Source: a bacterium
GTDB taxonomy: Bacteria; Planctomycetota; Planctomycetia; Planctomycetales; Planctomycetaceae
Assembly: GCA_016124895.1 (NCBI GenBank)
Contig: WGMU01000018.1
Span: 62,001 to 126,000 of the forward strand
Direction of reading: 5' to 3'
Length of the DNA stretch: 64,000 nucleotides
Part shown: positions 1 to 64,000 of the stretch, one piece after another
Numbering within the stretch: the first letter of the stretch is position 1
Layout of the letters: each line of letters begins with the position of its first letter
Notes under the pieces: generated by a model
What the model saw: the letters and a program-made list of their open reading frames with translations, nothing else
Told to the model about the DNA's origin: nothing
Database searches by the model: none
Made by a program: the position numbers and the translations under genes

Positions 1-555
1 AGCCGACATGGAGATCGAGCACAGCGGCGTGCGGCGGACGCCGGTGTAGACCAGCTCGCCCGAGATCAGTCGCTCGCCGTCGGTGCGGCCAGTCGGGGCT
101 GGCAGTCCGTCAATAATTGGGATGATGTCGGTCGTCGTTGAGCCGATGTCGATCAGCAGGGCGCAGCCGGTCGGAACCAGTCGACCGACAAAAGTTGCCA
201 GCGCGTGCCAGTTGGCGGCGGCGGTCAGCAAAGGGAACTCGCGGGCGACATCGACATCGACGAACTCGCCGGCCGTCTGCCAGACTGCGACGGGCAGACC
301 GCCTGCGACTTCGGTCACGGCGGTCAGAATCGCGTCAACGCCTTCCGCCTTCGTGCCAAAACAGTCAGCGAGTTCGGCGGTCATCGTGACGGCCAGGCCC
401 TGACACGGTAGCCAGTCGGCGATCAGCTCACGAATCACCTCGGCCAGCCGGTCGGGTTCGCGCCAGACGGGAAAGGGAACTGACCGGCAGGGTCCGTCGC
501 TGTGAGCGGCCTTCAGGTTCGCTCCGCCAATGTCCAGACCAATCGCATGGGGCAT
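1..555 (-). CDS. H4MPT-linked C1-transfer pathway protein (hydantoinase/ASKHA-like), 3' part outside window
   Basis: Open reading frame of 185 codons read from an ATG at 555 and running off the left edge, so the C-terminal part is missing. The N-terminus [20 protein letters not shown] is an ASKHA-type phosphate-binding loop. A second nucleotide-binding segment, [13 protein letters not shown], lies near residues 138-150 and is followed by a [13 protein letters not shown] segment. This arrangement matches the family usually annotated as H4MPT-linked C1 transfer pathway protein, related to hydantoinase A and the methanofuran-biosynthesis protein MfnF. Planctomycetes are known to carry tetrahydromethanopterin-linked C1 genes. 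The enzymatic role in bacteria is inferred. No neighbouring C1 gene is visible, because the operon would continue leftwards. Confidence 0.8.
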
Positions 556-887
556 CGGTGACTCGGGTTTGTCGTATCGTGCGGAATATGGAGGCGACGC
601 GGAGACGGAATCGAGCGGTACGGCATTCTGCGTGACAATTCCGCGTGATTCCGGAGCTTCGTCAGACAGGAACAGTGACGAAATCGATCCCCGTCTAACA
701 ACTGTCACGCGCGATCGTTAAACAGGAGGTCAGTGGCGTTGCGGCTGCTGCGCACGACCTGGCATAATGTCGCCACACCAGCTTCGGTCACCAGTCGGCG
801 CAGTCAGACAGACACTGCTCGTCGCCTTCTTCCCGCCGAATCCGACCGAACCGTCAGTTCACAATGCCTCAGCCAGTGGAATTCCTC
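556..887. other. Intergenic region between divergent genes, no gene found
   Basis: This 332-base gap separates the leftward C1-transfer gene from the rightward secretin-like gene, so it should hold both promoters. A good Shine-Dalgarno-like AGGAGG occurs at 724-729. The frame it would serve (GTG at 733) gives an Arg/Ser-rich product that looks like an out-of-frame shadow of the next gene. No convincing sigma-70 boxes or structured RNA were seen. Confidence 0.4.
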
Positions 888-3800
888 ATGCGGGCTTGTA
901 CCTCAGCGTTCCGATCGGCCGCAGTCTTCCGGGCAGTTGTTTTCGCGGTTGCCCTGCTTTCCGGGTCAGTCGCATCTGCGCAGGAAGAGATCCGAGTCAC
1001 GACTCCGGACGGAAGAGCGCTGCCGCCGGGAGCCGTCATCCGTGGGCGGCCGGTTCCGGGCGGGCAGCCGATGCCGGCTCAGCCTGGCCAGCCGGGGAAT
1101 CAGCCCGGTAAGCCGGACGAGAAGAAGCCAGAGGGCGATAAAAAGCCGGAAGGCGACAAACCGGACGCGTCAAAGACGCCCGACGTGATCTCGCGGCCGG
1201 ACCAGCCCGAGTCGCCACCCGATCCCAAAGAGCTGCAGGTCCGTCCGAATGCGGCTGGAAAGCTGACACTCAACTTCACCGGACAGCCGTGGCCAGGCGT
1301 GCTCAAGTGGCTGGCCGAAGTCTCGAACGTCAGCCTTGACTGGCAGGAACTGCCAGGCGGGTTTCTGAACCTGGTCACTCAGCGCGAATACACCGTTCCG
1401 GAAGTACGCAACCTGATCAACCGGCATCTGCTGGCCCGCGGCTACACGCTGCTGCACCGCGGCGAGCTGATGACCGTCGCAAAGATCGAGAAGCTCAACC
1501 CGGCGCTGGTGCCACGGGTTTCGCCGAGCGACCTTGACAGCCTTGACGATTACGAGTTCGCCAAAGTGTCGTTCCCGCTGCGCTGGATGCTCGCTGAAGA
1601 GGCGACGGAAGAACTGAAGCCGATGCTCAGTCCGAACGGCAAGCTGACGGCGCTGAAGACGACGAACCGAATCGAAGCAATCGACGCGATCATCAACCTG
1701 CGCGAGATCAACACCGTGCTTGAACAGGAGCAGTCGAACGAAGGCGAAGAACGACTGGTGCGGCCTTTCGAGCTGAAGTTTGCGCGTGCGGAAGAAGTCG
1801 CCGGCCAGCTCAAGGAACTGCTGGGACTCAAAAAAGAGTCAGCTCCGATGACCCCTCAGCAGATGCAGCAGATGCAGCAGATGGCCCAGCAGCGGGCGCA
1901 GCAGAATGGCGGTAAGGGCGGGGGACCGCAGAAAGAGCCGGAGATCAGCATCGTCGCGGTGTCGCGCGAAAACGTCATTCTGGTCAACGCTCCGCCCGAC
2001 AAGATGGCGATGGTCGAGCAGGCGATCGAGATTCTCGATCAGCGTTCCGACGACTCGTACAGCGGCATCGGGGCGCTGGGGGAGACCGAGGTTTACCGGC
2101 TCTCGCACATCGATCCGGAACAGTTCATTGAGATGATGCAGGACATGGGAGCGATCTCGCCCCGAACAAGAATTCAGCCGGACAAACGCCGGCGGGCCGT
2201 CATCGTGACTGGTTCGCGGTCCGATCACATCATCGTCGAAGTGCTGATTAAGAAGCTCGACAGCCGCACGCGGACGTTTCACGTCATCCCGCTGCGCAAG
2301 CACGACGCTGAGTACGTCGCCGGCTCGATCCGCTTCATGATGGGTGAGGAAAAGGAAGAGGATAATCAGCAGTCGTCACGCCGCAGCTACTTCTTTTTCT
2401 CACCGTTCGGCAGCCGGAATAACGAGGAGCAGTACGACGACGGCGACAAGTTCCGCGTCGATGCCGACGTCGAATACAACCGGCTGCTGCTGTGGTGCAA
2501 CGAGATGGAGAAGCAGGCGGTTGATGAGCTGCTCGTCAAGCTCGGCGAGATGCCGATGCCTGGCGGCAACCCGGCGCGCCGGCGCGTCCTCAACGTCGAG
2601 AATCTCGAAGACGCCGTCAGGTTGATCGAACAGCTCCAGCAGGCCTGGCCGAATCAGAGCCGCAATCCGCTGAAGATTGCTCCGCTGCCGGAACTGCCGA
2701 AAAAGGAAGAACCAGAGGTTCCTGTCGCCCCTCAGTCGCCGGATAAGGTCGAGCCAGTTCGCAAAGCAGAGTCCGATGCGCGCAGCGTCAACGCGCCGGC
2801 CAGCGTGAGGCCAACGCCAGGCAAGCAGTCCGGCGGCGACAGCAGAACGGTGCTTCGGGCACGCGACATTTTCGGACAGCCGTCGCAGGATCCCTCTGAG
2901 GATGACCAGGCGGAGTCAAACGCGTTCATCGCGGGAGAACGTGTTCCCGAATGGCCAGCTCGCCGCGAAGTCTTCCGGCTGCTGGAAGTCAGTCAGCGCG
3001 ATGTTCCGGAGCCAGGCTCAGAGAGTGGTCTCGCGGCCGAAGACTCGACAGCCGAGGATGAACCCACAGCGGATCCTGCCGCAGAGCAGCCCGAAACAGA
3101 CAAACCTGCCGCTGGTCAATCTGCTGCCCCGAACCGATCACCACAGCCAGACGATCGCCTGAGAAGGTTGCTTGAACAGCTTCGCAGCCAGAACAGACGG
3201 TCGGAATCGCAACCGGACGACGAAGCATCGAGCGAGCCCGCCCCGATCAACGTGCGTGTCGGAGCCGACGGACAGATCTACCTCGAGTCCGACGACACCG
3301 CGGCACTCGACCTGTTCGAGGATATGCTCAACGAGTACGCCCCACCGAAACGCGACTGGCACGTGTTCGAACTCAAGTACCCCAATACCTGGGCGTACGG
3401 CATCGAGGTCATCCTTAAAGACATCTTCAAGGAGGAGATCGAGGCCGACGAAAAGGGCGGCATGGAGTACAGCCCGTTCTGGGGTTTCTATCCGAAGACA
3501 AGTTCGGATCGGGGGCCAGCGTCGCTGTCACGTCGCAAGCCGCTGAAGATTATCTCCGACCGCGATTCGCATACGATTCTGGTGCAGGGAGCATCGAAAG
3601 ATCAGTTGGTGATGATCGAGGACCTGATCGCGATTTACGACAAGCCGACGTCGACTGAGCCCGCTTCGATCCGTCGGACGAAAGTCATTCCCATCAAGTA
3701 CTCGAAAGCGAACACGATCGCTGAAGCAGTCAAAGACGTTTACCGCGATCTGCTCAGCGAAAACGACAAAGCGTTGCAGTCCGGCAAGAAAGACGACAAG

Positions 3801-4190
3801 GAACGACCGTCGGAACGCAGCTACACTTACATTTACGGCGGTGGCGGAGACAACGCCGACCAGGAACAGGAACAGCCAATCCGTTTCAAGGGACTGCTTT
3901 CGATCGGTGTCGACGAGTTATCGAACAACCTCGTCGTGTCGGCGTCTCAAGGACTGCTGGACAACGTCACGCTGATCGTCGAAGCGCTCGACGAAGCCGC
4001 CCGGCCGAACTCGTCCGTCCAGGTTATCCATCTCGATTCGCGCGTCAACGCACGCCTGCTGCGCGAAAAGCTGCACGGCATCTTCGGGCCCAAAGCTAAG
4101 CCCGACCAGAAGGGCGAGCAGCATAAAAACCAGCCGGGACAGAATGGCCAGAACGGCCAGCCGCAGCAGCCTAACGTCCAGGTTCAGTAG
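888..4190 (+). CDS. Large exported protein with repeated secretin N-domain (NolW-like) modules, no pore domain
   Basis: About 1100 residues. The start at 888 is preferred because it puts a signal peptide (hydrophobic core AVVFAVALL, probable cleavage after SVASA) at the very N-terminus; an in-frame ATG at 864 adds eight residues. A Pro/Gly/Lys-rich linker (about 45-115) is followed by at least five beta-alpha-beta modules. Each pairs a segment like FELKFARAEEVAGQLKELL with one like ISIVAVSRENVILVNAPPDK, the pattern of secretin N-domains. A Gln/Met-rich stretch lies near residue 330, and acidic Pro-rich linkers separate the modules around 620-790. The tail is Gln/Asn/Gly-rich. No C-terminal secretin beta-barrel domain is recognisable, so this is probably a periplasmic oligomerising or scaffold protein, not a secretion pore. 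A strong terminator follows, so it appears to be a single-gene unit. Exact function is unknown. Confidence 0.75.
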   Translation: MRACTSAFRSAAVFRAVVFAVALLSGSVASAQEEIRVTTPDGRALPPGAVIRGRPVPGGQPMPAQPGQPGNQPGKPDEKKPEGDKKPEGDKPDASKTPDVISRPDQPESPPDPKELQVRPNAAGKLTLNFTGQPWPGVLKWLAEVSNVSLDWQELPGGFLNLVTQREYTVPEVRNLINRHLLARGYTLLHRGELMTVAKIEKLNPALVPRVSPSDLDSLDDYEFAKVSFPLRWMLAEEATEELKPMLSPNGKLTALKTTNRIEAIDAIINLREINTVLEQEQSNEGEERLVRPFELKFARAEEVAGQLKELLGLKKESAPMTPQQMQQMQQMAQQRAQQNGGKGGGPQKEPEISIVAVSRENVILVNAPPDKMAMVEQAIEILDQRSDDSYSGIGALGETEVYRLSHIDPEQFIEMMQDMGAISPRTRIQPDKRRRAVIVTGSRSDHIIVEVLIKKLDSRTRTFHVIPLRKHDAEYVAGSIRFMMGEEKEEDNQQSSRRSYFFFSPFGSRNNEEQYDDGDKFRVDADVEYNRLLLWCNEMEKQAVDELLVKLGEMPMPGGNPARRRVLNVENLEDAVRLIEQLQQAWPNQSRNPLKIAPLPELPKKEEPEVPVAPQSPDKVEPVRKAESDARSVNAPASVRPTPGKQSGGDSRTVLRARDIFGQPSQDPSEDDQAESNAFIAGERVPEWPARREVFRLLEVSQRDVPEPGSESGLAAEDSTAEDEPTADPAAEQPETDKPAAGQSAAPNRSPQPDDRLRRLLEQLRSQNRRSESQPDDEASSEPAPINVRVGADGQIYLESDDTAALDLFEDMLNEYAPPKRDWHVFELKYPNTWAYGIEVILKDIFKEEIEADEKGGMEYSPFWGFYPKTSSDRGPASLSRRKPLKIISDRDSHTILVQGASKDQLVMIEDLIAIYDKPTSTEPASIRRTKVIPIKYSKANTIAEAVKDVYRDLLSENDKALQSGKKDDKERPSERSYTYIYGGGGDNADQEQEQPIRFKGLLSIGVDELSNNLVVSASQGLLDNVTLIVEALDEAARPNSSVQVIHLDSRVNARLLREKLHGIFGPKAKPDQKGEQHKNQPGQNGQNGQPQQPNVQVQ

Positions 4191-4248
4191 CTGGGGACAA
4201 CTTGAGGCCGCTGCTTGAGCGGCTGAACGCAAAACGCCATAGTCCGAA

Positions 4249-4285
4249 ACGCTCCTGCGATGCGTCGTCAGGAGCGTCTTTTTTT
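4249..4285 (+). terminator. Rho-independent terminator after the secretin-like gene
   Basis: A perfect 9-base stem (ACGCTCCTG at 4249-4257 with CAGGAGCGT at 4269-4277) encloses an 11-base loop. It is followed immediately by C and a run of seven T. It lies 59 bases after the stop codon and separates this gene from the J-domain gene. Confidence 0.9.
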
Positions 4286-4400
4286 ACCGGACTGACAGCC
4301 TCGGAGTGCGGCGGTAACTGGCTGGCTGCCGGATCGGCATCCGAGTTGCACCGTTGCGCAGCGGGAACTGGCTACTGCCACGCGGGCAGGATGAGTGACA

Positions 4401-5336
4401 ATGTCGGATGACTATTACAACGTGCTAGGCGTTCAGAAGGGGGCCTCGGCGGACGAAATCCGCAAGGCATACCGCAAGCTCTCGCGCGAAAATCACCCGG
4501 ACGTCAAACCGGACGACAAAGCCGCAGCCGAGAAGTTCAAGCAGGTCCAGGAAGCGTATTCGGTTCTCAGCGACGACGAGAAACGGCAGAAGTACGACCG
4601 CTTCGGACAGGCCGCGTTTCAGGGCGGCCGCGGCAGCGGGCCGGCCTGGACCGGCAGCGGGCCAGTCGATCTCGGCGATCTGTTCGGTGGAGCTGGCGGC
4701 GTTGATCTCGGTGATATTCTCGGCGGCGCGTTTGGATCAGGTGCGTTCGGCGGAGCACGTACTCAACGTCGCGGCCCGGCGCGTCCGCAGAAAGGTCAGG
4801 ACGCCGAAACGTCGATCGATATCCCGTTTACAACGGCAGCCGAAGGCGGCACGTATGATCTGACGATCTCGATTGGTGGTAAGAGCGAGCGGCTGACCGT
4901 CCGCATCCCGGCGGGCATCGAGTCCGGCAAGTCGATCCGGCTGAGCGGTCAGGGGCACCCCGGCATGAACGGCGGACCGAATGGCGACCTCCTCGTGAAG
5001 GTTCGCGTTGCCGCGCATCCGTGGTTTCGTCGCGAAGGCAGCAGCCTGTTTGTCGACGTCCCTGTCACGCTGGCTGAAGCTGCGCTGGGCGCAAAGGTTG
5101 ACGTCCCGACGCTCAGTGAAGGCCGCGTTACGGTCACAGTTCCGGCCGGTGCATCAAGCGGCACGAAACTGCGACTCCGCGAGAAGGGCGTCGTCGACCC
5201 AAAGACGAAACAGCGCGGCGACCTGTTTGCGGTGCTGAAGATTGTCGTTCCGAAAGATCTCGACAACGAAAGCCGACGGCTGCTTGAAGAGTTCGCTGCT
5301 CGCAACCCAACCGACCCGCGCGTCGAGCTGTGGTAA
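4401..5336 (+). CDS. J-domain co-chaperone, CbpA/DnaJ type without zinc finger
   Basis: Protein of 311 residues. The ATG at 4401 ([16 protein letters not shown]) begins exactly at the J-domain, with GGCAGG about ten bases upstream; a GTG two codons earlier in frame is less likely. The J-domain (about 4-70) has the essential HPD tripeptide at residues 32-34. It is followed by a Gly/Phe-rich linker (75-125) and two beta-rich C-terminal substrate-binding domains (about 135-305), with motifs such as [22 protein letters not shown]. The four CxxCxGxG zinc repeats of canonical DnaJ are absent, so this is the type II (CbpA-like) class. It should stimulate DnaK ATPase and present unfolded clients in the cytoplasm. 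It is bounded by terminators on both sides and so is probably monocistronic. Confidence 0.93.
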
Positions 5337-5360
5337 CCTCGGTCGGAGACCGCGCAGCAG

Positions 5361-5392
5361 AACAGCCCGGCCGAAGTTTCGACCGGGCTGTT
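5361..5392. terminator. Hairpin between convergent genes, probable terminator
   Basis: A perfect 10-base stem (AACAGCCCGG at 5361-5370 and CCGGGCTGTT at 5383-5392) with a 12-base loop sits 24 bases after the J-domain gene stop and 37 bases before the end of the leftward gene. Only a short T-rich tail (GAGTTT) follows on the plus strand, so termination strength is uncertain. Confidence 0.6.
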
Positions 5393-5429
5393 GAGTTTGC
5401 CGTTCGGGCAACGAGGCCGCCCGGCGTTG

Positions 5430-7226
5430 TCACTCAGCGTCAGACTCTTCCGTCACATACACCGACGGAGCGATTGAGAACTGGTCGAGCGTCTGCTGCG
5501 AGCTGAACAGGAAGAGGCGGTTCCGATACCAGACCGCGTGGTCGAGCGTGCCTTCGATCTCAAACTCATCCTGTGCGGCCACGACGTCAATGCCCGCTTT
5601 CGCCGGAGCGTACAGCTCTGGAGCCGCCTGGAACTTCTTCAACGCTTCCGCTGACGAGAAGTTGTAGGTTCGGCCTTCAAATTCGGCTTTGAACTGCGGG
5701 ACTGAATCGATCAGGTCCCGCTTGTCACGCAGAGCCACCGGGCAGAAGCCTTTCAGGCCTTTGAGTTCCTGACGTGCGGCGATCTTCTGCAGTTTTGATT
5801 TGGCGTCGACTTCCGGTGACTTTTCAGCCGGTTTGATTTCCGGCAGTTCGGCCGACGGAGCCGGCTCGTCCGGCTTCTCTTCGACAATCGGCAGTTCGGC
5901 AGGCTCGGGCAGCAGGCCAATCTCCGGCAGTGCCGGAACCGAGGGCAGCGAGTCTGCGTCTTTTGTTTCAGCAGGTTTTGTCTCGACGGGCTGCGTAGCT
6001 GTCGTTTCCGTCAGATCGAGCGTCGGCAGTTCCGGCAGACTGGGAGCTTCTGCTTTCTTTTCCGCCGGAGTGTCCGGCAGCGATGGTGCTTCCAGCGGCG
6101 CCGGTTCGGACTCCAGAGCCAGGCCAGAGAACGGAGTCTCTTCTTTCGCAACCGGCTTTGCTTTCTGTCCATCGGCTTCGGCTTCGGACACTTCCGGGAA
6201 CGGATTGGCCAGCACATCGTCGATCGACGGAATGTCGTCGAGCGTCGGAATCTCTGGCGTCGGCGTTTTACCAATCGGCTCGTCGCTCAAGTCACTGCTG
6301 ATCTGCGGCAGGACTGCATCATTCGGCAGCGAGATTTCCGGCAGCTCGACGGCAGGCTTGAAAGACGGCAGTTCATCCTGCGCCTGTTCGATCGCCTGGA
6401 TGGCTTCCCTCTGTGACTCTTCCGACAGCAGTTGAGGTTCGGCAGCCGGAATCTGAGCACCGCGTGTCGGCTGAGCGTTGAACTGCTGATGAATCCGCGA
6501 CTGCTCCTGACGCACCGCCGCCGGCATCTTTTCAACGTGGTCAGGACGTTCGTCGCCAGCCTTACTGCCTTTGTTGAACGGCGAGATCTTGCTGAAGAAT
6601 CGCTTGAACGGGTTGTTCGAAACCTGTCGGATCGGATCGGGATCGCTGGCGGCTGCTTTCGGGAGCGGCGGTATCTCCTGCTGAAGACTGGTTTCGGGCA
6701 GAGCACCGAGATCCATCGGCGGCATTTCCTGACCGTTCTCGCGATAAAGTTCTTCAAGCCGCTGCTGTACGGCACTCCGACCGTCGTCAGCCCGCGGTGT
6801 CACGATCTGCTGGGGCGGCTGCTCTTTGACGGGCCGCTGAAACAGCGAAGGAAACAGTGTGCTGCGCGCTGGTCGCGACTTGCTGATCGCATCACGAACG
6901 GCCGGCCGTTCAATCAGTTTGCGCGGCTCAGCCGTCGATGAACCGTCGGCCGAAACGACTTCATTTGAGACCTGTCGAATGCCCGAGTCCGCGGCAATCG
7001 AATCGGCTTCGATCTGCGAATCCGTCCGGGGAGCCTGCGAGAACAGCGACTGAAGTGAACTGTGCTTTGGTCGCCGTTTGGTGGCCGTCGATTCAGCGGT
7101 GGCACTCTGCGTGCCGGCGGCAACGGTTTTTGTGAATGGCGTTTTGCACGCGTGGAAGGTTGTCGCGATGACCAGCCCTGCGGCCGCGCTGAGCACCCAT
7201 GCTCGAACAGAGAATCCAATCTTCAC
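5430..7226 (-). CDS. Exported Pro/Glu-rich protein with C-terminal YHS-like domain
   Basis: Protein of 598 residues starting MKIGFSVRAWVLSAAAGLVI. The N-terminal hydrophobic segment ends in TFHAC, a weak lipobox, so it is either a lipoprotein or an anchored/exported protein. Residues about 30-480 are a low-complexity linker rich in Pro, Glu, Ala and Leu (repeats like LPEIPTLDD), probably unstructured. The C-terminal about 110 residues contain a Cys in GFCPVALRD (near 492), an EGRTYNFSSAEALKKFQ segment and PELYAPA. This is the pattern of YHS/TRASH-type metal-associated domains. A second, Cys-less repeat (NRLFLFSSQQTLDQF) follows. Role unknown; metal binding outside the cytoplasm is a guess from the domain. 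It is transcribed convergently to the J-domain gene. Confidence 0.65.
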   Translation of the reverse strand: MKIGFSVRAWVLSAAAGLVIATTFHACKTPFTKTVAAGTQSATAESTATKRRPKHSSLQSLFSQAPRTDSQIEADSIAADSGIRQVSNEVVSADGSSTAEPRKLIERPAVRDAISKSRPARSTLFPSLFQRPVKEQPPQQIVTPRADDGRSAVQQRLEELYRENGQEMPPMDLGALPETSLQQEIPPLPKAAASDPDPIRQVSNNPFKRFFSKISPFNKGSKAGDERPDHVEKMPAAVRQEQSRIHQQFNAQPTRGAQIPAAEPQLLSEESQREAIQAIEQAQDELPSFKPAVELPEISLPNDAVLPQISSDLSDEPIGKTPTPEIPTLDDIPSIDDVLANPFPEVSEAEADGQKAKPVAKEETPFSGLALESEPAPLEAPSLPDTPAEKKAEAPSLPELPTLDLTETTATQPVETKPAETKDADSLPSVPALPEIGLLPEPAELPIVEEKPDEPAPSAELPEIKPAEKSPEVDAKSKLQKIAARQELKGLKGFCPVALRDKRDLIDSVPQFKAEFEGRTYNFSSAEALKKFQAAPELYAPAKAGIDVVAAQDEFEIEGTLDHAVWYRNRLFLFSSQQTLDQFSIAPSVYVTEESDAE

Positions 7227-7700
7227 AGCTCTCTCCCTGTCAATCCCTTGTGAAAGGCTGGTGCAATCCCGCTTGGCGGTCCGCCGACTCGGTCCAGGTC
7301 AGTCGGGCAGCCGTCGTGTGCTGACAGCATCCGTGTCTGTCGCGACTGGCAGAATCCCTCCACCCGTCAACTTCCTATCAGACACAGAGTCTTATCGACG
7401 GCTCGCCCGGCAGGTTTTGACGCAGCCTGAGTCGGAACAGCCGATTCGAGACGCGTGACGCAATCGATCGATACGACCACTACAACAGGCAGACTTTCTG
7501 CAGCTTCTCCAGTTTGAAACTGAAGCTGGTCCAACCGCGCGGAGACGAGCCCTCCCTGCTGTACCAGCGGCTGGTGGCCTGTCAGCTCGCCGTATTCGCG
7601 TGGCTCGTGCCAGGAGTTTTCGGGAATTCTCTGGATCCCTGTAAGATCGCACCGCTGCCGGTTGTGCTACTTCTGTCCCGTCCCGCGAAGGAAGCCGTGA
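7227..7700. other. Intergenic region between divergent genes, no gene found
   Basis: 474 bases between the leftward YHS-like gene and the rightward sigma factor gene. Short frames here are Arg/Ser-rich or overlap the sigma factor start, and none has a ribosome binding site with a plausible product. It presumably holds the promoters of both units. No strong hairpin or repeat was seen. Confidence 0.4.
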
Positions 7701-8297
7701 GTGCCTGCGACGCCGGAAACACGACCGAGCCTCATCCTCCGCCTGCGGGATCCGCAGGACGAACAGGCGTGGGCCGAGTTTCTCGAACTCTACCAGCCGT
7801 TGATTGAGCGGCTTGGTCGACGCAAGGGGCTGCAGGATGCCGATGTGCGGGAGTTGGTGCAGGACGTTCTGGTGTCCGTGGCCGGAGCCGTTGAACGCTG
7901 GGAGCCGTCACCGGACCGAGGCAGCTTTTGCGGCTGGCTGGCGACGATCATCCGCAACCTGACGATCAATCTGCTGAAACGCGAAGCCCGGCATCCGCGC
8001 GGATCCGGCGACAGTGACTTTCAACAACTGCTCGAACAACAGCCCGATCCGCACTGCGGAACGACGGCCCTGTTCGACCTCGAATACCGACGGCAGCTCT
8101 TCCACTGGGCGGCCGAGCGAATCTGCCACGAGTTTCAACCGTCGACCTGGTCGGCGTTCTGGACGACCTGCGTCGAGGGGCAGCCTGTCGACGCTGCGGC
8201 CAGCGGACTCGAAATGTCCCGCGGAGCGGTTTACGTCGCGCGCAGCCGCGTGATGGCCCGCCTGCGGGAAGTGATCGAGCGGCGGCAGCGGGAGTGA
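7701..8297 (+). CDS. ECF-family RNA polymerase sigma factor (kinase-associated planctomycete type)
   Basis: Protein of 198 residues. The GTG at 7701 is chosen because a GAAGGA ribosome binding site lies just upstream and the protein then begins directly with sigma region 2 (SLILRLRDPQDEQAWAEF). Region 2 continues with DADVRELVQDVLVSV and GWLATIIRNLTINLLKREAR. Region 4 is at the C-terminus (about 135-195), with the helix-turn-helix segment AAASGLEMSRGAVYVARSRV. No classical membrane anti-sigma gene follows. The next gene, 66 bases downstream, is a Ser/Thr kinase with an N-terminal zinc-finger-like segment, an arrangement well known in planctomycetes in which the kinase is thought to control the sigma factor. 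Regulon unknown. Confidence 0.9.
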   Translation: MPATPETRPSLILRLRDPQDEQAWAEFLELYQPLIERLGRRKGLQDADVRELVQDVLVSVAGAVERWEPSPDRGSFCGWLATIIRNLTINLLKREARHPRGSGDSDFQQLLEQQPDPHCGTTALFDLEYRRQLFHWAAERICHEFQPSTWSAFWTTCVEGQPVDAAASGLEMSRGAVYVARSRVMARLREVIERRQRE

Positions 8298-8363
8298 TTC
8301 AGAGTCTCGGCTGTCTCTCCACTTTTCAAATCGCAGATTTCAGATTTCAAACTCAGCAAATCA

Positions 8364-9974
8364 ATGCCTGCTCAGATTTCATCCTGTGACGCTTCAAAGT
8401 TGCAGCAACTGCTGGCCGGGCAGTTGTCTGTTAACGAGCAATCGCTCGTCGAGGCGCATCTCGACGAGTGCGGCTCGTGCTGCGAGACACTCGAAACGCT
8501 CGCGGCCGACGCGTCCTGGTGGCAGGACGCCAGTGATCTGCTGCAGCGCGAGACGCAACTCGACGAGCGATCGTCGGGCTCGCTGATTCCGAGTTCTCCG
8601 CTGTCGAGTGTCGAGTCAACCGTCGGCGACATTCCGCTCGACTTTCTGGACGCGTCCGACAGTCCGGCGATGCTCGGCAGCCTCGGCGGGTATGACATCA
8701 TCGAACCGATCGGCTGCGGCGGGATGGGCGTCGTCCTCAAAGGTTACGACCGCGAGCTGAACCGGTTTGTCGCCGTGAAAGTGCTCGCACCGCATTACGC
8801 AACGAGCGCTGCCGCTCGAAAACGGTTTGCCCGTGAAGCTCAGGCTGCTGCGGCCGTTGTTCATCCGCACGTGCTGGCGATCCACTCGGTCGATGCTTCC
8901 GGTCGGCTGCCGTATCTCGTCATGCCGCTTGTGACCGGTGAGTCCCTGCAGCAGCGCATCGAACGCGAAGGCTCATTGTCGCTCGAAGAAATTCTGCGTA
9001 TCGGCAGTCAGGCCGCGCGAGGACTGCAGGCGGCGCACGACCAGGGACTCGTGCATCGCGACGTCAAGCCAGGAAACATTCTGCTGGAACGCGGCGTCGA
9101 GCGTGTCATGCTCACGGACTTCGGTCTCGCGCGAGCCGTCGACGATGCCAGCATGACCCGCAGCGGAGTCATCGCCGGCACGCCGCAGTTCATGTCGCCC
9201 GAGCAGGCGTGCGGCGATTCGATCGATCATCGCTCGGACCTGTTCAGCCTCGGCAGCGTGCTCTACACAATGGCCGCTGGCCGGCCGCCGTTCCGGGCGG
9301 AATCGACAATGGGCCTGTTGAAGCGGATCGTCGAAACTGAACCGCGAAGTTTGCAGGAGATCAACCCGGCCATTCCCGAATGGCTGTGCTCAGTCGTCTC
9401 CCGTCTGCACGCAAAAACTCCTGCCACGCGGTTTGAAACCGCCGGTGAACTTGCTGAACTGCTTGAAGACTGCCTCGCCCACGTGCAGCAGCCGACCGTG
9501 TCTCCGCTGCCGGCGATCCTGTGGCGGTCGAAACCGCGATCGCTGCGACGGCCTGTTGCGGCGGCGCTGCTCGCGACCGGTCTGCTCGCCGCGTCGTCTC
9601 CGTTGTGGTTCGACAGTGACTCAAAGACGAGCGAACCAGCGGGCAGTTTCGCAGCCGCGGATACGGCTTCCGATCAGTCGACTGCGACGCCGCAGGACGA
9701 CTTCGCCGACCCGATTCCGTCGATCGACGGTCCATCGGTCGCCGGACCCGAAATGCCGGCAGCGGAAGGTGAACTCGTACCGCTGCCCGCCGACCTGCTG
9801 TCGGTCGAGTCTCAGCTCAACGCCGAACTGACTTCGATCGAGAACGCGGTTAACGCCCTCGATGCGCAGGTCGCTCCGGTTCAACCTGTCGATCACTCCG
9901 CGACGACCACTCTGCCGGCCAATGGTCCGTCGCTTTCCCCGAAAGCTCTCCCGCAGCCCACGAGCGAGGATTAA
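8364..9974 (+). CDS. Membrane Ser/Thr protein kinase with N-terminal anti-sigma-like zinc-finger segment
   Basis: Protein of 536 residues. Residues 5-50 resemble the zf-HC2 anti-sigma fold (LLAGQLSVNEQSLVEAHLDECGSC shortened; the key HxxxCxxC ligands are present). A Hanks-type kinase domain spans about 112-370. It has a Gly-rich loop (IGCGGMGVVLKG), the catalytic Lys in FVAVKVL, HRDVKPGN near 229-236, DFGLAR, and SPEQ before the substrate lobe. A transmembrane segment lies near 396-415 (AAALLATGLLAASSPLWF), leaving an extracytoplasmic Ala/Pro/Asp-rich tail of about 120 residues. It probably senses something outside the membrane and acts on the neighbouring ECF sigma factor. The next gene starts three bases after its stop, indicating co-transcription. 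Confidence 0.92.
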   Translation: MPAQISSCDASKLQQLLAGQLSVNEQSLVEAHLDECGSCCETLETLAADASWWQDASDLLQRETQLDERSSGSLIPSSPLSSVESTVGDIPLDFLDASDSPAMLGSLGGYDIIEPIGCGGMGVVLKGYDRELNRFVAVKVLAPHYATSAAARKRFAREAQAAAAVVHPHVLAIHSVDASGRLPYLVMPLVTGESLQQRIEREGSLSLEEILRIGSQAARGLQAAHDQGLVHRDVKPGNILLERGVERVMLTDFGLARAVDDASMTRSGVIAGTPQFMSPEQACGDSIDHRSDLFSLGSVLYTMAAGRPPFRAESTMGLLKRIVETEPRSLQEINPAIPEWLCSVVSRLHAKTPATRFETAGELAELLEDCLAHVQQPTVSPLPAILWRSKPRSLRRPVAAALLATGLLAASSPLWFDSDSKTSEPAGSFAAADTASDQSTATPQDDFADPIPSIDGPSVAGPEMPAAEGELVPLPADLLSVESQLNAELTSIENAVNALDAQVAPVQPVDHSATTTLPANGPSLSPKALPQPTSED

Positions 9975-9977
9975 ACG

Positions 9978-12518
9978 ATGAAAAAACGAATCATACTCGG
10001 AACTCTGTTCCTCCTGTGCGTGGCCGGTGCCGTGTTCGGGCTTGAGCAGTTCGGCGTCCGTCTGACGATCGTCAAACTCGACCGACCGCTCGATGCCACC
10101 AGTAATCTGGTGCCCGTTGACCTCGTCGACACGGGAAACGAGGAGGCCGTCGTCCGAGTGGCGGAGCCACCAAAAACCGAACCGTTCGCTTCGGCCTTCC
10201 CGGATTTCGAACCTTCTGGAGAACTCGCCGCGGCCGAGCCTCCCGCGCAACAGACCAGTGGGGCCTCCGACGCGGCGCCGCCTGCGGACTCGATCGCCCC
10301 TTCTCCTCTCAATGCGTCTGAGCAGCCAGTCGCTTCCCCTGCTGCAGCGCAGCCAGGACCGCCAATTCCGGTGGACGAGGCCGACTTTGGGCTGCCGCTC
10401 TCCGCTGAACAGAAAACGTCGACCTCGAATTCTGCGGCTCCCGCCGTCGAAGCCCAGGCGTCAGCAACTCCCCGACCTGGACCAAGTGCTCCGCCTGTTC
10501 CGCAGCACACACAGAATCCGTTCACAGTCTCTTCCGACGCGAATCAGTCCAGACCCGCCTACGGCCCCAGTCCTTCCGAGCCGCCCCTGACTTTGAACGA
10601 CTTCGTGGGATCAGATGCCTTTAGCAGGGAGAAAAGCCCGAACGAACGCTTCCCGAACGAACGGATTGAAATCCTCGCGCGGGAACTGCAGGACAAACAG
10701 TCCCGGTTCGTCCCGCATCACTCCGAAGTGCAGAAGGCGCGACAGGCGCTGGAGTTTGAAGTCCGCCGGGCGCTGCAGCGGCGGCGCGAACAGCAGCAGC
10801 AGGAGATCGCGCGGCTGCGTGAGCGACTGACTGAAATCGAACAACGGCTGAACGAGCGGGCGGCCCGCGAGGATGAACTCGTCACCGCGCTGCTTGCCTC
10901 GCTGGTTGCCGGACCGCCGGATTCGGGAAAGCAAACCGTGCTTCCCCCTTCGGACTTAAACCCGGCCACGCGGCCGGGCATCTTTTCGCCTCTGGACGAT
11001 CCGAGACTGCCGACACCGGTCCCGAATACCGATCGCTCCTCGGCCTACCCGGCTGGCTCCATCAACCCCTCCCAGGAGCCGCCGCGCGGCCCGTTGGACG
11101 CGGTCAGCAAACTGCTCGAACAGCTCACCGTCCGCGTGACGTGGCAGTACGAGCAGAAGCCGGGCTTCATCGCTCACGGCAGTCTGGACGGTGTCCTGTT
11201 GACCGACCGGGGTCTGGTCGTCTCAGCACTGCCCGCAGGAATGTTGACCGAGGGCGCTCGCAAGACACTCGAACTGACGATCGTCTTCCCGGCGACACGA
11301 ACAACGGCAGTCGCCCGTCTGGCGGCTGTCAACGAACCAACGGGGCTGGCGCTGTTGCAACCCGATCTCTTTCCGGACGCCACACCGAAACTCGAACTGG
11401 CCGTCGATGAAATTGCCAGTGGAACGTGGGTCTGCGTGGCCACGGTCCAGGATGGTCAGTTCCGTCCGGAAGACGTTTCCGTCGCGGCGTTTACCGGCCA
11501 CGCGCGGCGGCTCGTTGGCAGGCAGGGCACCGCCAGCCGGCTCGCCACGGACATTTCCTCTCAGCCGGGTAGCGGCGGCGCTCCCCTGTTGACGTATCAA
11601 GGCAAACTCGGCGGCATCATGTCCGCTCGCGACCCAGGCCAGTACCTCGGCGCCAGAGAGATCGAACGTCTGCTCGCGAGCGTCAACGACGGCGCCCTGC
11701 AGCTCGAACTCGAAAAGTTCTGGCAGGAGGCGGGACAGAACCAGCCGGTGAGTGCTCGTCAGTTCCTGACGCAGGATCCGCAGGACAGGCAGTCCTCGCT
11801 CCAGTCCAGCCTGCAGACGTCGTTCGATCAGGCACTTGGTCTCGTTCGTGAGATTGCCGAAGCACAGTTCGACGCCGAGCAGGCGCGGCTTGAACGGGAT
11901 CGCCTGGAAGCACTTGTCAGACAGAAGGTCATCTCGAACAGTGAATTCAACAAAGCAGAGATTGCTGCCCGGCACGCCGACAGTCGACTCGCACTGCTGC
12001 TGCAGCAGGCACTGGTTCGACGTCAGCGCTGTGAGCTTTCCCTTCGCTTTGCGAAGTCATCGCTGGAAACGGCCAGGGCTGGTTACGAACAGGCCGCCGC
12101 GGCCTACAAGACGGGCAGTATTCCGGCGACGGAACTGAGTCGGTTGAAGCTCGAAATGGACCAGCGAGACCTTGAGGTCGAACTGGCTCAACAGACTCTC
12201 GACCTGCTTGACCAGTTACAGGCCAGACTGCCGCAGGCCCCGGTTCAGGATACGACTGGCGTGAAACCGGCGTCTGGACCGGAACAGCCAGGTCAGCCTG
12301 AGATTCCGTCGCGAGCCGCGCCCGACACGACGGATTCAACCCGCAGGACGGAGGCACCCGAAACGCCGGAAGCCGCCGATCCCTTTCTCAACAGGATCCC
12401 GGAAGCGTCTCCGTCCAACAGGTCTGATCTTTTTCAGACCGGCGAGTCCCGGCAATCACCGGCTTCAGACAACCCTCTACGGTCATCAACGCCGGAATCC
12501 ACTGAGCCGAAGGACTGA
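9978..12518 (+). CDS. Exported coiled-coil protein with degenerate trypsin-like (pseudoprotease) domain
   Basis: Protein of 846 residues starting at an ATG three bases after the kinase stop. The N-terminus MKKRIILGTLFLLCVAGAVF is a signal peptide or anchor. After a Pro/Ala-rich linker, a coiled coil (about 220-300, rich in RxxLxEIEQRL patterns) precedes a domain at about 385-565 that follows the HtrA/trypsin layout: DGVLLTDRGLVVSALP, then EPTGLALLQPDLF, then QPGSGGAPLLTYQGKLGGI. Compared with active homologues, the His of TNxHV, the Asp of DLA(L/V)L and the Ser of GNSGGP are all replaced (by Ala/Pro, Gly and Gly). A second long coiled coil, resembling HlyD/TolC helices, covers about 615-745. 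Likely a non-catalytic binding or scaffold module working with the kinase; function inferred only. Confidence 0.7.
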   Translation: MKKRIILGTLFLLCVAGAVFGLEQFGVRLTIVKLDRPLDATSNLVPVDLVDTGNEEAVVRVAEPPKTEPFASAFPDFEPSGELAAAEPPAQQTSGASDAAPPADSIAPSPLNASEQPVASPAAAQPGPPIPVDEADFGLPLSAEQKTSTSNSAAPAVEAQASATPRPGPSAPPVPQHTQNPFTVSSDANQSRPAYGPSPSEPPLTLNDFVGSDAFSREKSPNERFPNERIEILARELQDKQSRFVPHHSEVQKARQALEFEVRRALQRRREQQQQEIARLRERLTEIEQRLNERAAREDELVTALLASLVAGPPDSGKQTVLPPSDLNPATRPGIFSPLDDPRLPTPVPNTDRSSAYPAGSINPSQEPPRGPLDAVSKLLEQLTVRVTWQYEQKPGFIAHGSLDGVLLTDRGLVVSALPAGMLTEGARKTLELTIVFPATRTTAVARLAAVNEPTGLALLQPDLFPDATPKLELAVDEIASGTWVCVATVQDGQFRPEDVSVAAFTGHARRLVGRQGTASRLATDISSQPGSGGAPLLTYQGKLGGIMSARDPGQYLGAREIERLLASVNDGALQLELEKFWQEAGQNQPVSARQFLTQDPQDRQSSLQSSLQTSFDQALGLVREIAEAQFDAEQARLERDRLEALVRQKVISNSEFNKAEIAARHADSRLALLLQQALVRRQRCELSLRFAKSSLETARAGYEQAAAAYKTGSIPATELSRLKLEMDQRDLEVELAQQTLDLLDQLQARLPQAPVQDTTGVKPASGPEQPGQPEIPSRAAPDTTDSTRRTEAPETPEAADPFLNRIPEASPSNRSDLFQTGESRQSPASDNPLRSSTPESTEPKD

Positions 12519-12575
12519 GCTGTGTGAGAAATCAGAGGAACCGTGCAGCGTCTGCAGCACAGTTCCGTGATGTGA

Positions 12576-13370
12576 CTACTGGTTCTCCTTCGCCGTGGCC
12601 GACTTGCGTTTTGCTGCCAGCAGTTCGTAGTGCAGGCGGCCGACGTGCCACATGTAGTGAGGGCCGTAACCGGCTTTCGGTCCCCAGGTGTTGGCGGTTG
12701 ATTTCCGAAGATGTTCGATCGCTTCAGCGTCGTGGTCTTCGACGGCGTGGTTCAGACCAATGTAAAGCTCCGCGTAGAACTCGCGCTTGCTGCGTTCTTC
12801 GTCGTCGATCTTTGCGTCGGCAATCTGCTGCTCGATCTGTTGCGGCGTGAGTTTGCCGGCGAAGAGCTGATACACCGCAGGGAACGGTTCGCGGTCGGTC
12901 TTCTCGTACTTGAGCAGCCCTTCGCGGGCTTTCTCAAGACCGTAGGCGCGGCGTTGCGAGAGATATCGCCAGATGCCGTTTTCGCGGTCGACGTTGTCGA
13001 ACGAGTGGTACTCTTCGAACTGCTTTGCGGCTTCCGAATACTTCTGCGCATAGAAGCGGGCGATCCCGCGGCGCCAGTGCGACGGGCCGGTGTCAGGATT
13101 CAATTCGACCATCTTTTCATAATCAGCCAGCGCGTGATCGAAGTCGCCGAGGAAAAAGTACGCGTCGCCGCGTTGTGAATAAGCGGCGGCCGTCGGTGCC
13201 TCGTCGATCGCTTTGCTGAGCTGTTGCGTCTGTTGCTGGAGCCTCTGCTGCAGACGGTCGCGCTCTTCACGACTCAAGGGATGGTCGTCCGGTTCGATCG
13301 CGATGGCTGTCGCTGTCCCACTCAGGATCCAGGTGGCAGCGACGAACAGGCAGTGTGGCAGGAGTCTCAT
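12576..13370 (-). CDS. Exported TPR-repeat protein
   Basis: Protein of 264 residues with a signal peptide (MRLLPHCLFVAATWILSGTATAIA). Three or more tetratricopeptide helices are visible, for example AAYSQRGDAYFFLGDFDHAL, ADYEKMVELNP and WRRGIARFYAQKYSEAAKQF. The layout resembles NlpI-like or generic planctomycete TPR proteins. The C-terminal segment contains a further TPR-like pair (YIGLNHAVEDHDAEAIEHLRK). It is convergent with the kinase operon and divergent from the amidotransferase-like gene. Probably a periplasmic protein-interaction scaffold; the partner is unknown. Confidence 0.8.
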   Translation of the reverse strand: MRLLPHCLFVAATWILSGTATAIAIEPDDHPLSREERDRLQQRLQQQTQQLSKAIDEAPTAAAYSQRGDAYFFLGDFDHALADYEKMVELNPDTGPSHWRRGIARFYAQKYSEAAKQFEEYHSFDNVDRENGIWRYLSQRRAYGLEKAREGLLKYEKTDREPFPAVYQLFAGKLTPQQIEQQIADAKIDDEERSKREFYAELYIGLNHAVEDHDAEAIEHLRKSTANTWGPKAGYGPHYMWHVGRLHYELLAAKRKSATAKENQ

Positions 13371-13831
13371 CCGGTGGACCTTTTGGTGGCATAATCTCGA
13401 TCAGCAACTCGCATCCGGCTTCCGTTTGCCGGCCTTTTTGTCGATTCCGGAGACTTTAGAAAACCTTGTGACAAGACAAAGTATTTCCTGGACAGATTGA
13501 TTTTGCAGCTCTAGTATCCGCCCCGCTTGAGTCAAGATCAGATCGCTGGGAAGTGACTGATGACTTGAGCGGGACGCCTGGTGCTGAGTTATCAGGCGAC
13601 GCGAACCTAAGGAAAGGGAACGCGAGGCAGAGAACGGAATCGACACAGAGTCCTCTGACAAGTGTAAGTCGTCAAAACAGAACGACCTCACTCAAGTGAC
13701 GCTGTGGAGCCGCTGCTTTCGGTTGCTGCTGGCAACTCCCTTCCCTCCGGTTCATCGTGTCAGTTCGCGCTGATCGTGTGCGATGCTGACGTTTCCATTT
13801 CAAGGATGGTTCTTCGGGAGGGAGCCCACAG
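13371..13831. other. Intergenic region between divergent genes with an imperfect hairpin
   Basis: 461 bases without a gene. An imperfect inverted repeat pairs 13522-13534 with 13561-13573 (13 bases, two G-T pairs, 26-base loop). It may be a leader structure of the rightward gene, whose ATG at 13832 is preceded by a good GGGAGGGAG ribosome binding site. No coding frame with a sensible product was found. Confidence 0.4.
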
Positions 13832-14653
13832 ATGACTAAGAAGCCGATTATCGGAATCAATGGCGATTACCGCACCGCTCGACTGGAAGCCGGCGCACTG
13901 AGCTGGTTCAACGCTGGCTACTACGACTGTATCACCGCGTCGAAGATCGAAACCGCTGGCAACAACAAGGCTCGCAACTGTCCGGGCGGACTGCCGATTC
14001 TGATTCCACCGTACGTCGAAGATGAGGACATCGAAGCAATCGTCGACATGATCGACGGTCTGGTTCTCGCGGGCTGCCATCTCGATCTGGATCTCGAACG
14101 ACTGGGTCACGACCCGCATCCGGCGAATCGTCTGATGCCGGCACGACGTGAAGACTTTGATCGACGAATCTGTGAACTGGCGGTGAAACGTCGCCTGCCG
14201 ATCCTGGCGATTGGCTCGGGAATGCAACTGCTCAATTCGATCTGCGGCGGGACGATCCATCGCCACATTCCGGAAGATTTCGAGCAGCCGCTGCAGCACC
14301 GCGATCCGGTCGAGCCGAATCTGCGGCACCTGATCGAGATCGAAGAAGACTCGCTGCTGTTCGATATCTACGGCCCCGGAGAAATTCGAGTGAACAGCCA
14401 GCATCACATGGCGATTGACATTATCGCTCCGCCGTTCCGCGTCGCCGCCCGTACGCCGGACGGAGTCATCGAAGCGTACGAGTCGAAAGAAGAGGACTGG
14501 TTTGTTCTGGGCGTCCAGTGGCACCCGGAAAGTGACACGGCCTCGCGGCTCGACATGCAGGTGTTTGAGGCCTTCGTGCAGGCGTGTGAGGATCTGCGGA
14601 AGGGACAGCCATTCGTTCTGCCATTCCCGATCGCTCAGAAGGCCGCAGCGTAA
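13832..14653 (+). CDS. Class-I glutamine amidotransferase-like (peptidase C26/PuuD-like) protein lacking the nucleophilic Cys
   Basis: Protein of 273 residues, close to the usual size of gamma-glutamyl-GABA hydrolases (about 250). The fold is clear: KPIIGINGDY at the N-terminus, DGLVLAGCHLDLDLE in place of the GG(x)DxxP loop, LPILAIGSGMQLLN at the nucleophile elbow, and VLGVQWHPES at the C-terminus. His231 and Glu233 of the triad are present. However, the elbow normally reads GICRGxQ, and here the Cys position is Gly128 (IGSGMQ). Hydrolysis by the standard mechanism is therefore not expected, and the protein may bind a ligand or use another chemistry. Start chosen at the ATG preceded by GGGAGGGAG. 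A strong terminator follows, so it is probably monocistronic. Confidence 0.85.
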   Translation: MTKKPIIGINGDYRTARLEAGALSWFNAGYYDCITASKIETAGNNKARNCPGGLPILIPPYVEDEDIEAIVDMIDGLVLAGCHLDLDLERLGHDPHPANRLMPARREDFDRRICELAVKRRLPILAIGSGMQLLNSICGGTIHRHIPEDFEQPLQHRDPVEPNLRHLIEIEEDSLLFDIYGPGEIRVNSQHHMAIDIIAPPFRVAARTPDGVIEAYESKEEDWFVLGVQWHPESDTASRLDMQVFEAFVQACEDLRKGQPFVLPFPIAQKAAA

Positions 14654-15178
14654 GTATCCGGCAGAAGCCAGCAGTTCTGACAATTCGCTTCCGCCTTCGT
14701 CAGACTGCCTCTCGCGAATCGCGCCCCGCTGGAATTTACGGATTCCAGCGGGGCGATTTTGTGCGCAACGATTCACAACACAGGAACATTGTTCGCAACG
14801 CCATACAGGTGACTGAGATCGAAAGCTGGCGGCATCGGACGTCGCAGACCGGCTGGCCGATAAGAACGCGGCATCCGGAGAGGTGTAAAGGTCTTCTCAC
14901 ACCAGCCGAGCCTTCCGCTCGAGTGATCGCCCGGTTGAAATGGAACTGTCTGCAGACAATTCCGTTGACCTGACGTTACTCTCTCAGTTTCTGCTGACGG
15001 AATTCATTTATGGATTCGTCAATCGAAGCGGGACTGCTGGTATTTGGCTGTGAGCCGCAGATGTTTCAGCTTCGACCGGTTGGTACCTTGTCGGCAGGAT
15101 CCTATGGCCGACGGAGTGTTCCTGTGGCACGCAGAGACTCGAAGGAATTTGAACTCCTTGCCGTTGTGAGGTTGCGTC
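14654..15178. other. Intergenic region with terminator, no gene found
   Basis: 525 bases between two rightward genes. The first part holds a strong terminator. The remainder (about 14761-15178) shows no coding frame with a credible product. It presumably contains the promoter of the following exported-protein gene, whose ribosome binding site is GAGG just before 15179. Confidence 0.4.
14722..14760 (+). terminator. Rho-independent terminator after the amidotransferase-like gene
   Basis: A perfect 14-base stem (CGCCCCGCTGGAAT at 14722-14735 and its complement at 14742-14755) has a 6-base loop and is followed by ATTTT. One of the strongest terminators in the window. Confidence 0.92.
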
Positions 15179-16150
15179 ATGGATAACAGCATTGACCGCA
15201 GAGACTTCGCGAAGCAGACGACGGCGGTTGTGGGAAGTCTGTTCTCGGGTCCGCTGTTCAGCGGACGCTTTGCGTTCGGCGAGGACGAGGACAGGTCCGA
15301 CAGGCGTCTGGTGCTGCTTGGACTGAATGCTCTCGCGAGGGCTCACGAACTTGATTACTTCACGGATGGGCATCGTGGTGCAGCTCTGATCGCGGCGCAC
15401 CTGATGATCGACGGCAATGAAATGGATGAGCGTGCCCGGTCGCGCATTGTCGAACTGTTCGATCTCAACTGGGCGACAAAGCCACTATGCAAACCCTTCC
15501 CGGACGAAAAGCCCGATCCAGACGGGATCGCTCGAATCGGTGCAGCCCTGGCGGCGAATGGTGAGACGCTGCTGCAGGTCGGCCATAACGCGATCTTCGC
15601 AATGCTGGCGATCAAGGGGTTTCGCCTGCTGCCCGAGGCAGCGACTCCGAAACGCATCGACGGAATCTGCGAGATGATCCGATCGTTCACTCCCTGGCAT
15701 GACATCATGCCGGACAAGGACGTTGATCCGCCGCCCTTTACCGATGCGAAGGCCGCATCGCAATTCATTCTGCGTGAAGCCAGAGATGCCGTTGATCGGT
15801 TCGTCGGCTATGGGCAGGGCTTTGCGGGCCACATGCTGACTTTCGGCCAGTCGCTCGTCGAACTCGCCGCGATGGGGGACGTCGACTGGGCCGAGAGCTG
15901 TCGCACCGCCTTCCGCAAATATGTGACCGTGACTCGTCAAGGTCCGGCGGCGGACGACAAACGCTATACCGACCACAGGCCCAGCAAGCTGAGACCCAAT
16001 CAGGCCGAGTACTGGGCGAAGCGCGGTGACCACTCCGTTGGAATCGGGCACGTCTTCAAGTACCCGTACAGTTACTACGAATTGCTGCGTCGAGCAAACG
16101 ATGCTGCGCTGGCTAAAGAGTGGGACGCCAGGGCGTATCACGTCTTCTGA
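15179..16150 (+). CDS. Exported protein of unknown function with twin-arginine-like signal
   Basis: Protein of 323 residues. The N-terminus has RRDFAKQ followed by a short hydrophobic stretch (TAVVGSLFSG), compatible with a weak Tat signal. The rest is mostly helical with no family I recognise. Notable conserved-looking segments are GHNAIF (near 138), SFTPWHD, YGQGFAGHMLTFGQS, and a C-terminal HSVGIGHVFKYPYSYYEL. ATG chosen because GAGG lies eight bases upstream. It is followed, in convergent orientation, by a subtilase gene 50 bases away. No function is proposed. Confidence 0.7.
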   Translation: MDNSIDRRDFAKQTTAVVGSLFSGPLFSGRFAFGEDEDRSDRRLVLLGLNALARAHELDYFTDGHRGAALIAAHLMIDGNEMDERARSRIVELFDLNWATKPLCKPFPDEKPDPDGIARIGAALAANGETLLQVGHNAIFAMLAIKGFRLLPEAATPKRIDGICEMIRSFTPWHDIMPDKDVDPPPFTDAKAASQFILREARDAVDRFVGYGQGFAGHMLTFGQSLVELAAMGDVDWAESCRTAFRKYVTVTRQGPAADDKRYTDHRPSKLRPNQAEYWAKRGDHSVGIGHVFKYPYSYYELLRRANDAALAKEWDARAYHVF

Positions 16151-16200
16151 GTCTCGGTCCGGTGCATGATTCCAGATCGGCGGGACCGTTTCGGCTCCGG

Positions 16201-17163
16201 CTACTTCTTCGCCGCATAGACATAATCCAGAGCGGCCTTCAGATCGAGTCGCTGGTAGCTGCGATTTGTCGCGGGATCCTGCACGGTAACACCGGTCTTT
16301 TTCATGATCGCCAGCAGCGCTAACGGCAGATTCGGCCCGTCAGTTTTCCAGTCATAGCCAGTCTTCGAGATCGCTTCCTGAAGGACAATGGCGGCTCCGC
16401 ACGCGATCGCGTTCGACGACGATGTCGCTGCCGCGGGAACAACCAGATCCACTTGAGCATGGCGATCGAGATAGACCTCGTCCCGGCCAGGCCGAACGGC
16501 ACCGATTGCAAAACAACCCGGCTGGCACGCCGGCCACGAGATCCCTGTCGTGAAGTTGTGATTGCCGGTCGGAGCGCTCACCCAGATACCAAGCTCACGC
16601 AGTCGAGCCAGCTTCTGATCGATGTCCGTCTGCACGGGCGCGTCGTGAGCTTTGTCGTCGACCGGTGCCAGATTGACCGTCGTGATGCGGTACTGCTTGT
16701 GATTTTCGATGATCCACTGCAGTGCCTTCGCGACTGTTGTTCCATCACTGACGTTGCAGTGGCAGCATTCGAGCGCTCGAATTACGGCAAGCTGATCGTT
16801 GTAGGCGACTCCCCGTTTGCCCCCGAAATTCACCGAAGACGGGATGCCGATCGTCGAGCCGTGGTATCCGCGACCTTCGTGTTTCGGATCGTCGTCACCA
16901 TCGACACTGTCCCAGGCGACCAGCACCTTGGGCGGGTCGCCGTCAGACTTCGACCACTCCGGCCGCGACAACGTGCAGCCATCGTCAACAAGCGCCAGCG
17001 TCTGGCCTTTGCCAAACGTGAGCCGATCACCGTACGCCTGCCACGCAGCAACGATTCCGGCATGTCGAAACGCCGCCGGCTGAGCTGGTTCGGACTGCAG
17101 ACCAGCGCCGTCGGCCGCTGCAAACACCGCGACGGCAATCAGAAGAGACAGTTGATTCATCAT
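16201..17163 (-). CDS. Exported subtilisin-like serine peptidase (S8 family)
   Basis: Protein of 320 residues with an N-terminal signal (LSLLIAVAVFAAADGAG). Subtilase triad signatures can be traced: Asp in TLALVDDGC (near 60), His in GYHGST (near 101, the GHGT block), and Ser in ATSSSNAIACGAAI (near 248, the GTS block). The oxyanion Asn is in APTGNHN. It is short for a subtilase, with no obvious propeptide beyond residues 20-45. The gene starts 37 bases after the stop of the nucleoside hydrolase gene on the same strand, so the two are probably co-transcribed. Likely a secreted protease; substrate unknown. Confidence 0.8.
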   Translation of the reverse strand: MMNQLSLLIAVAVFAAADGAGLQSEPAQPAAFRHAGIVAAWQAYGDRLTFGKGQTLALVDDGCTLSRPEWSKSDGDPPKVLVAWDSVDGDDDPKHEGRGYHGSTIGIPSSVNFGGKRGVAYNDQLAVIRALECCHCNVSDGTTVAKALQWIIENHKQYRITTVNLAPVDDKAHDAPVQTDIDQKLARLRELGIWVSAPTGNHNFTTGISWPACQPGCFAIGAVRPGRDEVYLDRHAQVDLVVPAAATSSSNAIACGAAIVLQEAISKTGYDWKTDGPNLPLALLAIMKKTGVTVQDPATNRSYQRLDLKAALDYVYAAKK

Positions 17164-17200
17164 GGCACCTGCTGGGTGATTTTCTGCCGGAAGGGCGGAA

Positions 17201-18238
17201 TTACTCGCCGCGCGCCGGGCGCATAGGTGGTTGACTCACCAGACAGCGTTGAGTCTCGACGACGCGAATGGCCTGTTCGCGATTCATTGTGAGGTAGCGG
17301 TCGCGACCGTTCGCCTGCGGCGTGAATCGAGTGAAGCCGTCGTCGTCGACGCTGACCGTTCCGGAAGGTGACAGGCCGAAGTAGTCGTCTCCGGGCCGCA
17401 CGGCGTGCAGAACGCTGGTCAAATCCCACGTGGGCCGGTCGTGATTCGGGCCGCTGTGTAGCAGGTAGGCTTCTTTGACAATGTGATGTTTCCGGTACGC
17501 GAAGTCGCGGGCAATGCTTTCTCGCGGATAAGGAGCAGCGATACCGATCTGGAAATCGCTCCACACCACGGAAACGTCAGCCGGCCATGCTTTCGCGAAA
17601 CACTGCATGGAACCGACGCCGTTGCGCACGTTGGCTTCGAGATAGTGGTCGTTTCCCTGGACCGCAGCGAATGCGCCGGCCATGACAGACACCAGCTTGA
17701 CCTTCCTTCTGATCAGCTCGGGGCCGGAAAGAGGACTGATGTCGTCGGGCTTCGACTCGATAAGGTCTGCGAGATTCGCTGCCAGTCCAACCTGCACCAG
17801 CGTCATCGAATGGTCATCCGACTGCGCCAGTATGCGTCTCAGCACTGTCACCGCGTCCGGGGCATCGTTACCTGAGAGCAGATCGTGCGGATATCGAAAG
17901 CGGTCGCCGTCCTTTGTCTGCACAAGATGCAGATACCTGCTGTCACGAATCTGAGCGTCTCTGGTCACGCCGATCGGAATGTCCGGCCGTCCGTAAAACG
18001 TATTCACCGCGTCGACAAAAGCCGCGGCCAGTGGGTTGATTTTCGAGACCGTGACTGCTTCGATCGAACATTCGCCACGATCTGCCAGCGCGTGCAACAT
18101 GGCAAGAGCCAGCACGTCGTCGACGTCTCCGGTGATGTCGGTATCGAAGATGACCGGGATCCGGGCGGGTGAGTCGTCACCGCATGACGTTCGGGCCAGC
18201 GTGAGCACGATCAGCAAGACCAGCGTGTGAGGTTTCAT
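17201..18238 (-). CDS. Exported inosine/uridine-preferring nucleoside hydrolase-like protein (copy 1)
   Basis: Protein of 345 residues. The ATG at 18238 is chosen because it starts a clean signal peptide (MKPHTLVLLIVLTLARTSCG); upstream codons in the frame are Arg-rich and unlikely to be coding. The family's calcium-binding motif DTDxxxDxDD is present (IFDTDITGDVDDVLAL). Further conserved blocks are PHDLLSGNDAPDAVTVLRR and DRPTWDLTSVL. Nucleoside hydrolases cleave the N-glycosidic bond of nucleosides to ribose and base; the signal peptide places this one outside the cytoplasm. A clear paralogue lies at 34129-35163. It is divergent from a sulfatase gene and upstream of a subtilase. Confidence 0.88.
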   Translation of the reverse strand: MKPHTLVLLIVLTLARTSCGDDSPARIPVIFDTDITGDVDDVLALAMLHALADRGECSIEAVTVSKINPLAAAFVDAVNTFYGRPDIPIGVTRDAQIRDSRYLHLVQTKDGDRFRYPHDLLSGNDAPDAVTVLRRILAQSDDHSMTLVQVGLAANLADLIESKPDDISPLSGPELIRRKVKLVSVMAGAFAAVQGNDHYLEANVRNGVGSMQCFAKAWPADVSVVWSDFQIGIAAPYPRESIARDFAYRKHHIVKEAYLLHSGPNHDRPTWDLTSVLHAVRPGDDYFGLSPSGTVSVDDDGFTRFTPQANGRDRYLTMNREQAIRVVETQRCLVSQPPMRPARGE

Positions 18239-18399
18239 TCTGCAGAGACATCCAGAGTAAGATGGGGCGCAGTTCAGACGCCTTCCATATTCACGCGGAA
18301 GTCTATTCCCCAGCCTGCTTCGCGGCACGCCCGCGAAACCCCGCTGCCCGTTGCATTGGCGCCGAACGCCTCTCGTCCGAATACAGGAAGGTTTCCGTG

Positions 18400-19683
18400 A
18401 TGCGCGTAATGGCCTGTCTCGTCTCTGTGTTCTGCCTGTTCGCGACTCAAGCGGGAGCAAAGTCGCCGAACATTATCCTCATCATGGCCGACGATGTCGG
18501 TTACGAATGTTTCGGCTGCTACGGCAGTCAGCAGTACCGGACGCCCAATCTCGATCGTCTGGCGGCAGAAGGGCTGCGGTTTCGGCACTGTTACTCGCAA
18601 CCGCTCTGCACACCGAGCCGCGTGAAGATCATGACGGGCCTGTCGAACGCTCGGAATTACGCGGCCTTTTCGATTCTGCGCCGCGACCAGAAGACCTTTG
18701 CTCATTACCTCAAGGACGCAGGCTACACGACGGTCATTGGTGGGAAGTGGCAACTGCTTGGCGCGGAGAACTACAGCAAACAGTTCCGAGGCAAAGGCAG
18801 CCTGCCGCAGCAGATGGGGTTCGACCGTCACTGTCTATGGCAGGTCGAGAAACTCGGCGATCGCTACTGGAATCCCAGACTGACGATCGACGGCGAGGCC
18901 AAACAATTCAGCCCGGACGATTACGGCCCCGAAATCGTCACCAGCTACCTGCTCGACTTCATGACCGAACACGCGCAGGACCACGCGCCGATGTTCGTCT
19001 ACTACCCGATGATCCTGGTCCACAATCCGTTTCTGCCGACACCGGACAGTGAGTCGCGGCAGAACAAAGATCAGCAGCAGAACTTCGAGGATATGGTTGC
19101 CTTTATGGACAGACAGGTCGGCCGCATCATCGACCGGACCAGAGAACTGGGCATCGCCGACGAAACGCTGATCCTCTTCACCGGCGACAACGGCACGAAC
19201 AAAGCAATCACGTCGGAGCTGAGCGGACAGACGATCCGCGGCGGCAAGGGCAACACCAGCGATTCCGGAACGCGTGAACCGCTGATTGCCTGCTGGCCCG
19301 GCACGATTAAACCCGGCCAGGTGACTGATCAGCTCGTCGACATTTCGGACTTCCTGCCGACGCTCCAGGAAGTCGCTGGAGCACCCGTTCCAGACGGCCT
19401 GGATGGGATCAGCTTTGCGCAGCTGCTCAAAGGCAAAGACGGTCCGGCACGAAGCTGGATGTACTGCTTTTACCACCCGCGTCCGGAACGCGGTCAGGCC
19501 AGACGTTTCGTCCGTGACCATACGTGGAAGCTGTATGGCGACGGCAGTTTCTTTAATATCCATGCGGACGTCGATGAGAAGTCGCCGTTGCCACCGTCTG
19601 CGGAACCAGAGGTGTATCGCAAGCTGAAGGCGGCTCTCGACTCGATGCCCGCGCAGGGGCAAACGCTGCTCAAATTCGATTAG
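18400..19683 (+). CDS. Secreted sulfatase (type I, formylglycine-dependent)
   Basis: Protein of 427 residues. Start at 18400, preceded by AGGAAGG and giving a signal peptide (MRVMACLVSVFCLFATQAGA). The metal-binding start PNIILIMADDVGYECFGCYG is present. The formylglycine motif C-T-P-S-R sits in PLCTPSRVKIMTG. Other sulfatase blocks are GGKWQL, FTGDNGTN (metal-binding Asp-Asn) and the C-terminal HTWKLYGDG. Planctomycetes use many such enzymes to desulfate marine or aquatic polysaccharides. A formylglycine-generating enzyme is needed but is not in this window. It is divergent from a nucleoside hydrolase gene, an association repeated at 34-36 kb. Confidence 0.94.
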   Translation: MRVMACLVSVFCLFATQAGAKSPNIILIMADDVGYECFGCYGSQQYRTPNLDRLAAEGLRFRHCYSQPLCTPSRVKIMTGLSNARNYAAFSILRRDQKTFAHYLKDAGYTTVIGGKWQLLGAENYSKQFRGKGSLPQQMGFDRHCLWQVEKLGDRYWNPRLTIDGEAKQFSPDDYGPEIVTSYLLDFMTEHAQDHAPMFVYYPMILVHNPFLPTPDSESRQNKDQQQNFEDMVAFMDRQVGRIIDRTRELGIADETLILFTGDNGTNKAITSELSGQTIRGGKGNTSDSGTREPLIACWPGTIKPGQVTDQLVDISDFLPTLQEVAGAPVPDGLDGISFAQLLKGKDGPARSWMYCFYHPRPERGQARRFVRDHTWKLYGDGSFFNIHADVDEKSPLPPSAEPEVYRKLKAALDSMPAQGQTLLKFD

Positions 19684-19758
19684 CGCGATGCTGGAACTCA
19701 AATCCGGACTTCCAGATCGGCGATCTGCCTCCGCAGGCCAACCGATAATTCAGACGGG

Positions 19759-22700
19759 TTAATCCACGCCGAGCGTGACGCGGCGTTCTTCGAGGGCGGA
19801 TTTCAGTGCCTCGCGATTTGTCTTCGAAGGATCGATCCAGGCGGTGGCGCGTGCGTCGTGAAAGCTGGCGGTGGCCCGTTCAACGCCCTCAATCCGTTCG
19901 AGTATCTGATACACGGCCAGTGAGCAGGCTTTGCAGTCGAGGCCGACGATCGAGATGTCGACGCGTTCAAGTTTCTCGTACGGAATTGAGCCCGGCGATT
20001 TGAGACTGAAAGTGCCTTGCGAAACCTGGCGAACGCGGTTGTTGAGGCGTTCGACGATCTGTTCCGGCTTCGCATTGCGAAAGAGATCGGACTCGGGAGT
20101 GTACGCCAGTTGGGCAGTCGCCGTTTCGTAGTCAATGTCTCGCAGTCGGACTTCCGGAAAGTCGGCGAGTAGCGCGCGGAAGCCGTCGACACGTTCCGGA
20201 ATGAACAGCCCGGCGACTCGCAGCGTCACCGTGTGAGATTCGTCGAACTGGCCGTCAGCAAACGCCGGTGCCGCAGTGGGTGGCTCGAACGGTGTGGCGA
20301 TGACGGGTGACTCAACGTCAGGCAGCGAGGCGACCATCATCATTCTGTGCGGAGGCTCGACCGCAGCGATGTCGCACGAACTCGTTTGTGTTGAACGACT
20401 GTCGGTGGGTTCTTCGGTCGTGGCCTCACCGCCGGTGAAGAGCGGGCTGCCGATCAGCTCGTGCAGCAGCGTGCGGATGCCGCCGCCGCGACGCAGAGTG
20501 CGTTCGACGATCGCTCCAATCTGTGATCGATCGGCAAAGCCAATCGTCCGGCCGGTGGCGTACACGGCGAACTGCCGCGTCAGGTTGCGCAGCAGGCGAG
20601 CCCGATCGGCGGCGATCAGCAACTGAAACTGCTGGATGTCCGCGAACGGCTGCCCGTCTGCGAGTTCGCCACTGGCGTCGACAGTCGGCCCCAGCTTGAA
20701 GCCGATGCCGATAAACGGGTCGATCGAGCCACGCGGCGCCGGATCGCCCTCGCCAATTGATCGATAGCGTTCGCGATATCCGCCGATCACGTCGAAGGCT
20801 TCCAGCGCGAAGCCGGGCGGGTCAATTCGTGCGTGACAGCCGGCGCACTGCGGATCTTCACGATGTTTCGCCAGTTGCTCGCGAATCGTTGTCGCTCCGC
20901 GCACGTCGGGTTCGATGGCCGCCACGCTGGATGGCGGTGGTTCCGGCGGCTCGCCGAGCAGTCGATCCATGACAAAAGCTCCGCGCGGGACGGGCGAGGT
21001 CGTCGTCCCGTTCGCCGTGACTTTCAGCACAGACGCCTGCGTCAGGAAGCCGCCGCGCGGACAGTTATCAGGCAGTTCGACGTGACGCACACCAGTGCCT
21101 GTCACGTTGGAAATGCCGTAATGCTTCGCGAGTTTTTCATTGACAATGACAAAGCTCGACTTCGTCACGTGGACGGCGTCGAGGTTGTTGTCGAGCAGCT
21201 CGCGGAAGTACGCCCGCGATTCAGCAACCATCGAGTCCTGCAGGTAGGGACTGAACTCGGGATACAGCTTTTTATCTGGATCGTTCGCCGCAATCTGACG
21301 CAGCTTGAGCCACGGGCCGAGGAAGTCGTCGACGAATCGCTGCGATCGGGCATCGTTGAGCAACCGCTCGACCTCAGTGTGCAGAACCTGCGGCTGACAA
21401 AGATCGCCCTCCGCCGCGTGCTGCGTGAGCTGCGCGTCCGGCAGCGAGTTCCACAGGAAGTAGGACAGCCGGCAGGCGAGTGCCCAGTCGTCGAGCTTTC
21501 CTTCCGGCTCGACGTGATAAAGAAAGTCCGGCGAGACCAGGGCGTTGCGAAAAGCTGCCCGCATCGCGAATTCAAAACTGTCACCGGCATCCAGACGCTT
21601 ACTCACGATTTCGACGTACTGCCGCCGAACGTCGTCGCTGACCGGACGGCGGAACAGCTTTGGCAGGAAATTCGCCAGCAGACGGTCGGCATCTTTCAGA
21701 GGCGATTTGCTGTGAACAGTCCAGATGCCAGGCTCCGGATCGCGACGGTTCTGACCGGCGCCGAGCTGGCGGACTCGCGGACGCAGCGGTGCTCGCACGC
21801 CGGGGTGCTCGTCGGCTTTGAACTCGGTCAGTGGCAGTTTGCCGAACAGTAGCGAGTGGCTGCGCGGCGGCCACGTGTCATACAGCGGGCCTTCGATGTC
21901 GAGCCAGTCGACGGCGATGCCCGGCCCGGTGAACTCCATAGCCCGCTTCTTCTTGTAGTAGTTTGCGGCCGGAGCCAGCGACGCCGTGTTGAAGCCGACG
22001 ATCTCGTTGCGGTTCAGCCAGACCACGACTTCGTGCTCCAGTGCGTTCGTGTCTGGAGCGTCAAAGTAGCCGAGCACGTAACTCGGATGCTGCCCGCCGC
22101 GGCCGTCGCCGGTGAGTTGCACGACCGACAGCCGCCCGGCTTCGGTCCCGCGCCCCGGCAGCACCTGGCCCTTGTCCCAGCCGAAACTCCACAATGAAGT
22201 ACGCACTCGGTAACGCGCCGGGTAGATCGTGACGTGCTCGATGAAGTACGGATTGAATGACTCGTCCTCGTGGCGGAACAACCCGACGGTGGCTCCATTG
22301 TCGAACGAGCCCCAGCGTTCGTGCGCCCCCTGATCGAGATGGTTCTGCTCGGCGGCCGGCGGGAAGTCGGGATCGGGCACCTTGTTTTTGAGCAGGACTC
22401 CATCGCCGTTCATCACAACGTGAGCGACGAAGCCTCCGCGGTTGACCAGAGAGATCCGCCGCTTCTGAATGATCGGTGGTTCAGGCCGCGTCGCGATGGC
22501 GTAGTCGAGAATATGCTCGGCGGCTTCGAGATACTTCGCGACGTTGACGTGCGAGATGTCGAGTGCTTCAGGATGCTTGTCGAATCCGTGAGCCGACCCG
22601 TCCTCTGGCAGCATTCCTGCCAGAGCGATCCCCGGCATGTCGAACAGATCGCGAATCGTGTTTTCGTACTCACCTCGCGTGAGCCGCCGAAGCTGCGGGG

Positions 22701-23058
22701 CATCCTTTGATGCCTCTCGTTCGGCAGCGATGATCGAATCACTGAGCCACCTCAGTACGGCAGCCTGCTCAGCAGCAGTCGGCTGATCAGCGTCCTTCGG
22801 CGGCATCGTCCCGGCAGCAATCCGATCATGCACCTTCACCCACTGAGGTCCGGATTCCTCGCTGATGAAGTCCTGTTTCAGCGACGTCAGATTAAGACCG
22901 CCTTCTCGCGTTTCTGCATTGTGGCACGCAACGCAGTGCGTTTTGACGAAGCTACCAACGTCCGACGCGAGAGTGGCCCTTGTCTGGTCAAGAAGAATCA
23001 GCAACGCCATCACCGACAGGGCATCAGTGATTTGTTTTGAAGATTTGAGTCGCATCAA
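19759..23058 (-). CDS. DUF1587/1592/1588/1585 c-heme protein with C-terminal heavy-metal-associated (HMA)-like domain
   Basis: Protein of 1099 residues with a signal peptide. A CVACH c-heme motif is near residue 42 and is followed by GTMPPKDA, the planctomycete cytochrome C pattern. DUF1587 (LTRGEYENTIRDLF), DUF1595/1592 (FRNALVSPDFLYHVEP, LSYFLWNSLPDAQL), DUF1588 (NGTTTSPVPRGAFV and a second heme-like CAGCH near 738) and DUF1585 blocks follow in the usual order. Unusually, about 150 extra residues follow. A first ferredoxin-like segment without Cys (VTLRVAGLFIPERVDGFRAL) is followed by an HMA-like domain with the CxxC of metal-binding sites (VGLDCKACSLAVYQ, near 1040). ATG overlaps the DUF1552 gene stop by four bases (ATGA), so the pair is translationally coupled. 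Function of the whole family is unknown. Confidence 0.88.
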   Translation of the reverse strand: MMRLKSSKQITDALSVMALLILLDQTRATLASDVGSFVKTHCVACHNAETREGGLNLTSLKQDFISEESGPQWVKVHDRIAAGTMPPKDADQPTAAEQAAVLRWLSDSIIAAEREASKDAPQLRRLTRGEYENTIRDLFDMPGIALAGMLPEDGSAHGFDKHPEALDISHVNVAKYLEAAEHILDYAIATRPEPPIIQKRRISLVNRGGFVAHVVMNGDGVLLKNKVPDPDFPPAAEQNHLDQGAHERWGSFDNGATVGLFRHEDESFNPYFIEHVTIYPARYRVRTSLWSFGWDKGQVLPGRGTEAGRLSVVQLTGDGRGGQHPSYVLGYFDAPDTNALEHEVVVWLNRNEIVGFNTASLAPAANYYKKKRAMEFTGPGIAVDWLDIEGPLYDTWPPRSHSLLFGKLPLTEFKADEHPGVRAPLRPRVRQLGAGQNRRDPEPGIWTVHSKSPLKDADRLLANFLPKLFRRPVSDDVRRQYVEIVSKRLDAGDSFEFAMRAAFRNALVSPDFLYHVEPEGKLDDWALACRLSYFLWNSLPDAQLTQHAAEGDLCQPQVLHTEVERLLNDARSQRFVDDFLGPWLKLRQIAANDPDKKLYPEFSPYLQDSMVAESRAYFRELLDNNLDAVHVTKSSFVIVNEKLAKHYGISNVTGTGVRHVELPDNCPRGGFLTQASVLKVTANGTTTSPVPRGAFVMDRLLGEPPEPPPSSVAAIEPDVRGATTIREQLAKHREDPQCAGCHARIDPPGFALEAFDVIGGYRERYRSIGEGDPAPRGSIDPFIGIGFKLGPTVDASGELADGQPFADIQQFQLLIAADRARLLRNLTRQFAVYATGRTIGFADRSQIGAIVERTLRRGGGIRTLLHELIGSPLFTGGEATTEEPTDSRSTQTSSCDIAAVEPPHRMMMVASLPDVESPVIATPFEPPTAAPAFADGQFDESHTVTLRVAGLFIPERVDGFRALLADFPEVRLRDIDYETATAQLAYTPESDLFRNAKPEQIVERLNNRVRQVSQGTFSLKSPGSIPYEKLERVDISIVGLDCKACSLAVYQILERIEGVERATASFHDARATAWIDPSKTNREALKSALEERRVTLGVD

Positions 23059-24308
23059 ACCATCTCCAGTCCGCGCATGGTGCCTTTGCCAGTGGAGAAT
23101 TCATCGACTTCCAGGCCAAGGCGCTGCAGCATGGAGACGTAAAGGTTCGACAGCGGGTAGTTGTTCTGCGTATCGAAGGCGAGGTGCTGGCCGTGTTTGA
23201 AGCCGCCGCCGGCGAGCAGGGCGGGGAGGTTGACGTTCGAGTGTGAGTTCGCGCTGCCCATGCAGGTTCCGTACAGAACCATCGTCTGTTCGAGCAGCGT
23301 GGAACCGGCTTCCTGAGTTTCAGCCAGCGACGTCAGGAAACCGTTCAGCGCGTCGAACTGACGTTCCTCGTGCCCGCGAAGTTCGGCCAGGACTTCCGGG
23401 CGGTTGCCGTGATGTGTGATGTTGTGGATGACCGTCGTGTCGATAAACAGTGAGACGATGCGCGACGAGTCGGTTTCCAGCGCGAGTTTGACGACGTCAA
23501 ACGTTGCGCGGGAACGCTCAACAAACTGGTTGCGGTCGGTGTTTTCTTCCGGCGGCTTCGCCTCAATGGCCGGTTTCGGACGGTACTCCCATTCCTGCGC
23601 ACTGTGCAGGCGCCGTTCGAGTTCCCTCACGGCGGTCAGATACTGATCCATGCGGCGGCGGTCGGCCGGAGACAGCGACCGGTTCAGCCGCCTGGATTGA
23701 TCTGCGACAAAGTCCAGCGTGCTGCGTCCCTGTCGAAGCGACTCGACGCGATCTTCAATCTCATTCGGACGCCCCTGCACGAAGAGTCTCTCAAACAGCT
23801 TCCGCGGACTTTTTTCAGCCGGGATCGGGGCTCCGCTGCGTGTGTAGCTGAGCGTCGGATTCTCGTTCGTCATCGCAAGAACCAGCGACGGATACCGCGT
23901 CTGATTACCGATCTGCTCAGCGGCAAACTGGTCGAGCGAGACACCGTTGCGGAAGCCGCCGCGGTCTGGATGCGGCGTCCCAGTGAGGAAACAGCGCTCG
24001 GCCGTGTGGCCTCCGGTGACGCCGGGAAAGCTCGTGCCGGAGAAGACGGTCATCTGCTTCCGGTGAGCTGCCAGACGTTCGAGATAAGGACTCGCCTTGT
24101 AGTCGCGGCCGTCACCCTCCGGAAAAAAGAACTGCGGCAGGATGCCCATGTTGGTTTCGATCGCCACCATGCGGCGCGGTGGCGGCGGCGCTTCGGCACC
24201 ACAGGCCGGCTGCATCGCGTCGAGCAATGGAAGCGCGATTGTGACTCCGGACGCGCGAAGAAACGTACGCCGGGAAAGTGTCGAAAAACGTCGTTTTTGT
24301 GTGCTCAT
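23055..24308 (-). CDS. DUF1552 exported protein with Tat signal
   Basis: Protein of 417 residues from the ATG at 24308, which gives a twin-arginine signal (LSRRTFLRASGVTIALPLLD). The DUF1552 family is recognised from VFSGTSFPGVTGGHTAERCFLTG, SLDQFAAEQIG, LPALLAGGGFKHGQH and the C-terminal NNYPLSNLYVSMLQRLG. DUF1552 genes almost always precede a DUF1587/1592 c-heme gene, and here the two overlap by four bases. The pair is thought to work outside the cytoplasm, but no biochemical activity is established. Upstream codons to 24383 are in frame but lack a signal-like sequence. Confidence 0.92.
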   Translation of the reverse strand: MSTQKRRFSTLSRRTFLRASGVTIALPLLDAMQPACGAEAPPPPRRMVAIETNMGILPQFFFPEGDGRDYKASPYLERLAAHRKQMTVFSGTSFPGVTGGHTAERCFLTGTPHPDRGGFRNGVSLDQFAAEQIGNQTRYPSLVLAMTNENPTLSYTRSGAPIPAEKSPRKLFERLFVQGRPNEIEDRVESLRQGRSTLDFVADQSRRLNRSLSPADRRRMDQYLTAVRELERRLHSAQEWEYRPKPAIEAKPPEENTDRNQFVERSRATFDVVKLALETDSSRIVSLFIDTTVIHNITHHGNRPEVLAELRGHEERQFDALNGFLTSLAETQEAGSTLLEQTMVLYGTCMGSANSHSNVNLPALLAGGGFKHGQHLAFDTQNNYPLSNLYVSMLQRLGLEVDEFSTGKGTMRGLEMV

Positions 24309-24406
24309 CAGGAGCCTCGTGTGAGACAGAACCAGGGAAGCGTTGTGACGGCAACGCGTCGAGGCGGCATCGTCAAAATACACATTTCATAAGTTGCGTG
24401 TCGCCG

Positions 24407-27400
24407 TCAACGATGCGGCTCCAGGCGAAGCTGCTGAATCTGGAAGACGCTCGAACTGGAACCGACAAACAACTTTGTTCCGTCGGGGACGGTCCAGTCA
24501 GGAGCGATCCGGGGCGGAAGGGTGCTCTGACCGTCCCACTTCAGGATCTCCTGATCGTCGGCCACGACTGAGAGCGATCGTTTACGGACCGAGACAATGA
24601 TCTTCGTGGACTTGTTATTCGTAAAAACCGGTTTCAAGAACGTGATCTGCGGCGATGTGAACAGCGTCGTTCGTTTCGAATTCTGATAGTCGAACAGGAT
24701 CATTGTCAGAACGCCGTCCACGGTCAGACCGAGGGCGAACTGGTTGTTGTTTGTCCGGCGTGAAACGACAAGTGTCAGGTCGTATTCTGCTGGCAGGTCG
24801 TAGGGAATGACGACGCGGGCTCCGGAATCTTCCGGCGATGTCAGCATTCCGTGCCGCATGATCCAGTGACCGCTGACAACGTCCCGCCGAAGATCAACGG
24901 CGTCCAGCAGGTTGACGGCCGGTCGTGCCGTCTCCAGCGGCTCAATCTCTTCCAGTCGATGCTCGATCTTCTGCCGGTCAAGATCCCGGGCCGAGGGCAG
25001 TGCCGCCCGATACCAATGCGCGGCTCGCAGGCGGATTTGCTTCTGTTCGAGGCCCCTGTACTCAGCCGCCAGTTCCCACCACCGATCGCCTGCCGCGATC
25101 TGTTCAGCGACAGTCCGCGGTGCTGCAAGATCAGAAGCAGCCGGTGCCTGCAGACGTCTATCACTGCACTGAGCAAGCAGCTTCAAACCGGCCTCCCAAT
25201 CGCCTTGAGCAAAACACCGAAACCGGCCGACGGACAGGCAGGCTTCCGGATCGAACGCGTTCGTCTGCAGCGTTTTCCGGGCCGGTTCGAGTGCCGCGAA
25301 ATCGGCGGCCAGCTTCGTCACGTCACTCAGACGATCTGTAATCTCACGGAGCCGCGCCGATTCACGAGCCTGCAGCGCATATTTTCGAGCAAGTTGCAGC
25401 AGTTCGACACCCGCATCGAATAAGTCGGCCGCAACGGCCTGGTCGGCCACTGACGTGAGTCGCTCGACGAAGGGCATCCGTTCCTGAGCGTCGATGCCTG
25501 AATTTCCGAGTTCACGCAGGGAGTCGATCCTGACGGCAAGCGCGTCGATCTGAAATTCGTCTTCAAGCTGCTGGATGGTCCGGAACGTCATGGCGACATC
25601 CGGCAGAGCGACCGCCATCTGCCGCGCGACTTCCAGGGCGGCGAACTTCTGGGTCGCGTCTTCAAAGCCGGTCGCGTCGTCGAGGATGCTCACGGTTAGC
25701 GCCGCCTTCTGCTCGTCCGTCCGCGCGTCCTCAATCTGGCGTTTGTAAACCTGCCGGACACGGGCCTGGGCGGCGGCGAGAACATGCTCGTCGGGCACAG
25801 CGTGCTTCGGAGCAGCAATAGCAGCAACGGGGATTCCGCCGGCCTGCCGAGCCAGATCACGGGCCGCCATTGCCTCGATTTCCCGCTCTCTTTCTTCCAG
25901 TTTCCGCAGCGTTTCCCGCTGTGACTGCGTGGCTGTTCTGGCCAGAGGCGCGATTGCTGCCATCGCATCCCGCCGGATGAAGTCCGCCAGGTCGTTGGGC
26001 ATTTTGACGTCGAGCACAACCTGCGGGCCGTTGGACTGCAGCTTCGTTCCCATCAGGATCTGCCGGATCATGCCGAGGATCGGATTATCGCGCGGGATGA
26101 TCTCACGCAGGCCTTCGGTGCTTTCCAGAAGTGCATCGAGGCCTCCTTCCACCTGAGCGGCGGCCTGCGCGTCAGGCGTGTCCACAGTCACTCGCAGCAG
26201 CGTGCCACCGGAGAGATCGCCGTGCGCAACGGCGAACTGAGCGTGTTGCGGCAGCGCGGACACGCCACGCAGATCAATCGGACCGCCGTCGTCGTTCAAC
26301 GGAGCCAGTAACTTCGCCAGTGGATCACGATTTCCTTCAAACGCGACAACCGCCACCAGATCGTGGTTGAGGTCTGCCTGAGCCAGTTTCTTCGCCAGCG
26401 GTGACTGAGCCGGCGGGTTCGAGAGCAGGCTTCGCAGACGCCGCTCGTCCGCTCTCAGGATTGTTCGGTCGTCGAGCAAATAAATGCCGCTGCCTCCCGC
26501 AAGCGGCGGGTCGGCGGCTTCATCGGGAACGTCGCGTTCAACCGGTGGCCCGTTCGCGACGGAGGGGAGGATCTTCTCGATCGTGGCGGTCAGGTTCGTC
26601 GAGTCGTAACTGCTGTTGCCCTTCGGATCGATCACGAAGTCGATGAATGAACCGGGGTGAACGTCGGCCCGGATGTCAAAGTTCGAACCGGTGGTGTCAT
26701 TGAACCGCAAATCGGTGGAGAACTTCTGCTGGCCGTCGACAAAAATCAGTGCCAGAACACCGTCGCCGTTTTTCGCGTTCGAGTACTTCCGGAAGTTGCC
26801 GCGAATGCGCGTCTCGGCGGCCGTGCGACTCTGCCACCGCAGAACGGCAAAGCGCGGCGACCGTGGGGAGGGATCCAGCGAGTTGCCAATCGTCGGGTAC
26901 TCATTCCCCATCGCGCCGCGAGGAGATTCGTATCGCCGTTTTCCAGCATCCCAGTGAAGCTTCCGCAGTGTGGCCTCCGGGGCCAAGGGGTTCTGCCGTT
27001 CGGCCGACTGGTAGATCCAGTTGCCGCTGTCGCTGGCATCCACGTGACCGTTGGCGTTGGGACAAAAGTCGTCCGGATAGCGGGCGAGAACGGCGGAGTT
27101 TCCAGGCGGTGCGGGCTTCGGCTTCGCCTCGCGGGGCTCAATGTCGTCCGAGCCCGGCGCGAGAACATCAGCAAACCGGAAGTAAGTCACGCCGCGGAAA
27201 TTCGTTTCCTCATACGGCAGATCGCCGAACTCGTCTTTCAACAGGTCCGCTCGCGCCCGTGGCTGTGCATATTGGACGATCGTGCAATCGTTCTCCGATT
27301 CGTCAGTGGGAATCCCTGCTGAATAGATGACGCGTTCGATGTCATTCAGCTTCATGCTTGATGCCTCAAGCCGCTCGCGGACGAAGTCCAGTTCGAGCAG

Positions 27401-27727
27401 CGCCCGCATGGGATCTGACGAGGCGGCCCGCTTCGGATGAACGACGACGGTGACAACGGCATCCTGAGGAATGAATGACAGTGCCGGCCGGTTCGCCACA
27501 TTGGCCGATGGCACTTTTGATCGAGCCGCGTCAGCGGGTGCTGGCGACTGCTTCGACGCTGTCTCCGCTTTGGCTCCAGGTTTCGGCGAGCTGTCGCTGC
27601 CTTGCACGGCTTGTTGCGGCGTTTCGCGGCTTTCTGTCGATGCAGTCTGGCCCGGCTCGCTGCCGCCACCGCACGAAGAAAGCGACAGGCAGAGCAATAT
27701 CGGACAGAGATGCAACCAGGGTTTCAT
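24407..27727 (-). CDS. Large lipoprotein of unknown function
   Basis: Protein of 1106 residues. The ATG at 27727 starts a lipoprotein signal (MKPWLHLCPILLCLSLSSCGG, lipobox LSSC). Residues about 75-190 contain strands like ALSFIPQDAVVTVVVHPKRA, typical of planctomycete surface proteins related to DUF3352. A middle beta-rich region (about 210-380) includes LALIFVDGQQKFSTDL. A long helical region (about 590-900) follows. The C-terminal beta-sandwich (about 980-1105), with segments such as LTLVVSRRTNNNQFALGLTV and VVADDQEILKWDG, resembles a concanavalin-like or DUF1080-like fold. No active site recognised. It lies 54 bases downstream of the 4Fe-4S protein gene and 98 bases upstream of the DUF1552 gene, all on the same strand. 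Confidence 0.75.
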   Translation of the reverse strand: MKPWLHLCPILLCLSLSSCGGGSEPGQTASTESRETPQQAVQGSDSSPKPGAKAETASKQSPAPADAARSKVPSANVANRPALSFIPQDAVVTVVVHPKRAASSDPMRALLELDFVRERLEASSMKLNDIERVIYSAGIPTDESENDCTIVQYAQPRARADLLKDEFGDLPYEETNFRGVTYFRFADVLAPGSDDIEPREAKPKPAPPGNSAVLARYPDDFCPNANGHVDASDSGNWIYQSAERQNPLAPEATLRKLHWDAGKRRYESPRGAMGNEYPTIGNSLDPSPRSPRFAVLRWQSRTAAETRIRGNFRKYSNAKNGDGVLALIFVDGQQKFSTDLRFNDTTGSNFDIRADVHPGSFIDFVIDPKGNSSYDSTNLTATIEKILPSVANGPPVERDVPDEAADPPLAGGSGIYLLDDRTILRADERRLRSLLSNPPAQSPLAKKLAQADLNHDLVAVVAFEGNRDPLAKLLAPLNDDGGPIDLRGVSALPQHAQFAVAHGDLSGGTLLRVTVDTPDAQAAAQVEGGLDALLESTEGLREIIPRDNPILGMIRQILMGTKLQSNGPQVVLDVKMPNDLADFIRRDAMAAIAPLARTATQSQRETLRKLEEREREIEAMAARDLARQAGGIPVAAIAAPKHAVPDEHVLAAAQARVRQVYKRQIEDARTDEQKAALTVSILDDATGFEDATQKFAALEVARQMAVALPDVAMTFRTIQQLEDEFQIDALAVRIDSLRELGNSGIDAQERMPFVERLTSVADQAVAADLFDAGVELLQLARKYALQARESARLREITDRLSDVTKLAADFAALEPARKTLQTNAFDPEACLSVGRFRCFAQGDWEAGLKLLAQCSDRRLQAPAASDLAAPRTVAEQIAAGDRWWELAAEYRGLEQKQIRLRAAHWYRAALPSARDLDRQKIEHRLEEIEPLETARPAVNLLDAVDLRRDVVSGHWIMRHGMLTSPEDSGARVVIPYDLPAEYDLTLVVSRRTNNNQFALGLTVDGVLTMILFDYQNSKRTTLFTSPQITFLKPVFTNNKSTKIIVSVRKRSLSVVADDQEILKWDGQSTLPPRIAPDWTVPDGTKLFVGSSSSVFQIQQLRLEPHR

Positions 27728-27781
27728 GCTGAGTTTCCTCTGCGGCGCGAGGATGATCGCAGTCACACGAAGCATAACAGG

Positions 27782-29962
27782 CTATGGAGTCGCTGGCCTG
27801 TGGGCATCACCAGAGTCATCGAGAAACTCGGGCAGATAACTCCCGGATGCGGCCTCGTTCAGCTTTGTTTGCTGCTGCTCTGTCTGGCGGAGTTGGCGAT
27901 ACGAACCGGACATCAGCCGATCCTCGTGATCATTGCCGGCTTCGATGATGATCGCCGAACTGTCGAGCAGGCTCCTGGCGACGACGTTGATCGCGTGACA
28001 GCGGGTCTGGCAAAGGCCGCAGCCGACGCACTTGTCGGGCAGCAGCAGTGGGGCGAGTGTCCCGGTGCCCTCGATCGGCTGGCCGGCGGCGTCGACTTCC
28101 GTGCCAACCTGCACGAATTCGAGCGCGTCGTACCCTGCCGCGGCGCACTCATCGACGCAGAGCTGACAGGCTTCGCCGTGAAACGGCAGACAGGTCCCTT
28201 CGTTGATGATGGCCAGGCCGATGCGCGCGTGCTGCTTTTCTTCAAGCGATAGAGCGCGGATCGCTCCCGTGGGGCAGACCTGACCGCAGGCATTGCAGCT
28301 CGACGCGCAGCCAGCCCAGTCGGCGATGACGTGTGGCGTCCACAGACCTTCGAGTCCCTGCTGAAATCCCAGCGGCTGCAGCACGTCGCTGGGACACGAC
28401 TGGAAGCACTCGCCGCAACGGATGCACATCTGCAGAAACTGAGGTTCGGGCACGCTGCCAGGCGGGCGGATCGGTCGCGGTCCGGCTGCGGCGAGCTTCG
28501 CGCCGAACGCCTTCGTTGCAGTGCTCGCCAGCAGACCGCCGACGATCCCGCTTGCCGTGCCGACGGAAGCCGACAGAAAGCCGCGGCGACCGAGCGGTGT
28601 TTCGTGCGTCGGTGGATCGTTCTCGAGCTTGAGTCCCTGCACTTCCCAGCGATCGACGAACTTGATCGCGTGCGTCGGGCAGACGCCGCCGCAGGTCTGG
28701 CAGAAGGTGCAGTCCGTTGTGCGCGTGGTAAAGTCCGGCTTGATCGCGTCGAACGGACAGATCTCGACGCACTTGTTGCAGTGAATGCACGAAGTCTCGA
28801 CTTTGCGTTCGGTCGCGCGGAACAGGTTGCTCAACGAGAAGACCGCACCGCTCGGACAAACGTACTTGCACCAGAACCGCGGCCGCAGCAAGCCGAGACT
28901 GAGCACGCCGAAAAACAGCAGCAGACTGACGATGTGACCGACTCCCATCGGCGGCATCTGGTGCCAGCCCGTTGCGGCTCCCGTCTGCAGCGGGCTGAGA
29001 GTAAACAGCAGACCGCGCGTGATGACGGGGATGGCCGAGAACATCCCGCTCAGCAGGACGCCACCGAACGCCGCGACGAGGATTCCCAGCAGCAGGTAGT
29101 ACTTGATGTGAACCCACCAGCCGTCGCCGGAGACGCGAAACCGCGTGACTCGTTTGCCGATCGCCCAGTCGAACAGATCGATCAACGTACCCAGCGGGCA
29201 GAGATAACCGCAGAAACCGCGCGGCACCAGGACGCAGGCGGCCAGGATGATCGCCGCACAGCTCAGTGACCAGACCCACGCGCGCGAAGCGACCGACGTT
29301 GAGAGACTCACCAGCGGATCAATGATAAGAAACAGCTCGCCTGCAACAGCTTCCTTGCGACGCAGATTGTCCGCGTAATGTGACGGCCAGGCGGCAGGAT
29401 CGGTTTCGTGCAACGACCACGGACCGGGGCTCAGGGAGAGTTCAACAAAGACGGCCTCATCGAGTTGCGAACCGTCGAGCGACACCTCACCCGGTTGGGC
29501 GCGAGTCAGTTCAAAGGCGGCGATCGGTTGAGCGACGTCCACGTCGAGCGAGTCATCGCGGACGTAAACCGTCGATCCGACCGCGAACGGCAGCGGCTGT
29601 TCGACGCCCCCCGCCTCCGAAAACAGCGTGACCGAGCGGCGTTCAAGATCGAACTCAGCGGGAATCCAGCCGCTGGAGTTTCGAGCCGGCACAGCGTCGT
29701 ACGGCCAGATCGTCACGAAGAACTGCCACAGAAACAGAACGAAGCAGACGCTCTGCACAACGCGACGGACCGGCGACGACAGCCACACCGGACCGAGTCG
29801 CTTGAGCAATCGCCGCAACAGGCCGAAGCGTTTGGTACCACGATCCGAGAAGCACACGGCTGGCAGAAGCTTCCGCGCGAGGCGGCCCAGCCGTCCGATG
29901 GGACGTTCGAGCCGATTCGGCTTCGGCGTTCGCAGGACCGGCAGAAACCAGTCGGCACGCAT
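27782..29962 (-). CDS. NapH-NapG-like fused membrane 4Fe-4S electron-transfer protein
   Basis: Protein of 726 residues. The N-terminal half is polytopic: about five hydrophobic segments, including VQSVCFVLFLWQFFVTIWPY and AAIILAACVLV. It has the NapH/NosR-type motifs CGYLCPLG and CKYVCPSG. Two ferredoxin motifs follow (CIHCNKCVEICP and CTFCQTCGGVCP). Then an internal twin-arginine-like segment (LGRRGFLSASVGTASG) introduces a NapG-like half with CIRCGECFQSCP, CNACGQVCP, a CxxC-rich block (ACQLCVDECAA) and CVGCGLCQTRC. It should pass quinol electrons to extracytoplasmic acceptors. Its start codon overlaps the stop of the upstream FMN-binding gene (TAATG), so the two are coupled. Confidence 0.85.
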   Translation of the reverse strand: MRADWFLPVLRTPKPNRLERPIGRLGRLARKLLPAVCFSDRGTKRFGLLRRLLKRLGPVWLSSPVRRVVQSVCFVLFLWQFFVTIWPYDAVPARNSSGWIPAEFDLERRSVTLFSEAGGVEQPLPFAVGSTVYVRDDSLDVDVAQPIAAFELTRAQPGEVSLDGSQLDEAVFVELSLSPGPWSLHETDPAAWPSHYADNLRRKEAVAGELFLIIDPLVSLSTSVASRAWVWSLSCAAIILAACVLVPRGFCGYLCPLGTLIDLFDWAIGKRVTRFRVSGDGWWVHIKYYLLLGILVAAFGGVLLSGMFSAIPVITRGLLFTLSPLQTGAATGWHQMPPMGVGHIVSLLLFFGVLSLGLLRPRFWCKYVCPSGAVFSLSNLFRATERKVETSCIHCNKCVEICPFDAIKPDFTTRTTDCTFCQTCGGVCPTHAIKFVDRWEVQGLKLENDPPTHETPLGRRGFLSASVGTASGIVGGLLASTATKAFGAKLAAAGPRPIRPPGSVPEPQFLQMCIRCGECFQSCPSDVLQPLGFQQGLEGLWTPHVIADWAGCASSCNACGQVCPTGAIRALSLEEKQHARIGLAIINEGTCLPFHGEACQLCVDECAAAGYDALEFVQVGTEVDAAGQPIEGTGTLAPLLLPDKCVGCGLCQTRCHAINVVARSLLDSSAIIIEAGNDHEDRLMSGSYRQLRQTEQQQTKLNEAASGSYLPEFLDDSGDAHRPATP

Positions 29963-31245
29963 TACTTCAGTCCGTCAGCAAGAGCTTTGGCCGTCGCATT
30001 GATGATCGCTTCAGAGGTGATCGTCGCGCTGCTGGTTGCGTCGATGCCCGCAACGCTTTGACGTTCGACAATCTTTCGCGGCGTGTCGCTGATCGACGAG
30101 TAGTACTGCTTCTCGCGGTGCTGCGTCACGCGGACGGATTCGATACGGCCGTCTTTGACGACAACCTCAACATATACCTGATCCTCGTAGCCGATACTGC
30201 TGGCCCTGTAGGTACCATCCCGGACCTGCTGCGGGTCGAGCGTGTAGAACTGAATTGCCGCGATGCTCGCCTCAGCGCGTGCCTTGTCACGTTTGCGGTG
30301 CGGCTCGTTCGCGCTGGCCGGTTTGATCGCGGCAATTGCCTGGCGGTAATAGTCTTCGGCTTCCTTCAGCCGTCCCGCAACACGGCAGGCATCGCCCGCG
30401 TAGAGGTACGATGTTGACGCCTCGCCACTCTTCGCGAACGCGTTGGCCAGCCGCAGCGCTTCGGTCGTTTCTCCGAGATCACCCAGCAGCTTGATCGCCT
30501 GATAGGGTTTGCCCGGCATCTTCTTCAGCACGTCGAGGGCCATCGAGCGGCTGCCGAGACGAAAGTAGCAGTCGGCAAGCTGCACCGCCGGTCGCGGGAA
30601 TTCGGACAGGCTGCTCTCGACGCCGGCCTGTCGATACCAGAACGCCGCCCGTGCGTAATCCTGCAGCAGGTTGTGGTACATCCCGCCGAGCGTGAGCATG
30701 GCGCGGCGCCGCACATCGTTGCTGTCCGTTGAGGCCAGGACGTGATGGATGAACTTGATCCCGCTGCGCCAGTTGTTTGCGTTGGGATTGATCCGGTCCC
30801 ACAGATATTGGCCGATGTTTTTCGAGCTGTCCCACGGTTTCGGTGGCGGGTTCGTCCAGGTCAGGTCGAGCGTCTGCGGAAAATCCAGCGGCGTCGACTC
30901 ATACCAGTCCGGCGCCGTTTTTCCCTGAGCGTCGATCTCGGCGAGAATCTCCGCCTTCGAGCGTTCAATACCACTGCCTGCAACCGGCGCAGAACCAGTC
31001 TCGTTATTCGGATCGAACGTCTTCCCGTCGATGGTGATCGATTTGACCCGCGACCTGGGATACGTGCGCGTGATCGTTTTCGTCCCGACGGTGACTTCCA
31101 GAACGACGTTACGACCCGCATACGACTTGATCGTGCCTGTTGCCGAGGCACCGGTTTTGAACTCAACCGTGTCGGCCAGCAGCGCCCACGGGAACGCCAG
31201 CAGCAAACACGTCACGACCAGCCAGCGTCGAAGCAACTGACACAT
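29962..31245 (-). CDS. Exported TPR protein with C-terminal FMN-binding (flavinylated) domain
   Basis: Protein of 427 residues with a signal peptide (LVVTCLLLAFPWALLA). An N-terminal small beta domain (VEFKTGASATGTIKSYAGRN) is followed by TPR-like helices (about 145-320). The C-terminal about 90 residues form an FMN-binding domain: DGTYRASSIGYEDQVYVEVV, then GIDATSSATITSEAII. DATSSAT matches the covalent flavinylation motif of NqrC/RnfG/NosR-type domains, with Thr408 as the predicted attachment residue. An ApbE flavin transferase would be needed and is not in this window. The gene overlaps the NapH-NapG-like gene by one base, strongly suggesting that the two form an extracytoplasmic electron-transfer unit. 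Confidence 0.85.
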   Translation of the reverse strand: MCQLLRRWLVVTCLLLAFPWALLADTVEFKTGASATGTIKSYAGRNVVLEVTVGTKTITRTYPRSRVKSITIDGKTFDPNNETGSAPVAGSGIERSKAEILAEIDAQGKTAPDWYESTPLDFPQTLDLTWTNPPPKPWDSSKNIGQYLWDRINPNANNWRSGIKFIHHVLASTDSNDVRRRAMLTLGGMYHNLLQDYARAAFWYRQAGVESSLSEFPRPAVQLADCYFRLGSRSMALDVLKKMPGKPYQAIKLLGDLGETTEALRLANAFAKSGEASTSYLYAGDACRVAGRLKEAEDYYRQAIAAIKPASANEPHRKRDKARAEASIAAIQFYTLDPQQVRDGTYRASSIGYEDQVYVEVVVKDGRIESVRVTQHREKQYYSSISDTPRKIVERQSVAGIDATSSATITSEAIINATAKALADGLK

Positions 31246-31563
31246 CGCGATCTCCAGAATACAGAGTCGAATGAAAACTCAGGAACTATCAGCAGACCGA
31301 ACTGCCTCGTTCGACAGCGCCACTTTGGCGAAATATGCGAGGACACAAGTACGAAGCGTAAGCGAGTGTGTTTGACGTAACCGACTCACTCGCTTGCGCT
31401 TCGTGCTTGTACGGCAACCGAAAGTGGCGCTGTCCAACTGGGAACGTGTCAGGCATTACTCCCCCCAAAGTGGCTCCGCACTCCGTCCGGAAAGAAAGGA
31501 CCGGGCTGACGCGACGGAGTCGCGTGCCACTTTGATTCAGGAAACCTGTTCCCGCCACGTTCC
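31246..31563. other. Intergenic region containing a nested inverted repeat
   Basis: 318 bases between two leftward genes (isocitrate dehydrogenase upstream at right, FMN-binding gene start at left). Its main content is the nested hairpin at 31313-31434, described separately. Nothing else recognisable. Confidence 0.5.
31313..31434. repeat. Nested long inverted repeat (hairpin element, type I)
   Basis: Outer arms of 14 bases are perfect (GACAGCGCCACTTT at 31313-31326 and its complement at 31421-31434). Inside them, arms of 24 bases pair 31345-31368 with 31387-31410 with only two G-T wobbles around an 18-base loop. The inner arm contains ACGAAGCG(T/C)AAGCGAGTG. The shape and the preserved pairing despite base changes suggest a transcribed, selected or recently mobile hairpin. 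It may also end transcription of the isocitrate dehydrogenase gene, but no T-run follows. Confidence 0.85.
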
Positions 31564-34128
<2,565 letters not shown>

Positions 34129-35163
34129 ATGAGCATTCGAACTGCCACATTCAGTCTGTTACTGGCCTCAGTTTCTATCCCGTTGTTGTCGGCTACGACG
34201 CTGGCTGCTGAGCCGACTCCGGTGATCTTTGATACGGATATCGGAAACGATGTCGACGATGTTCTCGCGCTTGGGATGATCCACGCTCTGCAGACGCGCG
34301 GCGAATGCGAGTTGCTCGCCGTGACCATTACGAAGGATCACGAACTCGCGGCATCGTTCACCGATGCGGTTAACACGTTTTACGGGCGCGGCGACATTCC
34401 GATCGGGGTCTGCCGCAGCGGAGTTACGCCTGAGCAGGGCAAGTTCAACGGGCTCGGCAGCCGGAAAGACGACGGCCGACTGCGGTACCCGCATGATCTG
34501 CTCTCCGGCAAGGACGCTCCCGATGCCGTAACCGTTCTGCGTCGAGCGCTGGCCGGCGCGAAAGACGGCTCCGTCGCCATTGTGCAGGTTGGCTTCTCGA
34601 CGAACCTCGCCAACCTGCTCGACTCCAAAGCCGACGACATCAGCCCGCTGAACGGCATCGAGCTGGTCCGTAAAAAGGCGAAGCTGCTGTCGATCATGGC
34701 TGGAGCGTTCACAAAGATTCCTGGAAAGAACGGCCCGTACGACCACAAGGAATACAACGTCGTTAAGGATATTCCCTCGGCGCAGAAGCTTGCCGACCAC
34801 TGGCCAACGCCGATCATTTGGAGCGGCTTCGAGATCGGCCTGTCGCTGCCCTACCCGCACGAGAGCATCGAACTCGACTACGGCTACGTCGCCCATCACC
34901 CGCTGGCCGAAGCGTACGTGCTCTACAACCCGCCGCCGCACGATCGGCCGACGTGGGACTTGACCAGCGTCCTGCAGGCGATCCGTCCCAGCCGCCGCTA
35001 CTTCGGACTCTCGCCACGCGGCAAGGTCACGGTTACCGATGACGGATTCACCAACTTCGAGCCCATGAAAGACGGCCCGCACCAGTACCTGACTCTGACC
35101 CCCGAACAGCGGATCCGCGCAACCGAGGCTCTCGTCCATCTATCCAGCCAGCCGCCGCAATAA
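34129..35163 (+). CDS. Exported inosine/uridine-preferring nucleoside hydrolase-like protein (copy 2)
   Basis: Protein of 344 residues with a signal peptide (FSLLLASVSIPLLSATTLAA). The DTDxxxDxDD calcium/ribose motif is intact (IFDTDIGNDVDDVLALGM). It closely parallels the protein encoded at 17201-18238, sharing PHDLLSG-DAPDAVTVLRR, ISPL-G-EL-RKKAKL, DRPTWDLTSVL and YFGLSP-G-V-V-DDGF. It is followed 40 bases later by a sulfatase gene in the same direction, echoing the sulfatase next to copy 1. Predicted to cleave nucleosides outside the cytoplasm; substrate range unknown. Confidence 0.9.
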   Translation: MSIRTATFSLLLASVSIPLLSATTLAAEPTPVIFDTDIGNDVDDVLALGMIHALQTRGECELLAVTITKDHELAASFTDAVNTFYGRGDIPIGVCRSGVTPEQGKFNGLGSRKDDGRLRYPHDLLSGKDAPDAVTVLRRALAGAKDGSVAIVQVGFSTNLANLLDSKADDISPLNGIELVRKKAKLLSIMAGAFTKIPGKNGPYDHKEYNVVKDIPSAQKLADHWPTPIIWSGFEIGLSLPYPHESIELDYGYVAHHPLAEAYVLYNPPPHDRPTWDLTSVLQAIRPSRRYFGLSPRGKVTVTDDGFTNFEPMKDGPHQYLTLTPEQRIRATEALVHLSSQPPQ

Positions 35164-35203
35164 TCTCTGGAAAGACATCGGCAGAATGATTGAGGGCAGA
35201 AAA

Positions 35204-36655
35204 ATGATAGACGGGTCGCTGCTCTCGGTGTTTCCACCCTCTTTTTTCGGCTGCATCCGTGTTCTGAACCTAGTGATTGCCATCGTTGCTCTGGCCGGGC
35301 AGCCTAAGGTTAAGGCAGTTGACACTCCCCCGAACGTCGTCCTCATTCTCGCCGACGATCAGTCGTACCGGGACTTCGGGTTTCTGGGAAACGAACTCGT
35401 TCACACGCCGAACATCGACCACCTGGCAGCGAAGTCGTCGCGCTATCCGAACGGGTATGTGCCGATGAGCGTCTGCCGGCCATCGCTGGCGACGCTGCTC
35501 ACGGGGCTGTATCCGCATCAGCACGGCATTCACTTCAATCATCCGCCGCCTGGCCTGCGCGAAATGCGGTCGATGACCGCCGAGCAGTACCGGCTGACGC
35601 GGGCGACCACGGACTATCTGATCGAGAACGTACCGACGCTCCCGCGAATTGTCACCGAGCACGGTTACGCCTGTCTGCAGACGGGTAAGCACTGGGAAGG
35701 CAGCTATCGCACGGCGGGCTTCACACATGGCATGACGCTCGGCTTGCCCGCCGATCGTCTTGGTCCGGTGACCGGCACGCGCGAGCAGACCAATAGTGAA
35801 TGGGTCGCTCACGGCAATGGCGACGCTGGTCTGGTCATCGGCCGCGAGACGATGCAGCCGATCTTCGACTTCGTTGATAAGCACGCTGGTCGGCAGCCGT
35901 TTTTCGTCTGGTACGCGCCGTTCCTGCCGCACACGCCGTTCGACGCTCCGCAGCGGTTTCGCGACCTGTACCGCGAAAAAAACGTCCCGCCACATCTGCT
36001 GCCGTACTATGCCGAGATCGCCCGCTTTGACGAGACTGTCGGCCAGTTGCTCGGTCACCTGGAACGGAAGGATCTGTTGGGCTGCACGCTGATCGTATTT
36101 GCCTCCGACAACGGCTTCCGTCCTCACGCCACAAAACAGGAAGCCTACGACGGTCGATCGAAGCTCTCGCAGTACGAAGACGGACTCCGCACGCCAATCC
36201 TGCTGCGCTGGGACGGCCACATCAAGCCGGGAGATCACCCGCAACTTGTCAGCACCATTGATCTCGCCCCGACAGTCCTGGCGGCAACGGGACTGGCCGG
36301 CGAAGTTACCGATCGAATGCCCGGCGTCGATCTGCTGCCGTCGGCGCTCGGCAGGGAGCCGTTGCCGGATCGCGCCGTCTTCGGTGCGATCTACCCGAAT
36401 GATGCCGAAAAACTTGGAGCCCCGTCGCAACACGTTCGGGGGCGCTGGGTGCGCAACGGACGTTTCAAACTGATCGTCCCCGGCCCGGCAAAGAATCCGA
36501 TTCCGCTGAGTCTGTTCGACCTGCAGACTGATCCCGGTGAAACGACGAACCTGGCGACTCAGTCAGGATACGCGACGACGCTGAAGCGACTTCAGCGGTC
36601 ACTGGATGCCTGGTGGCCGGTCGGCGACGATAGCCATGTGACGAAGAAACGGTAG
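35204..36655 (+). CDS. Secreted sulfatase with variant CRPSL motif
   Basis: Protein of 483 residues. The ATG at 35204 is preferred because GAGGG lies seven bases upstream; an ATG at 35186 is in frame. A signal peptide or anchor (VLNLVIAIVALAGQPKVKA) leads to PPNVVLILADDQSYRDFGFLG, the metal-binding start. The active-site block is VCRPSLATLLTGLYPHQHG: the Cys for formylglycine and the Pro-Ser are present, but the Arg of CxPSR is Leu. VFASDNGFRPH supplies the second metal site, and IDLAPTVLAATG is the usual C-terminal landmark. The stop codon TAG forms the first three bases of an inverted repeat element. Probably co-transcribed with the nucleoside hydrolase. Confidence 0.92.
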   Translation: MIDGSLLSVFPPSFFGCIRVLNLVIAIVALAGQPKVKAVDTPPNVVLILADDQSYRDFGFLGNELVHTPNIDHLAAKSSRYPNGYVPMSVCRPSLATLLTGLYPHQHGIHFNHPPPGLREMRSMTAEQYRLTRATTDYLIENVPTLPRIVTEHGYACLQTGKHWEGSYRTAGFTHGMTLGLPADRLGPVTGTREQTNSEWVAHGNGDAGLVIGRETMQPIFDFVDKHAGRQPFFVWYAPFLPHTPFDAPQRFRDLYREKNVPPHLLPYYAEIARFDETVGQLLGHLERKDLLGCTLIVFASDNGFRPHATKQEAYDGRSKLSQYEDGLRTPILLRWDGHIKPGDHPQLVSTIDLAPTVLAATGLAGEVTDRMPGVDLLPSALGREPLPDRAVFGAIYPNDAEKLGAPSQHVRGRWVRNGRFKLIVPGPAKNPIPLSLFDLQTDPGETTNLATQSGYATTLKRLQRSLDAWWPVGDDSHVTKKR

Positions 36656-36741
36656 GCCGGACCGAGTACAGCGAGTTCCGGCAATCGATTTGACATTTGA
36701 CAGCGACCACTGCCGGAGCGGCGCTGCGCTTGATCCGGCTA
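36653..36741. repeat. Inverted repeat (hairpin element, type III) abutting the sulfatase stop
   Basis: Left arm 36653-36683 (TAGGCCGGACC...) pairs imperfectly with right arm 36710-36741, which contains CGGCGCTGCGCTTGATCCGG. The right arm is nearly the same sequence as an arm of the element inside recB (53583-53682), so this is a repeat family and not only a local hairpin. The left arm is more diverged. The sulfatase TAG stop codon is the left edge of the repeat. Confidence 0.75.
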
Positions 36742-36778
36742 TGTTCTCAGAACGGAACTTCAACCGACGGAACTCACA

Positions 36779-37942
36779 ATGAAACGCAGCACCGATCGGA
36801 TTCTGACCACTCACGTCGGCAGCCTCGCCCGTCCGCAGCGGCAACTCGAACTGCTCTTCGCCAAAGAACGCGGGGAAGCTTACGACGCCGACGAGTTCGC
36901 CTCATCAACGCGAGAGGCCGTCGACGACATCGTCGCTCAACAGGCGCAGTGCGGGATTGACGTTGTCTGCGACGGCGAACAGGGCAAGTCGAGCTTTCTG
37001 ACCTACATCACCGAACGTCTGCGCGGCTTCTCGCCCAGCGAAAAACAGGGCGAGGACCTGTGGGTCGACTCGCGGGAAACGCTGGCCTTCCCGGAGTTCT
37101 ACGACGCTCATCGCAAGGCGCGCGAAGGCCTGATCGCCAAACCGGTCAGGCTGGTCTGCACCGGCCCGGTCGAGTACGTCGGGCACGACATCCTGCAGCG
37201 GGAAATCGCCAACGTGAAGGCCGCGGCCGAGCATCAGGACGTCGAGGAAGTCTTTATGACGGCCGTCTCTCCGTCCGATGTCGAAGGGCAGCAGCCGAAC
37301 GCGTTTTACAAAACGGACGAGGAGTACCTGTTCGCGATCGCCGACGCGATGCACAACGAGTATCAGGCGATCGTCGACTCGGGCCTGATTCTGCAGATCG
37401 ACGACCCGCGGCTGCTCACGTATTACATTTCGCGGCCGGACCTGACCGTCGAAGACTGCCGCAAGTGGGCCGAGGTCCGCGTCGAGGCACTCAACCATGC
37501 ACTCAAGGGACTGCCGGAAGACCGCGTCCGCTTTCACACCTGCTATGGCATCAATATCGGCCCGCGTGTCCACGAAATGAATCTGGCCGACATCGTCGAC
37601 ATCATGCTGAAGGTCAACGCTGGGGCGTATCTGTTCGAGGCTGGCAACCCGAGGCATGAGCACGAATGGAGGGTCTGGGAGAACGTCAAGGTTCCCGAAG
37701 GCAAGTCGCTGATCCCCGGCGTCATCTCGCACTCGACGCCGCTGGTTGAGCATCCCGAACTGATCGCCCAGCGTCTGCTCCGTTTCGCCAGTGTCGTTGG
37801 CAGGGAAAACGTCATGGGCGGTTCCGACTGCGGCTTCGCCTCTTTCGCCGCGATCGAACAGGAGATTCACCCGAGCATCGTCTGGGCGAAGTTCGCCAAC
37901 CTCGCCGAAGGTGCCCGACTCGCTTCTGCTGAACTCTGGTAA
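36779..37942 (+). CDS. MetE-like (cobalamin-independent methionine synthase catalytic-domain) protein
   Basis: Protein of 387 residues, corresponding to only the C-terminal catalytic domain of MetE (about 750 in the full enzyme). This is the stand-alone COG0620-type form. Landmarks are TTHVGSLARPQRQ at the N-terminus, GIDVVCDGEQGKSSF, LQIDDPRLLTYY, RFHTCYGINIGPR (His and Cys zinc-ligand block), LFEAGNPRHEHEW and GSDCGFASFA (second Cys ligand). Such single-domain proteins may transfer methyl groups from a donor other than methyltetrahydrofolate-triglutamate; the donor here is unknown. It follows the sulfatase by 123 bases with a hairpin element between. A strong bidirectional terminator follows. 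Confidence 0.88.
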   Translation: MKRSTDRILTTHVGSLARPQRQLELLFAKERGEAYDADEFASSTREAVDDIVAQQAQCGIDVVCDGEQGKSSFLTYITERLRGFSPSEKQGEDLWVDSRETLAFPEFYDAHRKAREGLIAKPVRLVCTGPVEYVGHDILQREIANVKAAAEHQDVEEVFMTAVSPSDVEGQQPNAFYKTDEEYLFAIADAMHNEYQAIVDSGLILQIDDPRLLTYYISRPDLTVEDCRKWAEVRVEALNHALKGLPEDRVRFHTCYGINIGPRVHEMNLADIVDIMLKVNAGAYLFEAGNPRHEHEWRVWENVKVPEGKSLIPGVISHSTPLVEHPELIAQRLLRFASVVGRENVMGGSDCGFASFAAIEQEIHPSIVWAKFANLAEGARLASAELW

Positions 37943-38014
37943 ACCGGCAGGGGCGTTGCCGATTCGGAAACAGTCATCGTCGGCCGTCAGGCTTCCTCTT
38001 CTGGACTGAATGCA

Positions 38015-38047
38015 AAAAGCCCCGCGGGAGGAAATCCCGCGGGGCTT
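38015..38047. terminator. Bidirectional rho-independent terminator between convergent genes
   Basis: A perfect 14-base stem (AAAGCCCCGCGGGA at 38015-38028, complement at 38034-38047) with a 5-base loop. It has a T-run ending on the plus strand (CTTTCTG) and five A before it, so a T-run on the minus strand. It serves the MetE-like gene (+) and the STAS-like gene (-). Confidence 0.92.
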
Positions 38048-38075
38048 TCTGCGTCTCCGGACCTTGAGTGCCGGA

Positions 38076-38555
38076 TCATGTTCGCACGTAATCCAGTTCA
38101 CGGTTGCCGTTAAGACTGCTTCGCTGCGGCTCGACTGCCTGCGATGCTCTGAGCGGCAGGTCGCCTGCCAGCCACGGTGCCGAGGCCGAAGCGTTGGCCG
38201 GAACAGTCGACCGCGAGGTCTGGCCGCGCTGCTTGAGTTCGTATGTGCCCGGTTCCACTTCCTCAAAGAATTCGCGGAACCAGAGCATCTCTTTAACGTG
38301 CGGCTGCGGAGTTGAAAGCTGAACGGCGATGCCACGTTCGCGATAGTCGTACAGCATCCCGAAAAAGCCACTGGGGATGTACTTGACGAACGTCATATCA
38401 ACGCCGATTGCTGTCTGCTTTTCGGTCTCGACCAGACGCGACAGCGTTTCGCGGAGCAGAGCCAGATCTGCTCCGTCCCAGATTTCCATATCGCCCATCA
38501 CAATGAAGTGATAGCCATTGCGGATATCGATCGAGTTTCGCTTCTTCCGTGCCAT
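38076..38555 (-). CDS. STAS-like (anti-sigma factor antagonist-like) protein
   Basis: Protein of 159 residues from the ATG at 38555, which has GGGAGAAA upstream; earlier codons in frame are unlikely to be coding. The core resembles a STAS domain: IGVDMTFVKYIPSGFFGMLYD followed by ERGIAVQLSTPQPHVKEMLWF, with Ser in IPSGFFG at the position usually phosphorylated. The C-terminal about 50 residues are low-complexity. STAS proteins of this kind act in partner-switching with an anti-sigma kinase. None is adjacent, although a histidine kinase gene lies 2 kb away. Role inferred only. Confidence 0.7.
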   Translation of the reverse strand: MARKKRNSIDIRNGYHFIVMGDMEIWDGADLALLRETLSRLVETEKQTAIGVDMTFVKYIPSGFFGMLYDYRERGIAVQLSTPQPHVKEMLWFREFFEEVEPGTYELKQRGQTSRSTVPANASASAPWLAGDLPLRASQAVEPQRSSLNGNRELDYVRT

Positions 38556-39111
38556 TACGAGTTTCTCCCGTCGTTCGTCAGGTTGGCGGCGATGTCTGAG
38601 CTGGATGATCAGAGACAGCAAAGACGATACCGGATCATCCGAGCAGTCTTGGGATTTTCCCTAAACTCTGATCCTGTAAACTGTTCCGAAACTTCGAGGT
38701 CGCCGGCAGCCTGGACTCAATCACTTCTGGATGTTGCAATCTGACAACGCCCTGTTGAACCGAGTTCCCTTTGATCAACGAATTCTTCCCAAAGCAGTCA
38801 ACTCTTCTTTCTCCTGTTACGTGACTTTTTTGAGAATTGCTGGAGTCGAGCCATCCCCGAACTTGACTCTCGGTGTCGAGAACGGCGATCCGACGGCGTT
38901 CGGGCCATCTGCTGCACACAGATGGCGAAGCGAGATCCTGGCCGTTCAACGCGCTTTGAGGACGCGTCGCTGTCAGCGCGAAGAATTGGCGCGGCGCCAT
39001 CGCGGAGCGACGCTGAATGAGCAACGTGAAAAAAGCCGCAGAATGAGATCATTTACACGTGCAGAATTCTGCACGGCCAAACAGTCTCGGTGGGACGGCC
39101 GATCGCCAGCG
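38556..39111. other. Intergenic region, no gene found
   Basis: 556 bases between two leftward genes. The frames here give products without a recognisable domain or ribosome binding site. No strong hairpin or repeat was found. It presumably carries the STAS-like gene promoter. Confidence 0.35.
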
Positions 39112-40347
39112 TCAGGCAGCGTCAGCGGAGTGGTCGTCCGCACTGGCCGACGGATTCTGCGCCGTGACGTCACTCAGGAGTCTGACAACCGCTGCCGGCA
39201 GATCGAGCAATCGCAGTTCGGCTTCAAACGGCAGCAGGAGCTGGCAAAGTTCCGGCAGGATCGCCTGGTAGTCTTCGTCACAGATTCCGTCCATCACTTC
39301 GAGGGCTTCGTCCCAGTCCTCGGATTCCTGAGACGAGAGAACACTGGCGAGCAGTTTCAACCGAACTCGCAGTGCCTGAGTGCCTGCCTGGTCGGCTGGC
39401 GTTGCATTTTCAACCGCGGTCTTCAACTTTTGCGCACGTTGCGCGACGTCGTCGCAGTCTTCCGGTTCGGCGGGATCGGAGATTCGCATAAAACGGCTGA
39501 TGTAGAACCGGTCGCGGCTCGCCCGGTTCCGCAGCCAGTGATACGTCTGCTGCTGGTCGGAGTCTGCGTGCGTTTCAACCTGAGCGACAGCGCAGCGCAC
39601 TGCGGACTGAGCTTCCGCGACGAGCAGGACGGCCTCCATAAACTGTTCGGCGTTGCCGCATTCCATAACGGTGCAGATCGTTTCGAGCGTATCTGCCAGC
39701 GTATCGAAGCAGTCGGCCACCAGCAGATAATCGTCAGCCCGTGTCCACGTATCGTTGCGCGGTTGATTCATCCACAGAAAGCAGTTTGGCAGCGATTTTG
39801 CCTGCTCGATGATTTCTGCATCGACGGGACGAATCTCTTCAGCAAAGTCGGCACCATCGCGGAGCTGTTCGTCGCGTTCGACCGCCCAGCGTGTTCCTTC
39901 GGCCTTCAGACGACAGCGTTTGATGATGAGCGGCAGATCGCCATCGCTGACATCGGAGTAACGTGGCTTGAGATCGCGGTCACCAGCGTCCCCATCAACG
40001 TCAAAGTCCGACCGAAGTACGTCGTCGTCAGCCAGCGACTGGCCTGAGTGCCGTGGGCCAGCACTGCCGGATCTCAAACGGTCGCCGGTCGTTCCTCCAC
40101 TCCCGCCTGGCAGAAAAGCGGCTCGACTGCGCGGAGATGCTGCGTTCGGCAGACTCGACCCCGACGTTGAACTCGCGACGTGGAGCGCAACGTCGTGTAA
40201 GGCTGATCGCAATTGCGGATCGTCCGCCGACCAGCGGACCCGTTCCTGGGCAAGAATCTCCAGAGCACCGATCAGGGCGTCGGAATCAACGGGGCGTTTG
40301 CTTCCAGACGGCTGAGCGACCGAATCCGTACGGTGAAGTTGACCCAT
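39112..40347 (-). CDS. Protein of unknown function, helical
   Basis: Protein of 411 residues. The ATG at 40347 has AGGAACTCAAGG just upstream. Residues 1-125 are low-complexity and polar. Residues about 130-410 look alpha-helical, with many acidic and Leu residues (ADDYLLVADCFDTLADTLET, EALEVMDGICDEDYQAILPE). There is no signal peptide, transmembrane segment or motif I recognise. An overlapping frame on the plus strand is of similar length but Arg/Cys-rich and unlike a protein. It lies 131 bases downstream of the histidine kinase gene on the same strand and could be co-expressed. Function unknown. Confidence 0.6.
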   Translation of the reverse strand: MGQLHRTDSVAQPSGSKRPVDSDALIGALEILAQERVRWSADDPQLRSALHDVALHVASSTSGSSLPNAASPRSRAAFLPGGSGGTTGDRLRSGSAGPRHSGQSLADDDVLRSDFDVDGDAGDRDLKPRYSDVSDGDLPLIIKRCRLKAEGTRWAVERDEQLRDGADFAEEIRPVDAEIIEQAKSLPNCFLWMNQPRNDTWTRADDYLLVADCFDTLADTLETICTVMECGNAEQFMEAVLLVAEAQSAVRCAVAQVETHADSDQQQTYHWLRNRASRDRFYISRFMRISDPAEPEDCDDVAQRAQKLKTAVENATPADQAGTQALRVRLKLLASVLSSQESEDWDEALEVMDGICDEDYQAILPELCQLLLPFEAELRLLDLPAAVVRLLSDVTAQNPSASADDHSADAA

Positions 40348-40421
40348 CCTTGAGTTCCTTTGGTCCGGGACTGCTGCCGGAGCAGAATGGTGAGCGGCCT
40401 CGTTCAGCTCAATCCGTGCTG

Positions 40422-40448
40422 CGAAGGCCGGCCTTCGGAAATCCGAAG
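40422..40448. other. Short palindromes between histidine kinase and unknown gene
   Basis: A perfect 16-base palindrome, CGAAGGCCGGCCTTCG, at 40422-40437 overlaps a 7-base stem (CTTCGGA/TCCGAAG) at 40433-40448. It could be a regulatory site or a weak terminator after the histidine kinase gene, but there is no T-run. Confidence 0.35.
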
Positions 40449-40478
40449 ACGGAAATTTACTGACGCTCTGGGTAGCTC

Positions 40479-42398
40479 TTAGCTGGAATTCTCAGGCTGT
40501 TTCTCTGATTCGTTCGTGCCTGCATCTGAAGCAGAATCAGCATCCTCTGTCTCAGACTCGGCTGGCTTCGGCGCATCAGGTAACGAGGCCGGAGATTTCA
40601 AATCCACTGACCGGAATCGGTTCAATCCGACCAGTCTCGATGTCGCTTCCTCATCGGCTGATTCCGCGGTGTCGAGAACGAGCGGGAAGGTTACGGTAAA
40701 AGTGCTTCCTTTGCCAAACTCGCTTTGCAGAGTGACGTCTCCGCCCAGCAGCTTGCTGATCTCTTTGACGATGGACAGCCCCAACCCAGTGCCTTCGTAT
40801 TTCCTCGTGAGCGTATCTGTCTGGCCGGGCTGCCCCCTTCCCTGGCGGAATTTCTCGAAGATTCGCTCCTGTTCGTCGAGAGGAATTCCAATTCCGTTGT
40901 CCTCGACGGTCAAAACACAGCGATCGTCCTGGGTTGCGGCTGAAACACGGACCCGGCCTCCTTCCGGTGTAAATTTGATTGCATTCGAGAGGAGGTTGTT
41001 CAGGACCTGCTGCAGTTTGCCAGGATCCTGAAACAGTGTCGGCATCGCCTTGTCGACTGACCACGTCAATGCAATGTTTCGCCGTTCCGCCATTTGAGCC
41101 ATTGTTGCGACGTGCCGCTCGATCAGTTCCGCCATGCTGAACTCGGCCGGGTGCAACTCCATTTTGCCGCTCTCGATCTTGGCCAGATCGAGAATGTCAT
41201 TGATCATCGCCATCAGGTTGCGACCGGATGACTGGATATTGGCGACGTAGCGCTGCTGCTTTTCGTTGAGATTCGGTGCGGTCCCCAGGACGTCACTGAA
41301 TCCCAGAATGCTGTTCAGCGGTGTTCGCAATTCGTGGCTCATCGTCGCGAGGAACTCATCCTTGACGTTGTTCATTTCGTACAACTGCAGATTGACGTTG
41401 GCCAGTTCGTCGACTTTGCCGTCGAGGTCCGCGTTCACCTCTCGGAGTTCGTCCTGAACGGTCACCATGTGCCGCAGCATGCGATTGAATGCGTGGCTGA
41501 GTTCCTCAAATTCGTCACCCGTGCGGATGTCGGCCCGCATTTCGAGGTTGCCGTGCGCGATCGCGTCACTGACGCGTTTGAGATGCAGCACGGGCTTTGT
41601 GATCACGTAGCGCACGACGAGATAGATAGCCAGAATCGCGAGGACGACTTTCACGAACTCTGCGGTGATGACAAACGCGTTCGAGGCGTGCAGATTTTCC
41701 TCAACAGCTTCCAGCGGCAGGCGAATTCCAGCCATCGCCATCATTTCACCGTCGGCCTCCTCGTGACACTCAACGCACGATTTGCTGGCGCGAATCGCGC
41801 GGAAGTAACGGTACTCGCCAGCGTCGCGGTCAATGACGATGTGCTCGTCGACCTCACCAGAACTCAGTACGCGCAGAGCGTCATGAGCGACCGCATCGCC
41901 GGGACGCTCTGAAGCTGAGGCTGTCGTCCAGTTTGCTCGCACCAGTTCGAATTTGAACTCCTGCAGTCGTTCAGGCTGAAGGACTGAGTTCAGATTCTCG
42001 ATGCGTTTGAGTTCGTCTCGTAAGACTTCCCGGACACTTGCTGCGACAGGATCACTGGTGCCGGCGGCCGTCTGTGGCGCATCTGGCGTGGTTTCGTCGG
42101 CTGGCGGATTTGCCGTGGGTTTCGCGGGGTCAGGCGCGGCGGCCTCTCTATCTCCTGCTGACTGGTCAAGCTTCGCGTTTTCTCGCGCGTACCACTCCCA
42201 GTGAAGCTGCTGAATCATCGGGGCAATCATCAACTGGGATGTCGTCCGGTTCTGGTCGCTGACCAGCAGACGGGTCTGCCACCAGTAAAGCCAGAAGGTG
42301 ACCAGAGCAAGCACGCTGAGACCGAACCCGAACAGTACGAGGCATTTCACCTCGAAGTTCGTTTCACCCAGCAGTCGTTTCAGCGTGCGATAAGACAT
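40479..42398 (-). CDS. Membrane sensor histidine kinase with DUF3365-like c-heme sensor domain
   Basis: Protein of 639 residues. Transmembrane helix 1 (about 18-40, CLVLFGFGLSVLALVTFWLY) and helix 2 (about 243-268) flank a periplasmic domain of about 200 residues. That domain resembles DUF3365/Tll0287 and has a c-type heme motif, SCVECHEE, near residue 208. A HAMP linker follows (ITKPVLHLKRVSDAIAHGNL). HisKA carries the phospho-accepting His355 in TMSHELRTPLNS. HATPase_c has an N box (LLSNAIKFTPEGG), DNGIGI and GTGLGLSIVKEI. The tail is acidic. The heme suggests sensing of redox state or of a gas such as NO or O2. No response regulator is adjacent. It is divergent from rpsT. Confidence 0.93.
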   Translation of the reverse strand: MSYRTLKRLLGETNFEVKCLVLFGFGLSVLALVTFWLYWWQTRLLVSDQNRTTSQLMIAPMIQQLHWEWYARENAKLDQSAGDREAAAPDPAKPTANPPADETTPDAPQTAAGTSDPVAASVREVLRDELKRIENLNSVLQPERLQEFKFELVRANWTTASASERPGDAVAHDALRVLSSGEVDEHIVIDRDAGEYRYFRAIRASKSCVECHEEADGEMMAMAGIRLPLEAVEENLHASNAFVITAEFVKVVLAILAIYLVVRYVITKPVLHLKRVSDAIAHGNLEMRADIRTGDEFEELSHAFNRMLRHMVTVQDELREVNADLDGKVDELANVNLQLYEMNNVKDEFLATMSHELRTPLNSILGFSDVLGTAPNLNEKQQRYVANIQSSGRNLMAMINDILDLAKIESGKMELHPAEFSMAELIERHVATMAQMAERRNIALTWSVDKAMPTLFQDPGKLQQVLNNLLSNAIKFTPEGGRVRVSAATQDDRCVLTVEDNGIGIPLDEQERIFEKFRQGRGQPGQTDTLTRKYEGTGLGLSIVKEISKLLGGDVTLQSEFGKGSTFTVTFPLVLDTAESADEEATSRLVGLNRFRSVDLKSPASLPDAPKPAESETEDADSASDAGTNESEKQPENSS

Positions 42399-42651
42399 AA
42401 GCTCAGCCTGAAACGGCAGAAATCAGCCGATTCGCGATCATAGTGGCCTGGCGGCAGTTGCGGGAACGCGATTCGCCGGACTCCGCCAGCCATACCCGCC
42501 AGCGTACGATTCGATTCCCATGGATCCGTTTTCCAGTCGCTGGAATGCCGCGGAAGCAGTCAGTAGACTTCGTGGCTTCCCGTGGAGCAGGTACGGGAGT
42601 TCCGTTCAGTTTCCTGCCAGTCGATTCCGAGTCAGCGAAGTCGAAATTCCC

Positions 42652-42927
42652 ATGCCGCACACAAAAGCCGCCAAAAAGGCGCTGCGTCAGAGCCACAAGC
42701 GTCGTCTGCAAAACCGCACTCAGCGTTCCGCGCTGCGTACGCTCATTAAGCGCTATATCACCACGGTCGAAGACGCCGAAGTTTCCGCTGACGACAAACG
42801 CAGCCTGCTGAGTCTCGTCTCGAAGAAGCTCGACCAGTCGGCCGCGAAAAACCTGATTCACAGGAATGTCGCCTCACGAACAAAGTCGCGACTGGCCCAG
42901 CGTTTAAACAAGGCCACACAGGGCTGA
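42652..42927 (+). CDS. rpsT: 30S ribosomal protein S20
   Basis: Protein of 91 residues, the usual S20 length. It starts MPHTKAAKKALRQSHKRRLQ, the characteristic basic N-terminal helix, and ends with HRNVASRTKSRLAQRLNK. It binds 16S rRNA early in 30S assembly. Start at 42652 is fixed by the family alignment; the longer open frame upstream is not conserved S20 sequence. A terminator follows at 42985, so it is monocistronic. Confidence 0.97.
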   Translation: MPHTKAAKKALRQSHKRRLQNRTQRSALRTLIKRYITTVEDAEVSADDKRSLLSLVSKKLDQSAAKNLIHRNVASRTKSRLAQRLNKATQG

Positions 42928-42984
42928 TCTCCACAGGGCGGTTTTCGGGGAGTAACTCCGTCCGCCGCCATGGATTGAAAACAG

Positions 42985-43021
42985 AAACCGGTGTCCGCTC
43001 GCAGTGAGACGCCGGTTTTTT
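42985..43021 (+). terminator. Rho-independent terminator after rpsT
   Basis: Eleven-base stem (AAACCGGTGTC at 42985-42995 with GACGCCGGTTT at 43008-43018, one G-T pair), 12-base loop, then a T-run that continues to 43021. Confidence 0.88.
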
Positions 43022-43231
43022 GCTGCGCCGAGCCCTGCAACTCACGGTTCGTCACCGCAGTAAATGACACTCGCTGCATTTCAGCCAAACCTGCATTTCA
43101 GACGGCTCGTCACAACGAATCGGAACGTCGGTCGCGTTACGGATTGACTCCGATTCGGTCCTCGGACCTCAATGCTCAGTTCGTCCGGACTCGGACGAAT
43201 GAAACGCGTTGCAGCTCTGCCTGAGGCCGAC

Positions 43232-44428
43232 ATGAAGAGCCAGAATGTCAGTTACATCCCCGCCGTGGACCACCTGCGCGGCATCGCCGCCCTGCTGGTC
43301 GTCTTTTATCACGGCACGCAGCTTATCGGCCATCAGTTGCTGGGGCAGCCGAATATCCCACTGCAGCGCTGGCACGTCACCGACAATCCGTTCCTGTCGG
43401 TGATTCTCGAAGGACATACGGCAGTCGCTCTGTTCTTCGTCCTGAGCGGATTTATCTTCGCATTTGGTAATCGCGACCGGCGTCTGCAGTGGGTTCCGTT
43501 TATCCGCAACCGATTCCTGCGAATCGCTCCACTGATGATTGCACTGCTGATGCTGGGCGCCGCGGCCTTTCCGGACCGCTTCAGCCTGGCAGGATTTACG
43601 CAGCACCTGATGCTGAGTTCCAACGCCAAAGGAGCCAGCAATTTCGGTCCACTGACGTCGATGTTCTGGACGATCTCCGTCGAGTTTCAGTTTTACCTGA
43701 TCTTCCCGTTCCTGCTGTACTTTGCGCAGAAGCGAGGCGCTGCATATCTCCGCCAGATGATCGTTCTGGTGGTTGCACTGAAAATTGTCGCGGGGCTGAC
43801 GGGCGGGAACATTCGCGACATGACGTACTGGTCACTTGCCGGCCGGCTGGATCAGTTTTTCTTTGGAATGCTGCTCGGCCTGTCGTATCGGCCCGGAGTG
43901 GTTCGCCTGGCAATCGGCCGGACGGTGCTACTGGCGATCAGCGCGACTGTCGTGATGGCAACTCTGTATTTCTTCCACGCGAAGCTGGGCGGCTGGGCGT
44001 CCGAAACCTGGCTGAAACTCTTCTGGCCGACTGTCGAAGCCGCCTGCTGGGCGTTGTTCGTCTTTGCCTGGCTTGAGTGGGCTCGCGGCATGAACGAGTC
44101 CATTTCCCGATTGCTGTGCGGACTCGGAGCGGTCAGCTATTCGGTCTATCTGCTGCACTTCGCAGTCATTGACATCATCCTGCGCAAGAAGCTGTTCATC
44201 GAGTGCGACAGTGTGCTGCAGACAGCGTTCGCGACGGTTGCCGTTTACGTCGTGCCGGCGACGGTCGGCCTCTCGGCTCTGACATTTCGCTTGATCGAAG
44301 AGCCGTTTCTGGAACTCCGCGTGCGCTATTCTCCGCAGCCGCAGAAAGAACTACAGACCGAGGCGATCGAAGAAGTGCCCGCCGAAGAGTCGGCCGCTCG
44401 ACAGCACGCCGAGCCTGCACTGACCTGA
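43232..44428 (+). CDS. Acyltransferase 3 family membrane protein (OafA/YrhL-like)
   Basis: Protein of 398 residues with about ten hydrophobic segments. The ATG at 43232 has GAGG about seven bases upstream and begins right before the family's first block, IPAVDHLRGIAALLVVFYHG (catalytic His in FYHG). Further acyltransferase 3 blocks are AVALFFVLSGFIFAFG, RNRFLRIAPLM, FWTISVEFQFYLIFP and the C-terminal AVSYSVYLLHFAVI. These enzymes O-acetylate or succinylate sugars of cell-surface polysaccharides. The acceptor is unknown, and no glycan cluster is adjacent. It is convergent with the STN-repeat gene. Confidence 0.93.
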   Translation: MKSQNVSYIPAVDHLRGIAALLVVFYHGTQLIGHQLLGQPNIPLQRWHVTDNPFLSVILEGHTAVALFFVLSGFIFAFGNRDRRLQWVPFIRNRFLRIAPLMIALLMLGAAAFPDRFSLAGFTQHLMLSSNAKGASNFGPLTSMFWTISVEFQFYLIFPFLLYFAQKRGAAYLRQMIVLVVALKIVAGLTGGNIRDMTYWSLAGRLDQFFFGMLLGLSYRPGVVRLAIGRTVLLAISATVVMATLYFFHAKLGGWASETWLKLFWPTVEAACWALFVFAWLEWARGMNESISRLLCGLGAVSYSVYLLHFAVIDIILRKKLFIECDSVLQTAFATVAVYVVPATVGLSALTFRLIEEPFLELRVRYSPQPQKELQTEAIEEVPAEESAARQHAEPALT

Positions 44429-44476
44429 TGAAACCCGCACAGCCACCACCTGAAATGCATGCCAGGCAGCAGCGAG

Positions 44477-46003
44477 TCACCACACAGCCAGCAATCGCTG
44501 CAGCGCCCGATGAGCGAAGTCCGTTTGCGTGACAACGAGCAGGCCATTTTCGCTCAGAGTCACACGCCCGCCGGTGCCATCAATCTCTTCCCATTGGGCG
44601 CCCGCCATTGATTGCACAGCGTCGATGATGGCTTCCGGATCGACGTTCGGCTTGAGAATTCGTTTGACGTCATAGACGGCGATTGGCAGGCGAGTCGGAT
44701 CGTTGGCGACATCGACCGTCGTCACAGTCGGCAGGCCATCCCGCAGGATCAGCGTCAGATCGAGCAGATCAAGCGCCAGACCGATGTGGGTTTCCAGCGG
44801 AACGGAGTCCAGGGCCTGCATCGTGAGCGGTTCGTCAATCGTCAGACCGCTTTCTTCAATCGCGTCCTGATCGAGCAGAAAAGGCACTCCTGTTTTCTGC
44901 GAAATGGAATCAAGAAAATCCTGCAACGGCATATCCGGGGGATAATTCGCCGACCACGGAGTTCTCAGCAGCTTCGACAGGCTCGCACGCTCGGGAGCGT
45001 ATTCGACCCAGGGTGAGCCACCCGGCTGTACCAGTTTCAGCAGCAGACTGCGTATCTCACGGTGTGCCTGATAGCTCTGACTGACGACCAGCACGCCCGC
45101 GATGTAAGTGAAATTGCCGCCGTTCCCGTCGAGTTCTTCCCACATCGAATTCGTATTGCCCGTGAGAATCCAGGCGATTGTGTCGGGAGTGATGCCCGAA
45201 CGCAGCAGCGGAACAACGTTGTAAGACCGCGAAAACATCCGCCTGGGATCGCGTTCGACGTCGATCGTCGTTACGACGATGACTCCACCTTTCACGTACC
45301 AGGTGAGATCAAGTTCCTCCAACATCACATTCAGCGTCTGAGCGAGCGTCAGTTGATGCGGCCAGCCGGACGACGCTTGCTTACCTGCCGTTTGTTGCTG
45401 AAGTCCGAGCACCGGAACATTCAGGGGCTCATCGGCCGTCAGGCCAAATTCCTCAATCGCCACGCGGTCGAGCACAATCGACACGTGCTGCTGCCGAGCC
45501 AGTTCCTGCAGTGCGTCGTTCAGTGGGCAATCCGGAGGAAAACGGATCGCTGCCACTTTCGACAGTTGCGGCAGCGACACATCATCCGGTTGCGGGTCCA
45601 GCAGCAGCCGCAGAGAGTCGGTCGACTTGGCTGCAGTCTCGGCGACCTGACCCGCCGTGGGCATCCCTCTCGAATCGCGCGAGGCAGACCAGTTGGACAT
45701 CGCGAACGTCGCGACAGCGAGCAGGATGACGCTGACCGAAACAAGCGTTGAGCCGATGACCCAGCGGCGAATGAGCATCTGAGAGACTTGTGTCAGATTC
45801 ACGGCAAGCCCGGAGGCATCGCCGAATTCGCTGTTGGCCTGTTTGATCGCGTCGCTCCGCGGTTTGCCCGACCGTGCGAGTTCCTCGACACGACGCTCGA
45901 TCTGGTTCCGCAATTCCGCAGAGATCGTAGCCGACTGCGTCGGAGTCAGTTTCAGCATCCGACAAAGCGCCGACAGGCGAGCTTCAAAGTCGTTTTCCGA
46001 CAT
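44477..46003 (-). CDS. Membrane protein: HAAS-like prefix domain plus STN/secretin-N-like repeats (smaller paralogue)
   Basis: Protein of 508 residues, paralogous to the product of 46117-48207. Residues 1-75 form a helical prefix domain (ELRNQIERRVEELARSGKPR, then ANSEFGDASGLAVNLTQVSQ) like the HAAS/permease-prefix domains that accompany PadR regulators. One transmembrane helix lies at about 78-102. The exported part contains two modules of about 180 residues. Each has a short STN-like segment (FPPDCPLNDALQELARQQHV, VSIVLDRVAIEEFGL) followed by TLAQTLNVMLEELDLTWYVK and VITVVTTIDV-like strands. It lacks the Gly-rich tail of its paralogue. Function unknown; PadR control is inferred from order and strand. 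Confidence 0.75.
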   Translation of the reverse strand: MSENDFEARLSALCRMLKLTPTQSATISAELRNQIERRVEELARSGKPRSDAIKQANSEFGDASGLAVNLTQVSQMLIRRWVIGSTLVSVSVILLAVATFAMSNWSASRDSRGMPTAGQVAETAAKSTDSLRLLLDPQPDDVSLPQLSKVAAIRFPPDCPLNDALQELARQQHVSIVLDRVAIEEFGLTADEPLNVPVLGLQQQTAGKQASSGWPHQLTLAQTLNVMLEELDLTWYVKGGVIVVTTIDVERDPRRMFSRSYNVVPLLRSGITPDTIAWILTGNTNSMWEELDGNGGNFTYIAGVLVVSQSYQAHREIRSLLLKLVQPGGSPWVEYAPERASLSKLLRTPWSANYPPDMPLQDFLDSISQKTGVPFLLDQDAIEESGLTIDEPLTMQALDSVPLETHIGLALDLLDLTLILRDGLPTVTTVDVANDPTRLPIAVYDVKRILKPNVDPEAIIDAVQSMAGAQWEEIDGTGGRVTLSENGLLVVTQTDFAHRALQRLLAVW

Positions 46004-46116
46004 TTTCCGCCCTGTTTACAGGTTGACGTCGACGCAATCCGGCTTCGCCTGTGAAGCCCTGAGACTCAGTCATTCTGACGGCCTCTTCCTGGACATCACC
46101 AGCTTGAAAGTCGAGA

Positions 46117-48207
46117 TCAGAAGAACCCGCCACCACCGCCCATGCCGCCAAAGTCGACCTCTGCGTCGGTCGCCTCGTTACGGCCGCGAGTGGAGATGCT
46201 GAGGCTGGCCAGGAAGCGATCGATCTCGCGATGAACGACGGCTGGCGTCTGAATGATGACCAGGACGCCGGTGGATGTGCTGTAGAAGCCCATTCCACCA
46301 CCAGGGACTCCTCCGCCTCCCATGCCGCCACCACCGAATCCTCCCCCACCACCGAATCCTCCCCCACCGCCAAACTGCGCGAACACCGTGTCGGGGCGAT
46401 CGCCGATCCAGGCGGCTTTGGCGGGTTCCGCCGGCTTCTTCGCTGCCTTGTCGGTCGACTCGGCCGCGTCCTTCTTTTTCTCAGACTTGTCTTCGACGGG
46501 CTGTCGTGCCAGAGCGACAATGTGGATCGTGCCTCCGTTCGGATTCGCTTCCGACTTCCACGTCTCTGGCGCCACCATTTCAGGCAGTACCATTTTGAGA
46601 CTCTCGGCCGTCTCGATCGGCATGTGATAGAACTTCGTCACCGGAGTGCTCTGATCGACGGGAACCTGCGTCTCCCGGTCCTTCAGGCCCCGCCGCCAGG
46701 TGGCCAGCAGACGTTGCAACGAACGATGAACCTCGTCCGTTTGCGACACCACCAGCAAACCGTTCTCTGTCAGCGTCGACACTCCGCCACTGCCATCGAC
46801 TTCTTCCCACTCACCGCCGGCCATCGAATGCACGGCGTTCACGAGATCGAATGAATCGACACCCGTCATCAGGAGCGGCTGCACGTCATAAACGGCAGTT
46901 GCGAGGTGAGCCGGGGCATTGGCAACGTCAATCGTTGTTACGGTCGGCAAACCATCCTGAAGGACCAGTTTCAGTTCGCCAATGCTCAGGCGGAAAACAG
47001 CTTCGAGAGGGACTGACGCAAGCGGTGGGACGTTGACTGGCTCATCCAGCGTCAGACCGGATTCTTCAATCGCCAGACGATCGATCAGGATCGGCGTCTT
47101 CGTTTCCGATGAGATCGCGTTCAGAAAATCCTGCAGGGGAATGTCCGGCGGATAGTCGGCCGCCCACGGACTCTGCAGCAGCGACGTCAGGCTTTTCCTC
47201 TCTGCGGCGTAGTCAATCCACGGTGCGTCACCGGGCTGAGCGAGTTTGAAGAGCAGGTGTCTCACTTCTCGTTGAATCTGGTACGACTGCCGGATGATCA
47301 GCACATTGCCAACCAATGTAATCCCCGAGCCTGAGCCGTCGTATTGCTCCCATTGACCGTTCGTGTTCGTCAGCAGAGTCTGGATAATTGTGTCCGACGA
47401 AATGCCAGCTCGATTGAGTGGTTCAACATTATAGGAGCGTGCCAAGTCATTATTCGGGTCGTTCGCCACATCGATCGATGTGACGGTGATGATTCCATCC
47501 TTGACGTACCAGCTCAGTTCCAGATCGCGCAGCATCACGTCGAGCACCTGCGACAGCGCGGGCTGGTGCGGCCAGTGAGCGGAGGCGGCGTTATCACCTG
47601 GCTGACCGCCAAGCGGAGGGACATTCAGCAGCGCATCAACAGAGACTCCCACCTCTTCAAGCGCCATCCGGTCAATCACGATTGGGACTTTGTGTTGTTC
47701 CGCAAGGAAGTTGACGGCGTCAATCAATGGGTAGTCCGGCGCGAAATTGATCGCGCACGGCTCTGATAACTGCTTCAGTTCCAGATCGTCTGGCTGCGGA
47801 TCAAGCAGCAGCGATTGCGGATCGATCGGTTTGGCTGCTGGCGCTTCTGATTGAGCGAGAGCCTGCGTTGTGCCTGAAACAGAGGACGCCTCCGGAGAAG
47901 ACAGCAGAAACGCCGCAGCCGCGACGAGCAGCACGGCGGCTGTCATGATTGACGAGCCGATCACCCAGCGGCGGATGGGTTTCTGCGAGACGCGCGTCAG
48001 GTTGACGGCGAGGCCGGACGCGTCACCGAATTCGTCAAGCGCCTGCCTGATTGCGTCGTCACGTTCCACGCCCGAACGGACCAGTTCCTCGAAACGCTCC
48101 TCCAGATGGTCACGCAGTTCGTCCTCGATCGCGGCCGTCTGCTCGGGAGTGAGTTTCAGCAGACGGCTGAGTACCGACAGATAGATCTCAAATTCGCGTT
48201 CCGGCAT
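46117..48207 (-). CDS. Membrane protein: HAAS-like prefix domain plus STN/secretin-N-like repeats and Gly-rich segment (larger paralogue)
   Basis: Protein of 696 residues. The prefix domain (1-75; DELRDHLEERFEELVRSG, then ALDEFGDASGLAVNLTRVSQ) is followed by one transmembrane helix (about 78-103). Two repeated STN/secretin-N-like modules follow (about 135-335 and 340-520), with blocks such as FAPDYPLIDAVNFLAEQHKV and WYVKDGIITVTSIDV. After a segment ending the second module, a linker rich in Lys/Glu/Ala leads to a Gly-rich stretch (GGGGGFGGGG repeats, about 625-650) and a short Gly-rich C-terminus. The closest visible relative is the next gene downstream. The PadR gene precedes it by 124 bases. 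Possibly senses or binds surface structures; not established. Confidence 0.75.
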   Translation of the reverse strand: MPEREFEIYLSVLSRLLKLTPEQTAAIEDELRDHLEERFEELVRSGVERDDAIRQALDEFGDASGLAVNLTRVSQKPIRRWVIGSSIMTAAVLLVAAAAFLLSSPEASSVSGTTQALAQSEAPAAKPIDPQSLLLDPQPDDLELKQLSEPCAINFAPDYPLIDAVNFLAEQHKVPIVIDRMALEEVGVSVDALLNVPPLGGQPGDNAASAHWPHQPALSQVLDVMLRDLELSWYVKDGIITVTSIDVANDPNNDLARSYNVEPLNRAGISSDTIIQTLLTNTNGQWEQYDGSGSGITLVGNVLIIRQSYQIQREVRHLLFKLAQPGDAPWIDYAAERKSLTSLLQSPWAADYPPDIPLQDFLNAISSETKTPILIDRLAIEESGLTLDEPVNVPPLASVPLEAVFRLSIGELKLVLQDGLPTVTTIDVANAPAHLATAVYDVQPLLMTGVDSFDLVNAVHSMAGGEWEEVDGSGGVSTLTENGLLVVSQTDEVHRSLQRLLATWRRGLKDRETQVPVDQSTPVTKFYHMPIETAESLKMVLPEMVAPETWKSEANPNGGTIHIVALARQPVEDKSEKKKDAAESTDKAAKKPAEPAKAAWIGDRPDTVFAQFGGGGGFGGGGGFGGGGMGGGGVPGGGMGFYSTSTGVLVIIQTPAVVHREIDRFLASLSISTRGRNEATDAEVDFGGMGGGGGFF

Positions 48208-48331
48208 GACTCGCTCCTTTGGCAGACCTGTATTGAGAGATGAGGGGTGAACGAGAAGTGAGATGTGAAATCAACAGATGTTGAGTTCGCTATGGCCGAC
48301 GGAATCGCCGGGCATCGAAGAAGTGATTTCC

Positions 48332-48679
48332 TCAAGCGGGAGCCGCGTCGGCCAGCGGTCCCAGAATCTGCTTCAGACAGGCGACATACCGCTGCCACTC
48401 GGCGACACGGTGGCCGAGCTGCTTCTTTCCCGCGGCGGTCAGTTCGTACCACTTGCGTTTGCGGCCCGTGGTTTCGTCCCAGCGGCTGCGGACCAGCTTC
48501 GCTTTCTCCAGCTTGTGCAGGATCGGATACAGCGTGCCGGCCTTCAGGTCGACCAGCTCGTCACTGGCTTCGCGCAGCCGCTGCTGAATCAGGTAGCCGT
48601 ACTTCGAGCCGTCGGACAGCACCGACAGCACCATCAGGTCGAGGCTGCCACGCATCAGTTCAGGATTGAGTCCGTTCAT
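48332..48679 (-). CDS. PadR-family transcriptional regulator
   Basis: Protein of 115 residues, typical for short PadR proteins. The ATG at 48679 is preceded by GAGGAG at about nine bases. The start MNGLNPELMRGSLDLMVLSV and the winged-helix block YGYLIQQRLREASDELVDLK, then GTLYPILHKLEKAKLVRSRW and GRKRKWYELTAAGKKQL, are diagnostic. PadR proteins are usually repressors that respond to small molecules and often control the neighbouring membrane proteins. Here they precede two HAAS-prefix membrane proteins on the same strand. An inverted repeat 42 bases upstream is a candidate operator. Confidence 0.95.
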   Translation of the reverse strand: MNGLNPELMRGSLDLMVLSVLSDGSKYGYLIQQRLREASDELVDLKAGTLYPILHKLEKAKLVRSRWDETTGRKRKWYELTAAGKKQLGHRVAEWQRYVACLKQILGPLADAAPA

Positions 48680-49228
48680 CGTGAGGAGCTCCTCAGGTTC
48701 ACCAGTGGTTACGCAATAGATTGCCAGTCGATATATAGATTGGCAACCTCGGATCGTATTGTTCCTGCGAGATTCTTCAAATTCGCCATCTCGCGAGACT
48801 CGCCGACACATTTTCCCCGCCGAAGACTGAGCAGCTTGCTGGCTGGTGAATCTCCATTCAACTGGTGCGACACTGGCTCTGCCCGTTTGCGTCTGTGGGG
48901 CTTCCGCAATAGAGACCGGTTGATAGCGACCAGGCTCACCTGAGTCATTGAATGTCGGAATCCCGTCCCGTTCGCCTGGTCTGGTCGAATGCCGTTGCAG
49001 TCGACGGCGTTCATGCAGTTCCAGCGTGAGCCAGTCGTGTTCCGTGAATCCAACATGCCAACCTGCCACAATGATGAGCATCAGCCCGGTTCGTCACTCG
49101 GCGCAAATCCCGTGCCGAACGGTATTCCGCCCGACCTCTTCGCAATTCGTTTCGCAATTCGACTGAGCGATACCGTGTAATCTGACACTGAGTGATGAGT
49201 GACCGGGCTTTCGACGGAGCGGTATCCA
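48680..49228. other. Intergenic region between padR and recC, with candidate operator
   Basis: 549 bases between divergent genes. The padR-proximal end has the inverted repeat at 48721-48746. The rest shows no gene with a plausible product. It must hold the promoter of the recCBD operon. Confidence 0.45.
48721..48746. promoter_or_regulatory. Candidate PadR operator/promoter
   Basis: Inverted repeat TTGCCAGTC (48721-48729) with GATTGGCAA (48738-48746), eight of nine bases paired, flanking an AT-rich centre (GATATATA). PadR operators are often AT-rich palindromes near their own promoter, and this one lies 42 bases upstream of the padR ATG. The AT-rich centre could also serve as a -10 region. 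Confidence 0.5.
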
Positions 49229-52200
49229 ATGGCAGTGGATGTCTTTGAAGCGGCGCGGTTTGAATCGCTGTGGGAGCGGTTTGAGTCGGTGATTGCTGCG
49301 CCGCTGAGAAACCCGCTGGCGATCGAAACGGTCGTTGTGCCGGGACGCGGCTGGTCGAACTGGTTTGCCCGACGGCTGGCCGTACGGCTCGGGTGCTGGA
49401 GCGGCTTTGAGTGTCTGTCGGCCGGGCAGTGGATGTCGGAGACACTCGAATCCTTGCTCGGGCCGGAACTGGCGCCGCGACGCGAGTCCGACGCGCTAAC
49501 CTGGTTTGTCGCCAGCGAACTTCCAGGACTGCTGGACGATGACGACTTCGCTCCCGTGCGGGGATACCTCTACCGCGACGGAGCCGGCCAGGATGTTCAA
49601 CGGCTGATTGACCTCAGTCGGAACATCGGCGGGCTGTTTGACCGCTACCTGCTGTTTCGGCCCGAACTGATCGCCGCCTGGCAGCAGTCGCTCGACTGGC
49701 CGTACGCGGACCCTGATCGTGGTGGCCGGGCCACCGAGCGCCCGCCGGAAGCGACCTGGCAACGAAAGCTCTGGCAGCGAGTCGAAGCCGCCAGCGGGTT
49801 TCGCCCGGTCTCGGCAATGATCGAAGACCTGGCCTTGCGGCTCGAACAACTTGACAACGCCACTCGCGCGGAACTGCTGCCCGAGCGATTGAGCATCTGG
49901 CTGACGGGCGGCGTCGCGCCGGCACTGCTGTCTCTGATCGAAGTCATCGGTCGGTACGTCGACGTCTCGCTGTTCGCCCTCGCCCCTGCCACGCACTTCT
50001 GGAGCGACATGCAGGGACGCCGAGACCTGCTCCGCCGGCTGCGCGACAGTCACCAGTCTCTGCACGAGTTCTGTCGGCAGAACCACGTTTATCTGCTGCA
50101 TCCGCTGCTGGCCTCAATGGCGGAACCAGCCCGGCAGCAGCAGATGCTGATGGTCGACTGCGACGCTGAACCGTGGCAGTGGCAGGAGATTGACGAGTCG
50201 ATGGCGGACGTGGCTGAGGCGGAGACCTTCAGTTTGCCGGGCTGCGGGGTCAGGACATCCGCGCCAAGCAGCCATAAAACGACCGCCGCGAACAAGACTG
50301 GCAAACGCAAGTCGAAACAGAAGGCTGCCTCGCCGCAGATGCTGCTCTTTTCCGAAGACGATGACGAAGACGAGCTGGCAAGCCTCGAGCGTGCCACGGC
50401 GCCGCGGTCACTGCTCGACTGGCTGCAGCGCGGAATCCGCGCGGCACGCGAGCCGAAACCGCAATCTCTGCCGCGTGACAGCAGCGTTCGGATTCACAAT
50501 TGTCACAGTGCGGTCCGCGAAGCCGAAGTTCTCCATAACGCGATCCGTGAAGCACTCGAAGACTCGCTGACGCTGGCTCCGGAGGACGTGATCGTTCTCT
50601 GCCCGGCTCTCGATGATTACGCGTCGCTGATCGCAGCCGTCTTCGGCAGCTCGAATCGCAGCAGCGAGCGGCAGATCCCGTATCTGATTCTCGGCCTCTC
50701 GCCGCGTCGCGAACGGCCATTCGTCGATGCCTGGCTGCGGCTGATTGCCGCGTTGCAGAGCCGGTTTGAAGCGAGCCTCGTCCTCGATCTGCTGGCCTGC
50801 GAGCCGATTCGTCGCCGGGCCGGGTTTGACGAGGCCGACGTTGAACGAATCGCCGACTGGATCGCCGACGCGGCAATTCACTGGGGCCTCGACGCCGGGC
50901 ACCGCGTCGCCGAGGGGCAGCCGGAATCGGACCTCAACACGTGGCAGTTCGGCCTCGACCGCCTGCTGCTCGGATACGCCATGCCGCCCGGCGGCGGCCA
51001 GCTCGTTGGCAACACGGTCGCACTCGATCGAGTCGAAGGTCTCGCCGGCACCACACTCGGCCGGCTCGCCACGCTGCTCGATCGGCTGGCCGACTGGAAA
51101 CGTCGCCTCGAAACATCGCGGACGCTTCGGGACTGGCAGACTCTCCTCGGTCGCATGACTGATGCGTTTCTTGACGCCGAGTCTGACGAAGCCGGGCTGC
51201 AGCAGATTCTCGACGCGCTGAATACGGTCTCGTTTCTGGCGGGCGCAGCGGGCTTTGAAAACGAAGTCGCGGCCTCGGTTGTCGCCCGCGAAGTCGAACG
51301 GCTCGTCGATGCCCCACCGGGCAGCAGTGGCTTTCGCGCGGGCGGCGTCACGTTCTGCAGCCTCGACGCCGTCCGCTGCCTGCCGCATCGCGTTGTGGCT
51401 TTGCTGGGAATGAACGAAGCGACGTTTCCGCGCCGCGACCGGGCGCTCGGCTTCGACCTGATGGCCAGGCAGCGGCAGATTGGCGACGTCTCACCGCGCG
51501 ACAACGACCGTCAGTTGTTCCTCGATGCACTGCTTGCTGCTGGCGAGCGGTTCATCGTGACGTATCAGGGGCAGGATGTTCGTGGCAAATCGCAGCGTTC
51601 GCCGTCGATCGTCGTCGAAGAACTGCTCGATCTGCTCGACCGCTGCGATGCCAGCACGGAAGCTTCAACAACCGGTGCCACGGTCGAGCGTGCCACTGCC
51701 GGCTTGCCCGGCAGTGTTTCGAGTTCAGATACTGGCACTGCCGGGCAAGCCGGCAGTGGCACCCCGTTAAGAGTGGACAGTTCCCGTCAGCGATCACTCC
51801 GTGAGTCGATCTGTGTCCGGCATCCGCTGCAGAGTTTCAGTCCATCTTATTTCGACGGCGGGGACCCGAGGCTGGTCAGTTTTGACGAACGCTCACTTGA
51901 CGCGGCGCGGCGACTGGCTGGCGAACCGGCTGCTCCGCCCAGGTTCGCAGATCGCCCGCTCGAATTCGAAGACGACGGTCGTGAGATCCGGATCGACGAA
52001 CTCGAAAAGCTGATCACAGAACCCTGGCGGTTGTTTCTGGCGTCGGCAGGGATCGGCTCACTGGAGATCGAATCTGACGTCGAAGACCGGGCGTCGCTGC
52101 TGCTCGATGGCCTCGATCGCTGGCAGCTCGGCGACGAATGGCTCGATCGGCTGCTGCTTGATGAACTGCCGGAAGAGGTCATTCAACGCGTGCTGCAGCG

Positions 52201-52915
52201 TGGTGGCAGCGTGCCGGACAGCGGGCTCGGCAGCGTTCTGCTCGGGCAGATCGGCAGCGAGGCTGGCGGCATCATTGCTCAGATGCGCGACCTCGATTTC
52301 GTACCGGGACGCGAGCGGCTGGAAGTCGACCTTGATCTCGGCCGCTTCCGCATTACCGGGCGAGTCGATTACTGGTCGGCCGCCGGACTGCGACAGGTGA
52401 CGTTTTCGAGCCTCAATGCGCGACAGGAACTCAAGCTGTGGCTGCATCAGCTTCTGGTCAGCGCGACCGGAAACAGCCCGAGCCCACCGGCGGTCATGCT
52501 CGGACGCGGCCAGTCGCGGATCGCCTTTCGTGGAGTCGAACCTGAAGCCGCGCGTGCTCAACTGACTCGTCTGGCTGAACTGGCCGAGATCGCGCGCCGT
52601 TCGCCGCTGTTCTTTCTGGCGAGCGATGCGTCTATCGAGCCGGTCCGCAAGAACAAAGTGCAGTTCGACGACGAGGCGTCTGTGCGGAAGTTTCTGTCGG
52701 ACGCGCGGGGCTATTTTGAGGAAGCGCGCGGGCACGCGACGCCGCCGTGCGAAGCTCCTGATGTGCGAGCCGCGTTTGCCGGCGTCGATCCGCTCGAACT
52801 GACCTGTGCCAACGTGCCGGGGCTCGACGGGTTCGGCGACGAAAACCTGTTTGTTCGCATGGTCCGCGAGATCAGCGTGCCGCTGCTCGACGCCGCCGGG
52901 GAGGTGCCGCAATGA
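49229..52915 (+). CDS. recC: Exodeoxyribonuclease V subunit RecC
   Basis: Protein of 1228 residues (E. coli RecC is 1122). Start ATG at 49229; the GTG at 49199 in frame is less likely. The helicase-like N-terminal block is present (TVVVPGRGWSNWFARRLA, ESLLGPE). Later blocks include SLFALAPATHFWSD, VRIHNCHSAVREAEVLHNAI, VIVLCPALDDY, IPYLILGLS, VTFCSLDAVRCLPHRVVALL and FPRRDRALGFDL. RecC is the non-catalytic helicase-like subunit that binds RecB and, in enterobacteria, recognises Chi. A 73-base inverted repeat at 51690-51762 is translated in frame as an Ala/Gly/Ser/Thr-rich insertion. Overlaps recB by four bases (ATGA). Confidence 0.9.
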   Translation: MAVDVFEAARFESLWERFESVIAAPLRNPLAIETVVVPGRGWSNWFARRLAVRLGCWSGFECLSAGQWMSETLESLLGPELAPRRESDALTWFVASELPGLLDDDDFAPVRGYLYRDGAGQDVQRLIDLSRNIGGLFDRYLLFRPELIAAWQQSLDWPYADPDRGGRATERPPEATWQRKLWQRVEAASGFRPVSAMIEDLALRLEQLDNATRAELLPERLSIWLTGGVAPALLSLIEVIGRYVDVSLFALAPATHFWSDMQGRRDLLRRLRDSHQSLHEFCRQNHVYLLHPLLASMAEPARQQQMLMVDCDAEPWQWQEIDESMADVAEAETFSLPGCGVRTSAPSSHKTTAANKTGKRKSKQKAASPQMLLFSEDDDEDELASLERATAPRSLLDWLQRGIRAAREPKPQSLPRDSSVRIHNCHSAVREAEVLHNAIREALEDSLTLAPEDVIVLCPALDDYASLIAAVFGSSNRSSERQIPYLILGLSPRRERPFVDAWLRLIAALQSRFEASLVLDLLACEPIRRRAGFDEADVERIADWIADAAIHWGLDAGHRVAEGQPESDLNTWQFGLDRLLLGYAMPPGGGQLVGNTVALDRVEGLAGTTLGRLATLLDRLADWKRRLETSRTLRDWQTLLGRMTDAFLDAESDEAGLQQILDALNTVSFLAGAAGFENEVAASVVAREVERLVDAPPGSSGFRAGGVTFCSLDAVRCLPHRVVALLGMNEATFPRRDRALGFDLMARQRQIGDVSPRDNDRQLFLDALLAAGERFIVTYQGQDVRGKSQRSPSIVVEELLDLLDRCDASTEASTTGATVERATAGLPGSVSSSDTGTAGQAGSGTPLRVDSSRQRSLRESICVRHPLQSFSPSYFDGGDPRLVSFDERSLDAARRLAGEPAAPPRFADRPLEFEDDGREIRIDELEKLITEPWRLFLASAGIGSLEIESDVEDRASLLLDGLDRWQLGDEWLDRLLLDELPEEVIQRVLQRGGSVPDSGLGSVLLGQIGSEAGGIIAQMRDLDFVPGRERLEVDLDLGRFRITGRVDYWSAAGLRQVTFSSLNARQELKLWLHQLLVSATGNSPSPPAVMLGRGQSRIAFRGVEPEAARAQLTRLAELAEIARRSPLFFLASDASIEPVRKNKVQFDDEASVRKFLSDARGYFEEARGHATPPCEAPDVRAAFAGVDPLELTCANVPGLDGFGDENLFVRMVREISVPLLDAAGEVPQ
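51690..51762. repeat. Perfect inverted repeat inside recC (hairpin element, type IV, copy 1)
   Basis: Two 27-base arms, 51690-51716 and 51736-51762, are perfectly complementary around a 19-base loop. The arm starts GTGCCACTGCCGGCTTGCCC. A close relative lies between genes at 60127-60205. The copy is in frame in recC and is read as about 24 residues of low-complexity Ala/Gly/Ser/Thr sequence (AGLPGSV, GTAGQAGSG). The high identity of the arms and the second copy point to a dispersed repeat, not a chance RecC palindrome. Confidence 0.9.
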
Positions 52916-55900
52916 GCAGCTCCGGTCGAGTTCTCGACCCGGTCACGATTTCGCTCGACGGCGTTCACAGCATCGAAGCGAGTGCCGGGACCGGGAAAAC
53001 CTACACCATCACAACGCTGTATCTGCGGTACCTGCTCGAACTGGAGCAGCCCGTCGATCGAATCCTCGTGACGACGTTTACCGACGCCGCGACTGCGGAA
53101 CTGCGCAGTCGGCTGCGCGAGCGAATCACCGCAGCACGAAATCTCGTCGCGGCGTTCGACGATGGCGACGCTGCCGTTGCTGGGTCGGACGACGGCCAGT
53201 TGCTGGCGATTCTCGATCGCTGTGGTGCGTGGCAGACCGGTTCGCGCGAGAAGCTCATCGATCGTCTCGAAGCCGCGCTGCTGAGTTTCGACCAGGCTCC
53301 GGTGTTCACGATTCACGGTTTCTGCAACCGCGTCCTGCAGGAGCTGGTGTTTGAAACCGGCACGCGATTCAACGTCGAACTCGTCTCGTCCGTCGATGAT
53401 CTGATCGACGAGTGCGTCCATGACTTCGTCGCGCGGCACTGGTGCGGCAACGATCCGCACCTGTCTCGCTGGCTGCGGCTCGACCAGTCGCTGCTCGAAT
53501 CGCTGTCGAAAGCAGCGCGGGAAGCAGCAGAGAATCCGTCGTACCGGATCGTGCCGGAAAGCAAGTGCGACGATCAGGACAGTAGGCCGGATCAAACGCA
53601 GCGCCGCTCCGGCAGCATCTCGAAACAAAACGCGGACGCTAACGAACTTCTGCCGGAACGGCGCTGCGCCTGGTCCGGCCTGCTTGATGATCCGGTCGTC
53701 TCGCAGGCCGACGACCTTCTCGACGAAGTGGCGACACTCTGGGCGGACGCGAAAACAGAAATTCGCGAGTCGCTGTTCGACGCGCGCGATGCCGGGCTGC
53801 TTAACAAGAGCTGGCACGGCAAGCCAGGGCAGATCGAGCAAGGGATTGAATTTCTCGACGCGCTGGTCCGGACGCGGGCAACGGCTCTGTTCACGATCAA
53901 ACTCAAAGACGGCGAATGCGAAGTTCCAACGGATCAGCGACGACTCTCGCAGGAGTACCTCGAACGCAGTGCCAAAGCCGGGAAGAAGGAACTGACACCT
54001 CGGCACCGTGTGTTTGAAATCGTCGACGAACTGCTGGCTCTTGCTCCGGCGATCGAGCGGCTGCGCACCGAACTGCAGCGGGAACTGCTCGCCAGCGTCG
54101 CGCGGGAAACGCGGCGCAACGTCGACCGGCAGAAACGCGAACGCGGCATCATGAGCTTCGGCGACCTGCTGCATCAGGTGGACGCGGCGCTCGACGGCCC
54201 GCAGGGTGAACTGCTGCTCGGCCAGCTTCGCGAGCGATATCACGTGGCGCTGGTTGACGAGTTTCAGGATACGGACCCGGTCCAGTTCCGCATCTTCAGC
54301 CGCGTGTTTCACGAAGCTGCGACCGTCGATGCCGGGCTCGGCGAATCGGCGCGGGCCTTCGTCATGATTGGCGATCCCAAGCAGTCGATTTACCGCTTCC
54401 GCGGCGCCGACCTGCAGGCTTATCTGCAGGCAGCGCGGCAGACGCCGGTCGACAATCGCCATTCGATGGGCACGAACTGGCGGACGGATCGCTCGCTGGT
54501 CGACGCCGTGCAGCGGATCTTTGAAACGTCCGGCGACCCGTTCCTTGACGACGAGATCACCGTGCCGCCGGTTGGTGCTCGGTTCGACGACCGCCTGGCC
54601 GAACAGTCCGCGTTGATCGTCACGCTGATTCCGCGCCCCGATGACGTCGACGACGGGAAGCCGCGGTCAAAAGACGACGCTCTTGATGCTGCCGCCCGCC
54701 GGGTCGCCGCCGACATCGCTGCGCAGCTCGGGTCGCGGCAGCCGATTCCGCAGAAGAACGGCAGCCTGCGACCAGTCCGCGCGTCGGATATCGCGGTACT
54801 GGCGCGAAATGGTTTTCACCTGCGAGCGGTCCAGGCGGCGCTGAGGGACCTCAGAATCCCGTCGGTGCTGCAGACGGACGATTCGGTCTACTCGTCTGAC
54901 GAGGCCGAAGCTCTGTGTCATGTGCTGCGAGCGGTTCTCTTGCCGGGCTCACCAACGTTGCTCGCCAATGCGCTGCAGACGCCGGTATTTGGCAAGACGG
55001 CGTCGCAGCTCGCGGAACTGGCTCACGATGCCGATCAGCTTGCAGATTACTCGGAGCGTTTTCGCGACTGGCATCTGACCTGGCATCGCGATGGCGTGAT
55101 GGTCATGTGGCGAAGGCTGCTCGACGATCAGAACACGATCGTCCGCCTGGCCGGGCTGATTTCGGGCGAGCGGCAGATCACGAACCTGCTGCATCTGGGC
55201 GAGCTGCTGCATCGTTACGCGGCAGAGAATCACGCTGGCCCGGACGCCCTGCTCCGCTGGTTCGAATCACAGGTCAACGATCCGCAGCCGCGCGACGACG
55301 AAGCTCAACTGCGACTCGAAACCGACGCCGACGCCGTCCAGCTCTGCACGATCCACAAGTCGAAGGGGCTCGAATGGCCGATCGTCTACTGCCCGACGCT
55401 GTGGGCTTATCGCGATCCGGACTGGCGACGTCCCAACGTGCTGCTGTCGCGAGCCGGAGCCGGTGACTCGACGCTGGAGATCCCGGAGATCGACGTCGGC
55501 TCCGAACTGCTTGATGACCGGATCGCGAAGAACATTTCGCAGGAATTCGCCGAAGAGCGTCGGCTGCTGTATGTCGCACTGACCCGCGCCCGACACCAGT
55601 GCCATCTGCACTGGATCGCTGCCCGCGACGCCTTTCGATCGGCGCTCGGCCAGATCATTGCCGAGGGTCACTCGCCGACCGGCAAGGAGTCCGACGACGA
55701 AATCGAGACACTGCTACAGCGCTGGCTGAGACGACTCAACGTCCCGCGAACGGAACTGCGCGGCGTCGACTTCGAGGTTCCAAACGTTGTGGATTCCGGA
55801 AGCGACGGCGGACGCGTGACCAAATCGATCGCCCACTGGTCGCGCCGGCCGATTACTCGTCGGACAATCGACGCCGCCGCGCAGACAAGCTTCACCGCGC

Positions 55901-56841
55901 TGTCCCGGTCGTTCGACGCTGCCGGCAGTGGAGGCCCTGCCGATCGAGACGCTGAACCGGCAGGCCGGCTGGCAACCGAACTGCTGACAGTCAACAACGA
56001 CTCCGAACTGCCACTCGCCCGGATGCCCGGTGGCGTTGACATTGGCTCGCTGGTGCATGACGTTTTTGAGTCCGTCCTGACTGCCGGCTGGGACTCGATT
56101 CGCTGCGACTCAGCACTGGTCGATCACGTTGAGAATCGGCTGGCCGAGCAGATGCCGCGCGTGCAACTCGACGATCGCTGGCGAACGCCACTGGCCGCTG
56201 CGATGACTCGCTGCCTGACCCAGCCGCTGGCGGACATGGACGGCTCTCTGCGGCTGATCGACGTCCCGCGAAGAAAGCTCGCGTGCGAGCTGCCGTTCGT
56301 GCTGAGCTGCGGCGACTGGGCTCTCACGTCGAGCAGAGGAGGTCAGAGTGGCAGCGGTTTCCGCACTGAGGCACTCGCCAACGCTCTGACGGATGGAGGG
56401 GCTCACGGAGACGCAGCCTTCGGGGCCATGCTCAGCGAATATGCGCCGCGAGTTCGTCTGATGAACGCTCCTCTGGCGCGAGGCTTTCTGTCGGGCTTCG
56501 TTGACCTGATCGTCGAACATGACGGTCGCTGGTACCTGATCGACTACAAGACAAATCAGCTTGGCCCGAACGTTGAACACTTCGGGTTGCCGGCGCTGCG
56601 GGAGGCGATGATCGAACACGACTATCTGCTGCAACTGCTGCTGTACTGCGTCGCGCTGCAACGACATCTGAAGCGGCGGCTGCCGGGTTTCAACTGGGAG
56701 CGTGACTTCGGCGGCGTGCTTTACCTGTTCGTTCGTGGCTTCGCAGAGAACGCGCCGGCCGAGAGCGGCATCTTTGCCGCGCGTCCGGATGCGGCACTGA
56801 TCGATCGCCTCTCCAGAGTTCTGTCGCGGGAGGTCGTCTGA
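52912..56841 (+). CDS. recB: Exodeoxyribonuclease V subunit RecB (helicase-nuclease)
   Basis: Protein of 1309 residues (E. coli RecB is 1180). Walker A is in IEASAGTGKTYTITTLYLRY (about 24-32). SF1 motifs follow: VDEFQDTDPVQFRIF, GDPKQSIYRFRGADLQ (near 486-500), TIHKSKGLEWPIVYCP and YVALTRARHQCHLHW. The C-terminal RecB nuclease domain has GFVDLIVEHDGRWYLIDYKT, with the catalytic Asp/Lys (near 1211). An extra Ser/Arg/Asn-rich segment near residues 223-257 is encoded by an inverted repeat element. RecBCD resects double-strand breaks. Start codon overlaps recC stop by four bases; stop overlaps recD start by one. Confidence 0.96.
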   Translation: MSSSGRVLDPVTISLDGVHSIEASAGTGKTYTITTLYLRYLLELEQPVDRILVTTFTDAATAELRSRLRERITAARNLVAAFDDGDAAVAGSDDGQLLAILDRCGAWQTGSREKLIDRLEAALLSFDQAPVFTIHGFCNRVLQELVFETGTRFNVELVSSVDDLIDECVHDFVARHWCGNDPHLSRWLRLDQSLLESLSKAAREAAENPSYRIVPESKCDDQDSRPDQTQRRSGSISKQNADANELLPERRCAWSGLLDDPVVSQADDLLDEVATLWADAKTEIRESLFDARDAGLLNKSWHGKPGQIEQGIEFLDALVRTRATALFTIKLKDGECEVPTDQRRLSQEYLERSAKAGKKELTPRHRVFEIVDELLALAPAIERLRTELQRELLASVARETRRNVDRQKRERGIMSFGDLLHQVDAALDGPQGELLLGQLRERYHVALVDEFQDTDPVQFRIFSRVFHEAATVDAGLGESARAFVMIGDPKQSIYRFRGADLQAYLQAARQTPVDNRHSMGTNWRTDRSLVDAVQRIFETSGDPFLDDEITVPPVGARFDDRLAEQSALIVTLIPRPDDVDDGKPRSKDDALDAAARRVAADIAAQLGSRQPIPQKNGSLRPVRASDIAVLARNGFHLRAVQAALRDLRIPSVLQTDDSVYSSDEAEALCHVLRAVLLPGSPTLLANALQTPVFGKTASQLAELAHDADQLADYSERFRDWHLTWHRDGVMVMWRRLLDDQNTIVRLAGLISGERQITNLLHLGELLHRYAAENHAGPDALLRWFESQVNDPQPRDDEAQLRLETDADAVQLCTIHKSKGLEWPIVYCPTLWAYRDPDWRRPNVLLSRAGAGDSTLEIPEIDVGSELLDDRIAKNISQEFAEERRLLYVALTRARHQCHLHWIAARDAFRSALGQIIAEGHSPTGKESDDEIETLLQRWLRRLNVPRTELRGVDFEVPNVVDSGSDGGRVTKSIAHWSRRPITRRTIDAAAQTSFTALSRSFDAAGSGGPADRDAEPAGRLATELLTVNNDSELPLARMPGGVDIGSLVHDVFESVLTAGWDSIRCDSALVDHVENRLAEQMPRVQLDDRWRTPLAAAMTRCLTQPLADMDGSLRLIDVPRRKLACELPFVLSCGDWALTSSRGGQSGSGFRTEALANALTDGGAHGDAAFGAMLSEYAPRVRLMNAPLARGFLSGFVDLIVEHDGRWYLIDYKTNQLGPNVEHFGLPALREAMIEHDYLLQLLLYCVALQRHLKRRLPGFNWERDFGGVLYLFVRGFAENAPAESGIFAARPDAALIDRLSRVLSREVV
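53583..53682. repeat. Inverted repeat inside recB (hairpin element, type III)
   Basis: Arms of 33 bases (53583-53615 and 53650-53682) pair at 28 of 33 positions around a 34-base loop. The core GGCCGGATCAAACGCAGCGC recurs, in near-identical form, in the element next to the sulfatase stop at 36653-36741. It is read in frame as about 33 extra residues between two RecB helicase segments. Placement avoids all visible RecB motifs. Confidence 0.85.
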
Positions 56842-58877
56842 TGCCGGTTTCGTTCGAACAACTGAAAACTCACGGGCTGCTCGCGCCGATTCACCTTGCC
56901 CTCGCCGAGTCGTTCCGGCGTCTGGACCCGAACGTGTCGGAAGGCGTCGTCCTCGCGGCGGCCCTCGCCGGCGAGCAGCTCAGTCGCGGCCACGTCTGTC
57001 TCGATCTCGATTCACTGGACTCGGTCTCGTTTCAGCCGGCCGATCTCGACGTACCGGCGCGAACGATTTCCGACTGGCCGCACCGCGCCGACTGGGCTCA
57101 CTGTCTGCAGAACAGCTCGCTGGTCACAACGATTGAAGCGTCGGCCAGTGACGACTGCCGGTCACCCGACACACCGCTCGTCTTTGACACGCAGCACCAC
57201 CGCGTCTATCTCGCCCGGTACTGGCATTACGAGCAAACTCTGGCTGCACTGATTCGACGCCGGGTGAACTCACCGTTGCAGCCGCCCGACGAAGCGAAGC
57301 TGCAGCAGGACATTGCGACGCTGTTTCCCGATCGCGACACGCCCGGCGGCCGCGGCCAGTGCCTCGCCGCAGCGAACGCGATTGACCGATCGTTTGCTGT
57401 GATCACCGGCGGGCCTGGCACGGGCAAGACAACGACGGTTGCCCGTCTGCTGGCACTGCGGCTGCTGCAGGCTCGCGTGACTGACGGAGAATCCGGCAGC
57501 GGGTCTCAGATCAACAGTGGTCTGCGTGTTCTGCTGATGGCTCCCACCGGGAAGGCGGCACAGCGGCTGAACGAGTCGCTGCAGCGTGCGGCGGCCCGGC
57601 TGCAGATCGACAAGGATGTTCGAGCGGCACTCAACGAGATCGCCGCCGGAACGATTCACCGCGTGCTGGGCTGGACACCGACTCCGCCCGAACGCGGCGG
57701 ACCGTTCCGGCACAACGCCGATCATCCGCTCGACGCCGACATCGTGCTCGTCGACGAAGCCTCAATGGTCGACGTCGGCCTGATGTGCCGACTGTTCGAG
57801 GCGGTTCCGGCGGATGCTCAGATCATCCTGATGGGCGACCACGATCAGCTCGCGTCGGTCGAGGCCGGCGGAATTCTCGGCGACCTGTGCGGCGACCTCG
57901 CAGGCGAGGCCCTCAACGTCGACGTAGACCGCGGACAGGTTCTCGCCGCGAGAACAGGCCTCGATTTGACGCGGAACGACGGCACAGCAGTCTCGAAGAC
58001 GACCGGGCCGACTCCGCTGCAGCGCAGCATCGTCGCACTGACGTTCAGTCATCGGTTTTCGTCGGAGAGTCAGCTCGGCCAACTGGCAGCGGCGATTCGC
58101 GCCGGAGACGCCAGCACGGCAATCGCGCTGCTGGCTGACTCCAACTCGGAACAGATTGAATGGCTGCCCGGCCGCAACTTCACTGCAACACTGGACGAGG
58201 TTGTCCGTCGCGCCGCACTCGGCTACTCAAGCTACCTCGAACTGTTGAGACAGCAACCAGCCGGAAGTGCAAACGTGCTCGGCGAGCTGAACCGTCAGCG
58301 CGTCCTGTGCGCCCATCGCGATGGTCAGGCGGGCGAGTCGACGCTCAATCACCGCATCACCGACCGGTTGGCAGCGATCGGTCTGATCCGCCCCGTCCGG
58401 CAGCATTATTCCGGTCGACCGGTCATGGTGACGCGGAACGATTACCGGCTGAACCTGTTTAACGGCGATGTCGGCGTCGTTGTCCGCGAGTCCGGCCGCG
58501 CGACAGGTTCTGGCCGGGCAGGGAGTTCCGACAGCGCAGTGCTGTTTGAAGATTCAACGTCCGAAGACGGCGTCCGCCGCGTTCCGGAATCGCTCGTCCC
58601 CGACGCTCAGGACTGCTTCGCCATGACGATCCACAAGAGCCAGGGCTCCGAGTTCCATCACGTCCTGCTGGTCCTGCCGCCGATGGACTCGCCGGTCCTC
58701 TCCCGCGAACTGCTCTACACCGCGGTGACGCGAGTGAAGGACGAGTTCGACGCCGCGACGGGAAAAACACAGCCTGGCCAGTTGTGCCTCGCCGCGTCAG
58801 AAACTGTCCTGCGTGCAGCGATTGATCGCCAGATTCGCCGAACCAGCGGTGTTCGAGACGCCATCGAAAAGCAATGA
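56841..58877 (+). CDS. recD: Exodeoxyribonuclease V subunit RecD (helicase)
   Basis: Protein of 678 residues (E. coli RecD is 608). The N-terminal domain is weakly conserved. The SF1B helicase core has Walker A (ITGGPGTGKTTTVARLLAL, about 188-206), APTGKAAQRLNESL, Walker B VLVDEASMVDVGLM (near 305), GDHDQLASVEAGGIL, and motif V/VI AMTIHKSQGSEFHHVLLVLP and LLYTAVTRVK. RecD is the fast 5'-3' helicase subunit. Start overlaps recB stop (TGATG). The operon order recC-recB-recD is complete and translationally coupled. No terminator is seen before the convergent next gene. Confidence 0.96.
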   Translation: MPVSFEQLKTHGLLAPIHLALAESFRRLDPNVSEGVVLAAALAGEQLSRGHVCLDLDSLDSVSFQPADLDVPARTISDWPHRADWAHCLQNSSLVTTIEASASDDCRSPDTPLVFDTQHHRVYLARYWHYEQTLAALIRRRVNSPLQPPDEAKLQQDIATLFPDRDTPGGRGQCLAAANAIDRSFAVITGGPGTGKTTTVARLLALRLLQARVTDGESGSGSQINSGLRVLLMAPTGKAAQRLNESLQRAAARLQIDKDVRAALNEIAAGTIHRVLGWTPTPPERGGPFRHNADHPLDADIVLVDEASMVDVGLMCRLFEAVPADAQIILMGDHDQLASVEAGGILGDLCGDLAGEALNVDVDRGQVLAARTGLDLTRNDGTAVSKTTGPTPLQRSIVALTFSHRFSSESQLGQLAAAIRAGDASTAIALLADSNSEQIEWLPGRNFTATLDEVVRRAALGYSSYLELLRQQPAGSANVLGELNRQRVLCAHRDGQAGESTLNHRITDRLAAIGLIRPVRQHYSGRPVMVTRNDYRLNLFNGDVGVVVRESGRATGSGRAGSSDSAVLFEDSTSEDGVRRVPESLVPDAQDCFAMTIHKSQGSEFHHVLLVLPPMDSPVLSRELLYTAVTRVKDEFDAATGKTQPGQLCLAASETVLRAAIDRQIRRTSGVRDAIEKQ

Positions 58878-58908
58878 CCGATGGCCATGGGGCGTCGAGT
58901 TTCCGCTG

Positions 58909-59826
58909 TCAGCGAATACGCGTCCGCCAGATGTCGGCGGCTGCCGGAGCTGGGACGAAGAGACCGGAAGCGGAACCTGTACGCGGAACCTGCGGTTCGT
59001 ACGCGGGGACCGGAGTCATTTGCGTCGGAGCCGCGGCAGTGCGGACCGGTTCCCAACGGTCGGAGGACGCAGCCTGCGGCGTGTCGAGGTACTTCGGATC
59101 AGGAACGGGGGTCAGGACGCCGGATGTTGAAGCCGTCGACGAATGACTGCTGACTCCGGACAGCGAGGCGAGCGGCTGCAGCTCCGGACCGGGAACGACC
59201 TGCTGCTGTGCCGCGTACTGAGGAGCGACCATCTGCGGCATCGCGACAGGCGGCGGAACCGTCGCCATCGGCGGAGCCGAGTAGATTGGGGCAGCGGCGA
59301 TGCCCGTTGGGCCACAGACGTTGCAGGTCGACTGAGCGACCGACGTGACTCGCGGCACCATCGTTGTCTGAGTCTGGTAGCTGACCTGCGGAACTCGCTG
59401 GGTCACCTGATACGGCACCTGGCGATACGAAATCTGCTGCTGGTAAGTCACCTGCGGCACCTGCTTCTGCACCACCCGCGGCACCCAGACCTGTTGCCAG
59501 CTTCCTTCGTCGACCGTCACCGTCTGGTACGTCGTAACGGGAACTGTCTGTGTCTGAGCCTCCGTGCGGTACTCGGTCCGCGTGACGTCGCGATACGAGA
59601 CCTGCGGAACACTCATGGTTTGTGGCACCATCTGCACCTGTGGCTGCACAGTGACCTGAGGTGCCGGCGCCGAGCAGGCACACGGGTTGACCTGGCACCT
59701 CTGACAGCGGTGCTGACAGTGATGACACTCTCCGAATCCGAACAGCCCGGCCGAGAGCGGCGCGGGCGAAGCAGCGATGACAGCGAGGGCCGCAGCGGCG
59801 AGGGCGGAGGAAACAACGTAACGCAT
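58909..59826 (-). CDS. Secreted Val/Gln/Tyr-rich repeat protein with Cys-rich N-terminus
   Basis: Protein of 305 residues with a signal peptide (ALAAAALAVIAASPAPLSA). Right after it is a Cys/His-rich segment (ECHHCQHRCQRCQVNPCAC, several CxxC). Residues about 55-175 are degenerate repeats such as VPVTTYQTVTV, VPQVTYQQQISYRQVPY and VTQRVPQVSYQ, like YTV-type repeat proteins found in planctomycetes. The C-terminal part is Pro/Ala/Ser-rich. Likely a cell-envelope or surface protein. Start at 59826 has GGGAG upstream. Convergent with recD. Confidence 0.7.
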   Translation of the reverse strand: MRYVVSSALAAAALAVIAASPAPLSAGLFGFGECHHCQHRCQRCQVNPCACSAPAPQVTVQPQVQMVPQTMSVPQVSYRDVTRTEYRTEAQTQTVPVTTYQTVTVDEGSWQQVWVPRVVQKQVPQVTYQQQISYRQVPYQVTQRVPQVSYQTQTTMVPRVTSVAQSTCNVCGPTGIAAAPIYSAPPMATVPPPVAMPQMVAPQYAAQQQVVPGPELQPLASLSGVSSHSSTASTSGVLTPVPDPKYLDTPQAASSDRWEPVRTAAAPTQMTPVPAYEPQVPRTGSASGLFVPAPAAADIWRTRIR

Positions 59827-60393
59827 GACGAGACTCCCTTTTCGTCTGCCGGGGCAGCTTACGTCTGAGAAACAGAGTCGCGCACGGTCTCACACCTGCC
59901 GCACGGCGACACCCCTGCCGGAAGAATCGGCACAACCGTCAGCCTCGCTTGAACTTTCCTGACTTAACAGGCGGCCAAATGGCTGATTCACCTGGCACTG
60001 CTTTCCGGAAAACCAGGGATCGCCAGCGAGTTGTCTCAGCGCAAAAGCACAGAGTCGCAAGGATTCGCGAAGACATTGCGTTGCTCACGAGCAACTACTT
60101 GTTTTTGACAGGAAACTCGTCGTGTTGGGTGCCACTGCTGGCTTGCCCAGCAATGTGGATTCAAGTGCAAGCAGGACACTACTGGGTAAGCCAGCAGTGG
60201 CACCCGACTGACTAACCGGGAATTTGTTGCCGACACATTCCATACTCAACTCATCTGTGTGAACTCAGTGTTGATCCGTGGCTGAAAATCGAGACTTGTG
60301 GCTCGACCGCGCGGTGGACCTTCACGTCTTCGCGCTGAGGACAATCTGGAATGAGCGTGTGATCCCTGTTGTCGCTACCCATTATTGACTGAG
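59827..60393. other. Intergenic region containing a type IV hairpin element
   Basis: 567 bases between two leftward genes. It contains the inverted repeat at 60127-60205 and no convincing coding frame; frames crossing the repeat are short and low-complexity. It should carry the promoter of the secreted repeat protein. Confidence 0.45.
60127..60205. repeat. Inverted repeat (hairpin element, type IV, copy 2)
   Basis: Arms of 29 bases (60127-60155 and 60177-60205) pair at 26 of 29 positions around a 21-base loop. The arm starts GGGTGCCACTGCTGGCTTGC, matching the recC element except for a few transitions. Its partner inside recC shows that this is a dispersed family in this genome. Confidence 0.88.
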
Positions 60394-62187
60394 TCACTTT
60401 CGGCCAGGGCTCGTTGCGGACAGCGACAGCGATGCTCGAATCTGCGAGTCGCTCAGCGACGCAGAGAACTCCGCGTCATCTGCGAGCTTCAGGACGCTGT
60501 CGAGTTCTGTCAGACGGCGGCTGGCTTCGGCATCAGGAACCCGGTCACGGCGCGCCTGCCAGAGGAACCAGTCGCGGTGCGATTTGAGGATCTGCCGAGC
60601 GATTGTCGAGCGGGCGAGCCAGTACTGTGTCGGCTCGTTCGCTGATTTTTCCTCCGAGTCGGATTGCGACTTCGTTCGAGCAGACGTCGTCGCCAGGAAC
60701 CGCTCACACAGTTCCGGCGAACTGGCGACGAGCAGGAAGTTATTCGAGACGGCGTACGCGGGGCGGAATCGCGAGACGGGTTCAGCCCAGCGAATCGTGC
60801 CCTCGGCGACGGCTTTGTGCCGCAGGACGGCGACCGGTCCGGTCGTTCGCGAATTGTGCTCGGCCGCCAGCAGGTTCAGGCCGGTGAGCAGCGCGTTGTC
60901 GAGTGCGTCCTGCAGCGAGGGCTGCGGAACGGTGCCGGGTTCGACTGGCGGTGTCGACGACGCATTCGACTCTTCTGGACGCAGGTCGAGAGCAATCAGT
61001 GCATCGACCGGAAAGTCGCTCGACTCGGCAGTTGGTCGCGGCACGCAGTACGCCAGCCAGTTCGGTCCGAGCGCCGGCAGCAGATCCGTCAACGGATCGA
61101 GCCCCAGCAGCAGGCCCTGGCTGACTCGCCAGACGCGCCGGGCATCGACCGGGAGTTCGCCATCGCTCGGCAGGCTTTTCCGAATCAGCGTCTGAAGACT
61201 GTTGGAGCTGAACTGCCCACTGAGCGCCAACAAAGCGTTCTGCGGAATCCGGTTCAGCGGTAGCCGCTGCGTCGTCGCGAGGCCGACCCAACCATTCCAC
61301 CAGTCTGGAGTTCCCTGTGAGCCGTAATCGGCGATGACTTCGAATCGCACTTCGTCGCTCGTCATCTCGTCCGGCGACTGCAGGTCTGTGCCCAGAACGA
61401 GTCGCAGCGTCAGCCAGCGGCAGCGGCTCCACGCATTCGCGAGTGATCGAAGCCTGTTCTGGGGGTTGCCGACAAAGGACGTCACCGCGCTGTCGAGCGA
61501 CCGCGGGTTCACATGGACGGCAACCAGTTCGCCCTCCGGTCGCGCGGTCACTGCATCCATAAACGGTTCCAGCGTCGCCAGCGAATCGGCGGATGCGTCG
61601 AGCCGCAGGTCAATCACCCGCTGCAGCCTTTCGGTTTTTTGAGCGACAACGAGGACTCGATCGAACTGCACGATAACCGGATTGTGATCGTCAGACCGGC
61701 CGGGCTTTTTCAACGATCGATACGTCACGCCGCGATGTTCGAGTTCAACCTGCTGGAATCCGTCCAGTGCCTGCCAGGCCGTCACTGCCGACTCGATCGC
61801 CGCCGCACTGTCCGCTTCGAGCAGCAGAACAAAGTTCGGGTTGCTGCCCGGCGACGCGAACACCGCAAGCACGACGTTCTGTCCGAACAACGACTCAACG
61901 GCCTCACGCAACGGCCGCTGCAGTACGGCTTCGAGAGCCGCTTTTGCGTGCGTCAGGTCGGCGAGTTGCGGGTTGTCAGCGATGTCCGCCCAGAATGGCG
62001 ATGCCTGCAGCCGTTTGGCAAATTCGGACTGTTCGAGTCGTCGTCCGTTTTCTGCCGCTTCCGAAAGATGCACACAGACCATCGCATCCGGCTGAACCAG
62101 CCGAAACAGATCCTCGCTCCGCAGCAGTGATTGGCAGAGGACCGAAACGGCCAGTGTCGCGAGAATTGTCAGGTTGGCACGAAGCAT
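60394..62187 (-). CDS. Exported DUF3352-like protein of unknown function
   Basis: Protein of 597 residues with a signal peptide (LTILATLAVSVLCQSLLRSE). The layout resembles DUF3352 family proteins: an early FRLVQPDAMVCVHLSEA segment, FGQNVVLAVFASPGSNPNFVLL (near 110), then repeated beta-alpha units such as VIVQFDRVLVVAQKTERLQRV and NNFLLVASSPELCERFL. No catalytic motif is visible. ATG at 62187 is preceded by GAGGAA. A hairpin element lies just upstream. Function unknown. Confidence 0.65.
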   Translation of the reverse strand: MLRANLTILATLAVSVLCQSLLRSEDLFRLVQPDAMVCVHLSEAAENGRRLEQSEFAKRLQASPFWADIADNPQLADLTHAKAALEAVLQRPLREAVESLFGQNVVLAVFASPGSNPNFVLLLEADSAAAIESAVTAWQALDGFQQVELEHRGVTYRSLKKPGRSDDHNPVIVQFDRVLVVAQKTERLQRVIDLRLDASADSLATLEPFMDAVTARPEGELVAVHVNPRSLDSAVTSFVGNPQNRLRSLANAWSRCRWLTLRLVLGTDLQSPDEMTSDEVRFEVIADYGSQGTPDWWNGWVGLATTQRLPLNRIPQNALLALSGQFSSNSLQTLIRKSLPSDGELPVDARRVWRVSQGLLLGLDPLTDLLPALGPNWLAYCVPRPTAESSDFPVDALIALDLRPEESNASSTPPVEPGTVPQPSLQDALDNALLTGLNLLAAEHNSRTTGPVAVLRHKAVAEGTIRWAEPVSRFRPAYAVSNNFLLVASSPELCERFLATTSARTKSQSDSEEKSANEPTQYWLARSTIARQILKSHRDWFLWQARRDRVPDAEASRRLTELDSVLKLADDAEFSASLSDSQIRASLSLSATSPGRK

Positions 62188-62225
62188 GTGAGGTTCCTCA
62201 CGGAGGACGTGTTGGGTGCAGCAAA

Positions 62226-62300
62226 GGGGTCGGGAGTCTTTTTCGGTCGTGCGGATTTCGCGTTTTCAAGAGTCCTTGACCGAAAAAGACTCCCGACCCC
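62226..62300. repeat. Perfect inverted repeat (hairpin element, type V)
   Basis: Perfect 23-base arms (62226-62248 and 62278-62300) around a 29-base loop; the arm starts GGGGTCGGGAGTCTTTTTCG. It lies between the anti-sigma gene stop and the start of the DUF3352-like gene. The T-run sits inside the stem, so it is not an ordinary terminator. Confidence 0.88.
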
Positions 62301-62338
62301 AGCCACCCCTCAATTTCAAACATGGTTTGCGAATCGGC

Positions 62339-63193
62339 TTATGTTGTCTGCTGTTCTGCCGGCCCGGCGGCTTCGAACAGGAAGTCGAGGGCGCGGCGGA
62401 GACTTTCGGAACTGATGTTGTCTGATTCAGAATCAGTCGGCGTATCGCCGCTGTTCTGCGGCGAGGGTTCGCTCGGCTGGCTGTTTGCTGGCGAGGTCGA
62501 ACCGGCGTCGAGAGTCAGGCTGCTTGAAACGTCGGGCACAAACACACGAAACCGGCCGGCCCGTTCCGAGGCCCGCTCGGTGAGACCAGTCAGGGCGACC
62601 CGCGCGTCAGACAGCAGATCGGTCAGGTCAACCAGTTCGTTGTCCTGCGGTGATTCAAACGGACTCGCCGGCCCCTGTTCCGTGCCGTGTTCAGCAAGCT
62701 GACTGCCACTGTCACGGAAGACAACGAACACGGCGATCAGAACGAGAGCCACCGTGACGAGAATTTCCCAGACGCGAATGGGTTTCGGCGTCCGAGCGTT
62801 CGCGTTCGACGAATTCGAGGCCGCCGGTTGAGATGTCCCGACGTCGGTCGACGGAGAATCCGCCGGACGTAACCCGGCCGCGCGAATCTCGCGCAGAACG
62901 CGTTCGGTGAAGTCGTCGCTCGGCGGTGACGTTTTCGGACTCCCGCGCCACTCAACGATCGCTCGTTCGAGCAACTGAAATTCGCCCCAGCGTTCACGGC
63001 ACGTCGAGCATCTGGCTGCATGATCCTCAAGTACCGTTTTGACCGAACCGCTGCCGCCGTCATTCGGCGTCGCCGCATTGAGCGCCGCAACGGGCCCCGT
63101 CGTCGGCCCGAACAGTCTGTCGGGCGACCGATCGCCGTCGAGCCGTCGGTCAATCGTGTCGTCGAGCTGTTTCTGAAATTCATCGCAGGTCAT
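62339..63193 (-). CDS. Membrane anti-sigma factor with zinc-finger (zf-HC2-like)
   Basis: Protein of 284 residues. The N-terminus has the anti-sigma zinc pattern: Cys3 (MTCDEFQKQLDD), then HAARCSTCRERW with His and CxxC (about 58-66). A transmembrane helix lies near 145-163 (ILVTVALVLIAVFVVF). The outer part is Ser/Pro/Glu-rich with a hydrophobic helical end. The gene overlaps the sigma factor gene by four bases (ATGA), so they are coupled. It should hold the neighbouring sigma factor inactive until a signal releases it. Confidence 0.85.
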   Translation of the reverse strand: MTCDEFQKQLDDTIDRRLDGDRSPDRLFGPTTGPVAALNAATPNDGGSGSVKTVLEDHAARCSTCRERWGEFQLLERAIVEWRGSPKTSPPSDDFTERVLREIRAAGLRPADSPSTDVGTSQPAASNSSNANARTPKPIRVWEILVTVALVLIAVFVVFRDSGSQLAEHGTEQGPASPFESPQDNELVDLTDLLSDARVALTGLTERASERAGRFRVFVPDVSSSLTLDAGSTSPANSQPSEPSPQNSGDTPTDSESDNISSESLRRALDFLFEAAGPAEQQTT

Positions 63194-63828
63194 TTCGTCT
63201 TCCTCTTCGTCGAGCCGGACGCTTTCGCCGCCCCTGTCGCTGCCGGGACAGCGGCGCGATCGTCCGCATCGTCTTCCCCGTCGGCCACGACGCCCCGCTC
63301 GCGGAGCAGCGTGACCAGTTGAGCCCGTGCCCGATGCAGCCAGGTTTTCACCGTGCCCTGCGGGCAGTCGAGCACTTCACCGATTTCCTGATAACTCAGT
63401 TCGTCCTGATAAAAGAGCACGAAGCAGCTCCGGTATTCGTGCCGCAGTTCGCCGAGGGCCAGTTCGAGTTCCTCGCCAAGGTCCAGTTCGTCCTGGGAAT
63501 GTTTCGAGTGTTCGCGGCGTTCGGCGGCAAGGTCGATCGCCAGTTCGTTCTGACCGGGCAGCTTCGAGCGTCGCTCCAGCGCCGTGCGGCAGCGGTTGGC
63601 GACAATCGTCAGCAGCCACGGTTTCAGAGGTCGCTCCTGATCCCAGCGGTGCAGGTTCCGAAAGACGCGCAGGAACGATTCCTGAGCGACATCTTCCGCG
63701 TCCTCGCGATGTCCGAGCATCCGCTGGCACAGCGACAACACCAGTCCCTGATACCGCTGCATAAACGCGCGCAACGCCAGCTCGTCCCCTGTCAGGCACT
63801 GCTGGACCAGTTCCGCGTCGTTCAGCAC
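63190..63828 (-). CDS. ECF RNA polymerase sigma factor
   Basis: Protein of 212 residues starting at a GTG (63828), with GAGGA six bases upstream. Sigma region 2 has DELALRAFMQRYQGLVLSLC and HREDAEDVAQESFLRVFRNL. Region 4 has YQDELSYQEIGEVLDCPQGT and VKTWLHRARAQLV. The Asp/Ala-rich C-terminal tail (about 180-212) is an extension. It is coupled to the downstream membrane anti-sigma factor gene by a four-base overlap. This is the usual RpoE-like pair and is separate from the kinase-linked ECF factor at 7.7 kb. Confidence 0.95.
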   Translation of the reverse strand: MLNDAELVQQCLTGDELALRAFMQRYQGLVLSLCQRMLGHREDAEDVAQESFLRVFRNLHRWDQERPLKPWLLTIVANRCRTALERRSKLPGQNELAIDLAAERREHSKHSQDELDLGEELELALGELRHEYRSCFVLFYQDELSYQEIGEVLDCPQGTVKTWLHRARAQLVTLLRERGVVADGEDDADDRAAVPAATGAAKASGSTKRKTK

Positions 63829-64000
63829 AGCGTCCTCGTCTCTGAGGTCCTCGCCGTTGTGTCAAATTCGAGCCGGCACTTCGTGACCGGTACGACCAGT
63901 CCGGATTCGACCGGAGTATGCGTCGCCGAGGCAACCCGCACAGCGAGCAAGGTTACCCGGCAATGCCAATCCGCGTTTCACGGCAGGCTCCGTCGGGAAA

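Follow-up and report, generated by a model that had tools for sequence, protein, structure and literature searches.

The recC gene and its insert

The 64-kb window analysed here, meaning the whole stretch of DNA under study, belongs to a planctomycete in which recC, recB and recD adjoin one another (49199-58877). The recC gene, encoding exodeoxyribonuclease V gamma, occupies 49199..52915 on the + strand and hosts, in frame, a 73-bp doublet of repetitive extragenic palindrome (REP) units of the BIME/REPIN type at 51690..51762. The doublet, which as a palindrome is assigned to neither strand, spans about residues 831-855 of the protein, within a variable linker flanked by two conserved segments, and maps between residues about 756 and 767 of E. 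coli RecC. RecC matches were found in only 7 of the 101 genomes of this bacterial family that were searched, the genome of the window included.

The element consists of two inverted 27-base units, each made of a GTGC foot followed by CACTGCCGG-CTTGC-CCGGCAGTG. The left unit (51690..51716, + strand) has the stem CACTGCCGG/CCGGCAGTG and the loop CTTGC, and folds on its own; the right unit (51736..51762, − strand) is its inverted counterpart, and neither shows a mismatch to the unit pattern. They are separated by a 19-base spacer (51717..51735), in which most other copies differ according to the alignment. Folding the element as a DNA single strand, extended by 5 bases to either side, gave -41.3 kcal/mol for one strand and -43.2 kcal/mol for the other, with a z-score of about -11 for both and none of 200 shuffled sequences equally stable. 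A single arm (51690-51720, 31 nt) forms its own 9-bp hairpin (-11.4 kcal/mol, z -5.4). With 27 nt, a 9-bp stem and a 5-nt loop, the unit falls within the 20-40 nt expected of a REP. Because each arm is itself a hairpin, the recC element is a pair of REPs (BIME/REPIN) rather than a plain palindrome with terminal repeats. A search of the 64-kb window against Rfam gave no match.

An earlier note on this DNA, made from the letters alone, had described a hairpin with two fully complementary 27-base arms that left the recC frame unbroken and encoded a low-complexity insert. Direct sequence comparison bears this out, since 51690-51716 and 51736-51762 are perfectly complementary over 27 bases across a 19-base gap. 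The frame stays open across the doublet for 1238 aa and its product matches the recC equivalog TIGR01450 with 635 bits (cut-off 583), while the insert translates as RATAGLPGSVSSSDTGTAGQAGSGT. The individual hairpins of the arms and the spread of the family over the genome go beyond that description.

A family of REP units

The genome-wide search proposed by the earlier note uncovered 75 units with at most 3 mismatches to the pattern in the 8.13-Mb genome (G000), against 0 for the reversed pattern used as a control. The 42 regions fetched contain 46 REP sites, mostly +/- doublets of 65 to 79 bp, together with some lone units and some wider spacings. Near the end of one contig, two lone units in the same orientation lie 400 bases apart (L048:3048-3473). 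Nearly all units carry the foot GTGC and a few GTGG, the canonical REP foot being GT[AG]G. When the copies are aligned, the arms are close while most spacers are unlike one another. The intergenic relative that had been placed near 60127-60205 is a second doublet of 75 bp at 60129..60203, likewise without assigned strand, with a left unit at 60129..60155 (+ strand, 1 mismatch) and a right unit at 60177..60203 (− strand, 2 mismatches). It is a weaker relative (folding z -6.2 and -7.6) and its spacer is the one common to an intergenic subtype that also includes L055, L062 and L070.

The unit is present in 60 of 150 genomes of the bacterial family, with up to 147 copies per genome, and the GTGG foot, common in units of genus g39, also occurs in related genomes. 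Stem pairing is 100% across 14 REP variants of the family, and 3 of the 9 pairs have changed on both sides. The resulting covariation score (0.305, shuffled mean 0.088) was reached by none of 500 shuffles; as the variants were hand-picked from listings, it shows the pattern of covariation and not its frequency.

A cognate RAYT transposase

Eight Y1_Tnp matches were found in G000. One of them, an open reading frame of 195 aa (L049:3122-3709), matches the NCBIfam model REP_Tyr_transpos (NF047646) with 88 bits (cut-off 80) and lies between two inverted units, one 61 bases upstream (3034-3060, + strand) and one 18 bases downstream (3728-3754, − strand). This is the arrangement of a RAYT gene, or REPtron, in which a Y1/HUH gene is enclosed by its cognate REPs. 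By sequence, the best solved relative of its product is E. coli TnpArep (4er8), a weak match (E 0.0016) in which the H-x-H and DYIxxNPV segments align. Six regions fetched from G000 for its other Y1_Tnp genes contain 0 REP units.

Related RAYT genes at 29 loci from other genomes of the bacterial family were examined for flanking units. Ten of them (51-58% identical; L124, L125, L126, L132, L134, L135, L140, L144, L145 and L147) are bracketed in the same way, with a + unit just upstream and a − unit just downstream at 0-5 mismatches. Units are found on either side of the gene at L131 in a different arrangement, and a single unit at L120 (a RAYT of G066, 63% identical) and at some other loci, the remainder of the 29 having no unit at ≤5 mismatches. 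A cognate RAYT was not found in the 84% complete genome of G043, which belongs to the same genus as G000. The only Y1 gene near REP units in G043 is 33% identical and carries one in-frame TGA; two units lie about 300 and 560 bases from this broken, distant gene (L181:1907-2213, contig C590).

Copies inside genes share one reading phase

Twelve of the 46 sites in G000 were accepted as copies inside genes, nine strictly and three with less certainty. Besides recC, the strict hosts identified by Pfam are lhr (L054), ileS (L056), a U32 peptidase gene (L058), an oxoprolinase gene (L064), murG (L066), an HTTM gene (L073), uvrA (L077) and leuS (L086). The less certain hosts encode an SQH-like protein (L075), a PMT_2 protein with the copy in its C-terminus (L065), a placement that an analogous arrangement in G043 supports, and an FGE-sulfatase protein (L067). 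With a codon-score classifier, just 6 in-gene copies were recovered in G000, and flanks in G066 almost never scored as coding; being too weak alone, the classifier was replaced by Pfam matches combined with open-frame length. Several long open frames over REP sites were excluded when a flank failed to score as coding, when no domain was recognised or when the element preceded the likely start (L048, L049, L051, L055, L059, L060, L063, L071, L074, L076, L082 and L087).

All twelve copies are entered in the same one of the three phases, reading GATAG, SATAG, RATAG, GGTAG... or the mirror TAGQAGSGT. The probability of such agreement is 3 x (1/3)^12 = 5.6e-6 for n=12; applied to the nine strict cases, this formula gives 1.5e-4. 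Because the element is palindromic, it offers the same three possible peptides whichever its orientation. The accepted phase yields a linker-like peptide of small residues, GATAGLPGS...TAGQAGSGT, while the two others are hydrophobic or rich in Cys, Trp and His (VPLLACPAV... and GCHCWLAQQC...). The copies in lhr and in the SQH-like gene have spacers of a different length and are therefore left in another phase.

Wherever mapping worked, the in-gene inserts were located at linkers. The murG insert sits between two Glyco_transf_28 domains and that of uvrA where its two halves join. The genes ileS, leuS and murG are normally essential in bacteria, so their inserts can be presumed to be tolerated unless a host gene has a second copy.

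Occupied and empty sites in relatives

DNA alignments and the RecC comparison showed that G043 lacks the copies in recC, murG, leuS and the oxoprolinase and HTTM genes, while it has those in lhr, U32, uvrA and SQH in common with G000. The comparison of RecC among relatives suggested by the earlier note found the segment absent from the other RecCs of the family: the linker is short in four other genomes, is replaced by an unrelated acidic linker in G073, and carries in the RecC of G043 (77% identical) a repeat of another type, CCCTCACCCC.GCCCTCTCCC. At the lhr linker, the REP is present in G000, G043 and G106 (genus g32) and the CCCTCACCCC.GCCCTCTCCC repeat in G093. The presence of one or the other repeat at the same linkers indicates repeated use of a few linkers. 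Since linkers vary between species, exact insertion boundaries cannot be fixed. The sites aligned to G043 showed no evident target duplication.

The second repeat is found in frame in recC of G043 (L102, complement of 2616-2871), in the SQH-like gene of G000 (L075, about 3088-3140) and in lhr of G093 (L167), reading PLTPALSP or PLTLTLSP in two of these three genes; twice it occupies a linker where a relative has the REP. It was counted once in G000, 23 times in G043, 12 times in G093 and 65 times in G066.

In the four shared doublets (lhr, U32, uvrA and SQH), 201 of 216 arm bases are identical. Identity in their spacers is 45-73% and in their flanks mostly 64-85%, with one flank at 43% (gaps counted as differences). 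A fifth shared copy (L059:904-976 in G000 and L186:2352-2424 on contig C721 of G043), apparently intergenic and upstream of an amidohydrolase gene, has 54/54 identical arm bases beside flanks at 56%. As this copy is equally conserved in its arms, arm conservation alone is no sign of protein function; it could possibly arise from upkeep at the DNA level, re-insertion or gene conversion.

The location inside genes differs between genera. The complete genome of G066, from another genus, has 147 units, and a long open frame runs through only 1 of the 81 sites examined, close to the beginning of what may be an ECF sigma factor gene. The difference from G000 (12/46 against 1/81, Fisher p 1.7e-5) is to be read as a comparison that is not fully even, in-gene status having been decided in G000 from Pfam matches and visual inspection and in G066 from frame length; frame length alone (≥250 aa, 150-base margins) gives 19/46 and 1/81. 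Of 8 sites in G106, one falls within lhr and another close to where a penicillin-binding protein gene starts, and 30 sites in three further genera included no clear case internal to a gene.

Origin and maintenance of the insert

The REP in recC is best read, from its sequence and distribution, as a tolerated selfish insertion that would not be a functional part of RecC. More fully, we consider it, with a probability of about 0.87, to be a non-autonomous inverted REP pair spread by a RAYT and tolerated where it landed. The RAYT of G000 (TnpA_REP, HUH/Y1) is most likely the enzyme that spread the doublets, its cutting and spreading of these units being extrapolated from its family (PMC8266576, PMC2817692). 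It would recognise the REP pair as single-stranded hairpins and move copies to new places; copies inside genes would survive only where the frame is kept and the protein tolerates the insert, and of the three phases of the palindrome, the linker-like GATAGLPGS...TAGQAGSGT would be the one accepted. The suggestion of the earlier note that a mobile, translatable hairpin comparable to those of Rickettsia lies in recC is supported by the copy number, the empty sites and the presence of copies in at least 8 other conserved genes. Its mobile palindrome is retained, and its identity can now be specified as an inverted REP pair with a cognate RAYT.

A short element with long inverted arms could also be a MITE that derives from a DDE transposon and has terminal inverted repeats of 27 bp. 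However, every arm is a hairpin with a conserved loop and a covarying stem, lone units exist, target duplication is not apparent at the sites aligned to G043, and the transposase bracketed by the units is of the Y1/HUH type. Such an origin is very improbable, and it was rejected on account of the hairpin arms, the lone units and the Y1/HUH transposase. The site is a variable linker among relatives, which would suit a low-complexity RecC linker of ancestral origin in which a palindrome arose by chance, but an identical or near-identical 27-mer recurs at dozens of unrelated sites and the linkers of relatives are short or different. The chance of this is negligible, the copy number alone refuting it.

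Co-option is a further alternative: the hairpins inside genes could have been selected to tune expression through mRNA structure or translation pausing, or as useful flexible linkers. The arms kept in the shared lhr, U32, uvrA and SQH copies, next to their diverged spacers, would agree with this. The intergenic copy with its unchanged arms argues against it, as do the several lineage-specific copies whose host genes are present and open in G043 without them, and we find co-option improbable. A bolder extension of the tolerated-insertion reading, which we consider unlikely, is that the RAYT keeps rewriting the hairpin arms in place, conserved genes included, which would leave the arms near-identical between species while spacers and flanks drift and permissive linkers are reused. 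If true, a domesticated transposase would persistently edit conserved proteins of this clade.

Comparison with known systems

The elements resemble the REP/BIME/REPIN and RAYT systems in their short hairpin units, inverted doublets, many dispersed copies and bracketed RAYT gene, a cognate RAYT gene between two inverted REP units being a known arrangement (PMC2817692). They differ in a foot that is mostly GTGC instead of GT[AG]G, in a moderate copy number (75 units) and in the location of about 12 of 46 sites in genes, REPs being usually intergenic. The canonical foot is GT[AG]G, although some RAYT classes have atypical feet, and RAYT genes with in-frame REPs within themselves are known (PMC6006769).

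REPs located inside genes have been on record since 2013 for Opitutus terrae, Xanthomonas, Thauera and others; their targets include recBCD, uvrA and tRNA synthetases, and the sites that tolerate them were argued to be possibly flexible (PMC3733652). Those REPs and REP dimers likewise lie in frame in genes, whereas the family and host group are new here, and the single-phase and genus-contrast tests seem to have no counterpart in the available text. Translated REPs are already in the literature; the present case is unusually complete in pairing the element with its transposase and with empty sites.

The classic translated palindromes are the RPEs, of about 150 bp (reviewed in PMC10969869). Judged by sequence, the REPs share with them the in-frame insertion of a palindrome into unrelated conserved genes, here nine strict and three probable ones, where it would be read as an extra peptide. 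To our knowledge, no mobiliser has been assigned to the RPEs, whereas a cognate RAYT is identified for the REP. The two kinds of element work alike, and membership is not claimed. It has long been asked how translated palindromes such as the RPEs spread and come to be tolerated. Here one can compare the element and its likely transposase, the same genes with and without the insert in two genomes of one genus, and another genus that keeps its REPs out of genes, the single phase showing how a palindrome restricts the peptide choices of a selfish insertion.
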